From Comamonadaceae bacterium (lineage in GTDB: Bacteria; Pseudomonadota; Gammaproteobacteria; Burkholderiales; Burkholderiaceae_C), in NCBI GenBank assembly GCA_947448735.1, contig CANFOS010000007.1:1-64000 (forward strand): a stretch of DNA of 64,000 bases, in the 5' to 3' direction. Numbering within the stretch: the first letter of the stretch is position 1; the number at the start of each line of letters is the position of its first letter. The notes below the pieces were generated by a model. That model did not search any database and was not told where the DNA came from. It saw only the letters and a list, made by a program, of their open reading frames with translations. This document shows positions 1 through 64,000 of this stretch, one piece after another. Both the position numbers and the translations under genes were made by a program.

Positions 1-213
1 CCATCCACCGAGATCCTGCGGTCACGTAAAGACTGCATCGTGGGGTACTGGGAATTGCTCCGGGGCAAAAACGGTCAGCGCTTCGACAAAGAGGCCGAGA
101 CCTTGCTAGTCATGCCCCCGGACAACTGGCAAAACGCCCTCTACGGACACATGAGCAACGCAATCGAAGTCACTGCACTGCAGCGCGGGGTAGGGCGGTG
201 GCCAGCACCGTGA
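1..213 (+). CDS. C-terminal 70 residues of an unidentified protein (cut by window edge)
   Basis: Frame 1 is open from the first base to a TGA at 211-213. The visible tail is polar, with a GYWELL segment and an LLVMPPDNWQNALYG segment, and ends in GRWPAP. I do not recognise the family with certainty. The compact, non-repetitive composition and clean stop look like a real coding end. It converges with the next gene, which ends at 219 on the other strand. No function is assigned. Confidence 0.5.
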   Translation, partial: PSTEILRSRKDCIVGYWELLRGKNGQRFDKEAETLLVMPPDNWQNALYGHMSNAIEVTALQRGVGRWPAP

Positions 214-218
214 CCGTG

Positions 219-569
219 TCAGCTTTTGGAAATAGGCCGATACCGAGCTTGATCAAACGCTCTGTGGAATTGATGGACTGTTGGAATGTCTTTTGGAAAC
301 CGATCTTTCCAGCCGGGAGCTCGTTCTTCTGGGGGTGCCATTGCCAACACTAAATCGTTCATGCTGAGACTGAAAAAATCTGTGTAGATGGCGCCAAGTG
401 CGCTGCGCAGATGCTGAGCTTCCCATGAGTCCAGCTCTTGACCATTGGCTGCGCACTCTGACAGTGCTGCGATAGCTAGATCAACGACAGCTGATTGTTT
501 ATCTGCTTTGGACATAGTCGCCCACTGAGCATCATCTGGGGCATTGGCTAGTAGTGCTTCTCTGTTCAT
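219..569 (-). CDS. Hypothetical protein, 116 aa
   Basis: A soluble, acidic-to-neutral protein with no signal peptide or membrane segment. The N-terminal half is predicted helical and alanine-rich (residues 15-60) and is followed by a short hydrophobic MNDLVLAM stretch. No catalytic motif is visible and I do not recognise the family. It lies downstream of the defence operon on the same strand but is separated from it by about 455 bp and a hairpin terminator, so it is probably transcribed on its own. Codon use is ordinary and the start ATG at 569 is the only sensible one. The overlapping opposite-frame ORF at 253-456 is a shadow. Confidence 0.55.
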   Translation of the reverse strand: MNREALLANAPDDAQWATMSKADKQSAVVDLAIAALSECAANGQELDSWEAQHLRSALGAIYTDFFSLSMNDLVLAMAPPEERAPGWKDRFPKDIPTVHQFHRAFDQARYRPISKS

Positions 570-591
570 GATTTCGCTCCACCAATACCTT

Positions 592-622
592 AAAAGCCAA
601 TCTTAACCGGTTGGCTTTTTTT
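592..622. terminator. Bidirectional intrinsic terminator
   Basis: Nine-base arms AAAAGCCAA / TTGGCTTTT flank a 10-base loop and are followed by a T run on the + strand. The A run on the left arm makes it usable on the - strand too, where it would end read-through from the defence operon before the 219-569 gene. Confidence 0.7.
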
Positions 623-1024
623 GCCTACTACCGCGTGTCTACGCGGGTTCCAGCGGGTTCTTGCGGACTGCGGAGAGAGCCATTTCTGCCAGTAACCGGC
701 AGGTTTTACTCTCCGTTTGCACATTCTCTCTCCGACTCGCCCCACCCAGCGCAGGCCGAAGTCCGGAAGACACGCCCTTCACCCCTATATAAATCAACGG
801 GTTACGCGCGGACGAATCAATCGGTTTTTTTGTGGCATTGGTAGGCTGAGGTAATGACTGTTTAAGGCTGGTTGCGGTCAGTCGCCACATCGATGCCGAC
901 TGACTCCTAACACCTACATCGGTCTAAGGCGTAGGGCAGTCGCGTCTATAGGCAGGCGCCTCTCTTCGGTTAGGGGGAATCGTTGCCCCAGAAGCACCTA
1001 TTCACTACGGAGGGCACACGGTTT
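623..1024. other. Intergenic region without a supported gene
   Basis: About 400 bp between the terminator and the end of the nSTAND3 gene. A short + strand frame starting at 611 opens with a FAYYRVSTR-like stretch that resembles the first strand of serine recombinases. The similarity stops after about ten residues, so at most it is a remnant. Nothing else is recognisable. Confidence 0.4.
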
Positions 1025-3289
1025 TTAGGCATCAATGTCGTCAAAAATGCTCCTCGATCCATGCCCCCGGTCTACTGTCCCAGCAGTGCCGAGAGACCGC
1101 GGTGCACGTTCGGGACGTTCACGATCGTTCTCGCTAATCCAGTCCTTCGCGCGACCGATCTCACACTCGATGACCTGCACAGCCTCAGCGTCATCGCCGA
1201 ACCTGTCCTTCAACGTCTTGAAGCCGTCAAGCATGTGTTCCATGTGTTCATCAGCAGGCACATCAGGGCTGTAGGCATCCTGTTCCCTTTCACGCACCCT
1301 GCCCAGCCTCGGGAGCAGTTCCTCGCGGACCTTGGTGATAAGTGCCTCAAACTCGACATCCGTAAACACGCCGCGAACTTCCTCGTCGTCGAGTGCATAC
1401 AAGTCTTCGCCACTGACCGCGTATGTGCTCAACACTTCGACAAACGCCTTTCTGCTCACCTCCGACAAGAGTCCCAACACATGCAGACGCACGGCAAGTC
1501 GCACCTCAGACGAGGAGTTCAAGTAGAGGCCTGGACTGCAAACCTTCGTGACCAATTCCGGATTTGCCTCGAGATATAGAACCAGGAACTCCTTCGAGCA
1601 TCGTCGTGTAAGGAACGAGTGCAGCGACCATTTCGCGCCCCAGATGGCCAAATGCTGGGACTTATATTTCTCGCTCGCCGTGAACTCTGCAAGCCGCGCG
1701 ATCATTTGTGGATAGAGAGACCTCGGCACGATTACGGCCCTCTCTACACCAACATCGCCGCAGGTCACTTGTTCAATCAAATTCTCGGTGGAGCTTCCCC
1801 GCAGGAACACTCCCAACAACTCTGGGCTTCGGGTTAATGCCGAGGCGAACGCGTCACCGATCGTCGGATGTTTAAAGCGCCACACTGAATCGCCGTCTAC
1901 GTTCTGGTGTACGACGAGACTGCCACTCAAGGACTCCAGTGCCGTAATGCATTGGCCGAGGCTGCTGCCCATCCGCTGCAGCGCAAGTTCCTCCGACTCC
2001 TGCAATGAAATCGGACTTTCGAGGTGATCCTTCTTCATGTAAATCAACGCCAACGCTGCCTTGCTTTCCTTGTCGAGTCCGTCAAGAACCTCCTGCAGCA
2101 GTTGCTCGCGCTTCTGAACGAACTGACCAAGGTGGTACTCCGTCATATGAAGCCGCTTTGTGAAGGCGGGGTCTGCAAGCCTTCTGGCGATCTCTGGAAT
2201 GAAACGAGTGTGTGCCGCCAAAAACTCAAGGTGTGGCTTGATAGTGGTGATGAACTCGGGTGATTGGCTACCTAGTTTCAAGTGGTTGTAGAGGATCTGT
2301 TGCTTTTCTTGGATCGAAAGGTCGTGAACGTCGATCACTACCTGACTCTCATTGAAGAGAGGAAAGGCTCCCTCCTTGAGATCACGGCGGGCACGCTTGT
2401 AGATGTAGTCTCGCGAAGTCATCACAATCTTCGCTCCTTGACGGAGCATTGCCCTTACCTGTGGCAGGATGTGGTTCCACGAGTGCGCCAGAGACGATTC
2501 GTACTGCATGATGCCGAAGGCATCATCGACCCAAAAGAACTGAGACGGCTCCTCCGGATTCCATCGTTCTTCCAACTTGGCGGGATCGCTCAGCTTCAGC
2601 ACTGAAGAACCCCACTTGTCTGCGGCGGCCATAGCCAACATTGAGGCGATCGTTGTCTTGCCGGCTGCGGGCTCGCCTATCAGCATTACGAAACTGTGCT
2701 TGTTTAACGCCTCCACGGCCTTGGCGTAACTAGCCGTAATGACAACCTTGGCGAGATCCTCGCGCATCGAGTCCAGCACTGCACGTGCTTGCGTATAGGC
2801 GCGTTCATCCAGTATCTGGCTTAAGTCGCCGAGGCCATACATACGCGGCACATGCATGCGTAGGTTCTTTCGCTCGCTTACCTGCTGGTTGATCCAGGTT
2901 GAACCAAAGATCAGCACATGCTTGACTCCAGCCTGGGCGAGCAATACCTTCACTTTGGCCGTCTGCGCCCCAGAAACACCAGCATTCGTCATCAACACGT
3001 ACACGTCGCACTGATCTGTGGCTACGAGCTTGCGCACCTTCTCTAGCTCGTCCTTCAAGTCGGAAGGTTTGAGATTTTGGTCGGCGCGCGCCGTGAACTT
3101 GCACTGGATGACGAAGCGGCCGGTGTAGGACTCGCCAGGCGCGCGAGTCCACGTACCGGCAAAAGCGCCATCCTTCCCAGCGTCATTCGAATCGAGGAAC
3201 GACTCGACTGTCTGTCCTAGTACCTCGCGGCAGATCGTCTGGCATAACTGCTGAAAGCTGTTCCAGCCAAGTCTGTGCAGTTCGTACAT
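1025..3289 (-). CDS. nSTAND3-type NTPase with N-terminal restriction-endonuclease-like domain (putative antiphage effector)
   Basis: A 754-residue multidomain protein. Residues 1-135 look like an Mrr-type PD-(D/E)xK nuclease fold, with an acidic GKDG at 38-41 and an FVIQCK strand at 59-64 carrying the QxK catalytic signature. Residues 190-400 form a STAND P-loop NTPase: Walker A GEPAAGKT (205-212), Walker B FFWVDDAFG (251-259), and a KIVMTSRDY strand with the sensor arginine typical of STAND proteins. The C-terminal 350 residues are helical and lack clear repeats, and probably act as the sensor. By analogy with Avs-type STAND ATPases, target binding would trigger oligomerisation and nuclease activation; that is inference. 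The start lies 30 bp after the stop of the RloC-like gene, so the two genes are probably co-transcribed. The start codon ATG gives a full nuclease domain. Confidence 0.75.
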   Translation of the reverse strand: MYELHRLGWNSFQQLCQTICREVLGQTVESFLDSNDAGKDGAFAGTWTRAPGESYTGRFVIQCKFTARADQNLKPSDLKDELEKVRKLVATDQCDVYVLMTNAGVSGAQTAKVKVLLAQAGVKHVLIFGSTWINQQVSERKNLRMHVPRMYGLGDLSQILDERAYTQARAVLDSMREDLAKVVITASYAKAVEALNKHSFVMLIGEPAAGKTTIASMLAMAAADKWGSSVLKLSDPAKLEERWNPEEPSQFFWVDDAFGIMQYESSLAHSWNHILPQVRAMLRQGAKIVMTSRDYIYKRARRDLKEGAFPLFNESQVVIDVHDLSIQEKQQILYNHLKLGSQSPEFITTIKPHLEFLAAHTRFIPEIARRLADPAFTKRLHMTEYHLGQFVQKREQLLQEVLDGLDKESKAALALIYMKKDHLESPISLQESEELALQRMGSSLGQCITALESLSGSLVVHQNVDGDSVWRFKHPTIGDAFASALTRSPELLGVFLRGSSTENLIEQVTCGDVGVERAVIVPRSLYPQMIARLAEFTASEKYKSQHLAIWGAKWSLHSFLTRRCSKEFLVLYLEANPELVTKVCSPGLYLNSSSEVRLAVRLHVLGLLSEVSRKAFVEVLSTYAVSGEDLYALDDEEVRGVFTDVEFEALITKVREELLPRLGRVREREQDAYSPDVPADEHMEHMLDGFKTLKDRFGDDAEAVQVIECEIGRAKDWISENDRERPERAPRSLGTAGTVDRGHGSRSIFDDIDA

Positions 3290-3319
3290 GGGCTTTCGGG
3301 CGTTGGCTTTAGGCTTGAT

Positions 3320-5620
3320 CTAACTCATTGTGCCGAGATGCACAAACGCTATCGCTTGCTTCGCGAAAGGATGCAGCTCGCCATCGGTCACGCTGGTACG
3401 TGGGATTTTGCCCTGGGTGTCGTGATGGAACATGCTGGCGAACTCATTGAAGGACCGCAAGTCCTTGACTTGCGGCTTAAGTTGTTCAAGCGGGCTACCC
3501 ACGGGGGCTGCTTCTATGAGACCGATGATGACGCCCATCGTCACGCCCTCTCGGATGAGGCCGGGAAAGCGTCGGTGCAGGTTGCCCTCCACCAGTACCC
3601 GCAGAGCTTGCGCCACGGGCAACAAGTCGTCAGGCGTCGCTTTGGAGAGATAGTTCCAGGTAGTCCGGTATCGCTTGTAGTAGTCGGACTCGCACATCAT
3701 CGAGAAGTCAGCAGGCGCTAGCTCGGAAAACTCGCCCACTCGGCGAATCTGCAGGGGCAAGACTTCCGCCACATTCTCCTCGATCATCGCCTTCTCAAGC
3801 TCATAGAGGAAATACGCGTCATGAGCGAGTACGATGACCTGAGCGCACTTACTAGCTACCTCGCATAGCGCAGCGATAGTCTGAGAACGACGATTACTAT
3901 CAAAGGAAGCGAATACGTCATCCAAAACCACGATGCTGTCCGCGCAGCTTTTTTGATGCAGTGCTTTGGCGAGGAAAAACGCGAGCGCTAGGCTGCGCTT
4001 GTCCCCGTCCGATAACACGGTGCTAAAGGAGGGCGCGCTGGCGGAAGCCTTGCCGGCTGCGACGTGCTTCTCTCGCACCAGCACACCGTATTCCGTGCGC
4101 GGTGTCGGTCCGCCCAAGTAGCTGTAGTTCAACTTGCTAACCTTGAATGGAGTTCGAAGATGGGTAAGCCACTTGTTGATATCGCCCTCATACTCCGTCA
4201 GCATTGATGACATCAGCTTATCGAGCTCCTCGCGAGCAGTCGTCTTGGCTTTTTCTTGCTTACTCCGTTCTTGGTCGGCTCGCGTGCGGTCGTTGACGAT
4301 AGCTACCACGTCTACGCTGTGTCGGACCTTCTGTGCTCTTATCCGTGCAAGGCTCGTCTCGAGTTCGATCTTGTTCTCGGCCTGCAGGGTTTTTTTGAAC
4401 TCAGCAATCCTCGTATTGGCTGCCTCGATCGACGAGTTGTAGTCGCCGAGCACCTTCAGAATTGCATCGCGCGCTGCTTTGGCCGGTTGAAGAAGGGTAG
4501 TGTCCACTGGCTCCAACGGCTGCTTCAACTTCGCTTCAGCGGCAGATTCGAGGCATTCCCGAATCTGCTTGGAGAGCGTCTTCAACTCGGCGCTGTCCGG
4601 CGTCGAGCAGGCGAGCGGTAGCTGCTCGACCCACGCCTGCGCACGGTCGGAATTGGCTTGAAATTCACCGGTCCAGGAGTCGACAGTTCCGTCGCTCAAT
4701 GAGCGTTGCGCTATGCCTGGTAGAGCCTGAATGCGACCGTTGTGCGCGTTGTACTGTTCGTTGAAGTACGTGGCGTAGGCATCGATGAGGTTTATCCCCT
4801 TAGTCGATTGCCCGCAGAACGGGCAGTTATCGTCCTTGAGGAACTGCTGACCGTCGGCAATCCATCTTTGCGAAACCGATCCGTGCGCCTCCACGTGAGC
4901 CTTGACCAGTGCGCCGGCGTTTTCTTGCATCTGATTAAACGAGCTCTTGAGCACGGCCTCGAAATCCTCGAAATCAATCTTCGGGAGCGTGAGCGCTTTC
5001 AGCGAGGCCCGCTGACTTATCGTAGTCGCCGAGTTGGCGTTTGCGATACGCGACTCGAAGTCGGCAATCTTCTGATCGGCTTGCGGCTCCTCGGCCAGCT
5101 CGAGGAACGCCGCTACGGACATCGTGCCGCAGTATCCCTGCAGCTTGCCCTCCGCTGCACTACGAGCCTTGGTCGCCAACGTCATCGCTTCGGATGCGTC
5201 GTCGACCTCTTTCTTCTTCGTGACCGCTGCCGTGCCGAGGGCAAAGTCCAGCAACGACTGATGATGGTCGGCATGGACCTCGCCTCCAGCGAAGACGTTG
5301 CGTTCGATGAAAGCTTGATCGAACACCAGCAGGCTGGGCATGGAAGCGTCCCATGCGCCCGCGTCGAAGGTGATGTTCGTTCCGCCCGTTGGCAATTTAA
5401 AGCGAAGCTGCGCGCGCGGAGCGCTGGTTCCGCCGATAGTCGCCCGGGCGGCCATGGCTTGGCTGTCGGCTGCAGCACAAGCGCGCATCACCGCAGACAA
5501 GGTCGACTTGCCGCGTCCATTGTCGGCGTAAATGAGCGTCGCTCGCTTGAACTCAACTGCCTTAGCAAGCGGGTTGGCGAACAGGCCTACGCCTTCCAGT
5601 TTCAGAAGCTTTTCCAGCAC
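3320..5620 (-). CDS. RloC-like AAA_13/ABC-type ATPase, candidate anticodon nuclease
   Basis: A 766-residue SMC-like ATPase. Seen directly: Walker A YADNGRGKST (31-40), a central coiled-coil-rich region containing one CPFC motif (266-269) like the zinc hook of RloC/Rad50, ABC signature LSDGDK (536-541), Walker B and D-loop VVLDDVFASFD (564-574), and the H-loop histidine (600). After the ATPase, the last 130 residues hold an RVLVE motif (R674, E678) and a FHHD motif (H732/H733). This resembles the Arg-Glu-His arrangement of the PrrC/RloC anticodon nuclease, although the E-to-H spacing is longer than in PrrC. RloC is known as a DNA-damage-responsive tRNase; that activity here is inferred. It is the first gene of a two-gene leftward operon with the nSTAND3 protein. 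Confidence 0.72.
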   Translation of the reverse strand: MLEKLLKLEGVGLFANPLAKAVEFKRATLIYADNGRGKSTLSAVMRACAAADSQAMAARATIGGTSAPRAQLRFKLPTGGTNITFDAGAWDASMPSLLVFDQAFIERNVFAGGEVHADHHQSLLDFALGTAAVTKKKEVDDASEAMTLATKARSAAEGKLQGYCGTMSVAAFLELAEEPQADQKIADFESRIANANSATTISQRASLKALTLPKIDFEDFEAVLKSSFNQMQENAGALVKAHVEAHGSVSQRWIADGQQFLKDDNCPFCGQSTKGINLIDAYATYFNEQYNAHNGRIQALPGIAQRSLSDGTVDSWTGEFQANSDRAQAWVEQLPLACSTPDSAELKTLSKQIRECLESAAEAKLKQPLEPVDTTLLQPAKAARDAILKVLGDYNSSIEAANTRIAEFKKTLQAENKIELETSLARIRAQKVRHSVDVVAIVNDRTRADQERSKQEKAKTTAREELDKLMSSMLTEYEGDINKWLTHLRTPFKVSKLNYSYLGGPTPRTEYGVLVREKHVAAGKASASAPSFSTVLSDGDKRSLALAFFLAKALHQKSCADSIVVLDDVFASFDSNRRSQTIAALCEVASKCAQVIVLAHDAYFLYELEKAMIEENVAEVLPLQIRRVGEFSELAPADFSMMCESDYYKRYRTTWNYLSKATPDDLLPVAQALRVLVEGNLHRRFPGLIREGVTMGVIIGLIEAAPVGSPLEQLKPQVKDLRSFNEFASMFHHDTQGKIPRTSVTDGELHPFAKQAIAFVHLGTMS

Positions 5621-6469
5621 GGGATTCTCCTATGACCTCCGTAGTGTTGATTGTCCTCGATGGAGTCGGTACGGTGCAGCACGACTGGCATTCGTGCTCG
5701 CACGGATGACGGCTCATCTGCCGTAAGCGTGAGTTCAGCGGTAGCTTTTCACAGACAGCAACCGCTGCCAAGCTGACTACCAATGATGGGTGCCGATGTT
5801 CGATCTGAGGCAGCCCTTGTATGGATGGGAGTTCAATTCCCCAGGCCGGATTTGAAGTTGAGTTGGTTTAGTGTCGCGATGTAAGATCTGCCCGTCAGGG
5901 GGCTAAGTATCTACCTCGCATTCACGCCCTAGTACTCTCTGGTACGCTTGAGTGCGAATAGAAAGTTCCTGAGTGGTGAACCATCCACCACCAAACCGCA
6001 TGACAAAGGCCGCTAACAATAACCAGTTAGCGGCTTTTTTCTTTTGTAAATCAACAACTTATAGACCAATACGGTACGGGCAGCTATTGACAGCTATGTC
6101 AAAGCCGTCAAGCTATGTCTGTTCGCAAGACACTTGCTGTTGAACAAGCTCATCGTGACTAGACGGATGCAGTGCCGCAGACTCCTATGGCGAGCGTGCT
6201 AGGAATCGTCTGCGCTCAGCGCTCATGACAACCAACATGATCGATTCAAGATGACTTGCGTCTTGCTAGCTGTGTTGGTCAAGCATGGTTCCAGTCCAAA
6301 CATTTAAGAATAGTCAGACGGCTGGAGTTGGAACAAGCCCTCGCTTTGTGCGATCAGGCAGTCGGTGATTTTTCCTTTCTTCAGTGGGGCGGGGTAATAT
6401 TACAACCGAGCACCTGATGTACCCTTCACATTCATCTGCTGGCTTTCATTAAACCAAAGAGATTTCCCC
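5621..6469. other. Intergenic region with a terminator only
   Basis: About 850 bp between divergent transcripts. It must hold the promoter of the leftward defence operon and that of the lipoprotein gene, but neither is obvious. Short frames here lack coding character. The only clear element is the hairpin terminator at 6005-6042. Confidence 0.5.
6005..6042 (+). terminator. Intrinsic terminator
   Basis: A perfect GCCGCTAAC / GTTAGCGGC hairpin with an 8-base loop (6009-6034) is followed by six T. It points rightward with no complete gene upstream on that strand, so it may belong to a lost gene or an unrecognised small RNA. Confidence 0.7.
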
Positions 6470-6970
6470 ATGGCAAGATTTACGACGATTTCCACAATAG
6501 CTGTCTCAATCGCTTTGGTTTTCTTGTTGCCCGCCTGTGAAACCAGCCCTCCGCCAGTCAGCGGTGGCGGCCCGCCGAAGGCTGAATTGCAATACATTGA
6601 CCTCCAAAGCTTTGACCGTGACCTGGGCAACTCTTTGCAAGCCCCCCTGCCTAAAATTGAAGTAGCGTTCTACGATCGGGTCACCCCAAGCGCGATCCCC
6701 GCCCGGCTGGAGTCATGGATGGCCGCGGTTGAGTCAAGCGGTGGCGCAGTCACAGTGGTTCCGCCTAAGTCCACGGTAACAGCGAAAAGTCCTTTTCTGC
6801 TTTTGAGCGCGCTCAGCAGCTTATGGACCGCATCCAAGATGGCAAAAGAGTATTCAGCAAAGCCAAGTTACAAAGCCGCCCATGGCTACGATGCGCAGAT
6901 ACAGCTCAAGCTTGATGACAGGGGTGATTCCGTGGTTGACAAGATCGTATTTCTCGAGCGAAAGAAATAA
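6470..6970 (+). CDS. Putative lipoprotein, 166 aa
   Basis: The N-terminus has a lysine/arginine-poor signal sequence with a hydrophobic core and a lipobox LLPAC ending at about residue 23, followed by a proline/glycine-rich linker. This predicts export and lipid anchoring. The mature part has mixed alpha/beta character and an internal hydrophobic stretch FLLLSALSSLW around residue 105. No enzyme motif is seen and the family is unknown. It lies 130 bp upstream of the molybdenum hydroxylase genes on the same strand, but nothing ties it to them functionally. Confidence 0.7.
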   Translation: MARFTTISTIAVSIALVFLLPACETSPPPVSGGGPPKAELQYIDLQSFDRDLGNSLQAPLPKIEVAFYDRVTPSAIPARLESWMAAVESSGGAVTVVPPKSTVTAKSPFLLLSALSSLWTASKMAKEYSAKPSYKAAHGYDAQIQLKLDDRGDSVVDKIVFLERKK

Positions 6971-7100
6971 GCCTTATCCTGATTCAACCTTGCGTCACAG
7001 AGGTGCAGGTTGATAGGGAAAACGTTAGGCTGAAAAATGCTGACCGTCGATAGCATCTGACGGGTTAACAAAGGTATTTTTTATTTTTGCAGGAGATGTC

Positions 7101-7580
7101 ATGCCCAACTATTTACTCAACGTGGACGGCGTCCAACAGACCGTTCAAGCCGAGCTTGATGAGCCTTTGCTGTATGCCTTGACTGACAAGCTCAAACTCA
7201 AAGGTCCCAAGTTCGGATGCGGATTAGCGCAGTGCGGCACCTGCACGGTGCTGGTCGATGGCAAGGCTATGCGCTCGTGTGTCACGCCAACGAGTGTGAT
7301 GGTGGGTAAGCGCATTCGTACGCTGGATGGCCTGGCTACCAACGGTCAGCTGCACCCGGTACAAGAAGCTTTTGTGCACGAGCAAGCGGCGCAATGCGGC
7401 TTTTGCTCCAACGGCTGGATCATGCACAGCGTGGCCTTGCTAGAAAAAACACCCAAGCCGACGCCAGAGCAAATCAAGCAGGCATTCGCCAATGTGCAAT
7501 GCCGCTGCGGCACTCAAATCGCCATCATGCGGGCGGTTAAACGTGCCAGCGACACCATGTCACCCAGCGCCAAAGCCTGA
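7101..7580 (+). CDS. (2Fe-2S)-binding small subunit of a xanthine-dehydrogenase-family hydroxylase (IorA-like)
   Basis: At 159 residues it has the usual length for this subunit. The plant-type ferredoxin cluster ligands appear in CGLAQCGTC and the following RSC (roughly residues 40-62). The second cluster has CGFCSNG (around 100) and CRCGT (around 135). It passes electrons from the molybdenum centre of the downstream large subunit. An AGGAG stands just before the ATG. The gene ends 10 bp before the large-subunit start, so the two form an operon. No FAD subunit gene is adjacent, which matches isoquinoline 1-oxidoreductase-type enzymes that use a cytochrome or another acceptor. Confidence 0.9.
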   Translation: MPNYLLNVDGVQQTVQAELDEPLLYALTDKLKLKGPKFGCGLAQCGTCTVLVDGKAMRSCVTPTSVMVGKRIRTLDGLATNGQLHPVQEAFVHEQAAQCGFCSNGWIMHSVALLEKTPKPTPEQIKQAFANVQCRCGTQIAIMRAVKRASDTMSPSAKA

Positions 7581-7590
7581 AGGAGCAACC

Positions 7591-9885
7591 ATGAACACCC
7601 CTAAGCTTTCTCGTCGTGAATTCATTCAGACCCAAGGTGCGCTCATTGTGGGCGCCAGTGGCTCCGTCTTTGTGGGCGATGCACTGGCCCAAGCCGCCGC
7701 GCCTGTGGTGGTTGGCCCGCAGCCAACAGCGCTTGATACATGGATTCGCATTGCGACAAACGGACATGTGACGGCTAACTTTGGCAAGATGGATTGCGGC
7801 CAAGGCCTAGATACTGCGATCGCCCAAATCGTGGCCGAAGAATTAGACGTGTCGATGGACGCTGTGACGGTGGTGATGGGTGACACACGCCTGACACCCA
7901 ACCAAGGTGGCGGTAGCGGCAGCACGGGCTTGCGCATGGGCTCCAACCCCTTGCGCAATGCAGCCGCTGAAGCGCGACGCTTGCTGGTGGATGCGGCGTC
8001 AGCGCGATTGGGTGTGTCAGCTGCTGATCTAGCGACCGAAAACGGACGTGTGTTTGTCAAAGCGAACCCCACCCAAGCTGTAAGTTACGCTGATTTGATC
8101 GGTGGCAAAGACTTTGGTGCCTCGTTGAAATGGAACAACGCGATTGGCAACGGCATGAATGCCCAAGGCATGGCCAAGCCCAAAGATGTGTCGCAGTACA
8201 AGATTGTGGGCCAAGGCATCAAGCGCAAAGACATTGCTGACAAAGTGGGTGCCAAAGAGCATTACACCGCGCACATTCGACCTGAAAACCTGTTGCATGC
8301 GCGTGCCGTTCGTCCACCGGTTGCGGGGGCGATGCCACTGTCCGTCGACGCATCGTCGATTGCGAAGATTGCAGGCGCCAAACACTTTGTCAAAGGTGGC
8401 TTCGTGGCTGTGTTGGCCGACACCGAGTGGAATGCAGTGCGTGCAGCGCGGCAGCTCAAGGTCACATGGTCTGATGTGCAAGGGCCATTGGGTGGTGGCG
8501 AGAACACCGTGTTTGAGCACATCCGTTCGGCACCCGTCACGGCATCTAACGCCATCCCCATCTTTGGTGGCAAAAAAGCCTATGACCCCAAACCGACCCT
8601 GGACGCGCTGGCCTCTTCCAAGCGCGTGGTTGAAGCCGAATACGAGTGCTCGTTTCAAGCACACGCACGTATCTCTCCTTCCTGTGGCGTGGTCGATGTC
8701 AAGGGCGATCAAGTCCAGGTGTGGGCCGATGTACAAAAGCCGCATTTCTTGCGCGAAGGCATTGCCAAGTTCTTGGGGTTGCCACAAGACAATGTGCAAG
8801 TCAAGTGGATGCATGGCGCCGGCTCTTATGGTCGCAGCGATGCCGATGAGGCCCCCTATGAAGCTGCCTTGCTGTCCAAAGAGTTTGGCAGACCGGTTCG
8901 GATGCAATGGTCACGCGAAGAGGGCATGGCGTGGGGTCCCAAAGCGCCTGCGTCTGTGATCACCATGAAAGCGGGTTTGGATGCGTCCAATAACGTCACA
9001 GGCTGGCTGCTCAAGGCCAAAGGCTTCAACGGCTGGGACGTCAAGTTCAACGCCGAGAGCCCTGAGCACACCTTGGTCGGCATGCAAACCGGACATAAAA
9101 AGTGGAACGCGCACAACTTCAATGTGCCCGAAGAAAGCTACAAGTTCAACAACCATGTGCACTGGTGGGAGACCATTCCGCCTTACCTGGAGCAAGCCTC
9201 GCCCATGCGCACGGCCCACATGCGTGCGCCTCAAGAGATGCAAACCCGGTTTGGTCAAGAGTGCTTCATTGATGAGGTAGCGCAAGCGGCGGGCATGGAT
9301 CCGATTGCATTTCGCATGAAGCACATGCAAGACCCGCGTGAAGTCGATGTGGTGAAAGCTGCCGCAGAAAAACTAGGCTGGACCCAAAATAGCAAAGTAG
9401 GTCGTTCAACCAAGGCCAAAGTGATGACAGGCCGAGGCATCGCCTTGCATGCGGGCTATCAGTCTTATGCGGCTGTGGCGTGCGAGGTGCAAGTGCATCG
9501 CGATACCGGACGCATTTGGGTCAAGAAACTGGTGATTGCCAACGACTGTGGCCTGATCGTCAACCCAATCGGCGTGCGTGCGGCGATGGAAGGCCAAATC
9601 ATGCAAGGTATCAGCAGGGCGCTGTATGAGGAGGTTCATTTCGACAAGAACCGGGTCACGAGTGTGGACTGGAACAGCTACCGCATTGCCAATTTGGATG
9701 ACTTGCCAGGTCAAGTCGAGATTGTGCTGCTCAATCGTCCTGACAAGCCGATTGGCGGTGCGGGTGAGCCGGCCATCGTTTGCTTCCCCGCGGCGATTGC
9801 CAATGCGGTGTTCGATGCGACGGGCGTTCGTATTCGTCGCTATCCGCTGTTGCCGTCGCGTGTGAAAAAAGCCTTGACCGCCTGA
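7591..9885 (+). CDS. Molybdopterin-binding large subunit of an aldehyde/isoquinoline oxidoreductase-type hydroxylase (IorB-like)
   Basis: The chosen ATG at 7591 follows AGGAG and gives a 764-residue protein. It opens with a twin-arginine-like SRREFIQ motif and a hydrophobic stretch ending in ALAQA, consistent with Tat export of a folded cofactor enzyme. Glycine-rich molybdopterin-contact segments (GGGSGSTG near residue 110, GAGSYGRSDADEAP near 415, GGAGEPA near 735) are visible. The terminal GGAGEPA contains the glutamate expected as catalytic base in this family. The substrate cannot be read from sequence; known relatives hydroxylate N-heterocycles or oxidise aldehydes. A longer in-frame start at 7492 would overlap the small subunit and is not preferred. 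Confidence 0.88.
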   Translation: MNTPKLSRREFIQTQGALIVGASGSVFVGDALAQAAAPVVVGPQPTALDTWIRIATNGHVTANFGKMDCGQGLDTAIAQIVAEELDVSMDAVTVVMGDTRLTPNQGGGSGSTGLRMGSNPLRNAAAEARRLLVDAASARLGVSAADLATENGRVFVKANPTQAVSYADLIGGKDFGASLKWNNAIGNGMNAQGMAKPKDVSQYKIVGQGIKRKDIADKVGAKEHYTAHIRPENLLHARAVRPPVAGAMPLSVDASSIAKIAGAKHFVKGGFVAVLADTEWNAVRAARQLKVTWSDVQGPLGGGENTVFEHIRSAPVTASNAIPIFGGKKAYDPKPTLDALASSKRVVEAEYECSFQAHARISPSCGVVDVKGDQVQVWADVQKPHFLREGIAKFLGLPQDNVQVKWMHGAGSYGRSDADEAPYEAALLSKEFGRPVRMQWSREEGMAWGPKAPASVITMKAGLDASNNVTGWLLKAKGFNGWDVKFNAESPEHTLVGMQTGHKKWNAHNFNVPEESYKFNNHVHWWETIPPYLEQASPMRTAHMRAPQEMQTRFGQECFIDEVAQAAGMDPIAFRMKHMQDPREVDVVKAAAEKLGWTQNSKVGRSTKAKVMTGRGIALHAGYQSYAAVACEVQVHRDTGRIWVKKLVIANDCGLIVNPIGVRAAMEGQIMQGISRALYEEVHFDKNRVTSVDWNSYRIANLDDLPGQVEIVLLNRPDKPIGGAGEPAIVCFPAAIANAVFDATGVRIRRYPLLPSRVKKALTA

Positions 9886-10133
9886 GTCGCTTAAGACGGT
9901 TGTGTTGGTGTCATGAAAAAAGTGAATGGCTTCAGGTTGACTCAGTCAGGGCCTGGAGCGTTCACTGGCAAGTCGATTCACAGTTTTCATATCAATAATC
10001 AATCGATGAATTGGCTAAGTGTGCCGAGAATCGGTCAGCATGAACAGATAGAGACAATTTCGGATCTTTGTGCGAGCCACGGGTTCAAAGATTTCGGTCT
10101 GAAAAATTGGCATGAGCGGTAGTGCAATGTGTA

Positions 10134-11213
10134 TCAGGACGTCGACCATTGCCGGCTAACCAGCGACGGCCAGAACCTGGTCTTGCCTGCCGCCATAGCC
10201 TGACGGCCTAACTCGGCGTTCCACCACGCATCAGAACCAAACTCTGCACGCCATGACCACAAACGACGTGTGTAAAACCCGAGGGTGTGTTCATGCGTGA
10301 AGCCAATCGCCCCATGCACCTGATGCGCCACACTGGCTGCCAACCCCGCGGCATCGCTGCAGCGGGCTTTGGCAACAGCGATATCAAAGGAGGAGTCGGC
10401 GTTGTCGCTCCAGGCAGCAAGCGCCGCGACGCGCGACGCCGCCACGTGGCCCGCCAGCGTTGCCAGCATGTGCTGTATGACCTGGTTCTGCCCTAGCTGT
10501 TTACCAAACTGCACGCGCTCGCCAGCGTATTGAATCGTCAGGTCCAGCACCCGCTGCAGCACGCCGCTGATTTGTGCGCTGCGCGCCAGGGCGCCGGCAA
10601 GGCGCACCGGGTTAATGCCCTGAGTGAGGGCAAGGGTGCCAACGGCCTGCACAATTGTGTTGGCAAACGTAAGCCTCGCGCCTGGCTCGCGCGCCATATT
10701 CAGCCAAGGGTCACTGACAACGCCATCAGCCGGTGCGAGCCGAAGCAGGTAAACCTGACACACATCACCGCTGCGCTGCGCTGCTACACCCCACTGAGCT
10801 ACCCCGGCCCAGCAGACCTTCACGTCACCACTTAGGGTCACTGGCTGTCCCTTCCGATGATGAAAACGCAAAGGCTGAGCACTGCCACTGGCATCTATCA
10901 GCACACCCGGCCCTGACGGCGGGGTGATGCCGGCTCTGGACAACAGCCAGCCAGCCATCAGGGTGTCGACCAACCCAACACCTGCCGCGTAATAACCAGC
11001 CTCATGCGCGATCGCAAAGACATCACTAGGCGCTGCACCGATGCCGCCCTGGTCCTCGGGCAATAGAGCGCGGTCCAAGCCCAGATCGGCACACGCCTGC
11101 CAGGCTACGGCAGACGGCCCCTCGCGGTCAAAGCGCTCCAGCTCCGCTCGCGTGAACTGCCCTGCAAACAGGCGTCTCACGCTGTCTTCAATCATGCGTC
11201 GGGTGTCGCTCAT
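10134..11213 (-). CDS. Acyl-CoA dehydrogenase, short subunit-like (359 aa)
   Basis: The C-terminal half carries the acyl-CoA dehydrogenase fold: a GERVQFGKQLGQ helix and a QVHGAIGFTHEH segment, as in the beta-type chain of heteromeric ACADs such as ChsE or FadE pairs. The N-terminal FAD/substrate part is shorter and lacks a clear SEP/GSD flavin loop. It overlaps the upstream 380-residue ACAD by 4 bp (ATGA), which suggests a heteromeric alpha2beta2 enzyme with shared FAD sites; this is inference from family knowledge. It is the last gene of the leftward transcript that starts near 14369. Confidence 0.85.
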   Translation of the reverse strand: MSDTRRMIEDSVRRLFAGQFTRAELERFDREGPSAVAWQACADLGLDRALLPEDQGGIGAAPSDVFAIAHEAGYYAAGVGLVDTLMAGWLLSRAGITPPSGPGVLIDASGSAQPLRFHHRKGQPVTLSGDVKVCWAGVAQWGVAAQRSGDVCQVYLLRLAPADGVVSDPWLNMAREPGARLTFANTIVQAVGTLALTQGINPVRLAGALARSAQISGVLQRVLDLTIQYAGERVQFGKQLGQNQVIQHMLATLAGHVAASRVAALAAWSDNADSSFDIAVAKARCSDAAGLAASVAHQVHGAIGFTHEHTLGFYTRRLWSWRAEFGSDAWWNAELGRQAMAAGKTRFWPSLVSRQWSTS

Positions 11214-12352
11214 CGCAGCCCCAGCCCGCGCGCAATAATGCCGCGCATGATCTCCCTGGTGCCGCCTCGCAGCGAATAAGAGACGCTGGCCTGCAGTGAA
11301 AACTCTGCCACAGCGTCAAACACGCTGTCCGCCGCAAAGGTATGGTCACTAAATAGCGTGTAGGCTATCTCTGGGATGCGTTGCTCCAGCAGCGCGCCCT
11401 GGTCCTTGACGAGGGCGGCAGAAAAACTGGCATCTTCGTGGCGCGCCAGCAAACCGGCAACTGACAAAGACATCTGCCTGAGGCAGGCGTAGTCGGTCAC
11501 AAGTCGACCCAGTTCCACCGCTTGCCGGTCTTCATGCGGGTCGGCCACGTCCAGCATCTCCAGGAAAACCTGCGTGCTCGACAAATAGCGCTCTGGCCCG
11601 CTTCGCTCGAAGGCCAGTTCTGAAGTCACCTGCGCCCAGCCGTCGCCGGGCTCGCCAATGAGGCACGAATCAGGTACAAAACACTGGTCCAAGATTACCG
11701 TGTTGAAGTCGTCATCGCCCACGATATTCCGTATGGGTGAGACTTTTATCCCCGGATTTTTCATGTCGACAAGAAACTGCGACAAGCCCTTGTGGCGCTC
11801 CTTACCCATCGATTCTGTTCGGGCTAACGCAATCATGTAATGGGCATGCTGCGCAAACGATGTCCACAGCTTGGTCCCATTGATGAGCCAGCCGCCATCA
11901 ATCTGTTTGGCAGTGGTGCGTATAGATGCCAGGTCCGAGCCGCTGTCAGGCTCACTCATACCGATACAGAAGTAGGTCTCGCCCTTTGCGATTCCTGGCG
12001 TCAGTTTTTCAGCCAGATGTGGCGCATAACGCATTAACAAGGGGCCGCTCTGGCGGTCCGCTATCCAGTGCGCAGCAACGGGTGCGCCTGCGGCAAGAAG
12101 TTCCTCCATCACCACATAGCGCTCAAGAAACGAACACTCGGCTCCGCCGTATTTCTTTGGCCAGGTCATCCCGATCCAGCCTTTGGCACCGAGCTTGCGG
12201 CTAAAGGCCGGATTGACTGCCGTCCAGTTCCTGGCCCGCTCGACTTCCGCAATCCCTGGCATTTCGGCCGCAATGAAATCACGGACTTCCTGGCGCAGGA
12301 TTGCGGTCGACTCGGGTAGCGCCTCAAGGTTGTTGAAGAAAGGTGCGGCCAA
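11210..12352 (-). CDS. Acyl-CoA dehydrogenase (380 aa)
   Basis: It has the full ACAD architecture: an N-terminal helical domain, a GMSEPDSGSDLASIRT flavin loop near residue 130, a beta-domain, then a C-terminal helical domain ending in RGGTREIMRGIIARGLGLR. It would introduce an alpha,beta double bond into an acyl-CoA. Translation most likely starts at TTG 12352, two bases after the hydratase stop and preceded by CAGGA. The next ATG would remove the N-terminal helix. It is coupled to the short ACAD downstream. Confidence 0.88.
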   Translation of the reverse strand: MAAPFFNNLEALPESTAILRQEVRDFIAAEMPGIAEVERARNWTAVNPAFSRKLGAKGWIGMTWPKKYGGAECSFLERYVVMEELLAAGAPVAAHWIADRQSGPLLMRYAPHLAEKLTPGIAKGETYFCIGMSEPDSGSDLASIRTTAKQIDGGWLINGTKLWTSFAQHAHYMIALARTESMGKERHKGLSQFLVDMKNPGIKVSPIRNIVGDDDFNTVILDQCFVPDSCLIGEPGDGWAQVTSELAFERSGPERYLSSTQVFLEMLDVADPHEDRQAVELGRLVTDYACLRQMSLSVAGLLARHEDASFSAALVKDQGALLEQRIPEIAYTLFSDHTFAADSVFDAVAEFSLQASVSYSLRGGTREIMRGIIARGLGLR

Positions 12353-12354
12353 GG

Positions 12355-13155
12355 TCAGCGGTCCTGAAAGTTGGGCGGGCGCTTTTCTGCAAATGCATTG
12401 AGCGCCTCTTCATGGTCTTTGGTCCAGTGTGCCAGCGCCTGGAAGCTCGCCGACATTTCCAGAAGGGTGTCGAGCCGTGTGTGCTGGCCCTCGCGCAACA
12501 GGCGCTTTGTAAGGCGCAAGGCTTGGCCTGGATTTTTGGTGATCCGCTCTGCGATCACATGCGCCTCGGTCATGAGTTCTTGGAGCGGCACGACCTTTGA
12601 CACCAGTCCATATTCAAGTGCCTGTTGCGCGGTGATGGCGTCGCCGGTGAAGGCCATTTCGCAGGCGCGGCTCATACCGACAGCGCGCGGCAACAGCCAG
12701 GCACCGCCGTCACCAGCCACCAGGCCAACGCGCACAAAGCTTTCGGCAAATGTGGCTGTGTCACTTGCTATGCGGATATCGCACATGGTGGTGATGTCAC
12801 ACCCTGCGCCTATGGCAGGACCATTGATGGCAGCGATTATGGGCACCTCAAGGTTGTAAAGCGCCAGCGGAATTCGCTGGATACCGTTGCGGTAAGCTTG
12901 GCGTGACAGTGCTGGCTCGCCCAGCCCGGTACCCAGTGAGGCCTTTATTTTTTTAAGATCGCCGCCCGACGAGAAGCAACTTCCAGCGCCGGTCAGAATG
13001 ACAGCCCTGATGCGGTTGTCGGCATTGATGCGCCCACACGCGTCGATGATCTCCTGGCCGTCCAACTCGCCTATCAGCGCATTGCGCGCTTCCGGGCGGT
13101 TCATGGTCAGGGTGACGACCGCGCCGTCCTGCTCAAAACGTATGAAGTCCGTCAT
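12355..13155 (-). CDS. Enoyl-CoA hydratase/isomerase (crotonase family)
   Basis: At 266 residues it is crotonase-sized. The CoA-binding loop ARNAL and the oxyanion-hole segments SGGDLKK and AAINGPAIGAGCD are visible, followed by a typical C-terminal helix. It would hydrate the product of the adjacent ACADs or isomerise the double bond. The ATG overlaps the CoA-transferase stop by 4 bp, so translation is coupled. Confidence 0.9.
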   Translation of the reverse strand: MTDFIRFEQDGAVVTLTMNRPEARNALIGELDGQEIIDACGRINADNRIRAVILTGAGSCFSSGGDLKKIKASLGTGLGEPALSRQAYRNGIQRIPLALYNLEVPIIAAINGPAIGAGCDITTMCDIRIASDTATFAESFVRVGLVAGDGGAWLLPRAVGMSRACEMAFTGDAITAQQALEYGLVSKVVPLQELMTEAHVIAERITKNPGQALRLTKRLLREGQHTRLDTLLEMSASFQALAHWTKDHEEALNAFAEKRPPNFQDR

Positions 13156-14369
13156 TGCCGCATGGCCTCCAGCACGGGTGCTGGGTTCTCAGCATGCGAG
13201 AGTAGCTGCTCCAGGTCATCGGCCGACAAGCCCAAATCGCCAAGCACCAGTGCGCTGTCCTGGCCAAGACGTGGGGCATGCCGGCGCAATTTGTAGGGCG
13301 ACGCACCAAAGCGCACCGGCGGTCGCACAGAGCGGTAAGCTCCCTCCGTCGAGTGCACGGAGGACTCCATCAGGCCGACGGCGCGCACGTGAGGGTTCTC
13401 ATCGATCTCCTGCAATGCAATCACCGGCATGCAGGGAATTCCGACCCCGTCACACAGGTCTACCCACTCCTGTGTGCTGCGCCTGGCGGCTTCAAGGTTA
13501 ACGATGCTGTAGAGCGCATCGACGTTTTGGCCGCGTGCGTCGATGTCAGAAAAGCGTTCGTCGCTTGCAAGCCCGACCCTATCAACTATGCGAAAGAAGT
13601 CCGCCCAGTTACGGTCGGAATAAGGAAGGATGCAGATCCAGCCGTCAGCTGTCTTGTAGGGTTTGCGGTGCACCGATAGCTGACGGGCAAAGCCAACTGG
13701 GCCTAGCGGCGGCTCAAAGGCCGACGGACCCAGGTGTTCAGCCATCATGAATTCTATGGAAGTCTCGAACATGGGCACTTCTATTTCCTGGCCCTCGCCT
13801 GTGCGGCTGCGATACAGCAATGCAGCCATCACGGCATAGGCAATCGTCTGGCCGGCAATCTTGTCGCAGATGGCTGTGGGCACATAGCGCGGCGTGCCAT
13901 GAACCTGACCATACAGGGCTGCCATGCCGCAACCCGCCTGGATGATGTCGTCATACGCAGCCTTGTCGGCGTAAGGCCCGTCGGAGCCGAAGCCTGGTGC
14001 CGCGCACAGCACGACCTTGGGGTTGACCTTGCTGACCGATGCCCAGTCAAGCTTTAGTCTTTTGGCAGGACCGGGCCGCAGGTTATGCACGACCACGTCG
14101 CTTCGTTCGATGAGCTTGTCCAGTGCGCGGCGCGCGACGCTATTTTTCAGGTCTAGTACGACGCTGTGCTTGTTGCGGTGTAGCTGCAGCACGGAGCCGC
14201 CCATACCTTCATTTCGGCTGGGGCCATACTGGCGAAACGCATCCCCCTTGGGGGATTCAACCTTGATCACCTCGGCACCCAGGTCAGCCATGATGTGGGT
14301 GGCGTAGGGCCCCATAATCACGGTAGTCAGGTCGAGTACGCGGGTGCCTGATAGCGGGTCTGTGCTCAT
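13152..14369 (-). CDS. CaiB/BaiF family CoA-transferase
   Basis: A class III CoA-transferase with N-terminal PLSGTRVLDLTTVIMGP, then GAEVIKVE, and the AYDDIIQ segment that holds the aspartate forming the acyl-CoA anhydride. It would move CoA from a donor thioester to the pathway acid. The start is ambiguous: ATG 14369 aligns with the second CaiB in this window (MTTPSGPLSG), while ATG 14384 adds five residues, and neither has a good ribosome site. It is the first gene of the leftward operon and lies about 50 bp from the conserved 34-bp box. Confidence 0.88.
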   Translation of the reverse strand: MSTDPLSGTRVLDLTTVIMGPYATHIMADLGAEVIKVESPKGDAFRQYGPSRNEGMGGSVLQLHRNKHSVVLDLKNSVARRALDKLIERSDVVVHNLRPGPAKRLKLDWASVSKVNPKVVLCAAPGFGSDGPYADKAAYDDIIQAGCGMAALYGQVHGTPRYVPTAICDKIAGQTIAYAVMAALLYRSRTGEGQEIEVPMFETSIEFMMAEHLGPSAFEPPLGPVGFARQLSVHRKPYKTADGWICILPYSDRNWADFFRIVDRVGLASDERFSDIDARGQNVDALYSIVNLEAARRSTQEWVDLCDGVGIPCMPVIALQEIDENPHVRAVGLMESSVHSTEGAYRSVRPPVRFGASPYKLRRHAPRLGQDSALVLGDLGLSADDLEQLLSHAENPAPVLEAMRQ

Positions 14370-14420
14370 GTATGGGCGATGCATTGGTATGAATCAATGG
14401 ATGCTATCGGCGCTGTGTTA

Positions 14421-14454
14421 AAAGTAAAATTAATTATTCGACTTCTGTTATTAG
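14421..14454 (-). promoter_or_regulatory. Conserved 34-bp promoter box, copy 1
   Basis: A 34-base AT-rich sequence, from AAAGTAAAATTAATTATT through GACTTCTGTTATTAG, matches 22872-22905 with one mismatch (C versus G at position 19). It lies 36-51 bp upstream of the leftward CoA-transferase start and ends 3 bp before the LysR start. It is probably the binding site of the adjacent LysR regulator and part of both promoters. Confidence 0.7.
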
Positions 14455-14457
14455 CCA

Positions 14458-15384
14458 ATGATCGATATCTCCTCACGTGTTCTGCGCGCCATGATTGCCC
14501 TGGACGAACTGCGTAATTTTTCGCTGGCCGCCGAGCGTTGCCACGTGACGCAGTCGGCCCTGAGCCAAATGGTTCGCAAGCTCGAAGACGACGTCGGGCT
14601 GCAACTGGTGGACCGCGACCGCCGGCATGTGCAGTTCACGCCAGAGGGCTTGCGTTTTCTGGCCACGGCACGGCGTGTCATGCAAGAGCTCGACGAGATT
14701 CACATTGACCTCAAGGACCACGCATCAGCGCGCAGGGGGCGTGTCAATATCGCCGCCTTGCCCTCGCTGGCTGCCCACTGGTTACCGCCCATCGTCGCGG
14801 CCTACAAAAAGGCTTTCCCGGGCATAGAGCTGGGCCTTTTTGATTGCACACCCCTGCGCGCACTGGAGCTGGTGCGCCTGCGTCAGGCCGACTTTGCCAT
14901 CACGGCCGATGGACCCGGCAGGCCAGGGCTGGAAGCACGCCTTTTGTTTCGGGAAAATTTTGTTTTTGTATGTCACCGCTCACACCCATTGGCAGAAAAA
15001 CGCAGGCTCGCACTCGCAGACCTGAATGGGTGTCATTACATACGTCTGATTCGCAGCGGCAGCATTGCCCAGCATCTTGAAAGTGCCTTGCGAAACTTGG
15101 CCTTGCGAGATACCGGGCTGGAGGTTGAGCAAGTAGCGACGGTGGCCGGCCTGGTCGCCAACAACCTCGGCGTGAGTGTCGTTCCCGAGATGGCCGCGTG
15201 TTACTTTGACCCAAAACAGGTTGCCATTGTGGAGCTGGATGCGACCGAGCTCTACCGGCCGGTGTACGCCGTAACTTCGGTGGGCAAAACCTTGTCCAAG
15301 GCAGCACAGGAGTTTGTTACCCTTCTGGAAAGCAGCGAGGCACCGCAATCCGCAGCCCGCACGCCCGGCAAGGCAAAAAAGTAA
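14458..15384 (+). CDS. LysR-family transcriptional regulator
   Basis: At 308 residues it has an N-terminal winged helix-turn-helix (FSLAAERCHVTQSALSQMVRKLEDDVGLQLVDRD, about 20-55, written here only as FSLAAERCH...LVDRD) and a C-terminal LysR effector-binding domain. It is transcribed divergently from the CaiB operon. The conserved 34-bp box runs to 3 bp before its ATG, so the protein should repress its own translation start or promoter while controlling the two leftward operons. No Shine-Dalgarno is visible, so the message may be leaderless. The inducer is probably a CoA-ester or acid of the pathway (inference). Confidence 0.9.
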   Translation: MIDISSRVLRAMIALDELRNFSLAAERCHVTQSALSQMVRKLEDDVGLQLVDRDRRHVQFTPEGLRFLATARRVMQELDEIHIDLKDHASARRGRVNIAALPSLAAHWLPPIVAAYKKAFPGIELGLFDCTPLRALELVRLRQADFAITADGPGRPGLEARLLFRENFVFVCHRSHPLAEKRRLALADLNGCHYIRLIRSGSIAQHLESALRNLALRDTGLEVEQVATVAGLVANNLGVSVVPEMAACYFDPKQVAIVELDATELYRPVYAVTSVGKTLSKAAQEFVTLLESSEAPQSAARTPGKAKK

Positions 15385-15415
15385 GTTGCAGTGCGGGCTG
15401 GTGAAAGCCGGTTGC

Positions 15416-16189
15416 TCAGGAAGCGATGTGATAACCGCCGTTGACTGACAGGTTCTGCCCTACGATGTATGACGCCGCATCTGACAGTAAAAAGCAGATG
15501 GTTTTGACCACCTCATCAGGCTGGGCCCAACGCCCCATGGGAATCTGGCTCAGGATGCGGTCGCGAAATTTTTCGCCCCGTATGGTGTCGGTCATCGGGG
15601 TTTCGACCACACCAAAGCTGACCGTATTGGTACGTATGCCATAGCGCGCCCATTCACGCGCAGCGGCCATGCTCAAGCCGACAATACCGGCTTTCGCTGC
15701 TGTGTAGTTGATCTGGCCAATAGAGCCGCGCCTTCCTGCATCAGAAGACACATTGACGATGGCTCCCGGATTTTTTTCACCCTCATTGGCCCGTACCAGC
15801 ATGGTTCGTCCGACGGCCTGCAGCCATAGAAAGGAGCCGGTAAGATGCACATCGACCACGGTATTCCACTGCTCCAACGTCATTTTCTCGATAAGCGCAG
15901 GTCTGACTACACCAGCGTTGTTGACAAGGCCGTCAATCTTTCCGAAACGCGCGACCACTTGTGCGACGGCGCTATCAACAAACGCCGGATCAGCCACGCT
16001 ACCCACCAGTGGCATGAAACGTGTTTCGCCATTGATGTTTGCAAGCTCCGTGAGTCCGGCTTCGTTCAGATCTACACCCGCCACATTGGCGCCCAGTTGC
16101 ATGCAGAGCTCAACTGTGGCGCGGCCAATACCCTGTGCGGCACCTGTGACAACAATGGTCCTTCCTTCGAGTGTCAAAAAATCATTCAT
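15416..16189 (-). CDS. SDR-family oxidoreductase
   Basis: A classical 257-residue short-chain dehydrogenase: TGAAQGIGRA nucleotide-binding loop (residues 16-25), NNAG at about 92, catalytic Ser in the NVSSDAG region, and YTAAK around 160. It is likely an NAD-dependent 3-hydroxyacyl-CoA dehydrogenase, as it lies last in an operon with a MaoC hydratase and a thiolase-like enzyme. Confidence 0.88.
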   Translation of the reverse strand: MNDFLTLEGRTIVVTGAAQGIGRATVELCMQLGANVAGVDLNEAGLTELANINGETRFMPLVGSVADPAFVDSAVAQVVARFGKIDGLVNNAGVVRPALIEKMTLEQWNTVVDVHLTGSFLWLQAVGRTMLVRANEGEKNPGAIVNVSSDAGRRGSIGQINYTAAKAGIVGLSMAAAREWARYGIRTNTVSFGVVETPMTDTIRGEKFRDRILSQIPMGRWAQPDEVVKTICFLLSDAASYIVGQNLSVNGGYHIAS

Positions 16190-16220
16190 GAGTATCTCTT
16201 CCTTAGAAGTCCGTTTGCGG

Positions 16221-17078
16221 TTATTGGATCAATTCTGCGATGCCATTTGCCAACACCTCCACGCCACGCTCCAGAACAAGGGAACGAAAAGCTATGGTGG
16301 CGCCTGAAATCCACATTTCAGTTCTGATGGTTTCACCCGGATAGACGGGTGCCGAAAAGCGTAGAGCCAGTCTTTTCAGCCGATGCCCTTCCCAGCTGCA
16401 GCAGGTTTGGAGAATTGCGGCACCGGCGACGCCAAATGAGCACAGCCCATGCAGGATTGGCCGGTCGAATCCGGCTAGCTTTGCTGCAGACGGGTCAGCA
16501 TGCAGCGGGTTGAAGTCGCCGCTCAGGCGGTAGATCAGGGCTGCACGCGGCGAGGTCTTGAAGTCAAAAAACGCATGTGGGACACCGTCGCGCTGATGCG
16601 CAAATGAAAGCACATCGACGTCACCACCATCAAAGCCGCCGTCACCGCGGCAAAGCGTCGTACTGTCAACGGTTGCCAGAAGTACGCCGGTATCGAAGTC
16701 GGTGATTGAACGCTCTGTTGTGACAAGTGCGCCTCTTGCTAAGCCCTTGTCAACGACGCGCGAAACCCGGCTTTTGCCAACAACTTTTCCTGCTGGGGGC
16801 AAGGGTGCATGCCAACGTATATCAATCCCACCATGCAGGATTTTCCTCCAGTCCAGTCCGGCTTCGGGGTCCTTTTGCCAGAACCCTGGATAACCCATGA
16901 CCGCAGCATAGGTTGGGAGCACCTGCAGATTCTGCTCGAAAAGGAATTGAAGATGCCTGCCATCAGCAGGATCGTTTCCCAGGCCAATACCCAAGGCATA
17001 AAGAATGCAGTCGCGCTCAGAATATTGCTGCACCACTTCCGCAATACGATAAGCTTTAAGCGCCGCTACGTTCATCAA
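16221..17078 (-). CDS. MaoC-family hydratase 2-like enoyl-CoA hydratase
   Basis: 285 residues with two hot-dog folds. The C-terminal one carries the hydratase-2 motif GDFNPLHADPSAAKLAGF followed by RPILHGLCSFG, with the catalytic Asp/His pair. It would add water to an enoyl-CoA giving an (R)-3-hydroxyacyl-CoA. It lies between the SDR and the thiolase-like gene on one transcript. In steroid side-chain degradation a MaoC/DUF35 pair feeds an Ltp2-type aldolase, which the neighbourhood here resembles. Confidence 0.85.
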   Translation of the reverse strand: MMNVAALKAYRIAEVVQQYSERDCILYALGIGLGNDPADGRHLQFLFEQNLQVLPTYAAVMGYPGFWQKDPEAGLDWRKILHGGIDIRWHAPLPPAGKVVGKSRVSRVVDKGLARGALVTTERSITDFDTGVLLATVDSTTLCRGDGGFDGGDVDVLSFAHQRDGVPHAFFDFKTSPRAALIYRLSGDFNPLHADPSAAKLAGFDRPILHGLCSFGVAGAAILQTCCSWEGHRLKRLALRFSAPVYPGETIRTEMWISGATIAFRSLVLERGVEVLANGIAELIQ

Positions 17079-17135
17079 TCGACTCCTCGAAAGTAAACAA
17101 CAGGGAGTAAATCGGAAGTGGCCTGCGCCATGGAA

Positions 17136-18296
17136 TCAAAGCGTGACATCGCTGCCGAGAATGACCACGGCCTGACTTGCAAGTTCGCCACCGTTGCCGT
17201 GCGCCAGCGCAATCTCAGTGGAAGGAATCTGTCTCTGACCAGCCATGCCCATCAATTGCTGCGTGGCTTCGACCATGGTGAACAGGCCATACATGCCGGG
17301 GTGTACGCAGGACAGACCGCCGCCGTTGGTGTTCACCGGCAACGAACCGCCAGGCGCAATATGCCCTTCGGCAACAAACCGTCCACCTTCGCCCTTGGGG
17401 CAAAAGCCGAGGTCTTCCAAAAACAGAATCGTGTTGATGGTGAAGGCGTCGTAGACCTGCACCACGTCTACATCGGCGGCCTTGATGGCGGCTTGTTTGT
17501 AAGCGCGCTCACCTGCTTGCCTGGCCGCAGTGGTTGTGAGGTCTGGCATATTGGTGATGTCGCGGTGCGAGGTGGCTGCTGCAGCACCCAGTACATAAGC
17601 CGGTCGTTCGACAAGATCGCGCGCCCGGTCTGCCCTGACCATGACCACCGCGGCAGCACCATCGGATACGAGGCAGCAATCGCGCACTCCCAGGGGGGTG
17701 GAGACCATGCGCGAGCCGAGGTAGTCGGTCATCGACAGGTCTTCACGCATGGAAGCCTCAGGATTGAGTTGCGCCCACTTTCGCGCCGCCAGTGCTACAT
17801 GGCCAAGCTGCTCCTTGGTCGTGCCGAACTCGTGCATGTGCCTTGCCGCCGCGAGTGCATAGGCAGACAACGGCCGAATGCCGCGATAAGGCTGCTCGTA
17901 AATGGACGGGCGCAAGGGAGTGACGAGCTTACCGGAGGCGCTGCGCTGGTTGCTGCCGTAAGCGATCAATGCAACGTCGCACTGTCCCGCAGCGAGCGCC
18001 ATGCTGGCCAGTGCGCAGTGCGTTTGAAATGATGATCCGCCGGTTCGGTTGTTATCGGTAATAAGCGGGTGAATGCCGAAATATTCAGCCATGCTCAGAC
18101 TTGAAAATATATCGTCGGGCAGGCAGGTCATCAAGCCGTCCACATCGCCCGGGGTCAAGCCGACGTTCTTCAGGGCCTTGAGCGAAGCCTGCACCGCCAG
18201 TTCCATGGCACTGTAGCCGGGGGCTGCACCCATGCCAAAGGTTGCCGCAGAAACAATCGCCGCTTGGCCGCGTGGAAAGGTGCCTGATACCGTCAT
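17136..18296 (-). CDS. Thiolase-superfamily protein, Ltp2-like putative retro-aldolase
   Basis: 386 residues with the thiolase fold. The usual N-terminal nucleophile Cys motif is replaced by GGSSFQTHC, and the C-terminal CxG by AHGNGG. Instead, tyrosines occur in VYDAFT (Y282) and HPGMYG (Y336). From memory these are the positions that matter in the steroid side-chain aldolase Ltp2. It overlaps the DUF35 gene by 4 bp, which fits the obligate Ltp2-DUF35 complex. So it more likely cleaves a 3-hydroxyacyl-CoA by retro-aldol chemistry than thiolytically; this is inference. It may be annotated elsewhere simply as acetyl-CoA acetyltransferase. Confidence 0.8.
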   Translation of the reverse strand: MTVSGTFPRGQAAIVSAATFGMGAAPGYSAMELAVQASLKALKNVGLTPGDVDGLMTCLPDDIFSSLSMAEYFGIHPLITDNNRTGGSSFQTHCALASMALAAGQCDVALIAYGSNQRSASGKLVTPLRPSIYEQPYRGIRPLSAYALAAARHMHEFGTTKEQLGHVALAARKWAQLNPEASMREDLSMTDYLGSRMVSTPLGVRDCCLVSDGAAAVVMVRADRARDLVERPAYVLGAAAATSHRDITNMPDLTTTAARQAGERAYKQAAIKAADVDVVQVYDAFTINTILFLEDLGFCPKGEGGRFVAEGHIAPGGSLPVNTNGGGLSCVHPGMYGLFTMVEATQQLMGMAGQRQIPSTEIALAHGNGGELASQAVVILGSDVTL

Positions 18297-18679
18297 GAAA
18301 GCGCCTGTTGGATGGCTCCACGCGGCTCAAATACCAGCAGCGCCTGTCCGTTTTCTTCTATGATTTTTGCCTGAACCGGCATGCCTATCTCGACACGGTC
18401 AGCAGCGATACCATCAACACGCGACATGAGTCGCGGGCCTTCTTCAAGGTCAATCAGGGCGAGGTTGTAGGCAGCTTCAGGCGGCTTGGGACGCAGCACG
18501 GTAATCGAGTAAACGGTAGCGCGCCCACAAGCCTCTACCCATTCCAGACCATCACCTGTAACGGGTTCGGCAAGACGCGGATAAAAAACATGGCGACCAC
18601 TTTTTGTGCTGCGCTGGATCATGAATTTACCGGCGGCCAGGAAGGCCAGGTATTCCTTTTCAGGAAAGCTTGTATGCAT
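18293..18679 (-). CDS. DUF35 OB-fold partner of the thiolase-like enzyme
   Basis: 128 residues of the OB-fold (DUF35) type: ACGRATVYSITVLRP, then YNLALIDLEEGPRLMSRV, then IGMPVQAKI. The N-terminal rubredoxin-like zinc ribbon common in this family has lost its cysteines. Such proteins bind thiolase-like partners and are often needed for their folding or CoA-substrate binding. The 4-bp overlap with the thiolase-like gene supports a complex. Confidence 0.82.
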   Translation of the reverse strand: MHTSFPEKEYLAFLAAGKFMIQRSTKSGRHVFYPRLAEPVTGDGLEWVEACGRATVYSITVLRPKPPEAAYNLALIDLEEGPRLMSRVDGIAADRVEIGMPVQAKIIEENGQALLVFEPRGAIQQALS

Positions 18680-18728
18680 GGTGTGAGGCTTGGGGGTTTG
18701 AAATAGCTTGGTATTTACTGCCGATGTT

Positions 18729-19979
18729 TCAATGGGTGTTTACGCCCGCGAATGTGTCATCACGCGTCGCGGTTTGCGCCTTCGACTTTCCTTGCAAGGG
18801 GGTCGGCGCTGCATGCGGTTTCTCTATGCCAAATTCCTTCATGACTTCGTCGGTGTGCTCGCCTAGGCTGGGTGGATGCCTGTACACAGAAGCTGGTGTG
18901 GCGCTAAAAGAGATGGGTGGCGTGATCATGGTGATCCGGCCTTCGCTAGGGTGATCAATACTCTGCAAAAGCCCGACTGCCTTCAGGTGCGGATCACTGA
19001 TCAGCTCTTCGATGCTATGCGTAGGCGCCCATGGAATGTCGTGCTCCTCCAGCGCGGCCTGCCACTCTGCAGAGGTTTTGCTTTTGACAGCGTTGGCCAA
19101 ATACCGGAAAACCTCATCGTAATTGCGGGCGCGCTCGGCATGATCGTTAAACATGGGCGTGCGTTCAAACTCTTCCGGCCTGCCGATGATCTTCAAAAAC
19201 TTGCGCCAGTGTTCATTGGTATAGACCAGGATCGAGATAAAGCCATCCTTCGTCTGGTATGGCCTTCTGTCGGCAGACAACAAGCGGTTGTAGCCGGCAG
19301 GCCCAATTGGCGGCTCAAATCCGTGCCCGCCCAGGTGGTCGGTCAGCACAAACTGGCTCATGATCTCAAACATCGGGACTTCAACGCTCTGGCCTGTGCC
19401 GGTGCGCGCCTTGCATAAAAGCGCTGCCAAAATCGCATGCACGGCCGACAGGCCTGCCACCTTGTCGGCCAGTGTGATGGGCGCATATTGGGGATTCGAG
19501 TTTTGTGCCCTGCTGACCAGCGAGGGGATGGCGGAAATTCCCTGTATCAAGTCGTCATAGGCGGGCCTGTCCTTGTAAGGCCCGTTCTGTCCGTAACCTA
19601 CAAGTGAGGCGTAAATGATGCCAGGATTGTGCACCTTGACATGCTCATACCCCATGCCGAGGCGTCCCAGTGCAGAGGGCCGGATATTGCTGACAAACAC
19701 ATCGGCGCTTTCGCACAGCTTGAGCAGCACTGCACGTCCCTGCGTCGTCTTTGCATCCAGCACAACGCTTCTTTTATTGCGGTTACTTTGCAAAAAAAGC
19801 GATCCCATCTTGGGATTGCGCATGGCGCCGGCCACACGCAGAAGGTCACCATCGGCGCTTTCAATCTTGATGACATCTGCACCATAGTCTGCAAGAATCT
19901 GCGTTGCAAACGGCCCCATGAGGACCGATGTCATGTCAATGATGCGTATGCCAGACAGCGGACCGGAGGGTGTGGTCAT
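18729..19979 (-). CDS. CaiB/BaiF family CoA-transferase, second copy
   Basis: 416 residues with PLSGIRIIDMTSVLMGPFATQ, ADVIKIE, and AYDDLIQ containing the catalytic Asp. It is clearly homologous to the CoA-transferase at 13152 but diverged, so it may act on a different acid or a later intermediate. The start overlaps the upstream ACAD stop by 4 bp. The C-terminal 30 residues are a threonine/lysine-rich tail absent in the other copy. Confidence 0.88.
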   Translation of the reverse strand: MTTPSGPLSGIRIIDMTSVLMGPFATQILADYGADVIKIESADGDLLRVAGAMRNPKMGSLFLQSNRNKRSVVLDAKTTQGRAVLLKLCESADVFVSNIRPSALGRLGMGYEHVKVHNPGIIYASLVGYGQNGPYKDRPAYDDLIQGISAIPSLVSRAQNSNPQYAPITLADKVAGLSAVHAILAALLCKARTGTGQSVEVPMFEIMSQFVLTDHLGGHGFEPPIGPAGYNRLLSADRRPYQTKDGFISILVYTNEHWRKFLKIIGRPEEFERTPMFNDHAERARNYDEVFRYLANAVKSKTSAEWQAALEEHDIPWAPTHSIEELISDPHLKAVGLLQSIDHPSEGRITMITPPISFSATPASVYRHPPSLGEHTDEVMKEFGIEKPHAAPTPLQGKSKAQTATRDDTFAGVNTH

Positions 19980-21787
19980 GCGGGAAGCGAAACCAGCGCC
20001 ACGGCATCGTTTGTCGACAGATCGCCGCCATCCGCCAGCAGGATGGCATAGGCGTCATGCTCCCACGCACCATTGGGCGGTTCCAGAGGGTCTACCGGCT
20101 CAAGCCGATGCTCAAGTACAAAGCGGCTGATGAGCAACTTCTTCGGCTCGCCATGCGCTTGCATGCTTTCCCATGCCAGGACGACAGCGCTGGCAGCGTT
20201 ATAAAACGCTGTGGTGGCTTCGCGCGCCATGTGCTCGTTTTCTGGTGCCGCTGCTACGGCCGAAATGAATTCAAAGCTTTTGTTGACGACCCTGAGCAGT
20301 CTTTTTGTGAAGCTTTCAGGCAGCATGGTTAGCTGAGCGACTTTTTCCAGCAACAAGGTATGGAGTGCCGTATGCGCTTTGGCTTTGCCCACTGCACGCC
20401 GGACAACGTCGATGGCGTTGATGTTGCTGGTGCCCTCCCAGAGTACGCCGATATGCGAGTCGCGCACCAGCCGGGAATTGACCCACTCCTCAATATAACC
20501 ATTGCCGCCGCGCGTTTCCATAGAAGCACGGGCAGCTGAGATGGCATCGCGACAAGCGCGAAACTTGACCAAAGGCGTCAAGATGCGGATCAGCTGGGCG
20601 GCCTCTTCTGACCCGACACGGGCGAGGTCCATGTACTTTGCTGCCATCATAGATAGCGCCAGGGCCTGCTCTGCGGGCACCAGGATTTTCATAACCTGTC
20701 GACGCAGCAGGGGATGGTCGATGATCTTGCCACCGAACGCATTGCGATTGCGTGCCACCTGCATGGCTTCGTTATAGCAGCGGCGCATCTGGCCCGCTGC
20801 ACGCACGCCATGCGACAAGCGCGACATGTTGACCTGCTCCATCATCTGCTTGATGCCATGGTCGGCGCGGCCTACCAAGTAGGCTTCCGCGCCTTCCAGG
20901 ACGATTTCGCACGATGCCAGTGACTTGGTGCCGAGCTTGTCTTTTAGGCGAACGATGCGATATTTGTTGCGTGTGCCATCGGGTAGGTAGCGCGGCAGGG
21001 CAAACATGGCCACACCCTTGATGCCTTCTGGCGCACCTTCGGGCCGCGCGAGAATCAGCGCAATATGTGCATCGGTGTGTGATGCAAACCACTTGTCGCC
21101 ATACAGTCGCCACACACCGTCTTCATTGCGGGCAACGGTCTCTAAGGTGCCGACATCCGAACCACCGGCGCGCTCGGTCATGAACTGCGTTCCTTTCCAG
21201 AGGTCTTGCAGTTTGGGCGCTAGCATTTTCGGCATCAGATAGCTCTTGAGCTCTTCACTTCCAAAGGTTTTGAGTACTTGGATGGTTGCATCAGTGATGC
21301 TGAGCGGGCACATCATGCCGAATTCAGATTGGATGAAGAGATACTGGAAGGCGTACTTCATGGCTTGTGGGGCCGTACCCGCCCAGCCATGGGCGCCAGA
21401 TTTGTGGCACATCGAGTGCAGTTGAAAATCCTCAAAGCCGATTTTTTCCATCTCCCGATATGCGGGGTGATAGACGATGGTGTCCAGGTCGCGCCCAAAA
21501 CGATCACGCGGCTCCAGCACAGGCGGGTTGCGGTCCACAAGACGAGCCAGAGTGTCGAGTTCGTTACCAGCCACTGCGCCGAGTTTTTGAAGTAAGGGCT
21601 CGAAGTGCGTGAGCGCTGCGGCATCCATGTTCACACGAAGTGACGCCCTAAAACTCGGGTCAATCTCGTAAAAATTCAGGCCAGCGCAATCCGGCGCAAT
21701 ATGGCCATTGTCGAGTTTGGCGGGCTCCGCCTCGAATCTGCTTTTCGGAGCGGTCCCGAGGTGAACCTGTGCGGCGTGATTTGACAT
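19976..21787 (-). CDS. Large acyl-CoA dehydrogenase (603 aa, AidB/FadE5-like)
   Basis: A long-form ACAD with an extended N-terminal region of about 150 residues, FAD loop MTERAGGSDVGTLET near 205, RGGNGYIEEW near 440, and VLWEGTSNINAID near 465. It also has a C-terminal helical extension typical of the ~600-residue AidB/FadE5 subfamily. Desaturation of the first acyl-CoA is the likely role. It follows the Bug receptor gene in the same direction and is translationally coupled to the CoA-transferase. Confidence 0.87.
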   Translation of the reverse strand: MSNHAAQVHLGTAPKSRFEAEPAKLDNGHIAPDCAGLNFYEIDPSFRASLRVNMDAAALTHFEPLLQKLGAVAGNELDTLARLVDRNPPVLEPRDRFGRDLDTIVYHPAYREMEKIGFEDFQLHSMCHKSGAHGWAGTAPQAMKYAFQYLFIQSEFGMMCPLSITDATIQVLKTFGSEELKSYLMPKMLAPKLQDLWKGTQFMTERAGGSDVGTLETVARNEDGVWRLYGDKWFASHTDAHIALILARPEGAPEGIKGVAMFALPRYLPDGTRNKYRIVRLKDKLGTKSLASCEIVLEGAEAYLVGRADHGIKQMMEQVNMSRLSHGVRAAGQMRRCYNEAMQVARNRNAFGGKIIDHPLLRRQVMKILVPAEQALALSMMAAKYMDLARVGSEEAAQLIRILTPLVKFRACRDAISAARASMETRGGNGYIEEWVNSRLVRDSHIGVLWEGTSNINAIDVVRRAVGKAKAHTALHTLLLEKVAQLTMLPESFTKRLLRVVNKSFEFISAVAAAPENEHMAREATTAFYNAASAVVLAWESMQAHGEPKKLLISRFVLEHRLEPVDPLEPPNGAWEHDAYAILLADGGDLSTNDAVALVSLPA

Positions 21788-21847
21788 ATCTATTCCAGTG
21801 TTGAGTAAATGGCGTCTTGAAGTGGATAGTTGGTTTGCGCGACAGGC

Positions 21848-22816
21848 CTACTGCTTTTCCATTTTTGCAGCCTCTACGATCCTGGCCCAGCGTTTGGTGT
21901 CTGTGTCAGCAAAGGAGGCGAGTTGCTCTGGCGTTGTCGGGAAGGGGGTCGCTCCTGTCGCCGACAGGAAGCTGGCGGTCTCAGGGTCATTGAGGATGCT
22001 GCTGATCATGGCGTTCAGCTTGACGACAGTGGCTTTTGGTGTTTTTGCCGGCACGTAAGCTGCCACCCAGGCAATCAGCTCAAAGCCGGGAAACCCGCTC
22101 TCATCAAGTGAGGGCACATCTGGCATGGTGGGCGCCCGTTTAGCGCTGGTGACGGCCAGTACGCGTACTGAGCCTTTTTGTACCAGTCCCGCTGCGGTTA
22201 CGGGATCTGAAAAAAGCGAATCAACATGCCCGCCCAAGAGGTCGGTCAATGCTTGTGGCGAGCCGCGATAAGGGACGTTGGTAATGCTCAGGCCCCCGCG
22301 CTCCTTTAACAACTCCCCAGCCCCGCGCCCGGTTTGGTTGGCAGTGCCAAAAGTAAGAGGCTTGGCGCTCTTTTTGGCCAGAGCGATGTACTCGGCCACG
22401 TTCTTGGCTGGGAAATCAGCCCGCACCGTCAGCATCATCGGAATCTTTACCAAGCCAGAGACAGGCGCAAAGTCGGCCTTTGGGTCGAAAGGCATGGTCT
22501 TGAAAAGGTTGACATTGGCGGCCTGCGTCGAATTGGTCGTCACAAACACCGTGTAGCCGTCGGGGTCGGAGCGAAGCACCGACATGGCAGCAATATTGCC
22601 GTCGGCACCCGGTTTGTTGTCCACAATCACTGGCACGTTGGAAATCTTCCCCATATCGGCGGCTAGCCGACGTGCAATACTGTCGGTTGCGCTGCCGGCC
22701 GGAAACGGCACGATCAATGTGATGCGGCGGGACGGAAATTCTTGTGCTGAAGCAAAGATTGCGCACGTCGCAAGCAAGATGACCAGAATTGCAGTCAGGA
22801 AGGGGTTGCGGCTCAT
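21848..22816 (-). CDS. Bug/TctC-family tripartite tricarboxylate-type receptor
   Basis: The start is placed at ATG 22816, after GAGAGG, giving a 322-residue protein with a classical Sec signal (NPFLTAILVILLATCAIFASAQE). The mature protein has the Bug fold markers PSRRITLIVPFPAGSATDSIAR and VPYRGSPQALTDLLGG. The longer reading to 22870 would put the signal peptide internally. Bug proteins bind small carboxylates in the periplasm. As first gene of this leftward operon it probably captures the pathway substrate. No membrane TctA/TctB genes are adjacent. Confidence 0.9.
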   Translation of the reverse strand: MSRNPFLTAILVILLATCAIFASAQEFPSRRITLIVPFPAGSATDSIARRLAADMGKISNVPVIVDNKPGADGNIAAMSVLRSDPDGYTVFVTTNSTQAANVNLFKTMPFDPKADFAPVSGLVKIPMMLTVRADFPAKNVAEYIALAKKSAKPLTFGTANQTGRGAGELLKERGGLSITNVPYRGSPQALTDLLGGHVDSLFSDPVTAAGLVQKGSVRVLAVTSAKRAPTMPDVPSLDESGFPGFELIAWVAAYVPAKTPKATVVKLNAMISSILNDPETASFLSATGATPFPTTPEQLASFADTDTKRWARIVEAAKMEKQ

Positions 22817-22871
22817 CTCGTGCCTCTCAGTTCTAGTGTGCAAGAAAGGATATGCTAGCGATGCAGTCAAA

Positions 22872-22905
22872 AAAGTAAAATTAATTATTGGACTTCTGTT
22901 ATTAG
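22872..22905 (-). promoter_or_regulatory. Conserved 34-bp promoter box, copy 2
   Basis: Matches 14421-14454 in 33 of 34 positions and in the same orientation relative to the leftward gene, about 55 bp upstream of the Bug receptor start. It links this operon to the one starting at 14369 under one regulator, presumably the LysR protein. Confidence 0.7.
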
Positions 22906-23376
22906 TTTTATTTCCTGTTGCGGCTTTTTAAGGGCTCGATTTGTGGCCGTCTTCGCCGGGAGGGTAGGTGTCGCCGTCAAGCCTATTTCAGCAATGTCTC
23001 GAAAACAGGTAACCGCCCAAGACGCAGTGAATGCCGAATGTTCATTCGGGCCGGTGCTGGTCTACTCAAAAAGGCAAGTTGGCATCTGCATTGATTGCAA
23101 TGATGGGCCAGAACGCAGAACGCAGAACGCTGCTTTGCTTGCAAGGCTGCACAAAAAGAAATGGGCACATCAGGAGTGCCCAGTTTCAAACCTGATTGGC
23201 GCCTCGACTCGAGCTCGAACCAAAGACTGAAGGATGAACAGAACGCCATCCGCCCCAACTGAGCGAGACCCTTGTCGAGGGCATCAGGACAACGCAGCGT
23301 TGGTTGCTTGGGCTCTCAAGTCCATCAAAAGCCTCCGCCAACTAAACCTGGTTAGCAAGGCAGAGTCGTGAAACGT
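22906..23376. other. Intergenic stretch with at most one tiny ORF
   Basis: About 470 bp between the Bug operon promoter and the hemH terminator. A 45-codon + strand frame (ATG 23234 to TGA 23371) lies just before the terminator but has no spaced ribosome site. I do not call it a gene. A 95-residue frame at 22943 looks non-coding. Confidence 0.4.
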
Positions 23377-23412
23377 AAAAGCCGCTGAAACTCAGGTTCC
23401 AGCGGCTTTTTT
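23377..23412. terminator. Bidirectional intrinsic terminator downstream of hemH
   Basis: AAAAGCCGCTG pairs with CAGCGGCTTTTTT across a 12-base loop. On the - strand it follows hemH by about 90 bp and also has a T-rich tail. Confidence 0.75.
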
Positions 23413-23427
23413 ATGCCATTTCAGGTG

Positions 23428-23484
23428 TCAAATCGGCCTTCAGGCCAATAAAAACCTTTGCAAGTAGCTCCTGAAATAATAGCG
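23428..23484 (-). repeat. Interspersed intergenic repeat, copy A
   Basis: Read on the - strand it runs from CGCTATTA through a gagCTacttgc-like middle to attGGCCTGAAGGCCgattTGA. The same layout occurs at 25447-25503 and 35051-35124. Ends are conserved and the middle varies. It resembles a short repeat common between genes in Comamonadaceae. Confidence 0.6.
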
Positions 23485-23504
23485 GTTAATTTGCTGCGCA
23501 GGCT

Positions 23505-24608
23505 TTATTGCTTCGCGCCCAAAGCCAGCGCCGCAGCCTTTGACGCTGCCAGCGCTTGCATGTCAGGCTCGGCCTGCGTGGACCAGCCTGCCAGGTGCTG
23601 TGCGCTGATGGCTGCCAGTGCTGTGATCCAGGCCGGACTGTCGTTCAGGCAGTGGATGTAGCTGAACTTTTCGCCGCCTGCGTGTAAAAAGGTTTCGCGC
23701 GCCTCCATGTTGATTTCTTCCAGCGTTTCCAGGCAGTCACCGGTAAAACCAGGGCAGACAAGGTCAACGCTTTTGGTGCCTTCTTCGGCCAGTTTGATCA
23801 GCGTCGGCTCGGTGTACGGCTCCAGCCATTTGGCTTTGCCAAAGCGGGACTGAAAAGTGACCTGGTAGCGGTCTTTGGTCAAGCCTAGCTTTTCAGTCAC
23901 CAGGCGAGCGGTTTTGTAGCATTCACAGTGGTAAGGGTCGCCCAGGTGCAGGGTGCGTTCGGGCACGCCATGAAAGCTCATCACCAACTTGTCGGCCTGG
24001 CCGTTGGCCTGCCAGTGAGCTTGAATCGACTCAGCCAGGGCTGCGATGTAGCCGGGGTTGTCGTGGTAGTGATTGACGAACCGGAATTCAGGCAACCTGC
24101 GAACCTTGGCGGCCCATGTGTAGACCGCATCAAACACGCTGGCGGTGGTGGTGGCGCTGTACTGCGGGTAGGCTGGCATGATCAGCACGCGGGTCACGCC
24201 TTGTTCCTTGAGCTGCTCCAGTTGCGACGCAATCGATGGGTTGCCGTAGCGCATGGCGTACCGCACCTGCAGGTGGTGGCCTTGCGCTGCCAGCTCGCTG
24301 CCAAGAAGTTGGGCCTGTTTTTGCGTCCAGACTTTCAGCGGCGAGCCCTCTGGCATCCAGATGCTGGCATATTTAGCGGCTGATTTTTTGGGGCGAGTGC
24401 GCAAAATGATGCCGTGCAAAATGGCCAGCCAGAGCAATCGGGGGATTTCTACCACCCGCTGGTCGCTCAAAAATTCGGCCAGATAGCGGCGCAAAGCCGG
24501 GGCGGTGGGTTCGTCGGGCGTTCCGAGGTTGCAAAACAACACCGCTGTGGTGGAAGTTGCTTGAACTGCGGCGCCATGCTCAAAAACGGGTTCGGTGGTG
24601 AAAGGCAT
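23505..24608 (-). CDS. hemH: Ferrochelatase
   Basis: Inserts ferrous iron into protoporphyrin IX, the last step of heme b synthesis, at the cytoplasmic side of the inner membrane. The protein has 367 residues, usual for proteobacteria. Visible are LFCNLGTPDEP near the N-terminus, the metal/substrate region MSFHGVPERTLHLGDPY with the catalytic histidine, and FQSRFGKAKWLEPYTEPTL, then VCPGFTGDCLETLEEI. It is divergent from the HAD hydrolase gene, with 34 bp between the starts. Confidence 0.96.
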   Translation of the reverse strand: MPFTTEPVFEHGAAVQATSTTAVLFCNLGTPDEPTAPALRRYLAEFLSDQRVVEIPRLLWLAILHGIILRTRPKKSAAKYASIWMPEGSPLKVWTQKQAQLLGSELAAQGHHLQVRYAMRYGNPSIASQLEQLKEQGVTRVLIMPAYPQYSATTTASVFDAVYTWAAKVRRLPEFRFVNHYHDNPGYIAALAESIQAHWQANGQADKLVMSFHGVPERTLHLGDPYHCECYKTARLVTEKLGLTKDRYQVTFQSRFGKAKWLEPYTEPTLIKLAEEGTKSVDLVCPGFTGDCLETLEEINMEARETFLHAGGEKFSYIHCLNDSPAWITALAAISAQHLAGWSTQAEPDMQALAASKAAALALGAKQ

Positions 24609-24642
24609 GGGTTATTCTCGCGCACCTGAACTTTGTTTACCC

Positions 24643-25356
24643 ATGCTCAACTTAAAAATAGTCAAAGCCGTCACTCTGGACCTGGACGACACCCTGTGGC
24701 CTGTCTGGCCCGCCATTGAACGGGCTGAAAAAGCGCTTGAACACTGGCTCAAGCAGCACGCCCCCGTCACCGCCGTCTTGTTTGCCAACGCCTCGGTGCG
24801 TGACGAAATTCGCGGCCACGTGGTGCGCACCCGTCCTGAGCTCAAGCACAACCTGAGCGCGCTGCGGCGCGAGTCGATTCGGATGGCGTTGCAAAGGTCC
24901 AAAGAAAACCCCTTGCTGGCCGAGCAGGCCTTTGAGGTGTTTTTTGCCGAAAGAAACCGTGTGGTGCTGTTTGACGATGCCACGCCGGCGCTGGCGTTTT
25001 TGGCTGCGCGCTTTCCGGTGGTGGCCTTGTCCAACGGCAATGCCGACATCAAAACCATTGGCATTGCCCCTTATTTTCGGGCCAGCGTCAGCGCGCAAGC
25101 GTTTGGCGTGGCCAAGCCCGATGCGCGGATTTTTCATGCAGCAGCGGGCGCGGTGGACGTTTCCCCTGAACATGTTCTGCACATTGGCGACGACCCTGGG
25201 CTGGATGTGCTGGGTGCCCTCAATGCGGGCATGCAGACCGTGTGGCTGAATCGTCCAGACCATGCCTGGATGCACGAAAGTGCGCCCCATTTGAGCGTGA
25301 CCAGCTTGAAACAGCTGTGCGACCACATAGAAGCTGACAAGCAACTTTTGGCCTGA
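24643..25356 (+). CDS. HAD-superfamily hydrolase
   Basis: The start is set at ATG 24643, giving 237 residues beginning MLNLKIVKAVTLDLDDTLWP. The DLDDTLW motif I carries the nucleophilic Asp. Motif II is ALSNGNAD, the motif III lysine is in GVAKPDARIF, and motif IV is HIGDDPGLDVLGA. A helical cap lies between motifs I and II (HAD-IA type). It is likely a small-molecule phosphatase; the substrate is unknown. The longer frame start at 24595 would overlap the hemH start. Confidence 0.9.
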   Translation: MLNLKIVKAVTLDLDDTLWPVWPAIERAEKALEHWLKQHAPVTAVLFANASVRDEIRGHVVRTRPELKHNLSALRRESIRMALQRSKENPLLAEQAFEVFFAERNRVVLFDDATPALAFLAARFPVVALSNGNADIKTIGIAPYFRASVSAQAFGVAKPDARIFHAAAGAVDVSPEHVLHIGDDPGLDVLGALNAGMQTVWLNRPDHAWMHESAPHLSVTSLKQLCDHIEADKQLLA

Positions 25357-25386
25357 TGCCTGGCCTGATGGCTGGTCCGATAAGGG

Positions 25387-25412
25387 CCGAAAAGGCCTTT
25401 TCGGATCTTTTT
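25387..25412 (+). terminator. Intrinsic terminator of the HAD gene
   Basis: An 18-base perfect palindrome CCGAAAAGGCCTTTTCGG is followed by ATCTTTTT, 30 bp after the HAD stop. Confidence 0.7.
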
Positions 25413-25446
25413 AAGCTTTTTGGGGCCGTTTTTGCGGTTCAGGGCA

Positions 25447-25503
25447 TCAAATCGGCCTGCAGGCCAATCAATTCAAGGGTAAGCCGCTCTAAATTTAATA
25501 GCG
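25447..25503 (-). repeat. Interspersed intergenic repeat, copy B, overlapping the dgoA 3' end
   Basis: Same element as 23428-23484: CGCTATTAAATTTAGAGC at one end and GGCCTGCAGGCCGATTTGA at the other (read on the - strand). It reaches into dgoA, so the last ten or so codons and the stop of that gene are made of repeat sequence. Confidence 0.6.
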
Positions 25504-26099
25504 TTGGCTGTCACCGCGTCTGCCGTCATACCGGGTTTGTACAGCGCTGACCCAATCCCAAAACCGTTGGCGCCGGCATTCAGGTAAGCCGCCATGCTTT
25601 CTGGCGTGATGCCGCCCACCGGCATCACCACGGTGCTGGCCGATAACACGGCCCGCAGCGCCTTGATGACGACAGGCGTTGCCATCTCAGCCGGAAAAAC
25701 TTTCAAGCCTGCCGCCCCGGCGTCGAGCGCTGCAAATGCCTCGGTGGCTGTCATCACGCCAGGCAGGCAGACCAGGCCCAGGCGCACCGCTTCGCGCACC
25801 ACGGCCGGGTTGAAGTTCGGTGAAACGATCAGCTGCCCGCCAGCGGCATGAACGTTGCGCACATCGCTTGGCGTCAACACGGTTCCCGCGCCCACCATGG
25901 CTTGCGGGAAGGCGCTCACCATCGCAGCGATGCTGTCAAGCGGCTGGGGCGAGTTAAGGGGTACCTCGATCAGCGTCCAGCCCGTGCTGACCAGCGCCTG
26001 GCCGATGGGTAAAGCCTCGGCCGGTGTCAGGCCCCGCAAAATGGCGATCAGCGGCAATGCGCTGAGCGCGGTGTTGAATTTTTGATGCAAGTTGGTCAT
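25473..26099 (-). CDS. dgoA: 2-dehydro-3-deoxy-6-phosphogalactonate aldolase
   Basis: 208 residues of the KDPG/KDPGal aldolase family. The Schiff-base lysine is in GLKVFPAE. The N-terminal LIAILRGLTPAEA and the GAGTVLTPSDV, SPNFNP and MPVGGITPESM segments are typical. It splits KDPGal into pyruvate and glyceraldehyde 3-phosphate. The start overlaps the kinase stop by 4 bp. The C-terminal tail derives from an intergenic repeat, so the ancestral end may have been different. Confidence 0.92.
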   Translation of the reverse strand: MTNLHQKFNTALSALPLIAILRGLTPAEALPIGQALVSTGWTLIEVPLNSPQPLDSIAAMVSAFPQAMVGAGTVLTPSDVRNVHAAGGQLIVSPNFNPAVVREAVRLGLVCLPGVMTATEAFAALDAGAAGLKVFPAEMATPVVIKALRAVLSASTVVMPVGGITPESMAAYLNAGANGFGIGSALYKPGMTADAVTANAIKFRAAYP

Positions 26100-26989
26100 G
26101 GTGCGTGCAGCGTATCAGCGATTTTGTACAGCCCGTGCCAGGCCGCCTGTTGACCGACGCAGCGGGTCGCGACGCCAAGCTGGCTCAAGGCGTGTTCGTA
26201 TTTTGTGGTCAAGCTGTCAGCGCCCACCAGCACAACACTGTCGCCGCGCTGGAGCTGCTGGCATTTGATTTCTTCGCCAATCACCAGGCCAGACAAATAG
26301 CTCGGCAATACTTCTGTGGCCATGCGCTTGAACAGCGACAGCGTGCGGGTGCTAAAGGCGGTGTGCAGCAGGCCAGCGCCACGCAGCGCGCAGGCCACGC
26401 CTTGCTCAAAAGCGGCGTCGTTGTGCGGCGTGTCACCCGAAGGCAGCGTGCGCGCCAGGATGGAATGCTGGCGCAGCAAGGCGTAAAACTCGCCTGTCAT
26501 CCAGGTTGAAAAACCAGTCACACGCCGGTCCGACACGGTGACCCATTTGCTGTGCGTGCCGGGCAGCACCAGGCGCGCATGTTGCAAGGCCAACAATTCA
26601 AGTGCACCAAAGACCTGGGTTTCTTCGCCCCGCATCACATCTGGCACGCCGTCTTTGTCGCTGCTCAGGCCCGGAACAATCGCGATACGACCCGGCCCAT
26701 TGAAAGTGACCCACGCCAGATGCCCCGCTATATCGGCAAACCCAGCCGGGCAGGGGCAGTAGGGCGCTTCCAGCCAGCCCTGCTGGCTGCCCGCCATACC
26801 GGCGATCAGGCACAGCCCGCCAGGCTGCATCCAGTCGCCAAAGCAGCTTTCAAACACGGCTGCAAAACCGCTTTTGTCGACCGTCAAAATTCCCCGCGCA
26901 AACGTGCGCCCTTCAAGCACGCGACCCTCTTCAGCAATCAAAGCGCCGCGCAATGACGATGTGCCCCAGTCGAGGGCTACCAACGGCAT
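26096..26989 (-). CDS. dgoK: 2-dehydro-3-deoxygalactonokinase
   Basis: 297 residues, with an N-terminal ASKHA-type phosphate loop LDWGTSSLRGAL and a family-typical LPGTHSKWV segment. It phosphorylates 2-keto-3-deoxygalactonate at C6 before the DgoA aldolase step. It is translationally coupled to dgoA. The 146 bp to the upstream dehydratase gene contain a long palindrome. Confidence 0.92.
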   Translation of the reverse strand: MPLVALDWGTSSLRGALIAEEGRVLEGRTFARGILTVDKSGFAAVFESCFGDWMQPGGLCLIAGMAGSQQGWLEAPYCPCPAGFADIAGHLAWVTFNGPGRIAIVPGLSSDKDGVPDVMRGEETQVFGALELLALQHARLVLPGTHSKWVTVSDRRVTGFSTWMTGEFYALLRQHSILARTLPSGDTPHNDAAFEQGVACALRGAGLLHTAFSTRTLSLFKRMATEVLPSYLSGLVIGEEIKCQQLQRGDSVVLVGADSLTTKYEHALSQLGVATRCVGQQAAWHGLYKIADTLHAP

Positions 26990-27004
26990 TTGGACACTTT
27001 TAGA

Positions 27005-27120
27005 AATTCAGATTTTCGGGATGAAGAGCAAGGCGCCCGAAGCGCATCAACCGCAATGTACTTCAGTACATGAGGATTGCGAGCACCGCGCAACGCGGCA
27101 ATTCGCCCGAAAAATGAATT
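27005..27120. repeat. Long imperfect palindrome between dehydratase and dgoK
   Basis: About 116 bp centred on GTACttcAGTAC near 27063. Arms pair CGCAAT/ATTGCG near the centre and TTTTCGGG / CCCGAAAA at the outer ends, with interrupted pairing between. It would fold into a long hairpin in the message. It looks like a mobile hairpin or REP-type element rather than a terminator, since no T run follows. Confidence 0.55.
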
Positions 27121-27134
27121 GATAAGTGTGTCCA

Positions 27135-28877
27135 TCAGTGGTTGTCCCGTGGCACGGCAGACCCCCGCTTGCCGACCAGAAAGTCCATGTCCACGCCTTC
27201 ATCGGCTTGAAGTACATGGTCGATGTAGAGCTTGTAGTAGCCCGATGCCATGGCCGGCTCGGGTGCCTTCCAGGCGGCGCGGCGCTTGGCCAACTCGTCG
27301 TCACTCACATGCAAATGCAGCAGTCGCTTGGGCACATTCAGCTCAATCAGGTCGCCGTTTTGCACCAGGGCCAGCGGCCCGCCCGCAGCGGCTTCTGGTG
27401 CGGTGTGCAGCACGACAGTGCCGTAAGCGGTGCCGCTCATGCGGGCATCGCTGATGCGCACCATGTCGGTGATGCCTTTTTTCAGCACCTTGGGCGGCAG
27501 CGGCATATTGCCGACCTCTGCCATGCCGGGGTAGCCCTTGGGGCCGCAGTTTTTCAGCACCATCACGCAGGTCTCGTCAATGTCGAGCTGGTCGTCGTCA
27601 ATGCGTGCGTGAAAGTCTTCAATGTTTTCAAAAACCACGGCGCGGCCGGTGTGCACCATCAGTGCAGGGGTGGCGGCGCTGGGCTTGATGACCGCACCGC
27701 GTGGCGACAAGTTACCGCGCAGAACCGCAATGCCAGCTTTGTCCTTGAAGGGCGCGCCTAATGGTTTGATGACTTCGGTGTTGTAGTTTTGCGCGTCCGC
27801 AATGTTCTGGCCCATCGTTTGGCCGTTGGCAGTGATGGCGTCCAAGTGCAGATGCTGTGCGATTTCTTTCATCACCACCGGCAGGCCACCCGCATAGCAA
27901 AAATCTTCCATTAAAAATTTACCCGACGGTTGCAGGTTCACCAGGCAAGGCAGCTCGCTGGCCAGGCGGTCAAAGTCATCGAGTTCCAGTTTGACGCCAA
28001 TACGACCCGCCATGGCAATCAAATGAATCACCGCATTGGTGGAGCCGCCAATGGCCGCCAGCGTTTTGATGGCGTTTTCAAACGCCTGGCGTGTCAGAAT
28101 TTTTGAAAGCACCAGGTCTTCGTGCACCATCGCAACGGCACGTCGCCCGGCCATCCGGGCCAGCACGTTGCGTCTGCCGTCGACTGCCGGGTAAGCGGCG
28201 TTGCCCGGCAGGCCAATGCCAAGCGCCTCGACCATGCTGGCCATGGTGCTGGCGGTGCCCATCGTCATGCAGTGGCCGTGGCTGCGGTGCATGCAGCTTT
28301 CGGCTTCAAAAAAATCAGCCAGCTTGAGCGTGCCCGCACGCACCTGCTCGCTCATGCTCCACACGCCGGTGCCGCTGCCCAGCTCTTGGCCGCGCCATTT
28401 GCCGCTCAGCATCGGCCCGCCGCTCACGCCCACGGTCGGCAGGTCGACGCTGGCTGCCCCCATCACCAGCGATGGCGTGGTTTTGTCGCAGCCCATCAGC
28501 AACACCACACCGTCAATCGGGTTGCCGCGAATGCTTTCTTCAACGTCCATGCTGGCCAGGTTGCGGTACAGCATGGCAGTGGGCCGCAAGAGCGTTTCAC
28601 CCAGCGACATGACCGGAAACTCGAGTGGAAAGCCGCCCGCCTCGTACACGCCGATCTTGACTTGTTCGGCAATCGTGCGGAAGTGGCTGTTGCACGGCGT
28701 CAGCTCGCTGAAGGTATTGCAAATGCCAATCACAGGGCGGCCATCAAACTGGTCGTGCGGCACGCCCTTGCCCTTGACCCAGCTCCGGTAGGCAAAACCG
28801 TCACGGTCCTGCCGGCCAAACCACTGCTGGCTGCGCAGGTCTTCAGGCTTCTTTTTGGGCGCTATCTTCTCAGTCAT
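27135..28877 (-). CDS. IlvD/Edd-family sugar-acid dehydratase
   Basis: 580 residues, the length of the pentonate/hexonate dehydratase branch rather than IlvD of valine synthesis. Cluster cysteines are seen in LLMGCDKTTPS and ESCMHRSHGHCMTMGTAS, and a GGSTNAVIH segment follows. It should dehydrate an aldonate to the 2-keto-3-deoxy acid. With dgoK and dgoA downstream, D-galactonate or a related acid is the likely substrate (inference). It is divergent from the FadR-type regulator. Confidence 0.88.
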   Translation of the reverse strand: MTEKIAPKKKPEDLRSQQWFGRQDRDGFAYRSWVKGKGVPHDQFDGRPVIGICNTFSELTPCNSHFRTIAEQVKIGVYEAGGFPLEFPVMSLGETLLRPTAMLYRNLASMDVEESIRGNPIDGVVLLMGCDKTTPSLVMGAASVDLPTVGVSGGPMLSGKWRGQELGSGTGVWSMSEQVRAGTLKLADFFEAESCMHRSHGHCMTMGTASTMASMVEALGIGLPGNAAYPAVDGRRNVLARMAGRRAVAMVHEDLVLSKILTRQAFENAIKTLAAIGGSTNAVIHLIAMAGRIGVKLELDDFDRLASELPCLVNLQPSGKFLMEDFCYAGGLPVVMKEIAQHLHLDAITANGQTMGQNIADAQNYNTEVIKPLGAPFKDKAGIAVLRGNLSPRGAVIKPSAATPALMVHTGRAVVFENIEDFHARIDDDQLDIDETCVMVLKNCGPKGYPGMAEVGNMPLPPKVLKKGITDMVRISDARMSGTAYGTVVLHTAPEAAAGGPLALVQNGDLIELNVPKRLLHLHVSDDELAKRRAAWKAPEPAMASGYYKLYIDHVLQADEGVDMDFLVGKRGSAVPRDNH

Positions 28878-28894
28878 AGGGAAAATCCTTAATT

Positions 28895-28909
28895 GATAAA
28901 CATATTATC
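28895..28909. promoter_or_regulatory. Candidate operator of the FadR-type regulator
   Basis: A perfect GATAA-N5-TTATC inverted repeat lies centrally in the 67-bp divergent spacer. A second looser pair TACCA...TGGTA spans 28913-28940. Either may be the regulator site. Confidence 0.45.
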
Positions 28910-28944
28910 GTCATACCATTGCGCCGCCAACCCTAGTGGTAACC

Positions 28945-29688
28945 ATGATCAAAAACGTCCACGGCAATACAGTTGACCATCTCGGAGAAGCCATCGTGGC
29001 GGGCCGCTACGGTGTGGGCGCGTCGATTCCGCCCGAGCCGGTGCTGTGCCTGGAGCTGGGTGTCAGCCGCACGGTGGTGCGCGAGGCTGTCAAGTCACTG
29101 ATTGCAAAGGGGCTGATGACCACCGGCCCCAAAGTCGGCACCCGTGTGTTGTCTGAAGAGCACTGGAACTGGTTTGATCCGGACGTCATTACCTGGCAAT
29201 CCCAAGCCGGTTTGACGCCGGAGTTTTTGCGCGATCTGCAAGACCTGCGCCGCGTGGTGGAGCCCGCAGCTGTGCGCTTGACGGCTGAACGCGCTACCCC
29301 AGAAGATATTGCACAGATTGAAGACGCCTACGCAGGCATGAAGCGCGCCGTCGACAGTGGTGGCGACTACGTGACCTTTGACCTGCGCTTTCACCAGGGC
29401 TTGCTGCGTGCTTGCGGTAACCGCATGCTGGTGCAGATGAGCAAGGCACTGGGTGCACTGCTGCGCACCAGTTTCGAAATTTCGACCCGCCGCAAAGACG
29501 GCCCGCGCAACTCATTGCCGCTGCACCGTGAGGTGCTGGATGCTGTGATTGCACATGACCCGGATCGTGCAGAAAAAGCCATTGGTGTGTTGATTGACGG
29601 TGCGCGTGCGGATATCGAAGAAGTGCTGGCGTCGCGGCGCCGTTTGCCACGCTTGAACGAGCCTGCGCGCATGTTGAAAGTTGCGTGA
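28945..29688 (+). CDS. FadR-subfamily GntR transcriptional regulator
   Basis: The ATG at 28945 is preferred over the GTG three codons earlier. The N-terminal winged helix has VSRTVVREAVKSLIAKGLM and GTRVL. The C-terminal FCD domain is all-helical with metal-ligand-like D/H residues (FDLRFHQGLL, LHREVLDAV). Members near galactonate genes (DgoR type) repress until a sugar acid binds. It lies divergent from the dehydratase and directly upstream of the TRAP genes, so it probably controls both directions. Confidence 0.9.
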   Translation: MIKNVHGNTVDHLGEAIVAGRYGVGASIPPEPVLCLELGVSRTVVREAVKSLIAKGLMTTGPKVGTRVLSEEHWNWFDPDVITWQSQAGLTPEFLRDLQDLRRVVEPAAVRLTAERATPEDIAQIEDAYAGMKRAVDSGGDYVTFDLRFHQGLLRACGNRMLVQMSKALGALLRTSFEISTRRKDGPRNSLPLHREVLDAVIAHDPDRAEKAIGVLIDGARADIEEVLASRRRLPRLNEPARMLKVA

Positions 29689-29700
29689 AGAAAAAACAAT

Positions 29701-30258
29701 ATGCAAAAAATATCCGACGCATCTGTTCACTGGTTTTTCAAGGGCCTCGAATTGCTCATCGTGCTGTGCATGCTGGGCATGGTGGTCATGGTGTTTGGCA
29801 ATGTGGTGCTGCGCTATGCCTTCAATACAGGCATCACGATTTCAGACGAAATGTCGCGTTACTGTTTTATCTGGCTGACCTACATGGGCGCGATGGTCGC
29901 GATGCGCGAAAAGGGACACTTGGGGGTGGACACCCTGGTCAAACACTTTGGTTTGATGGGTAAAAAAATCTGCCTGTTTTCAAGCGAAGCCATCATGCTG
30001 GGCTGCAATGTCCTGTTTTTTATCGGCACCTTCAAGATGCATGAGCTGCAGGTCACCAACATATCGCCGGTGGTCGGCATGTCGATGATCTGGGTCTACG
30101 GCATTGGCTACATCGTCGCTATCGTGATGGGCATCATGAATGTGAATGTCATCTACCGCTTGCTGACCGGGCAGCTGTCTGAGGCCGAACTGGTGCAGGT
30201 GATTGAAACCGAGGGCTTGGCAGATGCCCAGAAGCAGCTGCATGGAGACAAGTCATGA
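29701..30258 (+). CDS. TRAP transporter small permease (DctQ-type)
   Basis: 185 residues with four predicted membrane helices, the first at about 15-40. The family region FISDEMSRYCFIWLTYMGA is present here as SDEMSRYCFIWLTYMGAM. It pairs with the large permease, whose start overlaps its stop by 4 bp. Confidence 0.9.
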   Translation: MQKISDASVHWFFKGLELLIVLCMLGMVVMVFGNVVLRYAFNTGITISDEMSRYCFIWLTYMGAMVAMREKGHLGVDTLVKHFGLMGKKICLFSSEAIMLGCNVLFFIGTFKMHELQVTNISPVVGMSMIWVYGIGYIVAIVMGIMNVNVIYRLLTGQLSEAELVQVIETEGLADAQKQLHGDKS

Positions 30259-31553
30259 CCGTCACGGTTTTCATCGTCAGCCTGCTGGCAGCCATGGCGA
30301 TTGGCATGCCGATTGCCTATGCGCTGCTGGTTTGCGGCTTGAGCCTGATGGCCTTCCTGTCCATGACCAGCGGGCTGGTGACCTTTGACAGCCAGATTCT
30401 GGCTCAGCGTTTTGTCGACGGCGCTGACAATTTTCCGCTGCTGGCGGTGCCCTTCTTTTTACTGGCCGGAGAGTTCATGAACGCGGGTGGCCTGAGCCGC
30501 CGCATTGTGAACCTGGCAATGGCGTGGGTCGGGCATTTTCGGGGCGGGCTGGGTTATGTCACGGTGATTGCGGCCGTCATCATGGCCTCACTGTCGGGCT
30601 CGGCGGTGGCCGACACGGCTGCACTGGCGGCGCTGCTGATCCCCATGATGCGGGCTGCGGGTTACAACATTGGCCGTGCTTCGGGGTTGATCGCTTCCGG
30701 CGGCATCATCGCGCCGGTCATCCCGCCGTCGATTGGCATGATCATCTTTGGCGTCGCGGGGAATGTGTCGATCACCAAATTGTTTTTGGCCGGCATCGTG
30801 CCGGGTCTGTTGATGGGCGTTGCCATTGGCCTGACCTGGTGGTGGGTCGCCAAGCGAGAGAACGTGCAGCCAGCACCCAAGCTGGCCATGCCCGAGCGCT
30901 TTCGCATCACCGCCGAAGGTGGCTTCGCACTGGCTTTGCCGGTGGTGATCATCGGCGGCATGAAGTTGGGCGTGTTCACGCCAACCGAAGCGGCGGTGGT
31001 GGCAGCGGTGTACAGCTTTGTGGTGGGCATGTTTATTTACCGCGAGCTGAAATGGTCAGAGCTGTACGGGCTGATATTGGCGGCTGGCAAGACAACAGCC
31101 GTGGTGATGTTTTTGGTGGCTGCCGCCATGGTCAGCGCTTGGCTGATCACAGTGGCCAACATACCGACTGAGGTCGCCAAAATGATGGAGCCCTTCATGG
31201 GCAACAAGATGCTGCTGATGTTCGTCATGATGGTGCTGGTGGTGATTGTCGGCACCGCGCTTGACTTCACGCCCACCGTCTTGATCTTGACCCCGGTCCT
31301 GATGCCGCTGGTGTTGAAGGCAGGCATTGACCCCGTCTATTTTGGTGTGCTGTTTATCATGAACAACGCGATTGGCCTGATCACGCCGCCTGTGGGCACG
31401 GTGCTCAATGTGGTTTGCGGCGTTGCAAAAATCAGCATGGACGATGCCTTCAAAGGGGTGCTGCCATTTTTGCTGGCCCAGCTCGCCGTGTTGTTTTTAT
31501 TGATTGCTTTCCCTTCCATTGTCCTCGTTCCACTTCAATGGATGATGCGTTAG
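30255..31553 (+). CDS. TRAP transporter large permease (DctM-type)
   Basis: 432 residues and about twelve hydrophobic helices. Segments NFPLLAVPFFLLAGEFMNAGG, SGSAVADTAALAALLIPMM and SGGIIAPVIPPSIGMIIFG are hallmarks of the family. It carries out sodium-driven import of an acid delivered by the DctP receptor encoded next. Confidence 0.93.
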   Translation: MTVTVFIVSLLAAMAIGMPIAYALLVCGLSLMAFLSMTSGLVTFDSQILAQRFVDGADNFPLLAVPFFLLAGEFMNAGGLSRRIVNLAMAWVGHFRGGLGYVTVIAAVIMASLSGSAVADTAALAALLIPMMRAAGYNIGRASGLIASGGIIAPVIPPSIGMIIFGVAGNVSITKLFLAGIVPGLLMGVAIGLTWWWVAKRENVQPAPKLAMPERFRITAEGGFALALPVVIIGGMKLGVFTPTEAAVVAAVYSFVVGMFIYRELKWSELYGLILAAGKTTAVVMFLVAAAMVSAWLITVANIPTEVAKMMEPFMGNKMLLMFVMMVLVVIVGTALDFTPTVLILTPVLMPLVLKAGIDPVYFGVLFIMNNAIGLITPPVGTVLNVVCGVAKISMDDAFKGVLPFLLAQLAVLFLLIAFPSIVLVPLQWMMR

Positions 31554-31591
31554 TTTTTTCAGTGCTGTATTTTTATCAACAGGAGACAACC

Positions 31592-32611
31592 ATGTTTAAA
31601 CGTAGAACTTTCAACCAGCTGGCACAGGCTCTGGCCATCGGCTCACTGCTCATCACCACCTCGGCGATGGCTCAATTTGCAGACCGTACCATCAAGTTCA
31701 CCAATGGCGTGAATGAAGACCACCCGGTCGGTGTGGGCGTCAAGAAGATGCAGGAAATTTTGGCTGCCAAGACCGGCGGAAAAATGAAAATCAACGCCTT
31801 CTGGGGTGGTGCTGCGGGTGGTGACTTGCCCGCTACCCAGGCCCTGCGCGCCGGCACGCAAGAGATGGTCTGCACATCCTCATCACCCCTGGTGGGCATT
31901 GTGAAAGAACTCGGCGCCTTTGACTTGCCGTTCCTCTTTGCAAATGAAAAAGAAGCCGATGCCGTGCTCGACGGCCCCGCTGGCGCCTACTTCAACAAGA
32001 AGCTTGAAGATGCAGGTCTGGTCAATCTGGCTTACTGGGAAAACGGTTTCAGAAATCTGACCAACAGCAAGCGCGCTGTGGCCAAGGCCGAAGACTTCGA
32101 CGGCGTCAAGGTCCGCGTGATGCAAAACAATATTTTCCTTGACACCTTCAAGACCCTGGGCACCAATGCCGTGCCGATGGCCTTTGGTGAAGTCTTCACT
32201 GCACTGGAAACCAAAACCATTGACGGCCAGGAAAACCCGTTTGTCACGATTGAAACGTCCAAGTTCAATGAAGTACAAAAGTACCTGAGCGTGACGCGTC
32301 ACGCCTACACACCGTTTTTGATTTTGTACAGCAAAAAGCTGTGGGACCAGCTCAGCCCGCAAGAGCAGGCCGTCCTGCGTGAAGCCGCGATTGAAGGTCA
32401 AAAAGTACAACGTGCAGCCAATCGTTCATTGAATGACAAATCATTGACCAGCCTGAAAACCAAAGGCATGCAAGTCAATGAGGTCAGCCCGGCCGAGCAG
32501 CGCCGCATGTTTGAAAAAGTCAAGCCTGTGTATGACCGCAACGTGCCCACCATAGGCGCTGAGGCCGTGACGACGGTGTTGGACGCATTGAAGAAAGCGC
32601 GCGGCAGCTGA
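31592..32611 (+). CDS. TRAP transporter substrate-binding protein (DctP-type)
   Basis: The ATG at 31592 follows AGGAGA and gives 339 residues with a Sec signal ending ...TSAMAQF. The mature part has NEDHPVGVGVKKMQEIL, the LPFLFANEKEADAV region and RVMQNNIFLDTF, with the conserved arginine that binds the substrate carboxylate. It probably delivers a sugar acid to the permease. It is the last TRAP gene and is followed by a strong hairpin. Confidence 0.92.
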   Translation: MFKRRTFNQLAQALAIGSLLITTSAMAQFADRTIKFTNGVNEDHPVGVGVKKMQEILAAKTGGKMKINAFWGGAAGGDLPATQALRAGTQEMVCTSSSPLVGIVKELGAFDLPFLFANEKEADAVLDGPAGAYFNKKLEDAGLVNLAYWENGFRNLTNSKRAVAKAEDFDGVKVRVMQNNIFLDTFKTLGTNAVPMAFGEVFTALETKTIDGQENPFVTIETSKFNEVQKYLSVTRHAYTPFLILYSKKLWDQLSPQEQAVLREAAIEGQKVQRAANRSLNDKSLTSLKTKGMQVNEVSPAEQRRMFEKVKPVYDRNVPTIGAEAVTTVLDALKKARGS

Positions 32612-32631
32612 TTTGCTGAGGCGTTGATCAG

Positions 32632-32663
32632 AAAGCCGCGTGGAGCCATCCACGCGGCTTTTT
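32632..32663 (+). terminator. Intrinsic terminator or attenuator between dctP and the enolase-family gene
   Basis: AAGCCGCGTGG / CCACGCGGCTT with a 6-base loop and five T. It ends only 13 bp before the next start, so it may lower rather than stop downstream expression. Confidence 0.75.
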
Positions 32664-32675
32664 CAGGAGTAAAAG

Positions 32676-33881
32676 TTGAAAATCACGCAACTCGAAACCA
32701 TACGGTTGGGCGAATTCCCAAACATCATTTGGGTACGCCTGCACACTGACGAAGGTTTGACTGGCTTGGGCGAAACCTTCATGGGCGCGGCCGCTGTGGA
32801 GGCCTACTTGCACGAATGGGCAGCGCCAAAACTGCTCGGCCAAGACCCGCTGGCCATCGAGTCTCGCAACCGCGACATCACCGGTTACCTGGGCTGGCGC
32901 GGCTCAGGTGTGGAAACGCGTGGCAACTCGGCCATCGACATTGCGCTGTGGGACATTTTTGGCAAAGCCGCCAACATGCCGGTTCACACCGCACTGGGTG
33001 GCAAGAGCCGTGACAGTATTCGTATTTACAACACCTGCGCTGGCTACCAGTATGTGCGCAGCGCCACGAATCAAACCACGTCGAATTGGGGCCTGGGCAA
33101 TGTGAGCAAAAATCAAGGGCCGTATGAAGACCTTCAAGGCTTTTTGAACAACGCAGGCGAGCTGGCGCAGTCGCTGCTGTCTGAAGGCATCACAGCCATG
33201 AAGATCTGGCCTTTCGACATGGCCGCTGAAAAAAGCCATGGTCAGTACATCAGCCATGCTGATCTTGACCTGGCGCTGGAACCCTTCAAAAAAATCCGCG
33301 ATGCCGTCGGCGACCAGATGGACATCATGGTTGAGTTTCACAGCCTGTGGCGCTTGCCGATGGCACAAAAAATCGCCCGTGCGCTCAAACCGTTCAACAC
33401 CTTCTGGCATGAAGACGCCATCCGCATGGACTCGCTCGATTTGCTCAAACAGTACGCGGTGGACTGCGAGGCCCTGATCTGCGCCAGCGAAACCCTGAGC
33501 TACAAATGGGGCTTCAAAGACTACCTGCAAACCGGCGTGGCAGGCGTGGCCATGCTGGACCTGAGCTGGTGCGGCGGCCTGTCCGAGGCCCGCAAAATAG
33601 CCGCCATGGCCGACGCCTGGCAACTGCCCGTCGCGCCGCACGACTGCACCGGCCCGGTGGTTTGGGCCGCCTCCACCCACCTGTCTTTGCACGCCCCCAA
33701 CGCTCTGGTGCAAGAAAGCGTGCGTGCTTTTTTTACGGGTTGGTACAAAGAGCTGGTCACTGAATTGCCGGTGGTTGAAAACGGCATGATCAGCCTGAAC
33801 AACAAGCCAGGCTTGGGGTTGGAGCTGTTACCTGACTTGCACAAGCGGGCAGATGCGGTGGTACGCATCTCTGAGCTTTGA
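32676..33881 (+). CDS. Enolase-superfamily sugar-acid dehydratase (mandelate racemase group)
   Basis: 401 residues read from TTG 32676, which has AGGAGT at good distance. The capping domain begins KITQLETIRLGEF. Barrel metal ligands appear in MVEFHSLW, WHEDAI and CASETL, and the general acid/base histidine in APHDCTGP. The lysine side has MKIWPF. The family abstracts the proton alpha to a carboxylate, most often dehydrating aldonates or uronates. Substrate unknown; the locus points to a hexonate or a deoxy-sugar acid. Confidence 0.85.
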   Translation: MKITQLETIRLGEFPNIIWVRLHTDEGLTGLGETFMGAAAVEAYLHEWAAPKLLGQDPLAIESRNRDITGYLGWRGSGVETRGNSAIDIALWDIFGKAANMPVHTALGGKSRDSIRIYNTCAGYQYVRSATNQTTSNWGLGNVSKNQGPYEDLQGFLNNAGELAQSLLSEGITAMKIWPFDMAAEKSHGQYISHADLDLALEPFKKIRDAVGDQMDIMVEFHSLWRLPMAQKIARALKPFNTFWHEDAIRMDSLDLLKQYAVDCEALICASETLSYKWGFKDYLQTGVAGVAMLDLSWCGGLSEARKIAAMADAWQLPVAPHDCTGPVVWAASTHLSLHAPNALVQESVRAFFTGWYKELVTELPVVENGMISLNNKPGLGLELLPDLHKRADAVVRISEL

Positions 33882-33926
33882 CCAAGCAGGCTGTCGATCA
33901 CTTGGCAAGCCATCAGGAGTAGGGTC

Positions 33927-35039
33927 ATGAAAATAAAATCGGTCACTCCTTTTATTTTGCATGTGCCCGTCACAGGCGGGCAAATCGCCGACAGCACTCA
34001 CACCGTTTCAAATTGGGGCGTGGTCGGCGCGCAAATTCAAACAGAAAGCGGCATTGTTGGCTACGGCTTTACCGGCACGCACGCGCACTTGCCAAGCGAC
34101 CAGCTGATCACCCGCTGCATTGAAACCTGCCATGCGCCACTGTTGCTGGGCGAAGACGCCAGTGACGTCCGCCGCCTGTGGCACAAGCTGGCGCGCAACC
34201 CGGCCCTCCAGTGGGTCGGCCGCGCGGGCATCACCACGCTGGCGCATGCCGCCATTGACGTGGCGCTGTGGGACATCAAAGCCAAGGCCGCAGCACAACC
34301 GCTTTGGAAATTGCTAGGCGGCCAAGCGCGTGACAAGGTCAGGGCCTACAACACCGACATCGGCTGGCTCAGTATTCCTGATGCGCAACTGGTGGCGGGT
34401 GCACAGCGTGCGGTTGCTGATGGTTTTACAGGGATCAAAATCAAAGTTGGCTCAACCGTCGAGCGTGACCTGCGCCGGCTGGCTCTGGTACGCCAGGCCA
34501 TTGGCCCAGACGTGACGCTGGCCATCGACGGCAACGGCAAATGGAACCTCGCAACTTGCCAGCGCTTTTGCCGCGCTGCGGAGGCGTTAGATGTTTATTG
34601 GTTTGAAGAGCCGCTTTGGTATGACGATGTCAAAGGCCACGCGCAGCTTGCCCGCGTCACGTCCATCCCTGTGGCGTTGGGTGAGCAGCTGTACACCACT
34701 GATGCTTTCGCTGAATTTTTTGCACAACAGGCCATCTCGTGGGTCCAACCCGATGTCACACGCATGGCAGGCATCACCGAGGTGTTGCGCGTGTGCGATA
34801 CGGCCCACTCGTTTCGCCTGCCGGTTGCCCCACACGCAGGCGACATGAGCCAGGTGCATGTGCACTTGTCGTACGCCCACCCGGCCTGCGAAGTGCTCGA
34901 ATACATCCCGTGGATCAAAGACTGCTTTACCGAACCTGCAGACGTGGTGGACGGGTACTTCAAGCTGCCGCAATCGCCTGGGGCGGGTACGACGCCTACA
35001 GCTTCTGCTTGGGAGAAATATCGTCAGGTGACAGATTGA
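33927..35039 (+). CDS. Enolase-superfamily protein, second (mandelate racemase/muconate-lactonizing group)
   Basis: 370 residues with a KIKV catalytic lysine pair (about 170), metal ligands in [14 protein letters not shown] and GEQLY, and the histidine in APHAGD. It is a distant relative of the preceding protein, and both having full active sites argues for two different substrates. It lies 45 bp downstream on the same strand. Confidence 0.85.
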
Positions 35040-35050
35040 AAGCTTATCAT

Positions 35051-35124
35051 TTGCTATTTAAATAGTAGCTGCTCGCCCTTAAATTAATTGGCTTAGAGGC
35101 CTAGAGGCCTAGAGGCCTAAATCG
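35051..35124 (+). repeat. Interspersed intergenic repeat, copy C, with tandem 8-mers
   Basis: Same architecture as copies A and B, here on the + strand: TTGCTATTTAAATAG, agctgctcgccc, attaattggc, then a gcctaaatcga end. Its GGCC end is expanded into three perfect TAGAGGCC units (35094-35117). Confidence 0.6.
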
Positions 35125-35248
35125 AAGGTGAAAACCGAAAAAAACAGCCTGAAGCTGAAATTGGCGTTAGGCCATTGTTCAATTTCTCGCAGGCCAGCAG
35201 CGTGGTGCGCGCATGGGCTGGGTGATGAGGTCCTCGAAACGCCGGCGA

Positions 35249-36022
35249 TTAGCTTTTGGCCGCTTTAAATGGCGCCCGATACAGCCAGACCGGGCGATCA
35301 GGGCTGGCATCAAACACGGCGTCGGGCTTCAGTGCCGACGCCACAAATTCCAGACTGACCAGCCAGGCGCCAGGTTTCAGCTCGATTTGCGCCTTGGCTT
35401 GGGCCTTCGCCATGGTCTCGGGCCGCTGAAACACGTACACCATGTCGTAAGTGCTCCAGTCAGCCAGCCACATGTCGCCGTGCATTACCTTTGCCCACGG
35501 GCAGCGCAGCGCGGCTATCCAGCACAAAGGCCGGCTAAATTCAATGCCGACCCAACGCGCTTTGGGGTAGGCCAGGCGAAGGGCCTTGAGGCCGTCGCCG
35601 GCACCACAGCCAGCGTCCAGGATCCGGGCATTGGAAGGCAAGGGCGCGTGGCTGGGCAGTTCCTGCAAGGCTTGCAAGGGGGTTGGAAAAACCGGTGCAT
35701 CACGCCACACATGAACCGGATAAATCAGCAGGCCCAGCGCCAGGGTCAAGAGCCAAACCCAAGGCGCCAGGGTGGCGGCACCTGAGAGCCACAAAGAAAC
35801 CGGGAAACCCAGCACCAAGGCGAGCAACCTGGCTTTGGAGTAGTTCAGCCGCCAGGCAACAGCGCCGGCCCCCAGCCCCGCCAGAAAAGGCAGCAACAAG
35901 GCGAGTTCTGGCATCACGCTATTGCGCAACAAGAAGGTGTGGAACAACCAGGCCATCGCCCAGACAAGCAAAGCCGGCAGAGGCCAGCGAAACAGCCTGG
36001 CCGTGCTGCTTGATGTTTTCAT
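35249..36022 (-). CDS. Membrane-anchored class I SAM-dependent methyltransferase
   Basis: 257 residues: about four hydrophobic helices within 1-105, then a Rossmann domain starting ARILDAGCGAGDGLKAL (motif I, ~135-150), with VGIEFSRPLCWIA as motif II and YDMVYVFQRPE as the motif IV region. The substrate is unknown. It is not coupled to either neighbour. Confidence 0.8.
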   Translation of the reverse strand: MKTSSSTARLFRWPLPALLVWAMAWLFHTFLLRNSVMPELALLLPFLAGLGAGAVAWRLNYSKARLLALVLGFPVSLWLSGAATLAPWVWLLTLALGLLIYPVHVWRDAPVFPTPLQALQELPSHAPLPSNARILDAGCGAGDGLKALRLAYPKARWVGIEFSRPLCWIAALRCPWAKVMHGDMWLADWSTYDMVYVFQRPETMAKAQAKAQIELKPGAWLVSLEFVASALKPDAVFDASPDRPVWLYRAPFKAAKS

Positions 36023-36063
36023 GTCCAGTTCAGCGCTGGAGAAAGGGTGTCGGTAGAGGGCAC

Positions 36064-36642
36064 TTAAAACAGCAAGAAAAATCCATTCAGGGTCGAAAGC
36101 GTGCCCAAAAATCCAAGCAAGGTGCCCACCGCATAGAGTGTCGGTATGCTGCCTAGTATTGAGACCGAGAGCAAGACAATGGCGATTTGAAGCATGCCTT
36201 CGGCGTAATCAAACCAAGGGTCTTGCCGCATCGCGTGGTCCCGGTTTTTTTCGTGTTCTTTGGCACGTACAAGCAATTCTTTTTTCCCCTCCTTGGTCTC
36301 CGGCTCTGACTCGTAGCGGTCACTGGTTTTTTTGTAGTCATCGATTTTTTTCTGAATCACTTCTTTGGTGCTGGCCGGCATCGCCACGGCACTCAGCAAC
36401 TGTATTTCCAGATCAGCGGCCGCAATTTTCAGGCTGGTTTGGCGGATGGTTTTAGCTTGGTAAAAAGAATAAGTGTTGGCTGCCAAAATATTCTCGTGGG
36501 TCGCCTCTTTCATTGAATTGGACCCCCCCAAGCTGGCCATCGCCAGCACCATGGCGAAAACCGAGATGGTCAGGGCCGTGCGGTTTTTCGACGTGTCACC
36601 GCCTTGGTGTCCAATCATTTCTGCAGTTTCTTGGGCTTCCAT
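36064..36642 (-). CDS. DUF4337-family membrane protein
   Basis: 192 residues with one hydrophobic helix at about 25-42, a long soluble/coiled-coil section, and two C-terminal helices (~150-192). The layout with the ANTYSFYQAKTIRQTS segment is that of DUF4337 proteins, whose function is not known. Only 24 bp separate it from the channel gene upstream, so it is probably in the same operon. Confidence 0.75.
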   Translation of the reverse strand: MEAQETAEMIGHQGGDTSKNRTALTISVFAMVLAMASLGGSNSMKEATHENILAANTYSFYQAKTIRQTSLKIAAADLEIQLLSAVAMPASTKEVIQKKIDDYKKTSDRYESEPETKEGKKELLVRAKEHEKNRDHAMRQDPWFDYAEGMLQIAIVLLSVSILGSIPTLYAVGTLLGFLGTLSTLNGFFLLF

Positions 36643-36666
36643 CTTTTTTACCTTGCAGACGGGGGT

Positions 36667-38307
36667 TTAGGATTTACTTTGAAAGGCACGCCACAAAGCC
36701 AGCTCGCTGGCAGTTAGACGGTCTTTGTCAACGGCAATTTTTTCGAACTTCACCGGGTCGGTGAGCAGTGTCAATTGCCGAATGGTGCTGAGCAAGGACT
36801 TGAAATGTTCAACCGCCAGTTCAGAGTTGCCGGCAATCGTCTGGAGCGGCATGGCACTGAAGTTTTCTGCGTCTTCAAGCTCTTGTTGCACTTGCTTTAT
36901 CAATGCATTGATTTCGACCACGTCGAAATGCAGGCGTTTGGATTCAGTCCGGATAAAGTCCATTTCTTCCGGATCGATGACACCATCGAGCAAGATGTCG
37001 TGAATTTTGTTTTTCAAGGCCTGCCGCTGTTTCATCAGCTCATCATTGAAGGCCGATGTCATCAAGGCCGCTGGAATGGCAAAGATGCCGATGCCCATCA
37101 AAGCCACGATGATGGTCATGGCACGGCCGGCTGGCGTGACGGGCGAAATGTCCCCATAACCCACCGAAGCCAGCGTGATCACCGCCCAGTAAATCGAGTT
37201 GGGAATGTTGTCAAATTTGTCCGGCTGCGCTTCGTGTTCAAACAAGAAACCCAGTGAGGCAGTCAGCACCACCAGCAGCAACATGATGAAGCTGGCAGCG
37301 GCGATGATCGGCCATTCCCGCTGGATCACGCGTCCCAAGGTGGCCGTGGCCTCATTGCCGCGTGTGAGCTTGAGCAGCCGGGCCAGTCGGAACACCCGCA
37401 AAAATCGCAAGTCGATCAGGTGGTGCAGGAAAATTTCCAGGAAGAAGGGAAGAATCGCCAGAAAATCGATCACCGTCGACGCTTGTTTGGCCTGCTTGAA
37501 CCGGCCGGCCACCGCATGCGAAAAACGCGGCTCTTCCACGCAGCAATACAGTCGCATGCAATATTCCATCGTGAAGATGGCGACCGCTACCGCGTCCAGA
37601 ATCACGAACTCCACATGCAAAATATAAGAGACGCTCTGGACCGACTCCAGCACCACGGCTATCACCGATATCAACACCCAGACGGCGATAAAGTTGTTGA
37701 AAAACTCTTGCAGCTTGCCGCCATAAGGGCTGACAAACATGAGGGCATGCATTCTTTGGCGAAAGGTCCTGCCCTGGTTCAGCTGAATAAATTCGTGATA
37801 CGCAGGAATGATCACCCTGAACAGCTTTAAGGTCCTCAGCAAACGAAGAAACCGCAGCATCCTCAGATCGATGGGGATAAAAGCCTGCAGGTAAAACGGT
37901 GCCACCGCCAGAAAATCGATGATCGCAAACGGGCTGCTCACATAGCCCAGACGGGGGCTGCGCTTGTTTTTGAATTCTTCATCTTCCGGGGCCAAATAAA
38001 GCCGCAACGCATATTCCAGGGTGAAGGCCCCGACCGAAAAAATATCGAACATATGAAACCAGTTTTTATAGGTGTCATAAATCGCAGGGACATGCTCAAA
38101 AATCAGGACGAACAAATTCACCACGATCAGGATGCCGATCCAGCGGTCAAATCCTTTTTGGTAGTTGCCAGGAATATTCGGGTCTAGCAGCCAGGAGTAC
38201 AACCATTTTCGCAGCGGCAAACCACTGGGAATATCGGCCTGGACTTCAGCATCCAGAATGTGAGTGACGTCTAGATCTTTGATCGATATGGATTGATGGC
38301 TTTTCAT
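36667..38307 (-). CDS. Potassium channel with two voltage-sensor domains and one pore
   Basis: 546 residues. Residues 50-170 are a four-helix voltage sensor with an S4-like segment RMLRFLRLLRTLKLFR (149-164). Residues 200-318 are a second sensor with DLRFLRVFRLARLLKLTR (299-316). Helices S5/S6 then flank TLASVGYGD (378-386), a canonical K+ selectivity filter. About 140 soluble, coiled-coil-prone residues follow. Usual bacterial Kv channels have one sensor and about 250-300 residues. There is no pore between the two sensors, so it is not a two-pore channel. It sits in a gene group with DUF4337 and periplasmic proteins. Confidence 0.85.
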   Translation of the reverse strand: MKSHQSISIKDLDVTHILDAEVQADIPSGLPLRKWLYSWLLDPNIPGNYQKGFDRWIGILIVVNLFVLIFEHVPAIYDTYKNWFHMFDIFSVGAFTLEYALRLYLAPEDEEFKNKRSPRLGYVSSPFAIIDFLAVAPFYLQAFIPIDLRMLRFLRLLRTLKLFRVIIPAYHEFIQLNQGRTFRQRMHALMFVSPYGGKLQEFFNNFIAVWVLISVIAVVLESVQSVSYILHVEFVILDAVAVAIFTMEYCMRLYCCVEEPRFSHAVAGRFKQAKQASTVIDFLAILPFFLEIFLHHLIDLRFLRVFRLARLLKLTRGNEATATLGRVIQREWPIIAAASFIMLLLVVLTASLGFLFEHEAQPDKFDNIPNSIYWAVITLASVGYGDISPVTPAGRAMTIIVALMGIGIFAIPAALMTSAFNDELMKQRQALKNKIHDILLDGVIDPEEMDFIRTESKRLHFDVVEINALIKQVQQELEDAENFSAMPLQTIAGNSELAVEHFKSLLSTIRQLTLLTDPVKFEKIAVDKDRLTASELALWRAFQSKS

Positions 38308-38315
38308 GGTGCGCC

Positions 38316-39026
38316 TCAGAACTCAATGTCCGAAATTTTGATCGGATAGCCGCCCTTGTCACACACAGACACGGTGATCAGCTGCTTGTCTTTGATCGAA
38401 TCGGTCGGTGCCAAATTTGATTTCACAAAGGGAACGGCCGAGCCAGGGGGCGTCGCCAGCGACTTTTTAAAGTCGATGCCACCGGCCAAGCTGCTGTCCG
38501 ATGCCACGCAGTTCTCAACATAGCTGGCTGGCTTGGCGGTAAAGGGGTTGCGCATGTCTTTGAAACTGGTGCTTGTCAGCAATTGCTTCAGGCAGCCCCC
38601 CCAGGTGTTGACCGCAGCGGCGGCTGGCGCTGGTGCGGCTGCTACTGGTGCGGCTGCGTCTGCCGCGGGCGCAGCAGGCTGCTCGGCGTTGCTTTCGGCC
38701 AAGGGGGTGCTTGGCAAGGCTGGCGCGGTATTGAGGGCCTTTCCTGTGTCGCCACCGGCACAGGCCGGGTAAGCGTAGTTGGCTTGAAAGCGCTCCTGAC
38801 TCGCATACTTGAACCAGGTCACCCAGGCTTCACCGTTGGCTTTGGCAGCTTCCGTTTTGAGCGCTTCCTGGCGGGCAACAATGCCAAGCCAGGTCACCGC
38901 ACAAAACACCAGCACCAGAAACGCCAAAAAAGCACCGTCGTAACGTGTGAAAGTGGCTGGCGGCTTTTCGGGTTTCGACTCGAGCGACGTTTCCATGGTT
39001 TGTTCTTTCAAGGCAAGTGATGACAA
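38316..39026 (-). CDS. Hypothetical membrane-anchored protein, 236 aa
   Basis: One transmembrane helix at about 30-50, then an extracytoplasmic domain split by an alanine/proline-rich linker (about 105-140). Four cysteines in the C-terminal half could form disulfides. No family is recognised. It ends 8 bp before the channel start, which implies co-transcription. ATG 38996 is a possible alternative start. Confidence 0.65.
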   Translation of the reverse strand: MSSLALKEQTMETSLESKPEKPPATFTRYDGAFLAFLVLVFCAVTWLGIVARQEALKTEAAKANGEAWVTWFKYASQERFQANYAYPACAGGDTGKALNTAPALPSTPLAESNAEQPAAPAADAAAPVAAAPAPAAAAVNTWGGCLKQLLTSTSFKDMRNPFTAKPASYVENCVASDSSLAGGIDFKKSLATPPGSAVPFVKSNLAPTDSIKDKQLITVSVCDKGGYPIKISDIEF

Positions 39027-39060
39027 CGCATCGACCGATGCTCAGCACGACTGAGCGTTG

Positions 39061-39585
39061 TTAAAAAGGCGCTTTGATGTATTTGGCACAAACGCCCTTG
39101 ATCATGTGGCGCTGCGTGCCATCGTTGAAAGTCAGGGTCTGTACAAAGGCACCATTTTTCAAGTCCAGACTGAATTCTTCCTGAGTGATCATTTTTCCAA
39201 AGCGTTCGAACATGGCGGGACGGCTGACAAAGGCCTTCGAGCCTTCCATCCGCAGCGCACCCTTGCGCGATTCCGAGATTGAGTACTCACCTTGATACCA
39301 GCCCGATTTCCCCTCGGGATCGAGTCCGGCAACCAGATATTCAGAGGTCACCTTCGGCTCAGACCGCAGCTCGGCTTTTGGCGTCGACACGGTCACTTCG
39401 CAAAAAAAACTAGCCGGCGTTTTGCCTAATTTCGGCAGCAGGCTGTCAAGTTCCTTGTCGCGGTCAGCCGCCAGGGGCGTGGCGACATGAATCCAGCCTT
39501 GTGCGTTGGCCACCCAGCCCAGTGCTCCCAGCGCCGAAGTCGTCAATAAAGCGGTCGACAAGATGGCAGTCCAGTTTTTACTCAT
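39061..39585 (-). CDS. Hypothetical exported protein, 174 aa
   Basis: An N-terminal hydrophobic segment (TAILSTALLTTSALGALGWV) followed by a soluble domain predicted beta-rich, with one pair of cysteines. It is probably periplasmic or anchored. No recognised motif. It lies between the carbonic anhydrase and the membrane protein on the same strand. Confidence 0.65.
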   Translation of the reverse strand: MSKNWTAILSTALLTTSALGALGWVANAQGWIHVATPLAADRDKELDSLLPKLGKTPASFFCEVTVSTPKAELRSEPKVTSEYLVAGLDPEGKSGWYQGEYSISESRKGALRMEGSKAFVSRPAMFERFGKMITQEEFSLDLKNGAFVQTLTFNDGTQRHMIKGVCAKYIKAPF

Positions 39586-39627
39586 GGTCGTTCCGGTAGG
39601 GTGGTGAAGTGCACAGTTTGAAAGCCA

Positions 39628-40989
39628 TCAGTTCATCACGATTTCCCGGCCATTGCGGGGCTGCACGGGGCGTGCGTTGTTCTTGAACGGAAATTTGCCG
39701 ACCTGAACGCTTGACACATTGACGGGCGTTCGCAAAATAAAGAAACTGACGCCCTCGGTGCAAGGCGGGGTGGTGAGCGAGCCTTCATAGCTGTAAAACT
39801 CGAATTCACGGGGCAGCAGGCTGGCTGGGTTAAATTTGACGCCTTCAGGGCTGGACTCCGCGCCTTCAGCCGTTGGCAGATTGTCCCAAAGCGTTTTAAT
39901 GCCGGGGTTTTCGTTGCCTTCTTTGAGCAGCACACCCAGCACCGCCAATTTGCCGGCCGCGTTTTTGTGAACAAAATGGATCACCATGGCCATCGGAACC
40001 CCATTGATTTTTTCTTCGCTCGGGCGATGAAAGTGGAACTGAAGCAGGTCATGCGGCACGCTGTCAATCCGCAACTTGCTGCCAGGCGCCACGTTGACCT
40101 GAATCGTATGGCCGTTGTTGATGATTTTGAGCGGACCTTCCTTGTAGTCCGCGCTCACACTGGTGCGTGCCTTGACAAAAGGTCCCTGAATGTCCAGAGG
40201 TGATTGCGATTTGCCTTTGGCGCAGGTCGGGAACTCCTTGCCCCAGCGCTCTGGACCCATGAGTCCGTCGTAGCCCCACTCGTGCTTGGAGTCATGGCCA
40301 GCCTTCTTGTCGGACTTCTCGGCTTTGTCGGATTTCTCGGTTTTATCGGACTTTCCGGCTTTGTCGTGCGATTCACCCTTGCCATGCGATTCAGCCTTGC
40401 CGTGAGCGCCGCCTTTTTCTTCTGGCTCCGCTTTGGACTCCTTGCCTTCGGCGGCCGCCGACGAGGGCTTGCATTCAGCCAATAAGTCGACTTTCTCTCC
40501 CCCGGCGATCAAAGCCATCTGAGCTGAACAAATGGTGTTTTTTCGGTTTCCCAAATCCGATGTTTTGAGCGTCTTGCGAAACGCTTCAAGCGTGGCGGGG
40601 TCATTGCTGCCTTTGGTCAGCAGCAGCACAGCAGCCAGGCCGACTTGTTGCTCGTCTGACAATTTCTTTTTTGCTTTATAGGCTGCTTGCAAGTCGGCCA
40701 AGGTGGCGCCGCTGGACAAGCCCGCTTTGACCGCGGCCAGTTCCTGCAGCTGGGCCTCCATGGGCGTGAGTTGTTCGCGCAGCGACTCGGCTTTTTCTTC
40801 AGCTGCTTTCACCGACTCGCCTGAGGTCTGGAGCGATTTGGCGGCCTCATCAGCAGCAGTTTGCAAGGCTTTCAGCTGGCTCGAACTTTTTTGATTTTGT
40901 TGCCAGTTCAGCCAGCCAAAAGCGCCGGCACCGATCAGTGCCAGGGCTAAAAAGACTTCAATGATTGTTCTTTTCATGATGTTTTTCAA
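39628..40989 (-). CDS. Membrane-anchored alpha-carbonic anhydrase with N-terminal coiled coil
   Basis: 453 residues. An N-terminal anchor helix (8-26) is followed by a coiled coil (35-90), a small helical domain to about 175 and a charged Lys/Ser/Asp/His-rich linker (183-235). The alpha-type carbonic anhydrase domain occupies 236-450. Zinc ligands are H319, H321 (QFHFHRPSE) and H338 (VIHFVH), and H294 in NNGH matches the proton-shuttle position. It hydrates CO2 in the periplasm. Typical bacterial alpha-CAs are about 250 residues, so the N-terminal 230 are an unusual addition. It is the first gene of a leftward group with the double-sensor K+ channel. Confidence 0.88.
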   Translation of the reverse strand: MKNIMKRTIIEVFLALALIGAGAFGWLNWQQNQKSSSQLKALQTAADEAAKSLQTSGESVKAAEEKAESLREQLTPMEAQLQELAAVKAGLSSGATLADLQAAYKAKKKLSDEQQVGLAAVLLLTKGSNDPATLEAFRKTLKTSDLGNRKNTICSAQMALIAGGEKVDLLAECKPSSAAAEGKESKAEPEEKGGAHGKAESHGKGESHDKAGKSDKTEKSDKAEKSDKKAGHDSKHEWGYDGLMGPERWGKEFPTCAKGKSQSPLDIQGPFVKARTSVSADYKEGPLKIINNGHTIQVNVAPGSKLRIDSVPHDLLQFHFHRPSEEKINGVPMAMVIHFVHKNAAGKLAVLGVLLKEGNENPGIKTLWDNLPTAEGAESSPEGVKFNPASLLPREFEFYSYEGSLTTPPCTEGVSFFILRTPVNVSSVQVGKFPFKNNARPVQPRNGREIVMN

Positions 40990-41142
40990 CAGGATGGGTT
41001 AATACAAGGCGACTTGCCGAAACACGTGAACCGATAAATGCCACGCTGAACCTTCGGGAATCGGAGGGAATTGTCAAAACTTGAGTCACGATGGGGCGAT
41101 CGCCTTGTTTTGACGCTATGGCAGACCGGTTCATGTCGGTGG

Positions 41143-41862
41143 TCATGGGGCAATCCATCCTGCTTGCAGCCAGTGGCTGTAGTTCGGGGCGTACCGCCAG
41201 GCAATGTGGTGGACAGGTGTGCCGCTCGGGAAAAGGTTCGCTGTCAGGTGGTCAAGCCAGTCACCCCGGGCATTGAACTGGACACTGAATTGGGCAATTT
41301 CCGGGTTTTGGTCGGAGCTGGGGTGGGCGACCCGAACGCTGGGATGGCTGCGCGGTGCGCCAGCGGCCGGCCCGGCGGGGTAGACCGGTCCCGAATAGGC
41401 ATCGTGCACGCTGCCCCATTCCCGCCCGCGCATGCTGCGGCTTATGTTGTCGATCTGGGCGCAGGCCAGGTCGATCGAGGGTTGCTGAAAGCGCAGCTGC
41501 CCCAGCACGTTGTCAAACAGAACGGCCGCTTTCGGGTGGGCACGCAAAACCGCGTCAAGCGATGTCAATGCATCGCTGGTGCAGCAGGTCAACTCGGTTC
41601 CTGAGGCTTGCAACTGGCGCCCATGACGCCATCGAAAAAGGGGGGCTGCCCAGCTGTCAATATCAAAAGTGGTGATCTTTTTAAAGCCCTGCAGCCACCG
41701 GACCGGCATCATCCAGCCGGCACTCGCGCCAATGATCAGCAGCTCCTGGCGGGCGGGCTGGACTTGACCCAGCCATTGGCCGATGTCGTCACACGCGCCT
41801 TGCCATTGGCTCTGCCGCTGCCAGGCGCGCCAATGCCAAAGAAGGCCCCCGGTGCGATTCAT
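41143..41862 (-). CDS. Unknown protein at the end of the fliE-J operon, Rossmann-like
   Basis: 239 residues, tryptophan-rich. A LLIIGASAGWMMPVRWL loop followed by ITTFDID and a later AAVLFDNVLGQLRF strand look like the SAM-binding half of a methyltransferase fold, but catalytic motifs are not clear. Its ATG overlaps the fliJ stop (ATGA), so it is translated with the flagellar operon. It is not FliK, which would be expected there. Confidence 0.6.
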   Translation of the reverse strand: MNRTGGLLWHWRAWQRQSQWQGACDDIGQWLGQVQPARQELLIIGASAGWMMPVRWLQGFKKITTFDIDSWAAPLFRWRHGRQLQASGTELTCCTSDALTSLDAVLRAHPKAAVLFDNVLGQLRFQQPSIDLACAQIDNISRSMRGREWGSVHDAYSGPVYPAGPAAGAPRSHPSVRVAHPSSDQNPEIAQFSVQFNARGDWLDHLTANLFPSGTPVHHIAWRYAPNYSHWLQAGWIAP

Positions 41863-42302
41863 GCGGCCTTTGACTGGTTGAACTGCATCACGCCCAGCGC
41901 GTCCATGCCCGCCTGTTCACGCATCTGGTGGTATTTCTGCACCGCTTTGAGATCGCTTTCTATCAGCGACTGCATTTTGAGGAGATCTTCCTGAGCCCTG
42001 CGGGTGCGTTCCTCCAGACCGGCCAGGTGGCTGCTGGCTGTGGCCAGGTCTTGCTCCACACGTTCGCGCAGAACCACCAGCCGCGTCATGAACTGACGGT
42101 GGTTCAGGGTGGCCGACATGCCGGTAGAGCTGCTCGGGCCGACGGTTTGCGCCTGGTACTCCTGCAGCATCTGATCCAGCCGTTGCCGGCTGCTGAGCAG
42201 CGACTCGCGCACCCGCAGCGCCTGTCCGGTGTCAGCCTGAAGCTGCGCCAGGCGTTTCTCCACTCTGCTTTCCAGCGCTTTCCAGCAGCTACGAACTTTC
42301 AT
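41859..42302 (-). CDS. fliJ: Flagellar export chaperone FliJ
   Basis: 147 residues, almost entirely helical and coiled-coil, as in FliJ, the central stalk of the export ATPase complex. Family identity rests mainly on size, helical pattern and position directly after fliI (10-bp gap). Confidence 0.85.
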   Translation of the reverse strand: MKVRSCWKALESRVEKRLAQLQADTGQALRVRESLLSSRQRLDQMLQEYQAQTVGPSSSTGMSATLNHRQFMTRLVVLRERVEQDLATASSHLAGLEERTRRAQEDLLKMQSLIESDLKAVQKYHQMREQAGMDALGVMQFNQSKAA

Positions 42303-42312
42303 GGGGTGGTCC

Positions 42313-43641
42313 TCAGAGTTCCATCATGATGCGCAAGTCAGTCCGGGTTTTGGCCTCGTCCACACCTGACAGCCTGTCCTGACGCAGAAAGTTTTCCATC
42401 GTCTCGCGCAGCTCGATGGCCTCGTCAATGTCAACGTTGCTGCCCGCCTGGTAGGCCCCGACCTGAATCAAATCCACATTTTGCTGGTACAGCGACCAGA
42501 GGCGCCGAAACCGATTGGCCATTTTCAGTTCTGCTGGCGAGAGCAGGTTTTGCATCACCCGCGAGATCGATCCATTGAGCTCAATGGCCGGGTAATGGGC
42601 GGCATCGGCCAGCTGGCGTGACAGCATGACCTGGCCATCGAGCGAGGCCCGGGCGATGTCGACAACCGGGTCATTGGCGTCGTCGCCTTCGGCCAGCACG
42701 GTATAAATCGCCGTGATCGAGCCGTGCCCATGCCGCCCGACACCAGCGCGTTCTATCAAATTGGGTAACAAGGCAAACACCGACGGCGGATAGCCCTTGG
42801 ACGTGGGCGGCTCGCCAATGGCCAGGCCGATTTCACGCTGCGCGTGTGCCACCCGGGTCAAGCTGTCGACCAGCAGCAACACATCTTTGCCCTGATCTCG
42901 AAAGTATTCCGCCACCACATGCGACAGGTGGGCCGCTTTCAGGCGCAATACCGGAGAGACATTGGCCGGCGCGGCAATCACCACGGATTTGGCCAGGCCG
43001 TCAGGCCCCAGCGTCTCGTTGATGAAGGCCTGGACTTCGCGGCCGCGCTCGCCAATCAGGCCGATCACGACGATGTCGGCCTTGGTAAATCGCGTGATCA
43101 TGCCCAGCAACTCACTTTTACCAACCCCTGAACCAGCAACCAGGCCCACCCGCTGACCCCGACCGAGGGTCAGAAGCCCGTTGATGGCCTTGACGCCAAC
43201 GTCCAGGATGCGGTCAATCGGGCCGCGGTCCATGGGGTTGAGCGGCAAGCCCAGCAGACCCAGTTGGGTGCTGTAAAGAGGTTTTGGTTTTCCGTCCAGC
43301 GGTTCGCCTTGGGCATCAATGACTCGCCCCAACAGTGCATCGCCGACCTGCGCATGGCCGCTGTAACTGCGTACCCGTACCGCGGCACCCGGCGCAATAC
43401 CGGTGGGTTCGGAAAGCGGCATCAGGTACAGGGTTTGGTCAGAAAATCCCACCACCTCCGCATCGATCCGGCTGCCGTCTTGTGCCCGCACGTCGCACAA
43501 GGCGCCGATGGGCGCCATGATGCCGCGCGCCTCCAGGCGCAGGCCCACCAGGCGGACCAAGGTGCCGCTTCGAACCGGTCGCTGCCGCGGCAGTTCCAGC
43601 GTGCTGATGGCTTGGTCGACAACGGACTCAAAGTCAGACAT
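42313..43641 (-). CDS. fliI: Flagellum-specific ATPase FliI
   Basis: The start is placed at ATG 43641, preceded by GAGGT, giving 442 residues. Walker A GLVAGSGVGKSELLGM, Walker B DVLLLVDSLTR, and the EIGLAIGEPPTSKGYPPSVF segment identify the FliI/YscN family. It energises unfolding and delivery of flagellar export substrates. The start overlaps the fliH end by 8 bp. The longer frame to 43692 is unlikely. Confidence 0.95.
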   Translation of the reverse strand: MSDFESVVDQAISTLELPRQRPVRSGTLVRLVGLRLEARGIMAPIGALCDVRAQDGSRIDAEVVGFSDQTLYLMPLSEPTGIAPGAAVRVRSYSGHAQVGDALLGRVIDAQGEPLDGKPKPLYSTQLGLLGLPLNPMDRGPIDRILDVGVKAINGLLTLGRGQRVGLVAGSGVGKSELLGMITRFTKADIVVIGLIGERGREVQAFINETLGPDGLAKSVVIAAPANVSPVLRLKAAHLSHVVAEYFRDQGKDVLLLVDSLTRVAHAQREIGLAIGEPPTSKGYPPSVFALLPNLIERAGVGRHGHGSITAIYTVLAEGDDANDPVVDIARASLDGQVMLSRQLADAAHYPAIELNGSISRVMQNLLSPAELKMANRFRRLWSLYQQNVDLIQVGAYQAGSNVDIDEAIELRETMENFLRQDRLSGVDEAKTRTDLRIMMEL

Positions 43642-44650
43642 CTGACGGGACCTCAAGAACAGCTTTGTCGCTCGGGTCAGCCGCCAGGCCATCTGGCCGG
43701 TTGGACCTGGGATCGGTCAGCGCTGACGTCGAATCCAGCGGTGCGTGATGTGGGGCCGGCTGCTGTGTCGCGGTCGCTCGGTTGCTGTCTGCGCGGTCGG
43801 GATTGAATGCCGAGTTGTCGCGCCAACGCTGCACATTCAGCCCCAGCCCAGTTGCCAGGCCAGCGAGTCGATCGGCCATCAAATCTTCGACCTGTGTGTG
43901 ATTGGCGCTGGCGCGGACACTGCCCTGGGTCAGCGCCTCATTGGCCTGCATTCGCAAACTTGCCGCGCCTTTGATGCCGGTGCGCTGGCGCAAGTCTTCC
44001 CAGGCAGCCAGGTCGTTGGGATGCAGTTCCACCTGAATCACCGACGTATCGCTGACGGACAGCTCATCGACACAGGCTTGCACCAAGCGTTCAATCGCAT
44101 GGCCATCCAGATTCAGCTCGGCCGACACCAGGTGTTCGGCCAAATGCAAGGCCAGGCGTTTGAGGGGCTCAAAATAAATGTCGGGGCTTTGCTGCAGCAC
44201 CGCCAGGGCTGCCTGAATAGACGCCAACAGTGACTGGTCGCTGGCCAAGCGGGTTTCGAGCGCCTGTTCCATTTCAGCTTGCATCGCCACGCGGGTTTCT
44301 GCCACCCCTTGTGCGTGTCCTTCAAGGCGAGCCTGCGCCACAGCTTCTGCCGTGGCAGCGGCCAGCGGGTCTGAAAGGGCGGCATCGGCTTTGATGTCCG
44401 GCTCGGCCTGAGCTGCGTCCGGCATGCTGTCGCTTGGGGCAAGCGCCGGGTCGGGCGCGCTTTCGTCGGTCAAACGGGAGAAGTCCGTGGCGTCGAACAA
44501 GGCAATGGCGCTGGCGTTCCAGGCGTTCGCCTCAAATTTGCTTGCTGCGACCTGGGGTTGCAGCAAATCGAGCGCCTGCCAGACCCGGGCTGGACGCGGG
44601 CCGGCGGCTCGCGCAGCGGCCCCTGGCGAGGCGCTCTGCGCATCAGACAT
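43634..44650 (-). CDS. fliH: Flagellar assembly protein FliH
   Basis: 338 residues, longer than usual FliH (about 230-250). The C-terminal part (about 120-270) has the conserved helical/beta FliH core with HLAEHLVSAELNLD and VELHPNDL. An alanine-rich low-complexity N-terminal extension and a polar tail of about 60 residues account for the extra length. It binds and inhibits FliI. Confidence 0.9.
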   Translation of the reverse strand: MSDAQSASPGAAARAAGPRPARVWQALDLLQPQVAASKFEANAWNASAIALFDATDFSRLTDESAPDPALAPSDSMPDAAQAEPDIKADAALSDPLAAATAEAVAQARLEGHAQGVAETRVAMQAEMEQALETRLASDQSLLASIQAALAVLQQSPDIYFEPLKRLALHLAEHLVSAELNLDGHAIERLVQACVDELSVSDTSVIQVELHPNDLAAWEDLRQRTGIKGAASLRMQANEALTQGSVRASANHTQVEDLMADRLAGLATGLGLNVQRWRDNSAFNPDRADSNRATATQQPAPHHAPLDSTSALTDPRSNRPDGLAADPSDKAVLEVPSDV

Positions 44651-45713
44651 AGTCTGCCCCGCCTCCTAAGACGAGATCACCCGCATCGGCCAGCTTGCGC
44701 GCCGTTCGCATGATGATTTTTTGCGCTTCTTCGACATCCGACAAACGCATCGGACCCTTGGCCTCCATGTCGTCCTTGAACATACCGCGGGCGCGTTCAG
44801 ACATATTGCTGAAGAATTTATCTTTGACATCGTCGCTGCCGCCCTTCAAGGCCACCATCATCAGGTCAGGGTCGACATTGCGCATGATCACCTGGATGCC
44901 CTTGTTATCGACAGTGACAAGGTTCTCAAAGGTGAACATATTGTCTTGAATCTTCTGCATCAGCTCCGGGTCCAGCGTGCGCAGCCCGCCCATCACCGAG
45001 GTCTCCAGTGCCGTTTTGGTCAGATTCAAAATATTGGCGGCAGCCTTGATTCCGCCGAAGCTCGAGGACTTGGCTGAGGAGTTGTTGGAGAACTGTTTTT
45101 TCATGATGCCCTCCAGCTCTTCCATGGCGGAAGGCTGGACGGTCTCCAGACTGGCGACGCGTTGCATCACCTCGGCGCGCGACTCAGCCGGCAGAAAGTT
45201 GAGAACTTCAGCGGCCACCCCATTTTCGAGAACCGACAAAATAATGGCCACCATCTGGGGATGTTCTGCCTGGATCATGTCGGCAATCGAGCGCGCGTCC
45301 ATCCAGCTCAAAATCTCCAATCCCTTGCTGGCCGCGCCTGGGTTGATGCGACCCAGCACAGAGGCCGCCTTGTCGTCGCCCAAAGCGCGCTTGAAGACCT
45401 TCTCGACATAGTCTGAACTTCCCAGGCCCAAACTGGTCTGGCGCTTGATGGTTGCCAGAAAATCATTGAGCACGGCATTGACGGCTTCTTGCGACAACTC
45501 GGCCACCTGGACCATCGCCATGCCCAGCGCCTGAACTTCTTTGGGATTGAGGAAACGAATGATGTCGGAGGCCTGCTCTTCACCCAACAGCAGCATCAAC
45601 ACCGCAGCGCGCTGGGTGCCTGTTAGTGCGTCGAGCTCTTTGCGTAGTACCTCATCGACCGCCTCATTCGGTTCGCTGCTGGCCGGTGTACCGGGTGTTG
45701 CTTGTGTTGCCAT
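44643..45713 (-). CDS. fliG: Flagellar motor switch protein FliG
   Basis: 356 residues. The N-terminal domain has LTGTQRAAVLMLLLGEEQASDIIRFL, the middle domain AEHPQMVAIILSVL (with EHPQ), and the C-terminal torque helix DDVKDKFFSNMSERARGMFKDDMEAKGP with the conserved charged residues that meet MotA. It forms the rotor ring on FliF. The gene overlaps fliH by 8 bp. Confidence 0.97.
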   Translation of the reverse strand: MATQATPGTPASSEPNEAVDEVLRKELDALTGTQRAAVLMLLLGEEQASDIIRFLNPKEVQALGMAMVQVAELSQEAVNAVLNDFLATIKRQTSLGLGSSDYVEKVFKRALGDDKAASVLGRINPGAASKGLEILSWMDARSIADMIQAEHPQMVAIILSVLENGVAAEVLNFLPAESRAEVMQRVASLETVQPSAMEELEGIMKKQFSNNSSAKSSSFGGIKAAANILNLTKTALETSVMGGLRTLDPELMQKIQDNMFTFENLVTVDNKGIQVIMRNVDPDLMMVALKGGSDDVKDKFFSNMSERARGMFKDDMEAKGPMRLSDVEEAQKIIMRTARKLADAGDLVLGGGADYV

Positions 45714-45735
45714 GTTGTGATGTTCCCAGGTCGCG

Positions 45736-47631
45736 TCAGCCTGGTCGGATCATGTTCTTCAGCACGCTGGCAACGCGTGCTGAATCGTCCGAAACGATCA
45801 TTCGAATCAGGGCGACCTTGTCGTCGTAGGTGTTGGCGGTATCGAGCATCTCGGCCGAAATATTGGATTTCTTCTGTTTCATTTTTGCCTTCATGTCTTC
45901 CAGGGTTTCCGACGCAGACAGCTCCTTGACCGGTTCTGCCTCACCTTCGGCGGCGTTTTCAAGCCCCAGTGCTGCTGCGTTGGCCAGTTGCAAGGTGGTA
46001 GCTGCGGCTTCGGCTGCTTCTTTGTCGCGTTTCATCATGTGCTTGATCACGGGGCTCACCACCAGCAGCAGGAACACCACAAACAGCAGACCTAAAAACC
46101 CGCTTTTGATATTGGCCAGCATCGCCTCGTCTTTGTGCCAGGGAACCGACAGGTCGACAGGTGCTTCCACTTCGAATTTGGCCTGGACCACGCTCACCAC
46201 GTCTTTGCGGGTTTCGTCAAAGCCGACCACGCCGCGAACCAGTTCCTGCATGCGCGCGACCTCTTCCGTGCTAAACGGGTTGGGTTTGGCGGGCTGCGCT
46301 TCGCCTTTGTCGTTTTTCGGCTGCGGTGTCGGTGCGCGTTCATTGATCACCACCGCCACGCTCATGCGCTGGATGTTACCGGTGGCGCTCTTGGTGTGGC
46401 GCACCGAGCGGTCCATTTCGTAATTGAGGGTGCTGCGGCTTGCCACCGTACCGCGATCATCGCCTGCTGCGGCAGTCGACCCCGCAGCCGTGCTGGTCGT
46501 GGCCACTGGCGCAGCCGGGGCGGTGTTGGACAAGGTGCCAGGAACGCCGCCCGACTCTTTGGTGCTGCTGCGGTCCTCGCTCTTGGTCTCTGAGCGGGTT
46601 TTGCTTCCCTTGCCCTGGTTGTCAAAGTCTTCCACCGTGATTTCAGTCTGGCTGAAATCCAGCGCCAGATTGACTTGTGAGCGAACATTGCCTTCGCCCA
46701 CGATGGGCGACAGGATCTGAATCACGCGCTGGCGATACACCTCTTCCAGGGCTTGTTTGTGCTTGGTCTGACCCGCATTCATGCCCATGGAACGGTCGGA
46801 CTCAGCGTCCGTCATCAACTTGCCAACGTTGTCCACCACCACCACGTTGTCGGGTGTCAGAGACGGCACGCTGGAAGCGACCAAATGGACGATGGCCTGA
46901 ACTTGCGTCGGGGTGACACTGCGACCGATGTGCGGCGTCACCACAACTGACGCTTTGGGCGGTGTGCGGTCGCGCACAAACACCGACGGTTTGGTGGTCG
47001 CCAAATGGACACGGGCGCTCTGAATCGACTCGATTTTCAGAATACTGCGCGCCATTTCTTGTTCCATGGTCGCGTTGTAGCGCACCTGTTCCATGAACTG
47101 GCTGCTGGTCAGGGACGACTGATCTTTGAAGGTGTCCAAACTTCCCGCTGCGGTTTTTGGCAAGCCCTTGGACGCCAAAAAGATCCGCGCTTCGTGGTAG
47201 CGGCTGCTCGGCACGGTGATCTGGCCGCTGCTGGCGTCGATCTGGGGTTTGAATTCACCGGCCTTCAAGGCCTCCAGAACCGCCTGCTGGTCGGCCTCGG
47301 TCACACCGGTGACCACCGGGCGATAGCTGGGTGCGTTGATCAAAGAATAGACCAGCGCAAAGGTGAGCAGTGCCAGCGCCACCAACATCAGGGGCAACGC
47401 TTTTTTGACGGTGGGTTGCGCCATCACTTGCCTGATCGGCGCGAACAGACCTTGTTCAGCTGGAGCCATCGTGTTGCTGCCGTTGTACCGGGTGCTCAGG
47501 GCGGTCTGGTCCGGCGCTTGGCCGCCGCTAGGCGCGCGCCTGTCGGCTACGCCGCTGCGCACCATCGGCCTGCTGCTGGGCTCGGCGGTGGCGGGTAAAA
47601 ACGTTTCAGCTTGTGCGGTAGCGGTTGCCAT
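45736..47631 (-). CDS. fliF: Flagellar MS-ring protein FliF
   Basis: 631 residues. Two membrane helices (about 78-98 and 505-525) flank a large periplasmic section with RBM-type domains: EAREF-like YHEARIFLASKGLPKT, then ARVHLATTKPSVFVRDRTPPKASVVV. The C-terminal cytoplasmic tail binds FliG. The first 75 residues are an unusually long polar cytoplasmic lead. The start ATG at 47631 is 49 bp after the fliE stop. Confidence 0.96.
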   Translation of the reverse strand: MATATAQAETFLPATAEPSSRPMVRSGVADRRAPSGGQAPDQTALSTRYNGSNTMAPAEQGLFAPIRQVMAQPTVKKALPLMLVALALLTFALVYSLINAPSYRPVVTGVTEADQQAVLEALKAGEFKPQIDASSGQITVPSSRYHEARIFLASKGLPKTAAGSLDTFKDQSSLTSSQFMEQVRYNATMEQEMARSILKIESIQSARVHLATTKPSVFVRDRTPPKASVVVTPHIGRSVTPTQVQAIVHLVASSVPSLTPDNVVVVDNVGKLMTDAESDRSMGMNAGQTKHKQALEEVYRQRVIQILSPIVGEGNVRSQVNLALDFSQTEITVEDFDNQGKGSKTRSETKSEDRSSTKESGGVPGTLSNTAPAAPVATTSTAAGSTAAAGDDRGTVASRSTLNYEMDRSVRHTKSATGNIQRMSVAVVINERAPTPQPKNDKGEAQPAKPNPFSTEEVARMQELVRGVVGFDETRKDVVSVVQAKFEVEAPVDLSVPWHKDEAMLANIKSGFLGLLFVVFLLLVVSPVIKHMMKRDKEAAEAAATTLQLANAAALGLENAAEGEAEPVKELSASETLEDMKAKMKQKKSNISAEMLDTANTYDDKVALIRMIVSDDSARVASVLKNMIRPG

Positions 47632-47680
47632 GAGCAGGGTCTTTCAGCGCGGTAGAGGGAGTCGTGTGCCAGCGATCGTC

Positions 47681-48019
47681 TTAAACAGGCATGTTCATGA
47701 CGTCTTCGTAGGCCTTCAGCACCTTGTTTCTGACTTGCAAGGTGGTCTCAAAAGACAGTGACGCTTTTTGCATCTTGAGCACGACATCCGTCAGGGGAAC
47801 GGCTTCACCGCGCTCGAAGGCCTCGCTGGTGTTTTGTGAATTGACCTGAGCCGCATTGGTTTGACCAATGGCCTGACGGATCAGGTCAGAAAAATCGGTG
47901 GCGGGGGCCCCAACGCCCGCTGCCGCGTCTGGGCCCTGGCCACTGGCTTGCGCCGCGTGGGTTTGCAGGGTCTTGAGCATGGCGGCGATGCTGCTGGCAG
48001 AGGTGGCTTGTTCGATCAT
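47681..48019 (-). CDS. fliE: Flagellar hook-basal body complex protein FliE
   Basis: 112 residues; the C-terminal half with PLTDVVLKMQKASLSFETTLQVRNKVLKAYEDVMNMPV is the typical FliE signature. It links the MS ring to the rod. The gene starts 23 bp after the activator gene stop, so it is either co-transcribed with it or uses a promoter inside its 3' end. Confidence 0.95.
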   Translation of the reverse strand: MIEQATSASSIAAMLKTLQTHAAQASGQGPDAAAGVGAPATDFSDLIRQAIGQTNAAQVNSQNTSEAFERGEAVPLTDVVLKMQKASLSFETTLQVRNKVLKAYEDVMNMPV

Positions 48020-48042
48020 GGTGGCTTTCCTGACAGGGCGGT

Positions 48043-49572
48043 TTAATGGCTAAGGGTTTCTAAAGTGAGGGCTGACGCAGGATGAGCGTCGCGCAAACGG
48101 GCCATCTTGTAGCGCAGGGTGCGCGGACTGATGCCAAGCTTTTGAGCCGCTTCGATCCGGCTGTCCGAGCTTTCAAGGGCGGTTCGTATCAAATGCTGCT
48201 CGCTGTGCTTGACAGCGGCTTGCAGCGGTTTGCTGGAGCTCAGTGCTTCGCCGCTTGGCACCGACAGCTCTGGGCTGTGGTCAGTGGCTGCGTGGCTTGG
48301 CAGCAGTTCGGCCCAGCCAGAGGCCACCGATCCGGCGCCCAGCTGTAGCTCGCTGGTGTCGTCAAACATCAGGTGTTGCGTGTCAATTTTTTGGTCAGGG
48401 CACAGCACCATGGCGCGTTGCACCACGTTTTCGAGCTCGCGCACATTGCCCGGCCAGGCATAAGCCAGCAGTTGGGCCTGCGCGGCGGCACTGACCTGCC
48501 AACCCGGGGCAGGGCTGACGCCGCTCGGCTGGTAGCGCGCCAGCAGCCGTGAGACCAGCGGGAAAATGTCGCCCTTGCGCTCGGTCAGCGCTGGAATACG
48601 CAGCTTGAAAGTGCTCAGCCGGAAGTACAAATCTTCCCGAAACTCGCGTCGCGCGATGGCCTGACGCAAGTCTTTGTTGGTGGCGGCGATCACCCGCAGC
48701 GACAGCGAAATGCTGCGTTCGCCGCCCAGTCGGGTCAGGCTGCGTTCTTGCAATACCCGCAGCAGCTTGGCCTGCAAGGGCAGGGCGAGCTCAGCAATTT
48801 CGTCTAAAAACAAGGTTCCGCCCTGAGCCTGCTCAAACAAGCCCCGGTGTTCTTTAAGAGCGCCCGTGAAAGCGCCCTTTTCGTGTCCAAACAACATGTC
48901 CTCGATCATGTGCTCAGGCATGGCGGCGCAGTTCAGGCCAATAAAAGGGCCAGCAGCAGCGGGCGACGACTCGTGCAACACCCGCGCCAACACTTCTTTG
49001 CCAGAGCCCGTCGGGCCCTCTACCAACACGGTCACATCGGCCTGGGCCACCCTTTGGGCCAGCGCCAGCAAATTGCGGCTGACCGGGTCCACATACACCA
49101 CACTGCGGACGGCGGCTTCAGGCTCGGCCCGAGCGGCTGGGTTGCTTGCCAGCTTGGCGTGGCGAGCCGGCTCGGTGCTTTTGGCGTCGTTGGGCTGGCT
49201 GCTGCTGGTGGCACAGCTCAGGGCCGACGCCCAGCTTGTGGCGGTCCAGTCGTCTGCGGCCAAAACATGGCAGGCACCGTGACGGATCGCGCTGACCGCC
49301 AGCTCCAGGTGGCGCCGTTCTACCCGGCAAATGACCGGCAGGCTTGGAGCCGCTTGCATCATCTCCAGGCTGTCAACCAGCAACGAGACATCGCTGCCCA
49401 GTCCTAATACCAGCACCGCGGCGCGCTCTTGCGCCAGCTCGGCTTGCAGCTCATCCATTGTGCGAACCACACCAACCGACAGGCCCGCCTGCGCCAGCTG
49501 CGCCTGCTCATTCGGCGCGAGCGGGTGAAAGGGGTCCAACCACACAAGGTGGAGAGGGGCTGTCGTAGGCAT
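48043..49572 (-). CDS. Sigma-54-dependent flagellar activator (FleQ/FlrC-like)
   Basis: 509 residues. The N-terminal 130 are a degenerate receiver without a clear phospho-acceptor Asp. Residues 165-400 are the AAA+ domain with GPTGSGKE Walker A and GAFTGA, which contacts sigma-54. The C-terminal Fis-type helix-turn-helix is in RIEAAQKLGISPRTLRYKMARL. It sits upstream of fliE in the same direction and has its own sigma-54 promoter at 49621-49636. Its 5' end and promoter are duplicated at 57624-58043. Confidence 0.92.
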   Translation of the reverse strand: MPTTAPLHLVWLDPFHPLAPNEQAQLAQAGLSVGVVRTMDELQAELAQERAAVLVLGLGSDVSLLVDSLEMMQAAPSLPVICRVERRHLELAVSAIRHGACHVLAADDWTATSWASALSCATSSSQPNDAKSTEPARHAKLASNPAARAEPEAAVRSVVYVDPVSRNLLALAQRVAQADVTVLVEGPTGSGKEVLARVLHESSPAAAGPFIGLNCAAMPEHMIEDMLFGHEKGAFTGALKEHRGLFEQAQGGTLFLDEIAELALPLQAKLLRVLQERSLTRLGGERSISLSLRVIAATNKDLRQAIARREFREDLYFRLSTFKLRIPALTERKGDIFPLVSRLLARYQPSGVSPAPGWQVSAAAQAQLLAYAWPGNVRELENVVQRAMVLCPDQKIDTQHLMFDDTSELQLGAGSVASGWAELLPSHAATDHSPELSVPSGEALSSSKPLQAAVKHSEQHLIRTALESSDSRIEAAQKLGISPRTLRYKMARLRDAHPASALTLETLSH

Positions 49573-49717
49573 GTTGAAGTAGTCGGTAGGTGTCGGTAAA
49601 GCGTCAGATGTACCGTAATCAGCAAAGACCGTGCCACACCATTTGTTTGCTTTGCTGCAAACGCGCTACCCGCCTCAGGGCCCCTGGGGTTAGCGTGCAG
49701 TGTTGGCGTGACGCTGC
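49325..49717. repeat. Direct repeat, intact copy (activator 5' end plus promoter)
   Basis: About 390 bp covering the first ~80 codons of the activator gene and its upstream region, repeated in the same orientation at 57624-58043 with roughly one difference in ten (by eye). The two copies bracket the AT-rich six-gene island. Confidence 0.8.
49621..49636 (-). promoter_or_regulatory. Sigma-54 promoter of the activator gene
   Basis: On the - strand TGGCACG-GTCT-TTGCT is a perfect match to the -24/-12 consensus. The predicted start near 49610 gives a 38-base leader before ATG 49572. Confidence 0.85.
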
Positions 49718-49924
49718 TGCCGTCCACCAAAACCGTTGGGTGCCCGGCGATGAGTGCGCGTGCACACCCGGCAAATGCCCGCAAGCTGTCCGAAAAAGCT
49801 GCAAATTGGGGTCAATGTGACCTGGACATCAGCTCGAACAACGTTCAGGTTTCACGCTGTGAATTTTTGATGCTCAACTCTGGCTGCGGCCGGGCGGGGT
49901 ATGCCGACCGTACCTAAAGTATTG
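49718..49924. other. Spacer between flagellar promoter and AT-rich island
   Basis: About 200 bp of normal GC content ending near 49920, where composition changes sharply to AT-rich. No gene is seen. The composition step marks the inner edge of the island. Any site that tells the flagellar master regulator to act should lie here. Confidence 0.5.
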
Positions 49925-51199
49925 CTAAATATTCTTGAGTTGATATATTCTAATGAGAACGATAGCGATTCCGGCCATTAAAAGAGGCCATTGTATAGGA
50001 ACAAAATTTATCCAGAGTTCTAATGAAAATCCAATGATTGCTAAACTTAAAACTTGAATAATTCTTCGAAAAATATTGAATTTACTGGTTGCAAAAGGCA
50101 AGGTAAAAAGGAGTCCGAGCAAAAGAACAAGTGTTCCGATTGCAATAGAAAGGGTGTATGAAGTAACCTGAATTCGGTAAGCGACATAGAAGGCATCGAT
50201 CAATGTAAATCCTGATGCTATTATGTATATGCTTAAAATAAATTTTAATATAAATGAACTGCGTTTTATGGTTGTCTTGGGTGATATATTATTTTTATCG
50301 AATGAAATATTTTTTGATGGCGAAGGCTGTGAAATAGGAATAACGACTTCTTTATTTATATTATAAATAGTCGAAGTCTTTGAAAATGTCGATTTGACTA
50401 TTGGTCGCGGTGTTTCCTGATTGCAATTACTATTGATCCAACTGCTCGTCGTTTCCAGGCTGTACTTGGCTTGCGCATCAATATTTTGAGAAAGCATTCT
50501 GTGTGCAAGGTTAGCAAGTTCATATTTTTTATTTTCTTGTAAGCAAGACATTTGAGTGCACTGAATCAACATATTGCCAAGGCTGTGAGAAATTACACAC
50601 CATGGTTGTAAAATATTGTCCACCACCAAGTTCGAACTCCAATCAGACTTGTAAATGGCCATTGGGATTTCCATTTTAAAATCATATTTTTCAGGCTCAA
50701 GGAGTTCATTTCTTTTGAAAAATTGTTGCCAATCTCGCTTGATGGCCTCATATAAAATCGGGTGCTGCTGCCTGTTATCTGGCAACATAAAAAGAGGTTT
50801 TTCAAGTGGAAGTCGCTTTGAGACAGCTAAACTGAAGTCTATTAAAAATACTTCAATATAATTAGAATTTAATGCCTGCTTAACCACAAAGTTGCGAAGA
50901 GCAAGATCGAGATGCCAAATATTTAATTTTGCTAAGTTATCTACAATTTTTAAAGACTGCTGAAGCGCATCGAAAGCCAGTGACTGCCCTTGTACAGAAG
51001 CAGGTAGTTCTTTCAACCATTCCATTAAATTGACGCCTGCATGCGCCATTTCAATGTATCTCTCTTTTTTGTTGTTCGAATGCACTTCTGGAACTGAAGC
51101 GTTTAATTGATTCAACAAATCGAGAAATTGATACTCCCTAGATTGTGCATATTCGCCACCTGCACTGTCGGGAAATTCTTTTCTGTAGGTATTGGTCAA
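49925..51199 (-). CDS. Divergent Ser/Thr protein kinase-like membrane protein
   Basis: 424 residues, likely TTG start at 51199 with GAGG upstream. Kinase landmarks: YRKEF (5-9) as the beta-3 lysine, YIEMAHAGVNLMEWL (48-62) as hinge, catalytic loop HLDLALRN (96-103), and metal loop IDFSLA (120-125) where DFG would be. The glycine-rich loop is absent because the protein begins at beta 3. The last 110 residues contain about four membrane helices. So the kinase would sit at the inner membrane facing the cytoplasm; activity is uncertain. It is in the same frame as the PP2C gene with one TGA and three codons between, and is the last gene of the six-gene island operon. Confidence 0.68.
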   Translation of the reverse strand: MTNTYRKEFPDSAGGEYAQSREYQFLDLLNQLNASVPEVHSNNKKERYIEMAHAGVNLMEWLKELPASVQGQSLAFDALQQSLKIVDNLAKLNIWHLDLALRNFVVKQALNSNYIEVFLIDFSLAVSKRLPLEKPLFMLPDNRQQHPILYEAIKRDWQQFFKRNELLEPEKYDFKMEIPMAIYKSDWSSNLVVDNILQPWCVISHSLGNMLIQCTQMSCLQENKKYELANLAHRMLSQNIDAQAKYSLETTSSWINSNCNQETPRPIVKSTFSKTSTIYNINKEVVIPISQPSPSKNISFDKNNISPKTTIKRSSFILKFILSIYIIASGFTLIDAFYVAYRIQVTSYTLSIAIGTLVLLLGLLFTLPFATSKFNIFRRIIQVLSLAIIGFSLELWINFVPIQWPLLMAGIAIVLIRIYQLKNI

Positions 51200-51208
51200 A
51201 ATACAACC

Positions 51209-51880
51209 TCAGATGAATTTAAGCCAAATCATTGCTACGCTTGTGTCATCCAGGCAACCAGATTTTTGAGCATCGATGGCAAGTGAATTGCATAGATAGG
51301 CCAGATCAGCTTGGCTTGGCTCGTTTCTTCCAAGCATTGCAAGGCGGCTTTTAAGTTTTTCTTCAGATGTTTTGAGACCAGGCCCATCAGACATCAGAAT
51401 GGCACAGTAAAGTCCTTTGGGGTCGTGGTGACGAACATGTAATTTTTGACAAACTTCAGAGCCTACAAGTTGTGTAGGATGTCCATTTTCATCAAGGTCG
51501 CGGGGCATGGTTTCAACGCATTTCCATGGTGCAAAACCACCCCATGATTTTTGAAATAACCAAAGGAAACTGTCTCCAATGGAGGCCAATTCGAGCTCTT
51601 GATGACTTGCTTTAACTCGCAAAAGGGTGCTGCCCGTTTCAGGAAACTTTTCACACATTTCATCATGCCGTGTCATGAGTTGATCTGACAAAGACCCAGG
51701 CTCATCCATTGCCATGACTTGACTTAACCAGTCTGCTGCCAGCCCACTGCCAGGACAACTGTTGGCGCCATCGCATAGTGTGAAAATATTTAAATTCTCA
51801 TTGGCACCAAAGGCATCAAATCCTTTGCTATCACTTGCGTTGACGTTCAGCGCACAAGCGTAAACACATCTCAAACTCAT
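51209..51880 (-). CDS. PP2C-family protein phosphatase
   Basis: 223 residues, a minimal PP2C. Metal-binding and core motifs are in order: DAFGANENL (22-30), TLCDGAN (34-40), GSTLL (83-87), ASIGDS (99-104), MSDGPG in the second half, and LDDTSVAM at about 211-218. These are the Mn/Mg-ligand aspartates of PP2C. It would remove phosphate from Ser/Thr of the operon products, opposing the kinase. The start overlaps the FHA gene stop by 4 bp. Confidence 0.88.
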   Translation of the reverse strand: MSLRCVYACALNVNASDSKGFDAFGANENLNIFTLCDGANSCPGSGLAADWLSQVMAMDEPGSLSDQLMTRHDEMCEKFPETGSTLLRVKASHQELELASIGDSFLWLFQKSWGGFAPWKCVETMPRDLDENGHPTQLVGSEVCQKLHVRHHDPKGLYCAILMSDGPGLKTSEEKLKSRLAMLGRNEPSQADLAYLCNSLAIDAQKSGCLDDTSVAMIWLKFI

Positions 51881-52923
51881 GCGACAGCTTTCGGTCTTGG
51901 CGTTCCTTCGTGATCTTGTGGACTTGCATCTTCCAAAAGTATTTGAATACTTGCATATTCTGCATGAGTACCTAAAGGATTAATTTGCGCCGCGAAATCC
52001 GAAGTTACTCCTGTACGAAAATTTACAGATTCTTTGTGTTTTAATGGATATAGCTTAAGTTTTTCTAAAATCAAACCATCTTCACGCATACAGCTTAAGG
52101 ATGCGCTTTCTGGAAGATAGTAATAAACCTGACCCATAATTTCAAGGATAATAAGTTGTCTTCTTGAGACGTAAGTTGAATTTACTTTGAATGGACTAAA
52201 GCCGAATTGGTTGCTTAAGGGAGTCGGCTCTTTTCCAAGGAGTACTGGTAATTTAACGAATTCTTTTCGATTGCCCAGTGCATCATTGACCTGAATCTCC
52301 ACCATAATTTCAGAATTTTTATATTTTGAATTGGCTCGATTGGGTATTTCAGGCTGTGAAAATTTTTGATGAGCGGTGGTTGATGAAGTGGATAAAGCCT
52401 TGCCAAAGCGACTTGACGTCACTTCTTTTTTCAATGGCCCACTGAGAGTCGCCACAACCTCGAAAGAAATCCGGCGACCTTTTAACGAAATTTGGAAGCC
52501 TTCTTCACTCGTTAAGCTTTCCAATGAATCTGTTCCCAATTGAACTGTAGCTTCAAAGTCAATTGGCACACGAACAGAGCTACCGCGTGAGGATCGATAC
52601 TCTCGTTGTATAATTTGTTGAAAGAATTTCTTTCTAAATTCAATGTCTACTGATTCATGTGTAGATAGAAACTCTTCAAATTTCTTAGCTACTTCTCTGT
52701 CTTTTGGTGAAATTACTAAACTATCTAGCAGGAAGTAACTTTCCTCTAAGACCGATTTTATGTACCGTGTTTCACGGTCTTCGATAGCTTGTTTTACAGC
52801 TTGCGCAGAAACACTTTTTAGTTCCAGAAGAATAGAGTCGACAAATTCATCGGTTTGTCGTGTTTTAAATTTCTCTATATTTGGCTTAGAGATATTGCCT
52901 TTGAAGAAGTCTATTAAACTCAT
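51877..52923 (-). CDS. FHA-like domain protein
   Basis: 348 residues. The N-terminal 110 are helical, beginning SLIDFFKGN; the middle is a probable beta domain. Residues 220-310 look like an FHA fold: VKLPVLLGKE in place of the usual strand with RIG, and YVSRRQLIILEI (251-262) in place of the SRxH motif, with Gln where His is expected. FHA domains bind phosphothreonine, so it could link kinase and cell-wall enzymes, but ligand residues are only partly kept. It overlaps the PP2C gene by 4 bp and follows the 91-residue ORF by 11 bp. Confidence 0.65.
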   Translation of the reverse strand: MSLIDFFKGNISKPNIEKFKTRQTDEFVDSILLELKSVSAQAVKQAIEDRETRYIKSVLEESYFLLDSLVISPKDREVAKKFEEFLSTHESVDIEFRKKFFQQIIQREYRSSRGSSVRVPIDFEATVQLGTDSLESLTSEEGFQISLKGRRISFEVVATLSGPLKKEVTSSRFGKALSTSSTTAHQKFSQPEIPNRANSKYKNSEIMVEIQVNDALGNRKEFVKLPVLLGKEPTPLSNQFGFSPFKVNSTYVSRRQLIILEIMGQVYYYLPESASLSCMREDGLILEKLKLYPLKHKESVNFRTGVTSDFAAQINPLGTHAEYASIQILLEDASPQDHEGTPRPKAVA

Positions 52924-52934
52924 GATTACACCTT

Positions 52935-53210
52935 TTATCCTATTTTAATTTCAAAACTGTTGCTGTCATGAACCTTGATAGTTAACCTATTTTCAAGATT
53001 AAAGTAAAGTGGTGACAGGGTGTCAAATATCAGCTCTTGAAACGATGATGATGACACCGCCTGAAAAACCGATTCAGGGATTATTCCGATTAATTTTTTA
53101 TGTTTTCGTAATAATTTTCTAATTTCTAATGAAAATGCGAGTAGCTGAACCGCTGGCTGGCTTTCCTGGTCAAATGAAAATGATGAAATTATTTTTTCAT
53201 CCCCCATCAT
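52935..53210 (-). CDS. Small unknown protein of the island, 91 aa
   Basis: Soluble, mixed alpha/beta prediction with no cysteine, signal or membrane helix. It overlaps the PBP stop by 4 bp and has the same AT-rich codon use as its neighbours, which supports it as a real gene. No family recognised. Its place between the cell-wall enzymes and the FHA protein suggests an adaptor, but this is a guess. Confidence 0.6.
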   Translation of the reverse strand: MMGDEKIISSFSFDQESQPAVQLLAFSLEIRKLLRKHKKLIGIIPESVFQAVSSSSFQELIFDTLSPLYFNLENRLTIKVHDSNSFEIKIG

Positions 53211-55105
53211 TTTTTATCTCCTTTGACTGACAGTTCTGAAGCCAAATGCATGGCCAGTTCACTTGCAACATGAACACTGTTAACTGCCGCTTTTGGGTAC
53301 GCAACAATTCCAATGGATAATTTTCGACCATCAGAAGCGAGTTCAGAATTCGTCATCCATTTGTTCAGTTGCGCTACATCAATGATGCCCGTGAATAAAG
53401 TTACCCCGCTGAAACCGCGATCTTTTTGACTGACTGTGCCTGTCTTGGCCCATACGCCGCAGTCCTCAGAGCATGGGCGTTTAAATTCACGTTGAAAAGC
53501 ACCAGAAACCGTACCAGGGCCACTCCAGCCAGTCTCTGCAGGCTCGACCACTTTGTGCATCCCAATCAAAACCGTCTGAGCGGCTTTGCGCAAAGCTGCA
53601 GTAGGCGCTGAGCCTTCTTTAGAGCCATTCAATTGTTTAATCAAGCTTGGCCGAACAAATTTTTGGCCTTGTGCTGTTCGGTAAATTTGTGCTGACAGGT
53701 GCGCTAAACCAAGTGCACTTGTGCGCGAATCACCTGCACCTATTGATGATTGGACAGCAAGTGCTGTATTGAAATATGCGACAGATCCAGGTGACGTCCT
53801 TTTGCCTTGTCTTATTTCATCGTACTCTTTCCAGCTAAGCATCTTTCCAGTCTTCGAATTTGAGTCTGTTATCTTTATTTTTCCGATAAATCCAGGAAGA
53901 AACATGGATTCCGAATCGCTAAATAAGCTTAAGCGCCCACATTGAATATCATTGTTTGGGCAGTCATGTTTCCAATTCAATAAATTAGCAACGGCCTTGA
54001 TTTTTTTTGGATGTTGGCAGTCGTCCGATTGACCATCACAGATTGCCTGTTTCTCCCACCATTCGTTGCGCTTGCTCACAAATGAGTCTATTTGGCCAGA
54101 TGTTTTGATTTGCCTCTGGATCATGAGTTGATCTATGTTTCCATTCTCAGCCAAAACCATCGCGTGCAAAAGTTTTGCAGTAGATGCTGGCGGTGTTTCG
54201 ATGAGAAGTGCACCTAAGTTGCCGTATCCTTTAAATTTCTCACAAGGTCCTGACCAGCACAAGGTTGATAAAATATCCCCTGATTTTGTGTCAATAATCA
54301 CCACCGATACATGCTTAAGAGCCGGTAATTTTTGGATGTTATTGCAGTTCTCAGAATTATTCAAACATTTCTCTAAATTATCTAGTTTGCCTTGTAATAT
54401 CGGTTCCAAAGTCAATAATAGTTTATTTTTATCTATTTTATTCAATGTTTCACTTGTCGCGTTAGCTAAAAGAATTTTGCTGAATTCAATTGTTTTTTTC
54501 ATGCCGGAATTAGCTAAGAATTCTGGTGTGCTAAGGTCTAAATCTTCGAGACGACACTGCACTGGATTGCCAACGGCTAAACCCATATTTTCAATGTTCT
54601 GATAATAAATACAGGGTAATTTTCTGTTCCATGAAACTCTTTCTGTCAAAGCCTCCTCAAAGAAAGTGCTATTGTTTTTAATTTTGGCGTTATCTCTATT
54701 AAGCGAATTTATTTTAGATAAGGCCTGAATATTTTCTATCCATTCACTACAAGACAAGTTAAAGTTGATTTTTTGTTGAATTTTATTAAGAAGATTATCA
54801 GCGCTTTCCGAATTCAATGAGTAGGCATCCATCATGCGAATTCTCAGAATGGCAAGGCCACGATCGTTACAAGGAAGCGATTCTAGAATCGGTTTTTTTG
54901 CGATTTCTATCGGATTTGATTCATGTTGAGTTGCTTCACTCATCATTTTCAATTGATATATTTTTCTGGTAGGTTTAAATACAGAGGTCTCATTTGGTGA
55001 TGATGAGGCTTGATCAAACCATAAAATAGTTGCAGCTAAAAGGACGAAAAGCCATAAAGCAAGCCAGATAAGTCGAATTAATAGTTCACGTGAATAGTGA
55101 TTCAT
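53207..55105 (-). CDS. Class B penicillin-binding protein-like transpeptidase
   Basis: 632 residues. One N-terminal membrane helix (11-30), a periplasmic N-domain of about 230 residues, then a transpeptidase domain with the active-site STAK (308-311) and KTGT (554-557). The central SxN motif is not obvious by eye. SSIGAGDSRTSALGLAHLS (453-471) matches the loop before the C-terminal part in FtsI/PbpA enzymes. It has at least a dozen cysteines in the periplasmic part, unusual for a PBP. It should crosslink peptidoglycan with the SEDS partner encoded just upstream (4-bp overlap). Confidence 0.85.
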   Translation of the reverse strand: MNHYSRELLIRLIWLALWLFVLLAATILWFDQASSSPNETSVFKPTRKIYQLKMMSEATQHESNPIEIAKKPILESLPCNDRGLAILRIRMMDAYSLNSESADNLLNKIQQKINFNLSCSEWIENIQALSKINSLNRDNAKIKNNSTFFEEALTERVSWNRKLPCIYYQNIENMGLAVGNPVQCRLEDLDLSTPEFLANSGMKKTIEFSKILLANATSETLNKIDKNKLLLTLEPILQGKLDNLEKCLNNSENCNNIQKLPALKHVSVVIIDTKSGDILSTLCWSGPCEKFKGYGNLGALLIETPPASTAKLLHAMVLAENGNIDQLMIQRQIKTSGQIDSFVSKRNEWWEKQAICDGQSDDCQHPKKIKAVANLLNWKHDCPNNDIQCGRLSLFSDSESMFLPGFIGKIKITDSNSKTGKMLSWKEYDEIRQGKRTSPGSVAYFNTALAVQSSIGAGDSRTSALGLAHLSAQIYRTAQGQKFVRPSLIKQLNGSKEGSAPTAALRKAAQTVLIGMHKVVEPAETGWSGPGTVSGAFQREFKRPCSEDCGVWAKTGTVSQKDRGFSGVTLFTGIIDVAQLNKWMTNSELASDGRKLSIGIVAYPKAAVNSVHVASELAMHLASELSVKGDKK

Positions 55106-57021
55106 GACAACTCTTTAATTCGTTCGTTCCAGATTAAAACCAATGCAATTGCACATGTAGGGGCCAACATGGCAGACAGTCCAATACTGAGCAGTGGTGT
55201 TCCCAGTCCAGTTAATGGGATTAGTCGCCAATTTCCAAAAAATGTGACAACCGTTTGAAATAAGCTGGCAATAAAAAGAAAGAAGGCTGTCGTTGCTAAA
55301 AATCGATTACTACCACTCCCAGCTAGAAATCTCCAGCAAGCAAGTGACGCCATCATTAAAAAGAAAAGAATGAGGAAGATGAAGAAAAACTTTGTTAAGT
55401 GAGGGCCCCATAGGCCGTTGATCAAGGTTGGGACATAGTCACTGAGGACCTGTAGAGGCAAACAAGTTCCTTCTTGACTGCACCATTCAATTCGACCGAC
55501 TCCAAACCCGGATGGTTTAGACGCTTCTGTGAAGGCGATAAGTCGAGCAAAATCACTGACAGAAGCTGTCATGGGGTCAAGCATCAGCTGGATCCGACTT
55601 TGGACTTTCTCGGTTTGGCTAATCAATGCGCCCATCAACCCCATGGCCGATAAAGAGAAAACTGCAGGTTTCGCACCAAACACCAAGAAAAGGGTGGTTA
55701 TCAGCATCAGAGCAGCGATCAAAGCCCCTCCAAGATCTTTAAATCTTATTGAAACAACTGTGAGGACGATAAATCCAAAGGCCGTAAAATTTAAAAGTGG
55801 TGTTGATATGTGGCCAAGAACCTGTCGATTAGCACTTAGTGAATTGTCGCTTGTATCCGACTTTGAGAGGAAAAGTTTTATCCCTCTTTTTAAAACTTCG
55901 GGTGCAAATTTTTTTACCAAATGTAATATGCGGCCTTGATCGGTCATTAAACTTGCGGCCAATACTGCCAATCCTATCTTAAGTGTTTCAGCGCCTAATG
56001 CAGGGCTTTGTAGTCCATAGGCTGTAAAAACGAGAATCGCGACAAGCCATATGCTTAATATTTGATATTTTAAAATGATGCTTGTTAATTTATGAAGCCA
56101 TGGCTTAAAGATCAGAATTGCTGCAAGAAGAAAGTATCCTAAAAATTGAATTTCAAATTGCCTGTTGAGCTGATTACCCAACGGATTGAGAGAGTAGTAA
56201 ATATTATTTTGACCAAATAACATTGCTGCATCTGCTGCGATGGTTAGTCCCAGGGTTGATAGACAGAGGTATGTGCCAATACAAATCAAGCCAGTCCATT
56301 GCGCCCTCCAATAAGCAATTAAAAGCACACTTGCAGAGCACAGGAGAACTAGTATGGGTAGAAAATTGAATATGTTCTCCTGTTCTTCTCCGCGCTTCAT
56401 GAGCTTTTCTGAGCTGTCATTCAACCGTGCAATGTCCCATCTTTTTTGCTTGAATTGATCTTTTGCACTGTCATAGCTCGAGCCATTAAGTAACAATAAC
56501 CACTGGAATGTTTCTTGATACGAATTGACATTTTCTTGATTGGAAATTTTTAGTTGAAAATTTTCTGAAGCTTCAATTTTTGTGTTCATTGATGAAATCA
56601 AGCTTGCCAGAATTGAACGATCTTTTGCCTTGACCTCGATTTCTGATCTGATTTTCTTATACCATTCCAAATTTTCGCTGGCTTGTCTTTGTGCCAACAA
56701 AAGTGTTTGGTCGGCACTGTCTGACTTCATTAATTTCAAGTTCTCAATGGCTAGTGCTGTCCGACAATCCACAAGCTGACTTGGCTGCCCAGTCCATTTC
56801 TCGCAAAAATCCTTTGCGCTCATTGTCGGATCAGGCCTAGATTTGAAATTTTGACTATCTATGACATATTTGATTCCAATCACATTGCTTTGGATGGCGG
56901 TTGGAATTTTTTGAATCAGATAAAGCTGCAATCCCAAGACTGAAAAAGCAAATAAAATAGGCCATAGAAGACCTATTTTTATATAATTATTATTTGACCT
57001 ATCCGAAACATGAATATTCAT
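55102..57021 (-). CDS. SEDS-family peptidoglycan glycosyltransferase (FtsW/RodA-like) with large N-terminal extension
   Basis: 639 residues, versus about 400 for FtsW/RodA. One membrane helix (15-35) is followed by about 180 extracytoplasmic residues, then a polytopic core from about 218. In the core, FKDLGGAL (427-434) carries the SEDS catalytic Asp (D429 by position), RIQLMLDP follows, and PLTGLGTPLLSIG near the end matches PLTGxxxPFxSxG. It polymerises lipid II. It is the first gene of the six-gene leftward operon and is coupled to the PBP, the usual SEDS-bPBP pair. Confidence 0.85.
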   Translation of the reverse strand: MNIHVSDRSNNNYIKIGLLWPILFAFSVLGLQLYLIQKIPTAIQSNVIGIKYVIDSQNFKSRPDPTMSAKDFCEKWTGQPSQLVDCRTALAIENLKLMKSDSADQTLLLAQRQASENLEWYKKIRSEIEVKAKDRSILASLISSMNTKIEASENFQLKISNQENVNSYQETFQWLLLLNGSSYDSAKDQFKQKRWDIARLNDSSEKLMKRGEEQENIFNFLPILVLLCSASVLLIAYWRAQWTGLICIGTYLCLSTLGLTIAADAAMLFGQNNIYYSLNPLGNQLNRQFEIQFLGYFLLAAILIFKPWLHKLTSIILKYQILSIWLVAILVFTAYGLQSPALGAETLKIGLAVLAASLMTDQGRILHLVKKFAPEVLKRGIKLFLSKSDTSDNSLSANRQVLGHISTPLLNFTAFGFIVLTVVSIRFKDLGGALIAALMLITTLFLVFGAKPAVFSLSAMGLMGALISQTEKVQSRIQLMLDPMTASVSDFARLIAFTEASKPSGFGVGRIEWCSQEGTCLPLQVLSDYVPTLINGLWGPHLTKFFFIFLILFFLMMASLACWRFLAGSGSNRFLATTAFFLFIASLFQTVVTFFGNWRLIPLTGLGTPLLSIGLSAMLAPTCAIALVLIWNERIKELS

Positions 57022-57290
57022 AAAATACTAAATTCGGATATGGTTGATGATTGATTAAAAAACATTTAATTTGAAATTTTATAAACGCTGAATAAATTAG
57101 ATGAATATTTAAATAATTATTGATCGGAAAATTTATAAAATTCTATGAATTGGAGATCAAAATAATTTATTAAGCTTTTAAGAGAGTTATAAAAAATTTA
57201 AATTTATTTATTTTTATGATTTAAATATCAAGACATGACTTATAAAATTAAAATTAATGAACTACAAAATAGGCATCATTTAATTTCTCA
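57022..57290. other. Very AT-rich promoter region of the island operon
   Basis: Roughly 270 bp of mostly A/T with no open frame. It must hold the leftward promoter of the six-gene operon. No single -10/-35 pair can be preferred in such sequence. An H-NS-type silencer target is plausible but unproven. Confidence 0.5.
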
Positions 57291-57294
57291 ACCC

Positions 57295-57640
57295 TGCTGT
57301 TTCATCGTCCCTGAAAAATTCACTTTCAGCACATCACCCAGTTCATCGAACTGGAGTTAGTCGGTCTGACAGTCAAGATCTGCCGTCACTTGCGCAGCAA
57401 ATCGGTGAAATTGGTCAAACCCGCTGCCTGCAACTCCCGCAAAAAATGCCTATTCCTTTTTTGATGGTCATTCGCAACAACCGGCGGATGTTGTCGCTCG
57501 CAGCGCACAGCACCTCGTGCCGACTGTCGCCTTCTGAGCCCCTTGAGGTGGCGTCGATTCATTCGGTGGTCTGCTTTCAAGTGGCCAATGAACGGCTCAA
57601 TGCCTTCTTCGCCCACCAGCTTGCGGCACTTGACGGGCTG
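57295..57640 (-). mobile_element. Remnant of an IS5-type insertion sequence (3' end)
   Basis: On the - strand, GIEPFIGHLKADHRMNRRHLKG is the C-terminal signature of IS5-family transposases. After LKG the frame shifts, and the continuation in the next frame is GDSRHEVLCAASDNIRRLLR, the expected family tail. The sequence GAATTTTTCAGGGACGATGAA near 57308-57330 resembles an IS end. The 5' part is missing, so it is inactive. Confidence 0.7.
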
Positions 57641-57901
57641 GCTTGGCGACTCCTCCATCAGCTCCAGGCTGTCAACCAGCAAGGAGACATCGCTATCGCT
57701 GCCCAGTCCCAATACCAGCACCAGTACCAGTACCAGTACCAGTACCGCGGCACGCTCTTTCGCCAGTTCGGTTTGCAGCTCATCCATTGTGCGAACCACG
57801 CCAACCGACAGCCCCGCCTGCGCCAGCTGCGCCTGCTCAGTCGGCGCGAGCGGGTGAAAGGGGTCTAACCACACAAGGTGGACAGGGGCTGGCGTCAGCA
57901 T
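57624..57901 (-). pseudogene. Truncated duplicate of the flagellar activator gene (5' fragment)
   Basis: From ATG 57901 the frame matches the first ~75 residues of the activator at 49572 (HLVWLDPFHPLAP, AQAGLSVGVVRTMDEL, SLLVDSLE) and then runs into IS5 transposase sequence at a Pro-Val-x-Cys-Arg junction. The AAA+ and DNA-binding parts are absent, so it is non-functional. An internal repeat has inserted extra Leu-Val pairs. Confidence 0.8.
57714..57746. repeat. Hexanucleotide tandem repeat in the activator fragment
   Basis: About five units of ACCAGY, coding for a Leu-Val run on the - strand. The intact copy has a single unit. It was probably produced by replication slippage after the fragment lost function. 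Confidence 0.85.
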
Positions 57902-58091
57902 GTTGAAGTCATCGGTAGGTGTCGGCAAAGCGTCAGATGCCACATCATTAGCAAAGACCGCGCCACACAAATGGTTTGCTTTGCTGCAGACCTGCTACCC
58001 GGCTAACGGCTCCCGGGGTTAGCATGCGGTGTTAGAGTGACCCCACGAAAGTCGCGCTCTAAGCCCCACCAAGCGCCCAAAATCTCTTCAT

Positions 58092-58622
58092 ATGTTGTCA
58101 GCCGATCAAAAGCCAGAACCGCCCGAAGCGCCCTCAACCAAGGTCACCCAGGCCGAGCTGGACGCGCTGGGCACGGTCACAAGCCGGCTGGTGCATGGCG
58201 GGGTAGACCGCTACTTCAAGTGGCGCCATGCCTTTTTGTCATTCATGGGCATTTTGTTTTTGATTCGCCTGCTGTTTTTCTCTGATCAGATCTTGAATCT
58301 GGCTGTTATTTTTAACAGTCTGGGCGTTGACACCCACAAATACATCAGCTTTCGGGTGATCTACCTCATCGTTGGCGCGGGGATGTACGTGGTGAGCTAT
58401 CTGCAAAACTGGTTTTTCCCTCAGGTGGCCATGGTGGCTTTTGCACTGGCGATGGGGGGCTTGATCACCGACACCCTCAATTTCTTTGCTTTTTACCAGG
58501 GCGAGTTTCCTAAGGGCATCTTTTTAGTTGTCTTTTTTCGTGTCGCCGTTGTGGTTTGCATGTTTTACAACGCCATCAATGTGCACCGAGCCCCGGCCAT
58601 GCCGCGCCATTGGTGGTCTTGA
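58092..58622 (+). CDS. Hypothetical integral membrane protein, 176 aa
   Basis: A soluble N-terminus of about 45 residues is followed by four predicted membrane helices, with conserved-looking aromatic patches (ISFRVIYLIVGAGMYVVSY, FPQVAMVAFALAMGG). No family recognised. It lies just beyond the degenerate repeat copy and reads away from it. Composition is back to normal GC. Confidence 0.65.
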   Translation: MLSADQKPEPPEAPSTKVTQAELDALGTVTSRLVHGGVDRYFKWRHAFLSFMGILFLIRLLFFSDQILNLAVIFNSLGVDTHKYISFRVIYLIVGAGMYVVSYLQNWFFPQVAMVAFALAMGGLITDTLNFFAFYQGEFPKGIFLVVFFRVAVVVCMFYNAINVHRAPAMPRHWWS

Positions 58623-58672
58623 AAGCGGCGGTGCTTGGTTGAAGTAAGCCCGGTTTGTGACGGCTGGATGGT

Positions 58673-58792
58673 TGGAAGCGCTCTTGGCTGGATGCCGACG
58701 TGTTGGGCGCGCTGCGCGCCACGGGCGAGGGTTGGCAGACCCGCATCAACGATACCCTGCGGGCGTCCTTGCGTTTGGCCGGTCGGGTCTAG
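58673..58792 (+). pseudogene. C-terminal remnant of a BrnA-type antitoxin
   Basis: In one + frame the translation WLDADVLGALRATGEGWQTR continues with INDTLRASLRLAG and a TAG stop, the DNA-binding C-terminal signature of BrnA. No start, N-terminus or BrnT toxin gene lies upstream. It is a leftover of a toxin-antitoxin pair. Confidence 0.6.
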
Positions 58793-58840
58793 GCGGGCAC
58801 GCATAAATAAAGCCCCGGCTTGTGGCCACGGCTGAAGTCC

Positions 58841-59188
58841 TCAGGAAATCATGAGCAGGGCTTTCATCTTGGCCCTGACGTGCAACATCACGTCCGCCGG
58901 TACGACGGCCTTTTTCTTCGCCTGACGCACTTTCCAATCCAAGGATTTAACTTGATCTGACAACACGGCGCAGTCAACACCGTCAACCTGGGTCACTACC
59001 TCAAACGGGTGGCCTTTGATTTTGGTGGTCATGGGACAGCAAACCATCAGGCCCGTTTTACCGTTGTAACTGGCCGGACTGACCACCAACGCAGGGCGAT
59101 GGCCTGCTTGCTCATGCCCGGCTTGGGGATCAAACGTCAGCCAGACCACGTCACTGGCATCGGGAACATAGCCGCGCGCGGCCATCAC
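58841..59188 (-). CDS. mazF: MazF/PemK-type endoribonuclease toxin
   Basis: 115 residues of the PemK/MazF fold: GDVVW-like DVVWLTFDPQAGHEQAGHRPALVVSP with the conserved RPALV, CCPMTTKIKGHPFEV, and a DQVKSLDW strand. It cuts mRNA at short sequences when free of antitoxin. The start overlaps the antitoxin stop by 4 bp. Confidence 0.92.
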   Translation of the reverse strand: MMAARGYVPDASDVVWLTFDPQAGHEQAGHRPALVVSPASYNGKTGLMVCCPMTTKIKGHPFEVVTQVDGVDCAVLSDQVKSLDWKVRQAKKKAVVPADVMLHVRAKMKALLMIS

Positions 59189-59427
59189 AATGCCTCTTTG
59201 CCAACCGGATTCGCAAAGCTGAATTCGCCGTGCGCGTTATCTGCTGTGATGCCCGCCAGCAGGTTATCCAGGCCATAAGTCACATGTTCTGAGGGCTGGA
59301 TCACAATCCGCCCGCGTGAAACGACCAGCTCCACTTCTTGATCAAGAGAAAAACCAGCTGCTTTCAATGCCGCGCTGGGCAGACGCAATGCTGGACTATT
59401 GCCCCATTTACGGATGACGGCTTCCAT
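59185..59427 (-). CDS. mazE: MazE/AbrB-type antitoxin
   Basis: The start at ATG 59427 follows AAGGAGG and gives 80 residues: IRKWGNSPALRLPSAAL and VELVVSRGRIVIQP form the swapped-hairpin AbrB DNA-binding domain, followed by a flexible toxin-binding tail. The longer frame to 59532 has no support. Confidence 0.92.
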   Translation of the reverse strand: MEAVIRKWGNSPALRLPSAALKAAGFSLDQEVELVVSRGRIVIQPSEHVTYGLDNLLAGITADNAHGEFSFANPVGKEAL

Positions 59428-59446
59428 AAAATCCTCCTTAAGCGTA

Positions 59447-59459
59447 TCTACATTGTAGA
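59447..59459. promoter_or_regulatory. MazE operator candidate
   Basis: A perfect inverted repeat TCTACA-T-TGTAGA lies 20 bp upstream of the mazE start, the expected place for autoregulation by MazE or the MazEF complex. Confidence 0.6.
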
Positions 59460-59592
59460 AACTTTCTTCCTGCGGATCAACACCAGCAGCGGGGTTCCTT
59501 GTTTTACCGCCTGCCGATCCTGAGATGATCACGGGTCATGAGCGACATCCCAACCGATTGACTAGGCTAACACCGCCACCCAAGGCACGACT

Positions 59593-59928
59593 TCAGCTAA
59601 CAATCGCCCCCAGACCCTTCTTTTCTATCAGTTGTAAAAGTTTCGCAGCCGCGCCGCTGGGGTGTTTGCCAGAGCTCGGTGACTCCCACTTTTGAACAGC
59701 AGAAACACTGACGTTCAACATGGAGGCGAACACAGATTGGCTCACTTTGGCTTTGTTTACACGAATAGCAGTGACGTTTTCAGCCGTGTAATCAGGCGGA
59801 CTCTGGCAGATCAGTTGCATCTTGGCCATATCTTGTTTGGAAATCAACGCATGGCCTTGCAAAGCCTGCGCCATTTCTAGCATCTCAGAAAGAATACGAT
59901 TTTCCTCAGTTGCTTTTTTGTTTGACAT
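59593..59928 (-). CDS. XRE-family antitoxin (NadS/HigA-like)
   Basis: 111 residues. A C-terminal helix-turn-helix is in KAKVSQSVFASMLNVSVSAVQKWESP, with the N-terminus helical and acidic for toxin binding. Order toxin first, antitoxin second is that of RelE/XRE (HigBA-like) modules. It overlaps the toxin end by 23 bp. Confidence 0.88.
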   Translation of the reverse strand: MSNKKATEENRILSEMLEMAQALQGHALISKQDMAKMQLICQSPPDYTAENVTAIRVNKAKVSQSVFASMLNVSVSAVQKWESPSSGKHPSGAAAKLLQLIEKKGLGAIVS

Positions 59929-60295
59929 TACAAATCTCCTTCAAGATGTCAGTTGCCACCAGTCCATCGAGTTTTTCGATGTCCACACTTTCAAGTGCAT
60001 GACTGATGATTTTTGCGGCTTCCACTTCTTTGGTGGTGAAATCCGACCCGGGTGAATTTTTCTCGCGCCCGGCGAGAAAGAAGATCGCCGCATTGTGCTT
60101 TTTTGCCACCAGGGTTCGGGTTGATCCACTTTTACCCTGACCCGGAACGGCCACCCGCTTCTTGCACACACCGCCACCCAAGTCGGCTTCATACTGACCT
60201 TGCTCAATCTCGTGCGCAGCTTGGCAAAGAAGATCATCAGCCACCACTTTGCGCGCCCATCGATCAAAGGTCTTGGTCTTAAAGACTCTTTTCAT
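59906..60295 (-). CDS. RelE/ParE-superfamily toxin (PF06296-like)
   Basis: 129 residues: FKTKTFDRWARKVVADD, then DLGGGVCKKRVAVPGQGKSGSTRTL, the family signature with GKSG..RT, and AAIFFLAGREKNS. It is likely a ribosome-dependent mRNase. Autoregulation is expected through the palindrome at 60312-60334. Confidence 0.88.
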   Translation of the reverse strand: MKRVFKTKTFDRWARKVVADDLLCQAAHEIEQGQYEADLGGGVCKKRVAVPGQGKSGSTRTLVAKKHNAAIFFLAGREKNSPGSDFTTKEVEAAKIISHALESVDIEKLDGLVATDILKEICNVKQKSN

Positions 60296-60311
60296 GTGGC
60301 TATTTTATTCG

Positions 60312-60334
60312 GCTATTGCACTTGGTGCAATAGC
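60312..60334. promoter_or_regulatory. Operator of the RelE/XRE module
   Basis: A perfect inverted repeat with 10-bp arms, GCTATTGCAC-TTG-GTGCAATAGC, begins 17 bp upstream of the toxin ATG. Confidence 0.75.
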
Positions 60335-60471
60335 TAATAAATGTTAGCCATCCATTTTTTAATGGCGCACAGCCAGGCGGCTACGCAAACCCAAGAAAAT
60401 TTTGCGCTTGTATGCGGATCTATTCCAAAGCCAAGAAACAAGTCGCACGGTCCATCGTCAACTCAAGCACG

Positions 60472-60504
60472 AAAAAAAGGCCAGCTTGTGGCTGGCCTTT
60501 TTTT
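60472..60504. terminator. Strong bidirectional terminator
   Basis: AAAAAAAGGCCAGC / GCTGGCCTTTTTTT with a 5-base loop. On the - strand it follows the flagellin remnant by about 40 bp and probably was its terminator. Confidence 0.85.
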
Positions 60505-60543
60505 ACGGCATCGGGTTTGTGCCCGATACGTTAGGGGTACGCG

Positions 60544-60660
60544 CTTACTTGGGCAGGGCCAGCACGCTTTGCCGCGACTGCTTGGCCTGGGCCAGCATGG
60601 TGTTGGCGGCTTGCGAAATGAACTGGATACGCGACATGTCAGTCGATGACTTGCGCAGTC
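60544..60660 (-). pseudogene. 3' remnant of a flagellin gene
   Basis: The - strand frame ends MSRIQFISQAANTMLAQAKQ, then SRQSVLALPK and a stop, closely similar to the C-terminal helix of flagellins (QILQQAGTAMLAQANQ...VLSLL). The rest of the gene is missing: the frame upstream loses similarity within about ten codons. It fits the flagellar setting and the adjoining glycosylation-type genes. Confidence 0.55.
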
Positions 60661-60680
60661 GCTGCACAACACAAGCCATG

Positions 60681-60922
60681 CCGCACTTCTTCAGTCACCT
60701 TCGACCCAGGGATCCGGTTCCAACAAAGCTGAAGTCGTTTCTCCCGGTTTTGTCAATCTGCAGAAAGTTGCTGCTCATGTGGGGTCAATGGGATTCGTTG
60801 CTCGTTGGCGCGCTACATCGGGGGCGGGGTAGTTCATCTCCCCTTATCCAAGACATCAAAACCTGCTGCACTTGCGTCGCAAATAAGGCCAATCCCTCAA
60901 CGTTGAAGTGATTTATCAGCTC
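60681..60922. other. Spacer between flagellin remnant and sigma-54 promoter
   Basis: About 240 bp. A 47-codon - strand frame (60785-60928) is open but lacks a ribosome site and would start inside the sigma-54 promoter. I see no supported gene. Confidence 0.4.
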
Positions 60923-60938
60923 TGGCATGATTTTTGCA
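60923..60938 (+). promoter_or_regulatory. Sigma-54 promoter of the LicD-like gene
   Basis: TGGCATG-ATTT-TTGCA matches the -24/-12 consensus at all key bases. The predicted start is near 60949, upstream of GTG 60988 but downstream of the TTG at 60934 that opens the longest frame. Confidence 0.75.
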
Positions 60939-60987
60939 AAAAAATACTTTTGAGCCGTGGCGTCGTAAATATGACAGGAGAATCTAC

Positions 60988-62613
60988 GTGAATACCCGAG
61001 CTGAGGTGGTTAGCGAGCGCGTCCGGATGCTGGGTGTATTGCGTAAGTTGCGCCCATGTATCCGTCAAAATGGTGATGGAATCAATGAAATAGCTGCCGA
61101 GTATGGATTGGAGTTATTGATCTCTGACGCACTGATTGATTTTGCAAGGCGACTGAAAGAAAGCGACAGCGTTATATTTTTAACCACCTTGGCTGTGTAT
61201 AACAAAGCCAATAACCAGCGCCCGCAAATGCTATTGCAGGCTTATCAATCGATAAAAAAAGGAAGTCTGTCTGATGGTATTGCAGGACTTCCTAATAAAA
61301 ATATTCTACGCCAGACAATTAAAAGCTTGGTTGAAGATGAATTTATTTTAAAATCAGAGGCTGCGTCACAAAGGCGTATCGGAACAGGACAAGAATGGGT
61401 GATGGCATTCGAGTTATGCTTAGACCATTCTGCCTTGAAAAGCGCTAGTTATTTATTTAAAGAACATTTTCAACAAAAAAAACAGCCCGACTTTGTCTTG
61501 CTATGCGCAAAAGCATTGATAGAACGTGCCATTGGTATCGGTAAAGGCTCACTCAATAATTGGAATGAATGGATAGAAATTCAATCGATGGTGTACGACG
61601 CACTGCTGAAATTAAAAATACAAGTAGTTGCAGAGAAAATTTCTCTAATAATAAGTGATTATTTTTCTTTCTCTGGTAATTATGTTTCAGCTATTAATTG
61701 GTATGAAAAAATATCAAAAAAATCAGATAACTCAATAATCGCAACATTACAAATAGCAATGTCGAATGGAAAGATGGGGCAGCTAGAAAAATCTATCCCT
61801 TATTTCGACGATTTTCTGACACGATTTAGCAAACAAAGTGATGACTGGATCGATAAAAATTTTATTAATTCAGATGTAGGTGGTCAAAATGATGCTAAGG
61901 CTGATTTTAATACTGGATCAGCAGCTCAAGCACTTATTGATTTGCGAAATATATTGATGCAGTGTAATATCACCCCGTTTCTGGTATCTGGAACATTGTT
62001 AGGATATGCAAGAGATGGCGCGCTTTTGAAGCATGATAAAGATATTGATGTCGGTATTCTGGATAGCCAGGATGTTTATAAAGTGGCTGAAGTACTGAAT
62101 TCTTCGGGACTTTTTAGAGTGAAAACGGAATACCTGAGAATTAATGAAATCTACCAATTTCCCGTCGTTCACAAAAAAACCGCCATGGTTATTGACATAT
62201 TTGTTTTCCACCGAGTTAACGGAAAATATGTCACAGGTGTTCAGGGTATTTATGGTTACACACAGAATTTCGCATTTAGTCCATTTGAAATAAAAACTGT
62301 TGATTTCATGGGTATTAAATTCTCAGTACCGGAAAACCATGAGTTCCATCTGGAAGAAAATTTTGGCAACTGGAGAGTGCCTGATCCAAGTTATATATCG
62401 CATTTGCAATGCCCAGTAACTGTTGATATCGGGGGACTGGTCTACCTGTTGGTTGGCAGAGTCGAATTATTGAACTCCATAATAGGAGGAAAAAAAATAA
62501 AACTAGCTCGCGTTATATCGATATTGAGAGATTTTCAGAATGGACCCTATGCAGTCTCTCCGGAGCTCCTTAATCATGTCGAATCTCGATTTGTTGACAG
62601 CATAAAACTTTAA
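60988..62613 (+). CDS. LicD/fukutin-type phosphotransferase with helical N-terminal domain
   Basis: The GTG at 60988 has AGGAGA seven bases upstream and lies just after the sigma-54 start site, giving 541 residues. Residues ~1-290 are helical and TPR-like (FSGNYVSAINWYEKISKKS, GQLEKSIPYFDDFL). The C-terminal part has the LicD/fukutin nucleotidyltransferase-fold motif FLVSGTLLGYARDGALLKHD followed by KDIDVGI, with the metal-binding DxD. LicD moves phosphocholine; fukutin and FKRP move ribitol phosphate from CDP-ribitol. The next gene makes CDP-ribitol, so ribitol-phosphate transfer is the likely role (inference). Confidence 0.8.
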   Translation: MNTRAEVVSERVRMLGVLRKLRPCIRQNGDGINEIAAEYGLELLISDALIDFARRLKESDSVIFLTTLAVYNKANNQRPQMLLQAYQSIKKGSLSDGIAGLPNKNILRQTIKSLVEDEFILKSEAASQRRIGTGQEWVMAFELCLDHSALKSASYLFKEHFQQKKQPDFVLLCAKALIERAIGIGKGSLNNWNEWIEIQSMVYDALLKLKIQVVAEKISLIISDYFSFSGNYVSAINWYEKISKKSDNSIIATLQIAMSNGKMGQLEKSIPYFDDFLTRFSKQSDDWIDKNFINSDVGGQNDAKADFNTGSAAQALIDLRNILMQCNITPFLVSGTLLGYARDGALLKHDKDIDVGILDSQDVYKVAEVLNSSGLFRVKTEYLRINEIYQFPVVHKKTAMVIDIFVFHRVNGKYVTGVQGIYGYTQNFAFSPFEIKTVDFMGIKFSVPENHEFHLEENFGNWRVPDPSYISHLQCPVTVDIGGLVYLLVGRVELLNSIIGGKKIKLARVISILRDFQNGPYAVSPELLNHVESRFVDSIKL

Positions 62614-62632
62614 ATATTATAAAATATAAGAT

Positions 62633-63976
62633 ATGAGTAATGATATCGCATTCGTCGTACTTGCAGGTGGTCAAGGTTTGCGATTAAATCAGCATACCCC
62701 CAAGCAATTTATAAAAGTTGCAGGTAAATCACTGCTGGAGCATAGCTTTTGCAGTTTAAGTTCTTGTGATGCGAATGCCCGCATGATCGTGGTGGTACCT
62801 GCAGATGCCATGGCATTGGCGAGAAAACTACTTGCTGATCACCCTCGCGCCGAGTTCGTGGTGGGCGGTAGCAATCGACAGGCCTCGACCTGGGAGGCGC
62901 TTAAATATCTCAAAGAAAATCCACCTCTTAACGTGGTCATTCACGATGCGGCAAGACCATTTTTATCTGCACAAATTGTGCATGACGTCCTTCAGGCTTT
63001 GGAGCAATACGAGGCGGTGGATGTTGCTATTCCCACAGCAGACACCATCATCATAGAGCGTGATGGATTTATTCAAAGCATTCCCAAAAGAAAACATATT
63101 TACAGAGGACAAACACCGCAAGGTTTTCAGTATGCGCAATTGTATCGAGCCTATCAAGAGATCGGTGAGTTGCATTTTTCTGAATACACAGATGATTGCG
63201 GCATCTACATGGCGTGCAACCCTTTGGGTAAAGTGAGGATTGTCAGCGGAAGTAGCGAAAATATTAAGATTACTGAAGACATCGATATGGTTTTGGCCGA
63301 TGAGCTGTTTCGTATCAAAAAAGATTATTGGAAACCCGAGTCTAAAGGGCTCAACGTCAAAGGAAAAAGAGCGCTGATATTCGGTGGCAACAAAGGGATT
63401 GGTTCAGCCATAACACGAATACTCACTGAGTCAGGTGCCACTGTTTTAACAGCCTCTCGTAGCAGTCAGTGCGATATTTCAAATTTTGAACAGGTTTGCT
63501 CTGCGGTCACTGCTGCCGCTGCACAAATGGGCGGAATCGATTATGTGGTGAATACTGTCGGCCTCTTGTCGCAAAAGCCACTTCATCTGCAAGATTTTAA
63601 CGAGGTGGAAAACATATTAGACGTCAATTTATTGGGCTCACTGTTTGTTGCAAAAGCCAGTCATCAATACTTGCTTGAAAGTGGTGGCATGCTGCTGAAC
63701 TTTTCTTCTTCTTCTTATACTCGGGGGCGAGCGCATTACACCCCTTATTCAGCAAGCAAAGCTGGAGTCGTCAATTTGACGCAAGGCCTGGCCGAAGAAT
63801 GGGCTGACTCCTCCATCAAAGTTAACTGTATCGTACCTGGAAGAACAGATACTGAAATGCGAAGAAGTAATTTTGAAGGAGAGTCTTCTGATACGCTGCT
63901 CAATCCCTTTGAGGTTGGATTAAGTGCCTGTAAATTATTGAGTTCTGACTTGACTGGAATGATATTTAGAGTGTAG
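62633..63976 (+). CDS. Bifunctional CDP-ribitol synthesis enzyme: cytidylyltransferase plus SDR reductase (Bcs1/Acs1-like)
   Basis: 447 residues in two domains. Residues 1-230 form an IspD/TarI-type cytidylyltransferase with VLAGGQGLRLNQHTPKQF, VVGGSNRQAS, VIHDAARPF and NIKITEDIDM. Residues 240-447 form a short-chain reductase with FGGNKGIGSA and YSASKAG (Tyr-xxx-Lys). This fusion is known from Haemophilus Acs1/Bcs1, which reduces ribulose 5-phosphate and makes CDP-ribitol. It lies 19 bp after the LicD-like gene and is AT-rich like it. Confidence 0.88.
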   Translation: MSNDIAFVVLAGGQGLRLNQHTPKQFIKVAGKSLLEHSFCSLSSCDANARMIVVVPADAMALARKLLADHPRAEFVVGGSNRQASTWEALKYLKENPPLNVVIHDAARPFLSAQIVHDVLQALEQYEAVDVAIPTADTIIIERDGFIQSIPKRKHIYRGQTPQGFQYAQLYRAYQEIGELHFSEYTDDCGIYMACNPLGKVRIVSGSSENIKITEDIDMVLADELFRIKKDYWKPESKGLNVKGKRALIFGGNKGIGSAITRILTESGATVLTASRSSQCDISNFEQVCSAVTAAAAQMGGIDYVVNTVGLLSQKPLHLQDFNEVENILDVNLLGSLFVAKASHQYLLESGGMLLNFSSSSYTRGRAHYTPYSASKAGVVNLTQGLAEEWADSSIKVNCIVPGRTDTEMRRSNFEGESSDTLLNPFEVGLSACKLLSSDLTGMIFRV

Positions 63977-64000
63977 TTTTTATAGATTAAAAAATATATT

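Follow-up and report, generated by a model that had tools for sequence, protein, structure and literature searches.

The DNA considered here, termed the window, is a stretch of 64,000 nucleotides from a Comamonadaceae bacterium. As seen in the ORF list of that window, its minus strand at 49925-57021 holds six ORFs in the order SEDS, penicillin-binding protein (PBP), small protein, FHA, PP2C and kinase. An initial annotation had described six closely packed genes here, and that description stands: all six are on the minus strand, with successive junctions from SEDS to kinase of -4, -4, +11, -4 and +9 bases, that is, three overlaps and two gaps over five junctions. These genes, along with the two repeats that bracket them, are as follows.

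55102..57021, minus strand: predicted SEDS-type glycosyltransferase, 639 aa (PF01098 at 1.5e-4; profile versus solved RodA/FtsW; conserved residues; hydropathy map)
53207..55105, minus strand: class B PBP, 632 aa (PF00905 at 1.6e-3; SxxK Ser308 at 54182-54184; KTG Lys554 at 53444-53446)
52935..53210, minus strand: small soluble protein, 91 aa, between the PBP and FHA genes and matched by position
51877..52923, minus strand: FHA protein, 348 aa, with a helical N-terminal part, a predicted FHA domain at about residues 203-335 and a C-terminal TPRP tail (Thr341 at 51901-51903)
51209..51880, minus strand: PP2C-type phosphatase, 223 aa (profile versus solved PP2C and PstP; Asp22, 37, 103, 165, 211 and 212)
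49925..51199, minus strand: divergent membrane kinase-like protein, 424 aa, with a TTG start, three C-terminal hydrophobic segments (hydropathy map) and a TPRP linker (Thr263 at 50411-50413)
49325..49712, no strand assigned: left direct repeat, which takes in the 5' end of a flagellar sigma-54 activator gene and sequence upstream of it
57624..58041, no strand assigned: right direct repeat, which copies the left one in part and borders the AT-rich island

The block is AT-rich in a way that its host is not, as also had been proposed, with a GC content of 39.4% versus 57.5% across the first 49.9 kb of the window, and with GC3 of 0.29-0.38 for the module genes versus 0.73 for the two flagellar-side genes measured. 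The bracketing repeats are 87% identical (339 of 388 aligned bases), and the ORF at 57386-57970, which overlaps the right repeat, includes a segment resembling the start of the sigma-54 activator gene. Because the AT-rich block thus sits between direct repeats which copy the 5' region of the activator gene, the flagellar neighbourhood is best read as an insertion site, one that is incidental to the six-gene system. That is, the module does lie beside flagellar genes, as was claimed of it, but as an island between repeats rather than as a part of what surrounds it. The DNA carrying the module is mobile-looking. Searching with the window SEDS gave no match in the five same-genus genomes sampled, and the gene neighbouring the island was not found in the five congeners tested, such that no empty insertion site could be demonstrated. 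Nor was there a match in a plasmid search with the module PBP as query or in a viral-contig search with the module SEDS. Seen by eye are a transposase-like remnant at 57300-57640, beside the right repeat, and, at 58841-60295, two small gene pairs resembling MazF/MazE and HigB/HigA toxin-antitoxin modules. A LicD-family gene (PF04991, 3.7e-5) is found at 60934-62613, within a second AT-rich stretch.

Family assignments rest upon relatives, profiles and fold comparison, as Pfam alone is weak: the matches of the window SEDS (1.5e-4), transpeptidase (1.6e-3) and PP2C_2 (1.2e-3) domains all fall under curated cut-offs, and no Pfam match to an FHA or kinase domain is seen in the window proteins. The window SEDS scores 21.3 bits versus a cut-off of 26.4, with its counterpart from L014, a long-type locus (see below), being above that cut-off at 31.6. 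A profile of module SEDS proteins nevertheless matches solved RodA at 1.8e-6 and FtsW at 4e-5. The hydropathy map indicates a single N-terminal transmembrane segment, separated from the SEDS core by a loop of about 180 aa. A conserved aspartate in the large extracytoplasmic loop is a key residue of SEDS proteins. Asp528 (codon 55438-55440) occupies that position in the window protein, shortly preceded by Cys514 and Cys520, and all three are invariant in the 12 of 12 module proteins aligned. From its sequence, the window SEDS thus is an FtsW/RodA-related, predicted glycosyltransferase which possesses the conserved aspartate. Its partner PBP has both SxxK and KTGT, which are present in all of the module PBPs aligned (17 of 18, L029 left out), the SxN motif having no confident placement in that alignment. 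A small ORF adjoins the PBP gene in every locus (17 of 17) where the contig extends far enough, with the small proteins of short and long types equated by position since the score between them is not significant.

As to the other three proteins, a modest structural model of the FHA protein resembles FHA domains, including that of Bdellovibrio DgcB in complex with its own N-terminal peptide in phosphorylated form, as well as GarA and a chain of the C. glutamicum 2-oxoglutarate dehydrogenase complex. The window protein accordingly is modelled as having the FHA beta-sandwich fold. The canonical phosphothreonine core of FHA domains is Ser-x-x-His. At that position the window has SRRQ, and among the nine short-type members three have SRRH, with Gln found in the remaining six. 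The PP2C assignment is based on profile matches to solved PP2C (4.5e-23) and PstP (5.3e-16), on PP2C_2 matches at E <= 0.01 in all 16 module PP2C proteins, and on invariance, again in 16 of 16, of D22, D37, D103, D165, D211 and D212, aspartates which in PP2C proteins have a metal-binding role. For the kinase, a profile matches solved kinases at 3.1e-10, and K7 (the beta3 Lys), E22 (the helix C Glu), D98 (catalytic), N103 and D121 (the DFG Asp) are invariant across the 15 rows of an alignment from which G772, cut by its contig, was left out. The N-lobe alignment has no glycine-rich loop (beta1-beta2), as short-type kinases begin at the beta3 Lys, and for this reason the protein is described as kinase-like. 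The folds which the initial annotation had put forward for checking are in this way borne out for FHA, if by a modest model, and for the kinase by profile matches and invariant residues, less the glycine loop; the AlphaFold kinase model (pLDDT 40) was set aside, and five-sequence FHA and kinase alignments were replaced by three-sequence ones. Module kinases have no Pfam match to a PASTA domain. The module kinase of Paenacidovorax caeni (L023:15372-17141) carries a C-terminal FGE-sulfatase-like domain (PF03781, 4.8e-8). Reading the module as a defence system was rejected, with PADLOC matching only kinase and PP2C models, best MkoA (5.5e-8, a long-type kinase); the window kinase versus PD-T4-6 gave 3.6e-4.

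Co-occurrence of these families in other proteobacteria, suggested initially as a check, is indeed seen. Nineteen betaproteobacterial loci were read: 16 have all six genes, and three (G271, G392, L029) are broken by contig ends. Among the complete sets, the kinase runs off the contig in G772, BP_16 and G090. The genes are unidirectional and in the window's order in 13 of those 16, and in G748, G542 and G772 the SEDS-PBP-small half instead is divergent from the FHA-PP2C-kinase half. By class, nine of the 19 are short-type, with SEDS of about 630-670 aa, and nine are long-type, with SEDS of about 800 aa where complete, FHA of about 470-520 aa and kinases of up to about 840 aa. The one remaining is a fusion, from Paenacidovorax caeni, in which SEDS and PBP form a single polypeptide of 1302 aa, which suggests that these two proteins act together. 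As the six families recur jointly in distant genomes, the set is judged to exceed chance, i.e., it is a real, conserved system.

Module SEDS proteins are just 18-37% identical to that of the window. Searching with the window SEDS, 10 of 399 genomes of the family were matched, own genome included (E 1e-6). With the SEDS profile of 12 rows, built upon 12 of the 19 loci before six later ones came in, and with at most two candidates scored per genome, there were matches in 7 of 399 genomes of the order, again own genome included (E 1e-20). At the levels of class (369 genomes, E 1e-20) and phylum (398 genomes, E 1e-15) the same profile, used in the same way, matched the own genome alone. Named genomes, when scanned, gave at least 16 SEDS loci, 11 of those listed being other, non-module SEDS proteins. 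Module members among named genomes include, at least, Limnohabitans sp. T6-20, Polynucleobacter sp. IMCC 30228, Paenacidovorax caeni and the Betaproteobacteria MAGs BP_16 and BP_23.

Two of the short-type proteins share a short threonine motif. In every one of the nine short-type FHA proteins the C-terminal tail contains TP[RIQ]P, and in each of the nine short-type kinases TPxP lies between the kinase domain and the hydrophobic segments. Composition-preserving shuffles would put these at 0.23 and 0.54 of nine, respectively, for regions that were picked after the motif had been noticed. In the other four short-type proteins TPxP is nearly absent (one PBP, one small protein). Long-type loci have a TP motif at the PP2C N-terminus (6 of 6) and TP[IV]TRI after the kinase domain (5 of 5 sufficiently long kinases), which the fusion-type kinase does not have. 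FHA proteins of the OdhI, GarA and DgcB type bind their own phosphorylated tails, and like the module protein they combine the FHA domain with a tail of low conservation in which a Thr is conserved. From that likeness, the simplest reading of the TP motifs is as putative kinase sites that would be read by the FHA domain, i.e., as those of a phosphothreonine switch. The module differs from these proteins in that its tail is C-terminal and its motif is common to the kinase linker. StkP reportedly has a phosphorylated juxtamembrane segment (PMC12077195).

What is observed are the genes and their order, their conservation and catalytic residues, an FHA-like fold and where the motifs lie. Given these, the six genes probably encode an accessory peptidoglycan synthase which has its own phosphothreonine switch, with the biochemical steps and direction of regulation being what we infer. 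SEDS and PBP would work alongside the housekeeping FtsW/FtsI and RodA, with the SEDS protein polymerising glycan strands and the class B PBP crosslinking these. The membrane kinase would phosphorylate the TPxP Thr of its own linker and that of the FHA protein's C-terminal tail. The FHA domain would then bind a phosphosite, whether in cis (its own tail) or in trans (the kinase), and this binding would alter FHA contact with SEDS-PBP and its gating, perhaps via the helical N-terminal part and the small protein, with PP2C resetting the switch. The leading idea as to role is local wall remodelling, either at an envelope machine or under envelope stress. Among Gram-positives and actinobacteria, wall synthesis is known to be under Ser/Thr kinase control. 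Should a conserved, self-contained Gram-negative version with a SEDS branch of its own hold, such control by a phosphothreonine switch would have been wired more than once in evolution, and the module would offer a compact system for testing possible gating of a SEDS enzyme by an FHA protein. The system apparently is undescribed, in agreement with the initial annotation, with no account of this gene set in proteobacteria found in the open-access literature, a search outside of which most subscription journals lie.

Lipoproteins beside most short-type relatives may supply such a synthase with a periplasmic activation signal. A motif search found a lipobox-like ORF with a CDQ start adjoining eight of the nine short-type loci, i.e., all except the window, with sequence support for this being the same lipoprotein limited to Limnohabitans versus Polynucleobacter (7e-8) and Limnohabitans versus G542 (0.0011). 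In place of the lipoprotein, six of the seven long-type loci with upstream sequence have an upstream gene of about 245-300 aa (gene X), with L024 lacking it. LpoB-type outer-membrane activators of peptidoglycan synthases provide a likeness, as LpoB (4e-36) is found together with DUF1425 (1.7e-18) in the divergent neighbour cluster of the Polynucleobacter copy. That, however, is seen in one genome, with the other short-type loci adjoining a different, small lipoprotein-like ORF. Secreted proteins and lipoproteins are encoded divergently beside the Limnohabitans (L022:4592-9743) and Polynucleobacter (L021:5060-9147) modules, and each of these sets includes a Ser/Ala-rich protein (562 and 318 aa, respectively), similar by eye.

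The host's own wall enzymes are also present, i.e., canonical FtsW and RodA, FtsI and an 814-aa PBP, along with a dcw cluster recognised by eye. No canonical PBP2 is over cut-off in that genome, versus seven of seven other genomes tested. That the module replaces a lost PBP2 nonetheless was dropped as a reading since contig C20 ends within mreC, the own PBP2 gene thus probably lying in an assembly gap. The module resembles RodA-PBP2 and FtsW-FtsI in pairing a SEDS protein with a class B PBP, catalytic residues included, and differs from them in its loop of about 180 aa after TM1, the pair of Cys that precedes the key Asp, regulators of its own and its separate branch (see below).

More tentatively, the module may represent a third SEDS-PBP lineage, an undescribed Gram-negative class that is phospho-switched via the TPxP common to kinase and FHA and which, under lipoprotein control, would build wall, or reseal it, locally at machines that span the envelope, type VI secretion systems (T6SS) for example. 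A rival and rather unlikely reading makes the module a T6SS accessory, with kinase, PP2C and FHA serving as a threonine phosphorylation pathway and SEDS-PBP opening and resealing peptidoglycan at the machine, copies without T6SS being relics or re-used. What speaks for this is that in G694 and G722 the operon lies downstream of tssL-tssM-tssA and shares their strand, within a T6SS cluster (TssB, C, F, K, VgrG), with just one small opposite-strand lipoprotein ORF between the tssA side and the operon. G666 is placed likewise by resemblance of its ORFs to those of G722. NCBIfam T6SS models, as run on G694 and G722 proteins (G666 left out), matched TssA (4.3e-72), TssF (4.1e-157), TssB (1.2e-57) and VgrG (1.4e-160) in G694 and TssK (1.6e-63) in G722. 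TssC is present in all three genomes, and TssM, TssL and Hcp of those clusters fall under cut-off. No second FHA, PP2C or kinase gene was recognised in the cluster, as judged by eye from ORF starts only.

Like the T6SS pathway of PpkA, PppA and Fha, the module has a membrane kinase, PP2C and FHA trio, and in one genus it sits in a T6SS cluster. Unlike that pathway, it includes SEDS and PBP. All three genomes with the T6SS linkage, however, belong to a single genus, and adjacency in one genus only does not place the module in the pathway by T6SS linkage. Of 18 module genomes tested, moreover, 8 have no TssC; among them are the genome of the window itself (99.8% complete), Limnohabitans, Polynucleobacter and Paenacidovorax. 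In the family, TssC is present in 6 of 10 carriers versus 59 of 196 others, an enrichment short of significance (p = 0.076), and carriers that are related do not count as independent. Nor did inspection by eye of the few kb around the long-type L014, L018, L019, L020 and L024 show any T6SS gene. The single long-type FHA protein tested matched FhaB (3.2e-14) better than TagH (3.6e-10), both under cut-off. The main text of a paper on the A. citrulli T6SS makes no mention of SEDS, FtsW or penicillin-binding (PMC12607579). For the accessory synthase, the T6SS-cluster copy seen in one genus would make the passage through, and resealing of, peptidoglycan by such machines directly testable.

More doubtful still is a backup synthase, for stress or antibiotic tolerance, that would take over when FtsI or PBP2 is blocked and which the phospho-switch would otherwise keep off. 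An extra, very divergent SEDS-PBP pair alongside the host enzymes, found on mobile-looking DNA, is consistent with such a role.

Very improbable is that the module is a horizontally acquired actinobacterial locus. The actinobacterial fhaA/fhaB-pstP-rodA-pbpA-pknA-pknB cluster, as presented in PMC3989709, holds SEDS, class B PBP, FHA, PP2C and Ser/Thr kinase genes, and FHA, PP2C and RodA-like ORFs adjoin one another at L027, L031 and L036. The family set thus is identical, as had been pointed out initially, and actinobacterial RodA proteins from FHA/PP2C loci are among the next-best matches listed. Gene order, though, does differ, as also was indicated, being SEDS-PBP-small-FHA-PP2C-kinase, and the module has an extra conserved small gene and a single, atypical kinase with no PASTA match in Pfam. 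A SEDS phylogeny, another of the initially proposed checks, was carried out on the SEDS core, using 17 module proteins (G392 and L029 left out), the own FtsW and RodA, seven actinobacterial-type and four Bacillota sequences. A single branch (100/99) sets all 17 module proteins off from the own FtsW and RodA, the actinobacterial-type and the Bacillota sequences, with actinobacterial-type RodA on a separate branch (99/98); this tree is unrooted, has only two canonical proteobacterial SEDS and long branches, and its deeper order is unsure. With SEDS on separate branches, the module would be a parallel to or analogue of the actinobacterial locus and not a copy transferred from it. Overall, the original interpretation is supported in part.

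That the genes are a decaying or chance collection of unrelated genes on an AT-rich island, as weak Pfam scores and repeat-flanked, AT-rich DNA could be taken to imply, is the least credible reading, given open frames, conserved catalytic residues and gene sets recurring across the 19 loci read. Separately, the Bacillota SEDS proteins of L025, L032, L033 and L034, of 691-813 aa, each have an ORF of about 450 aa after them.
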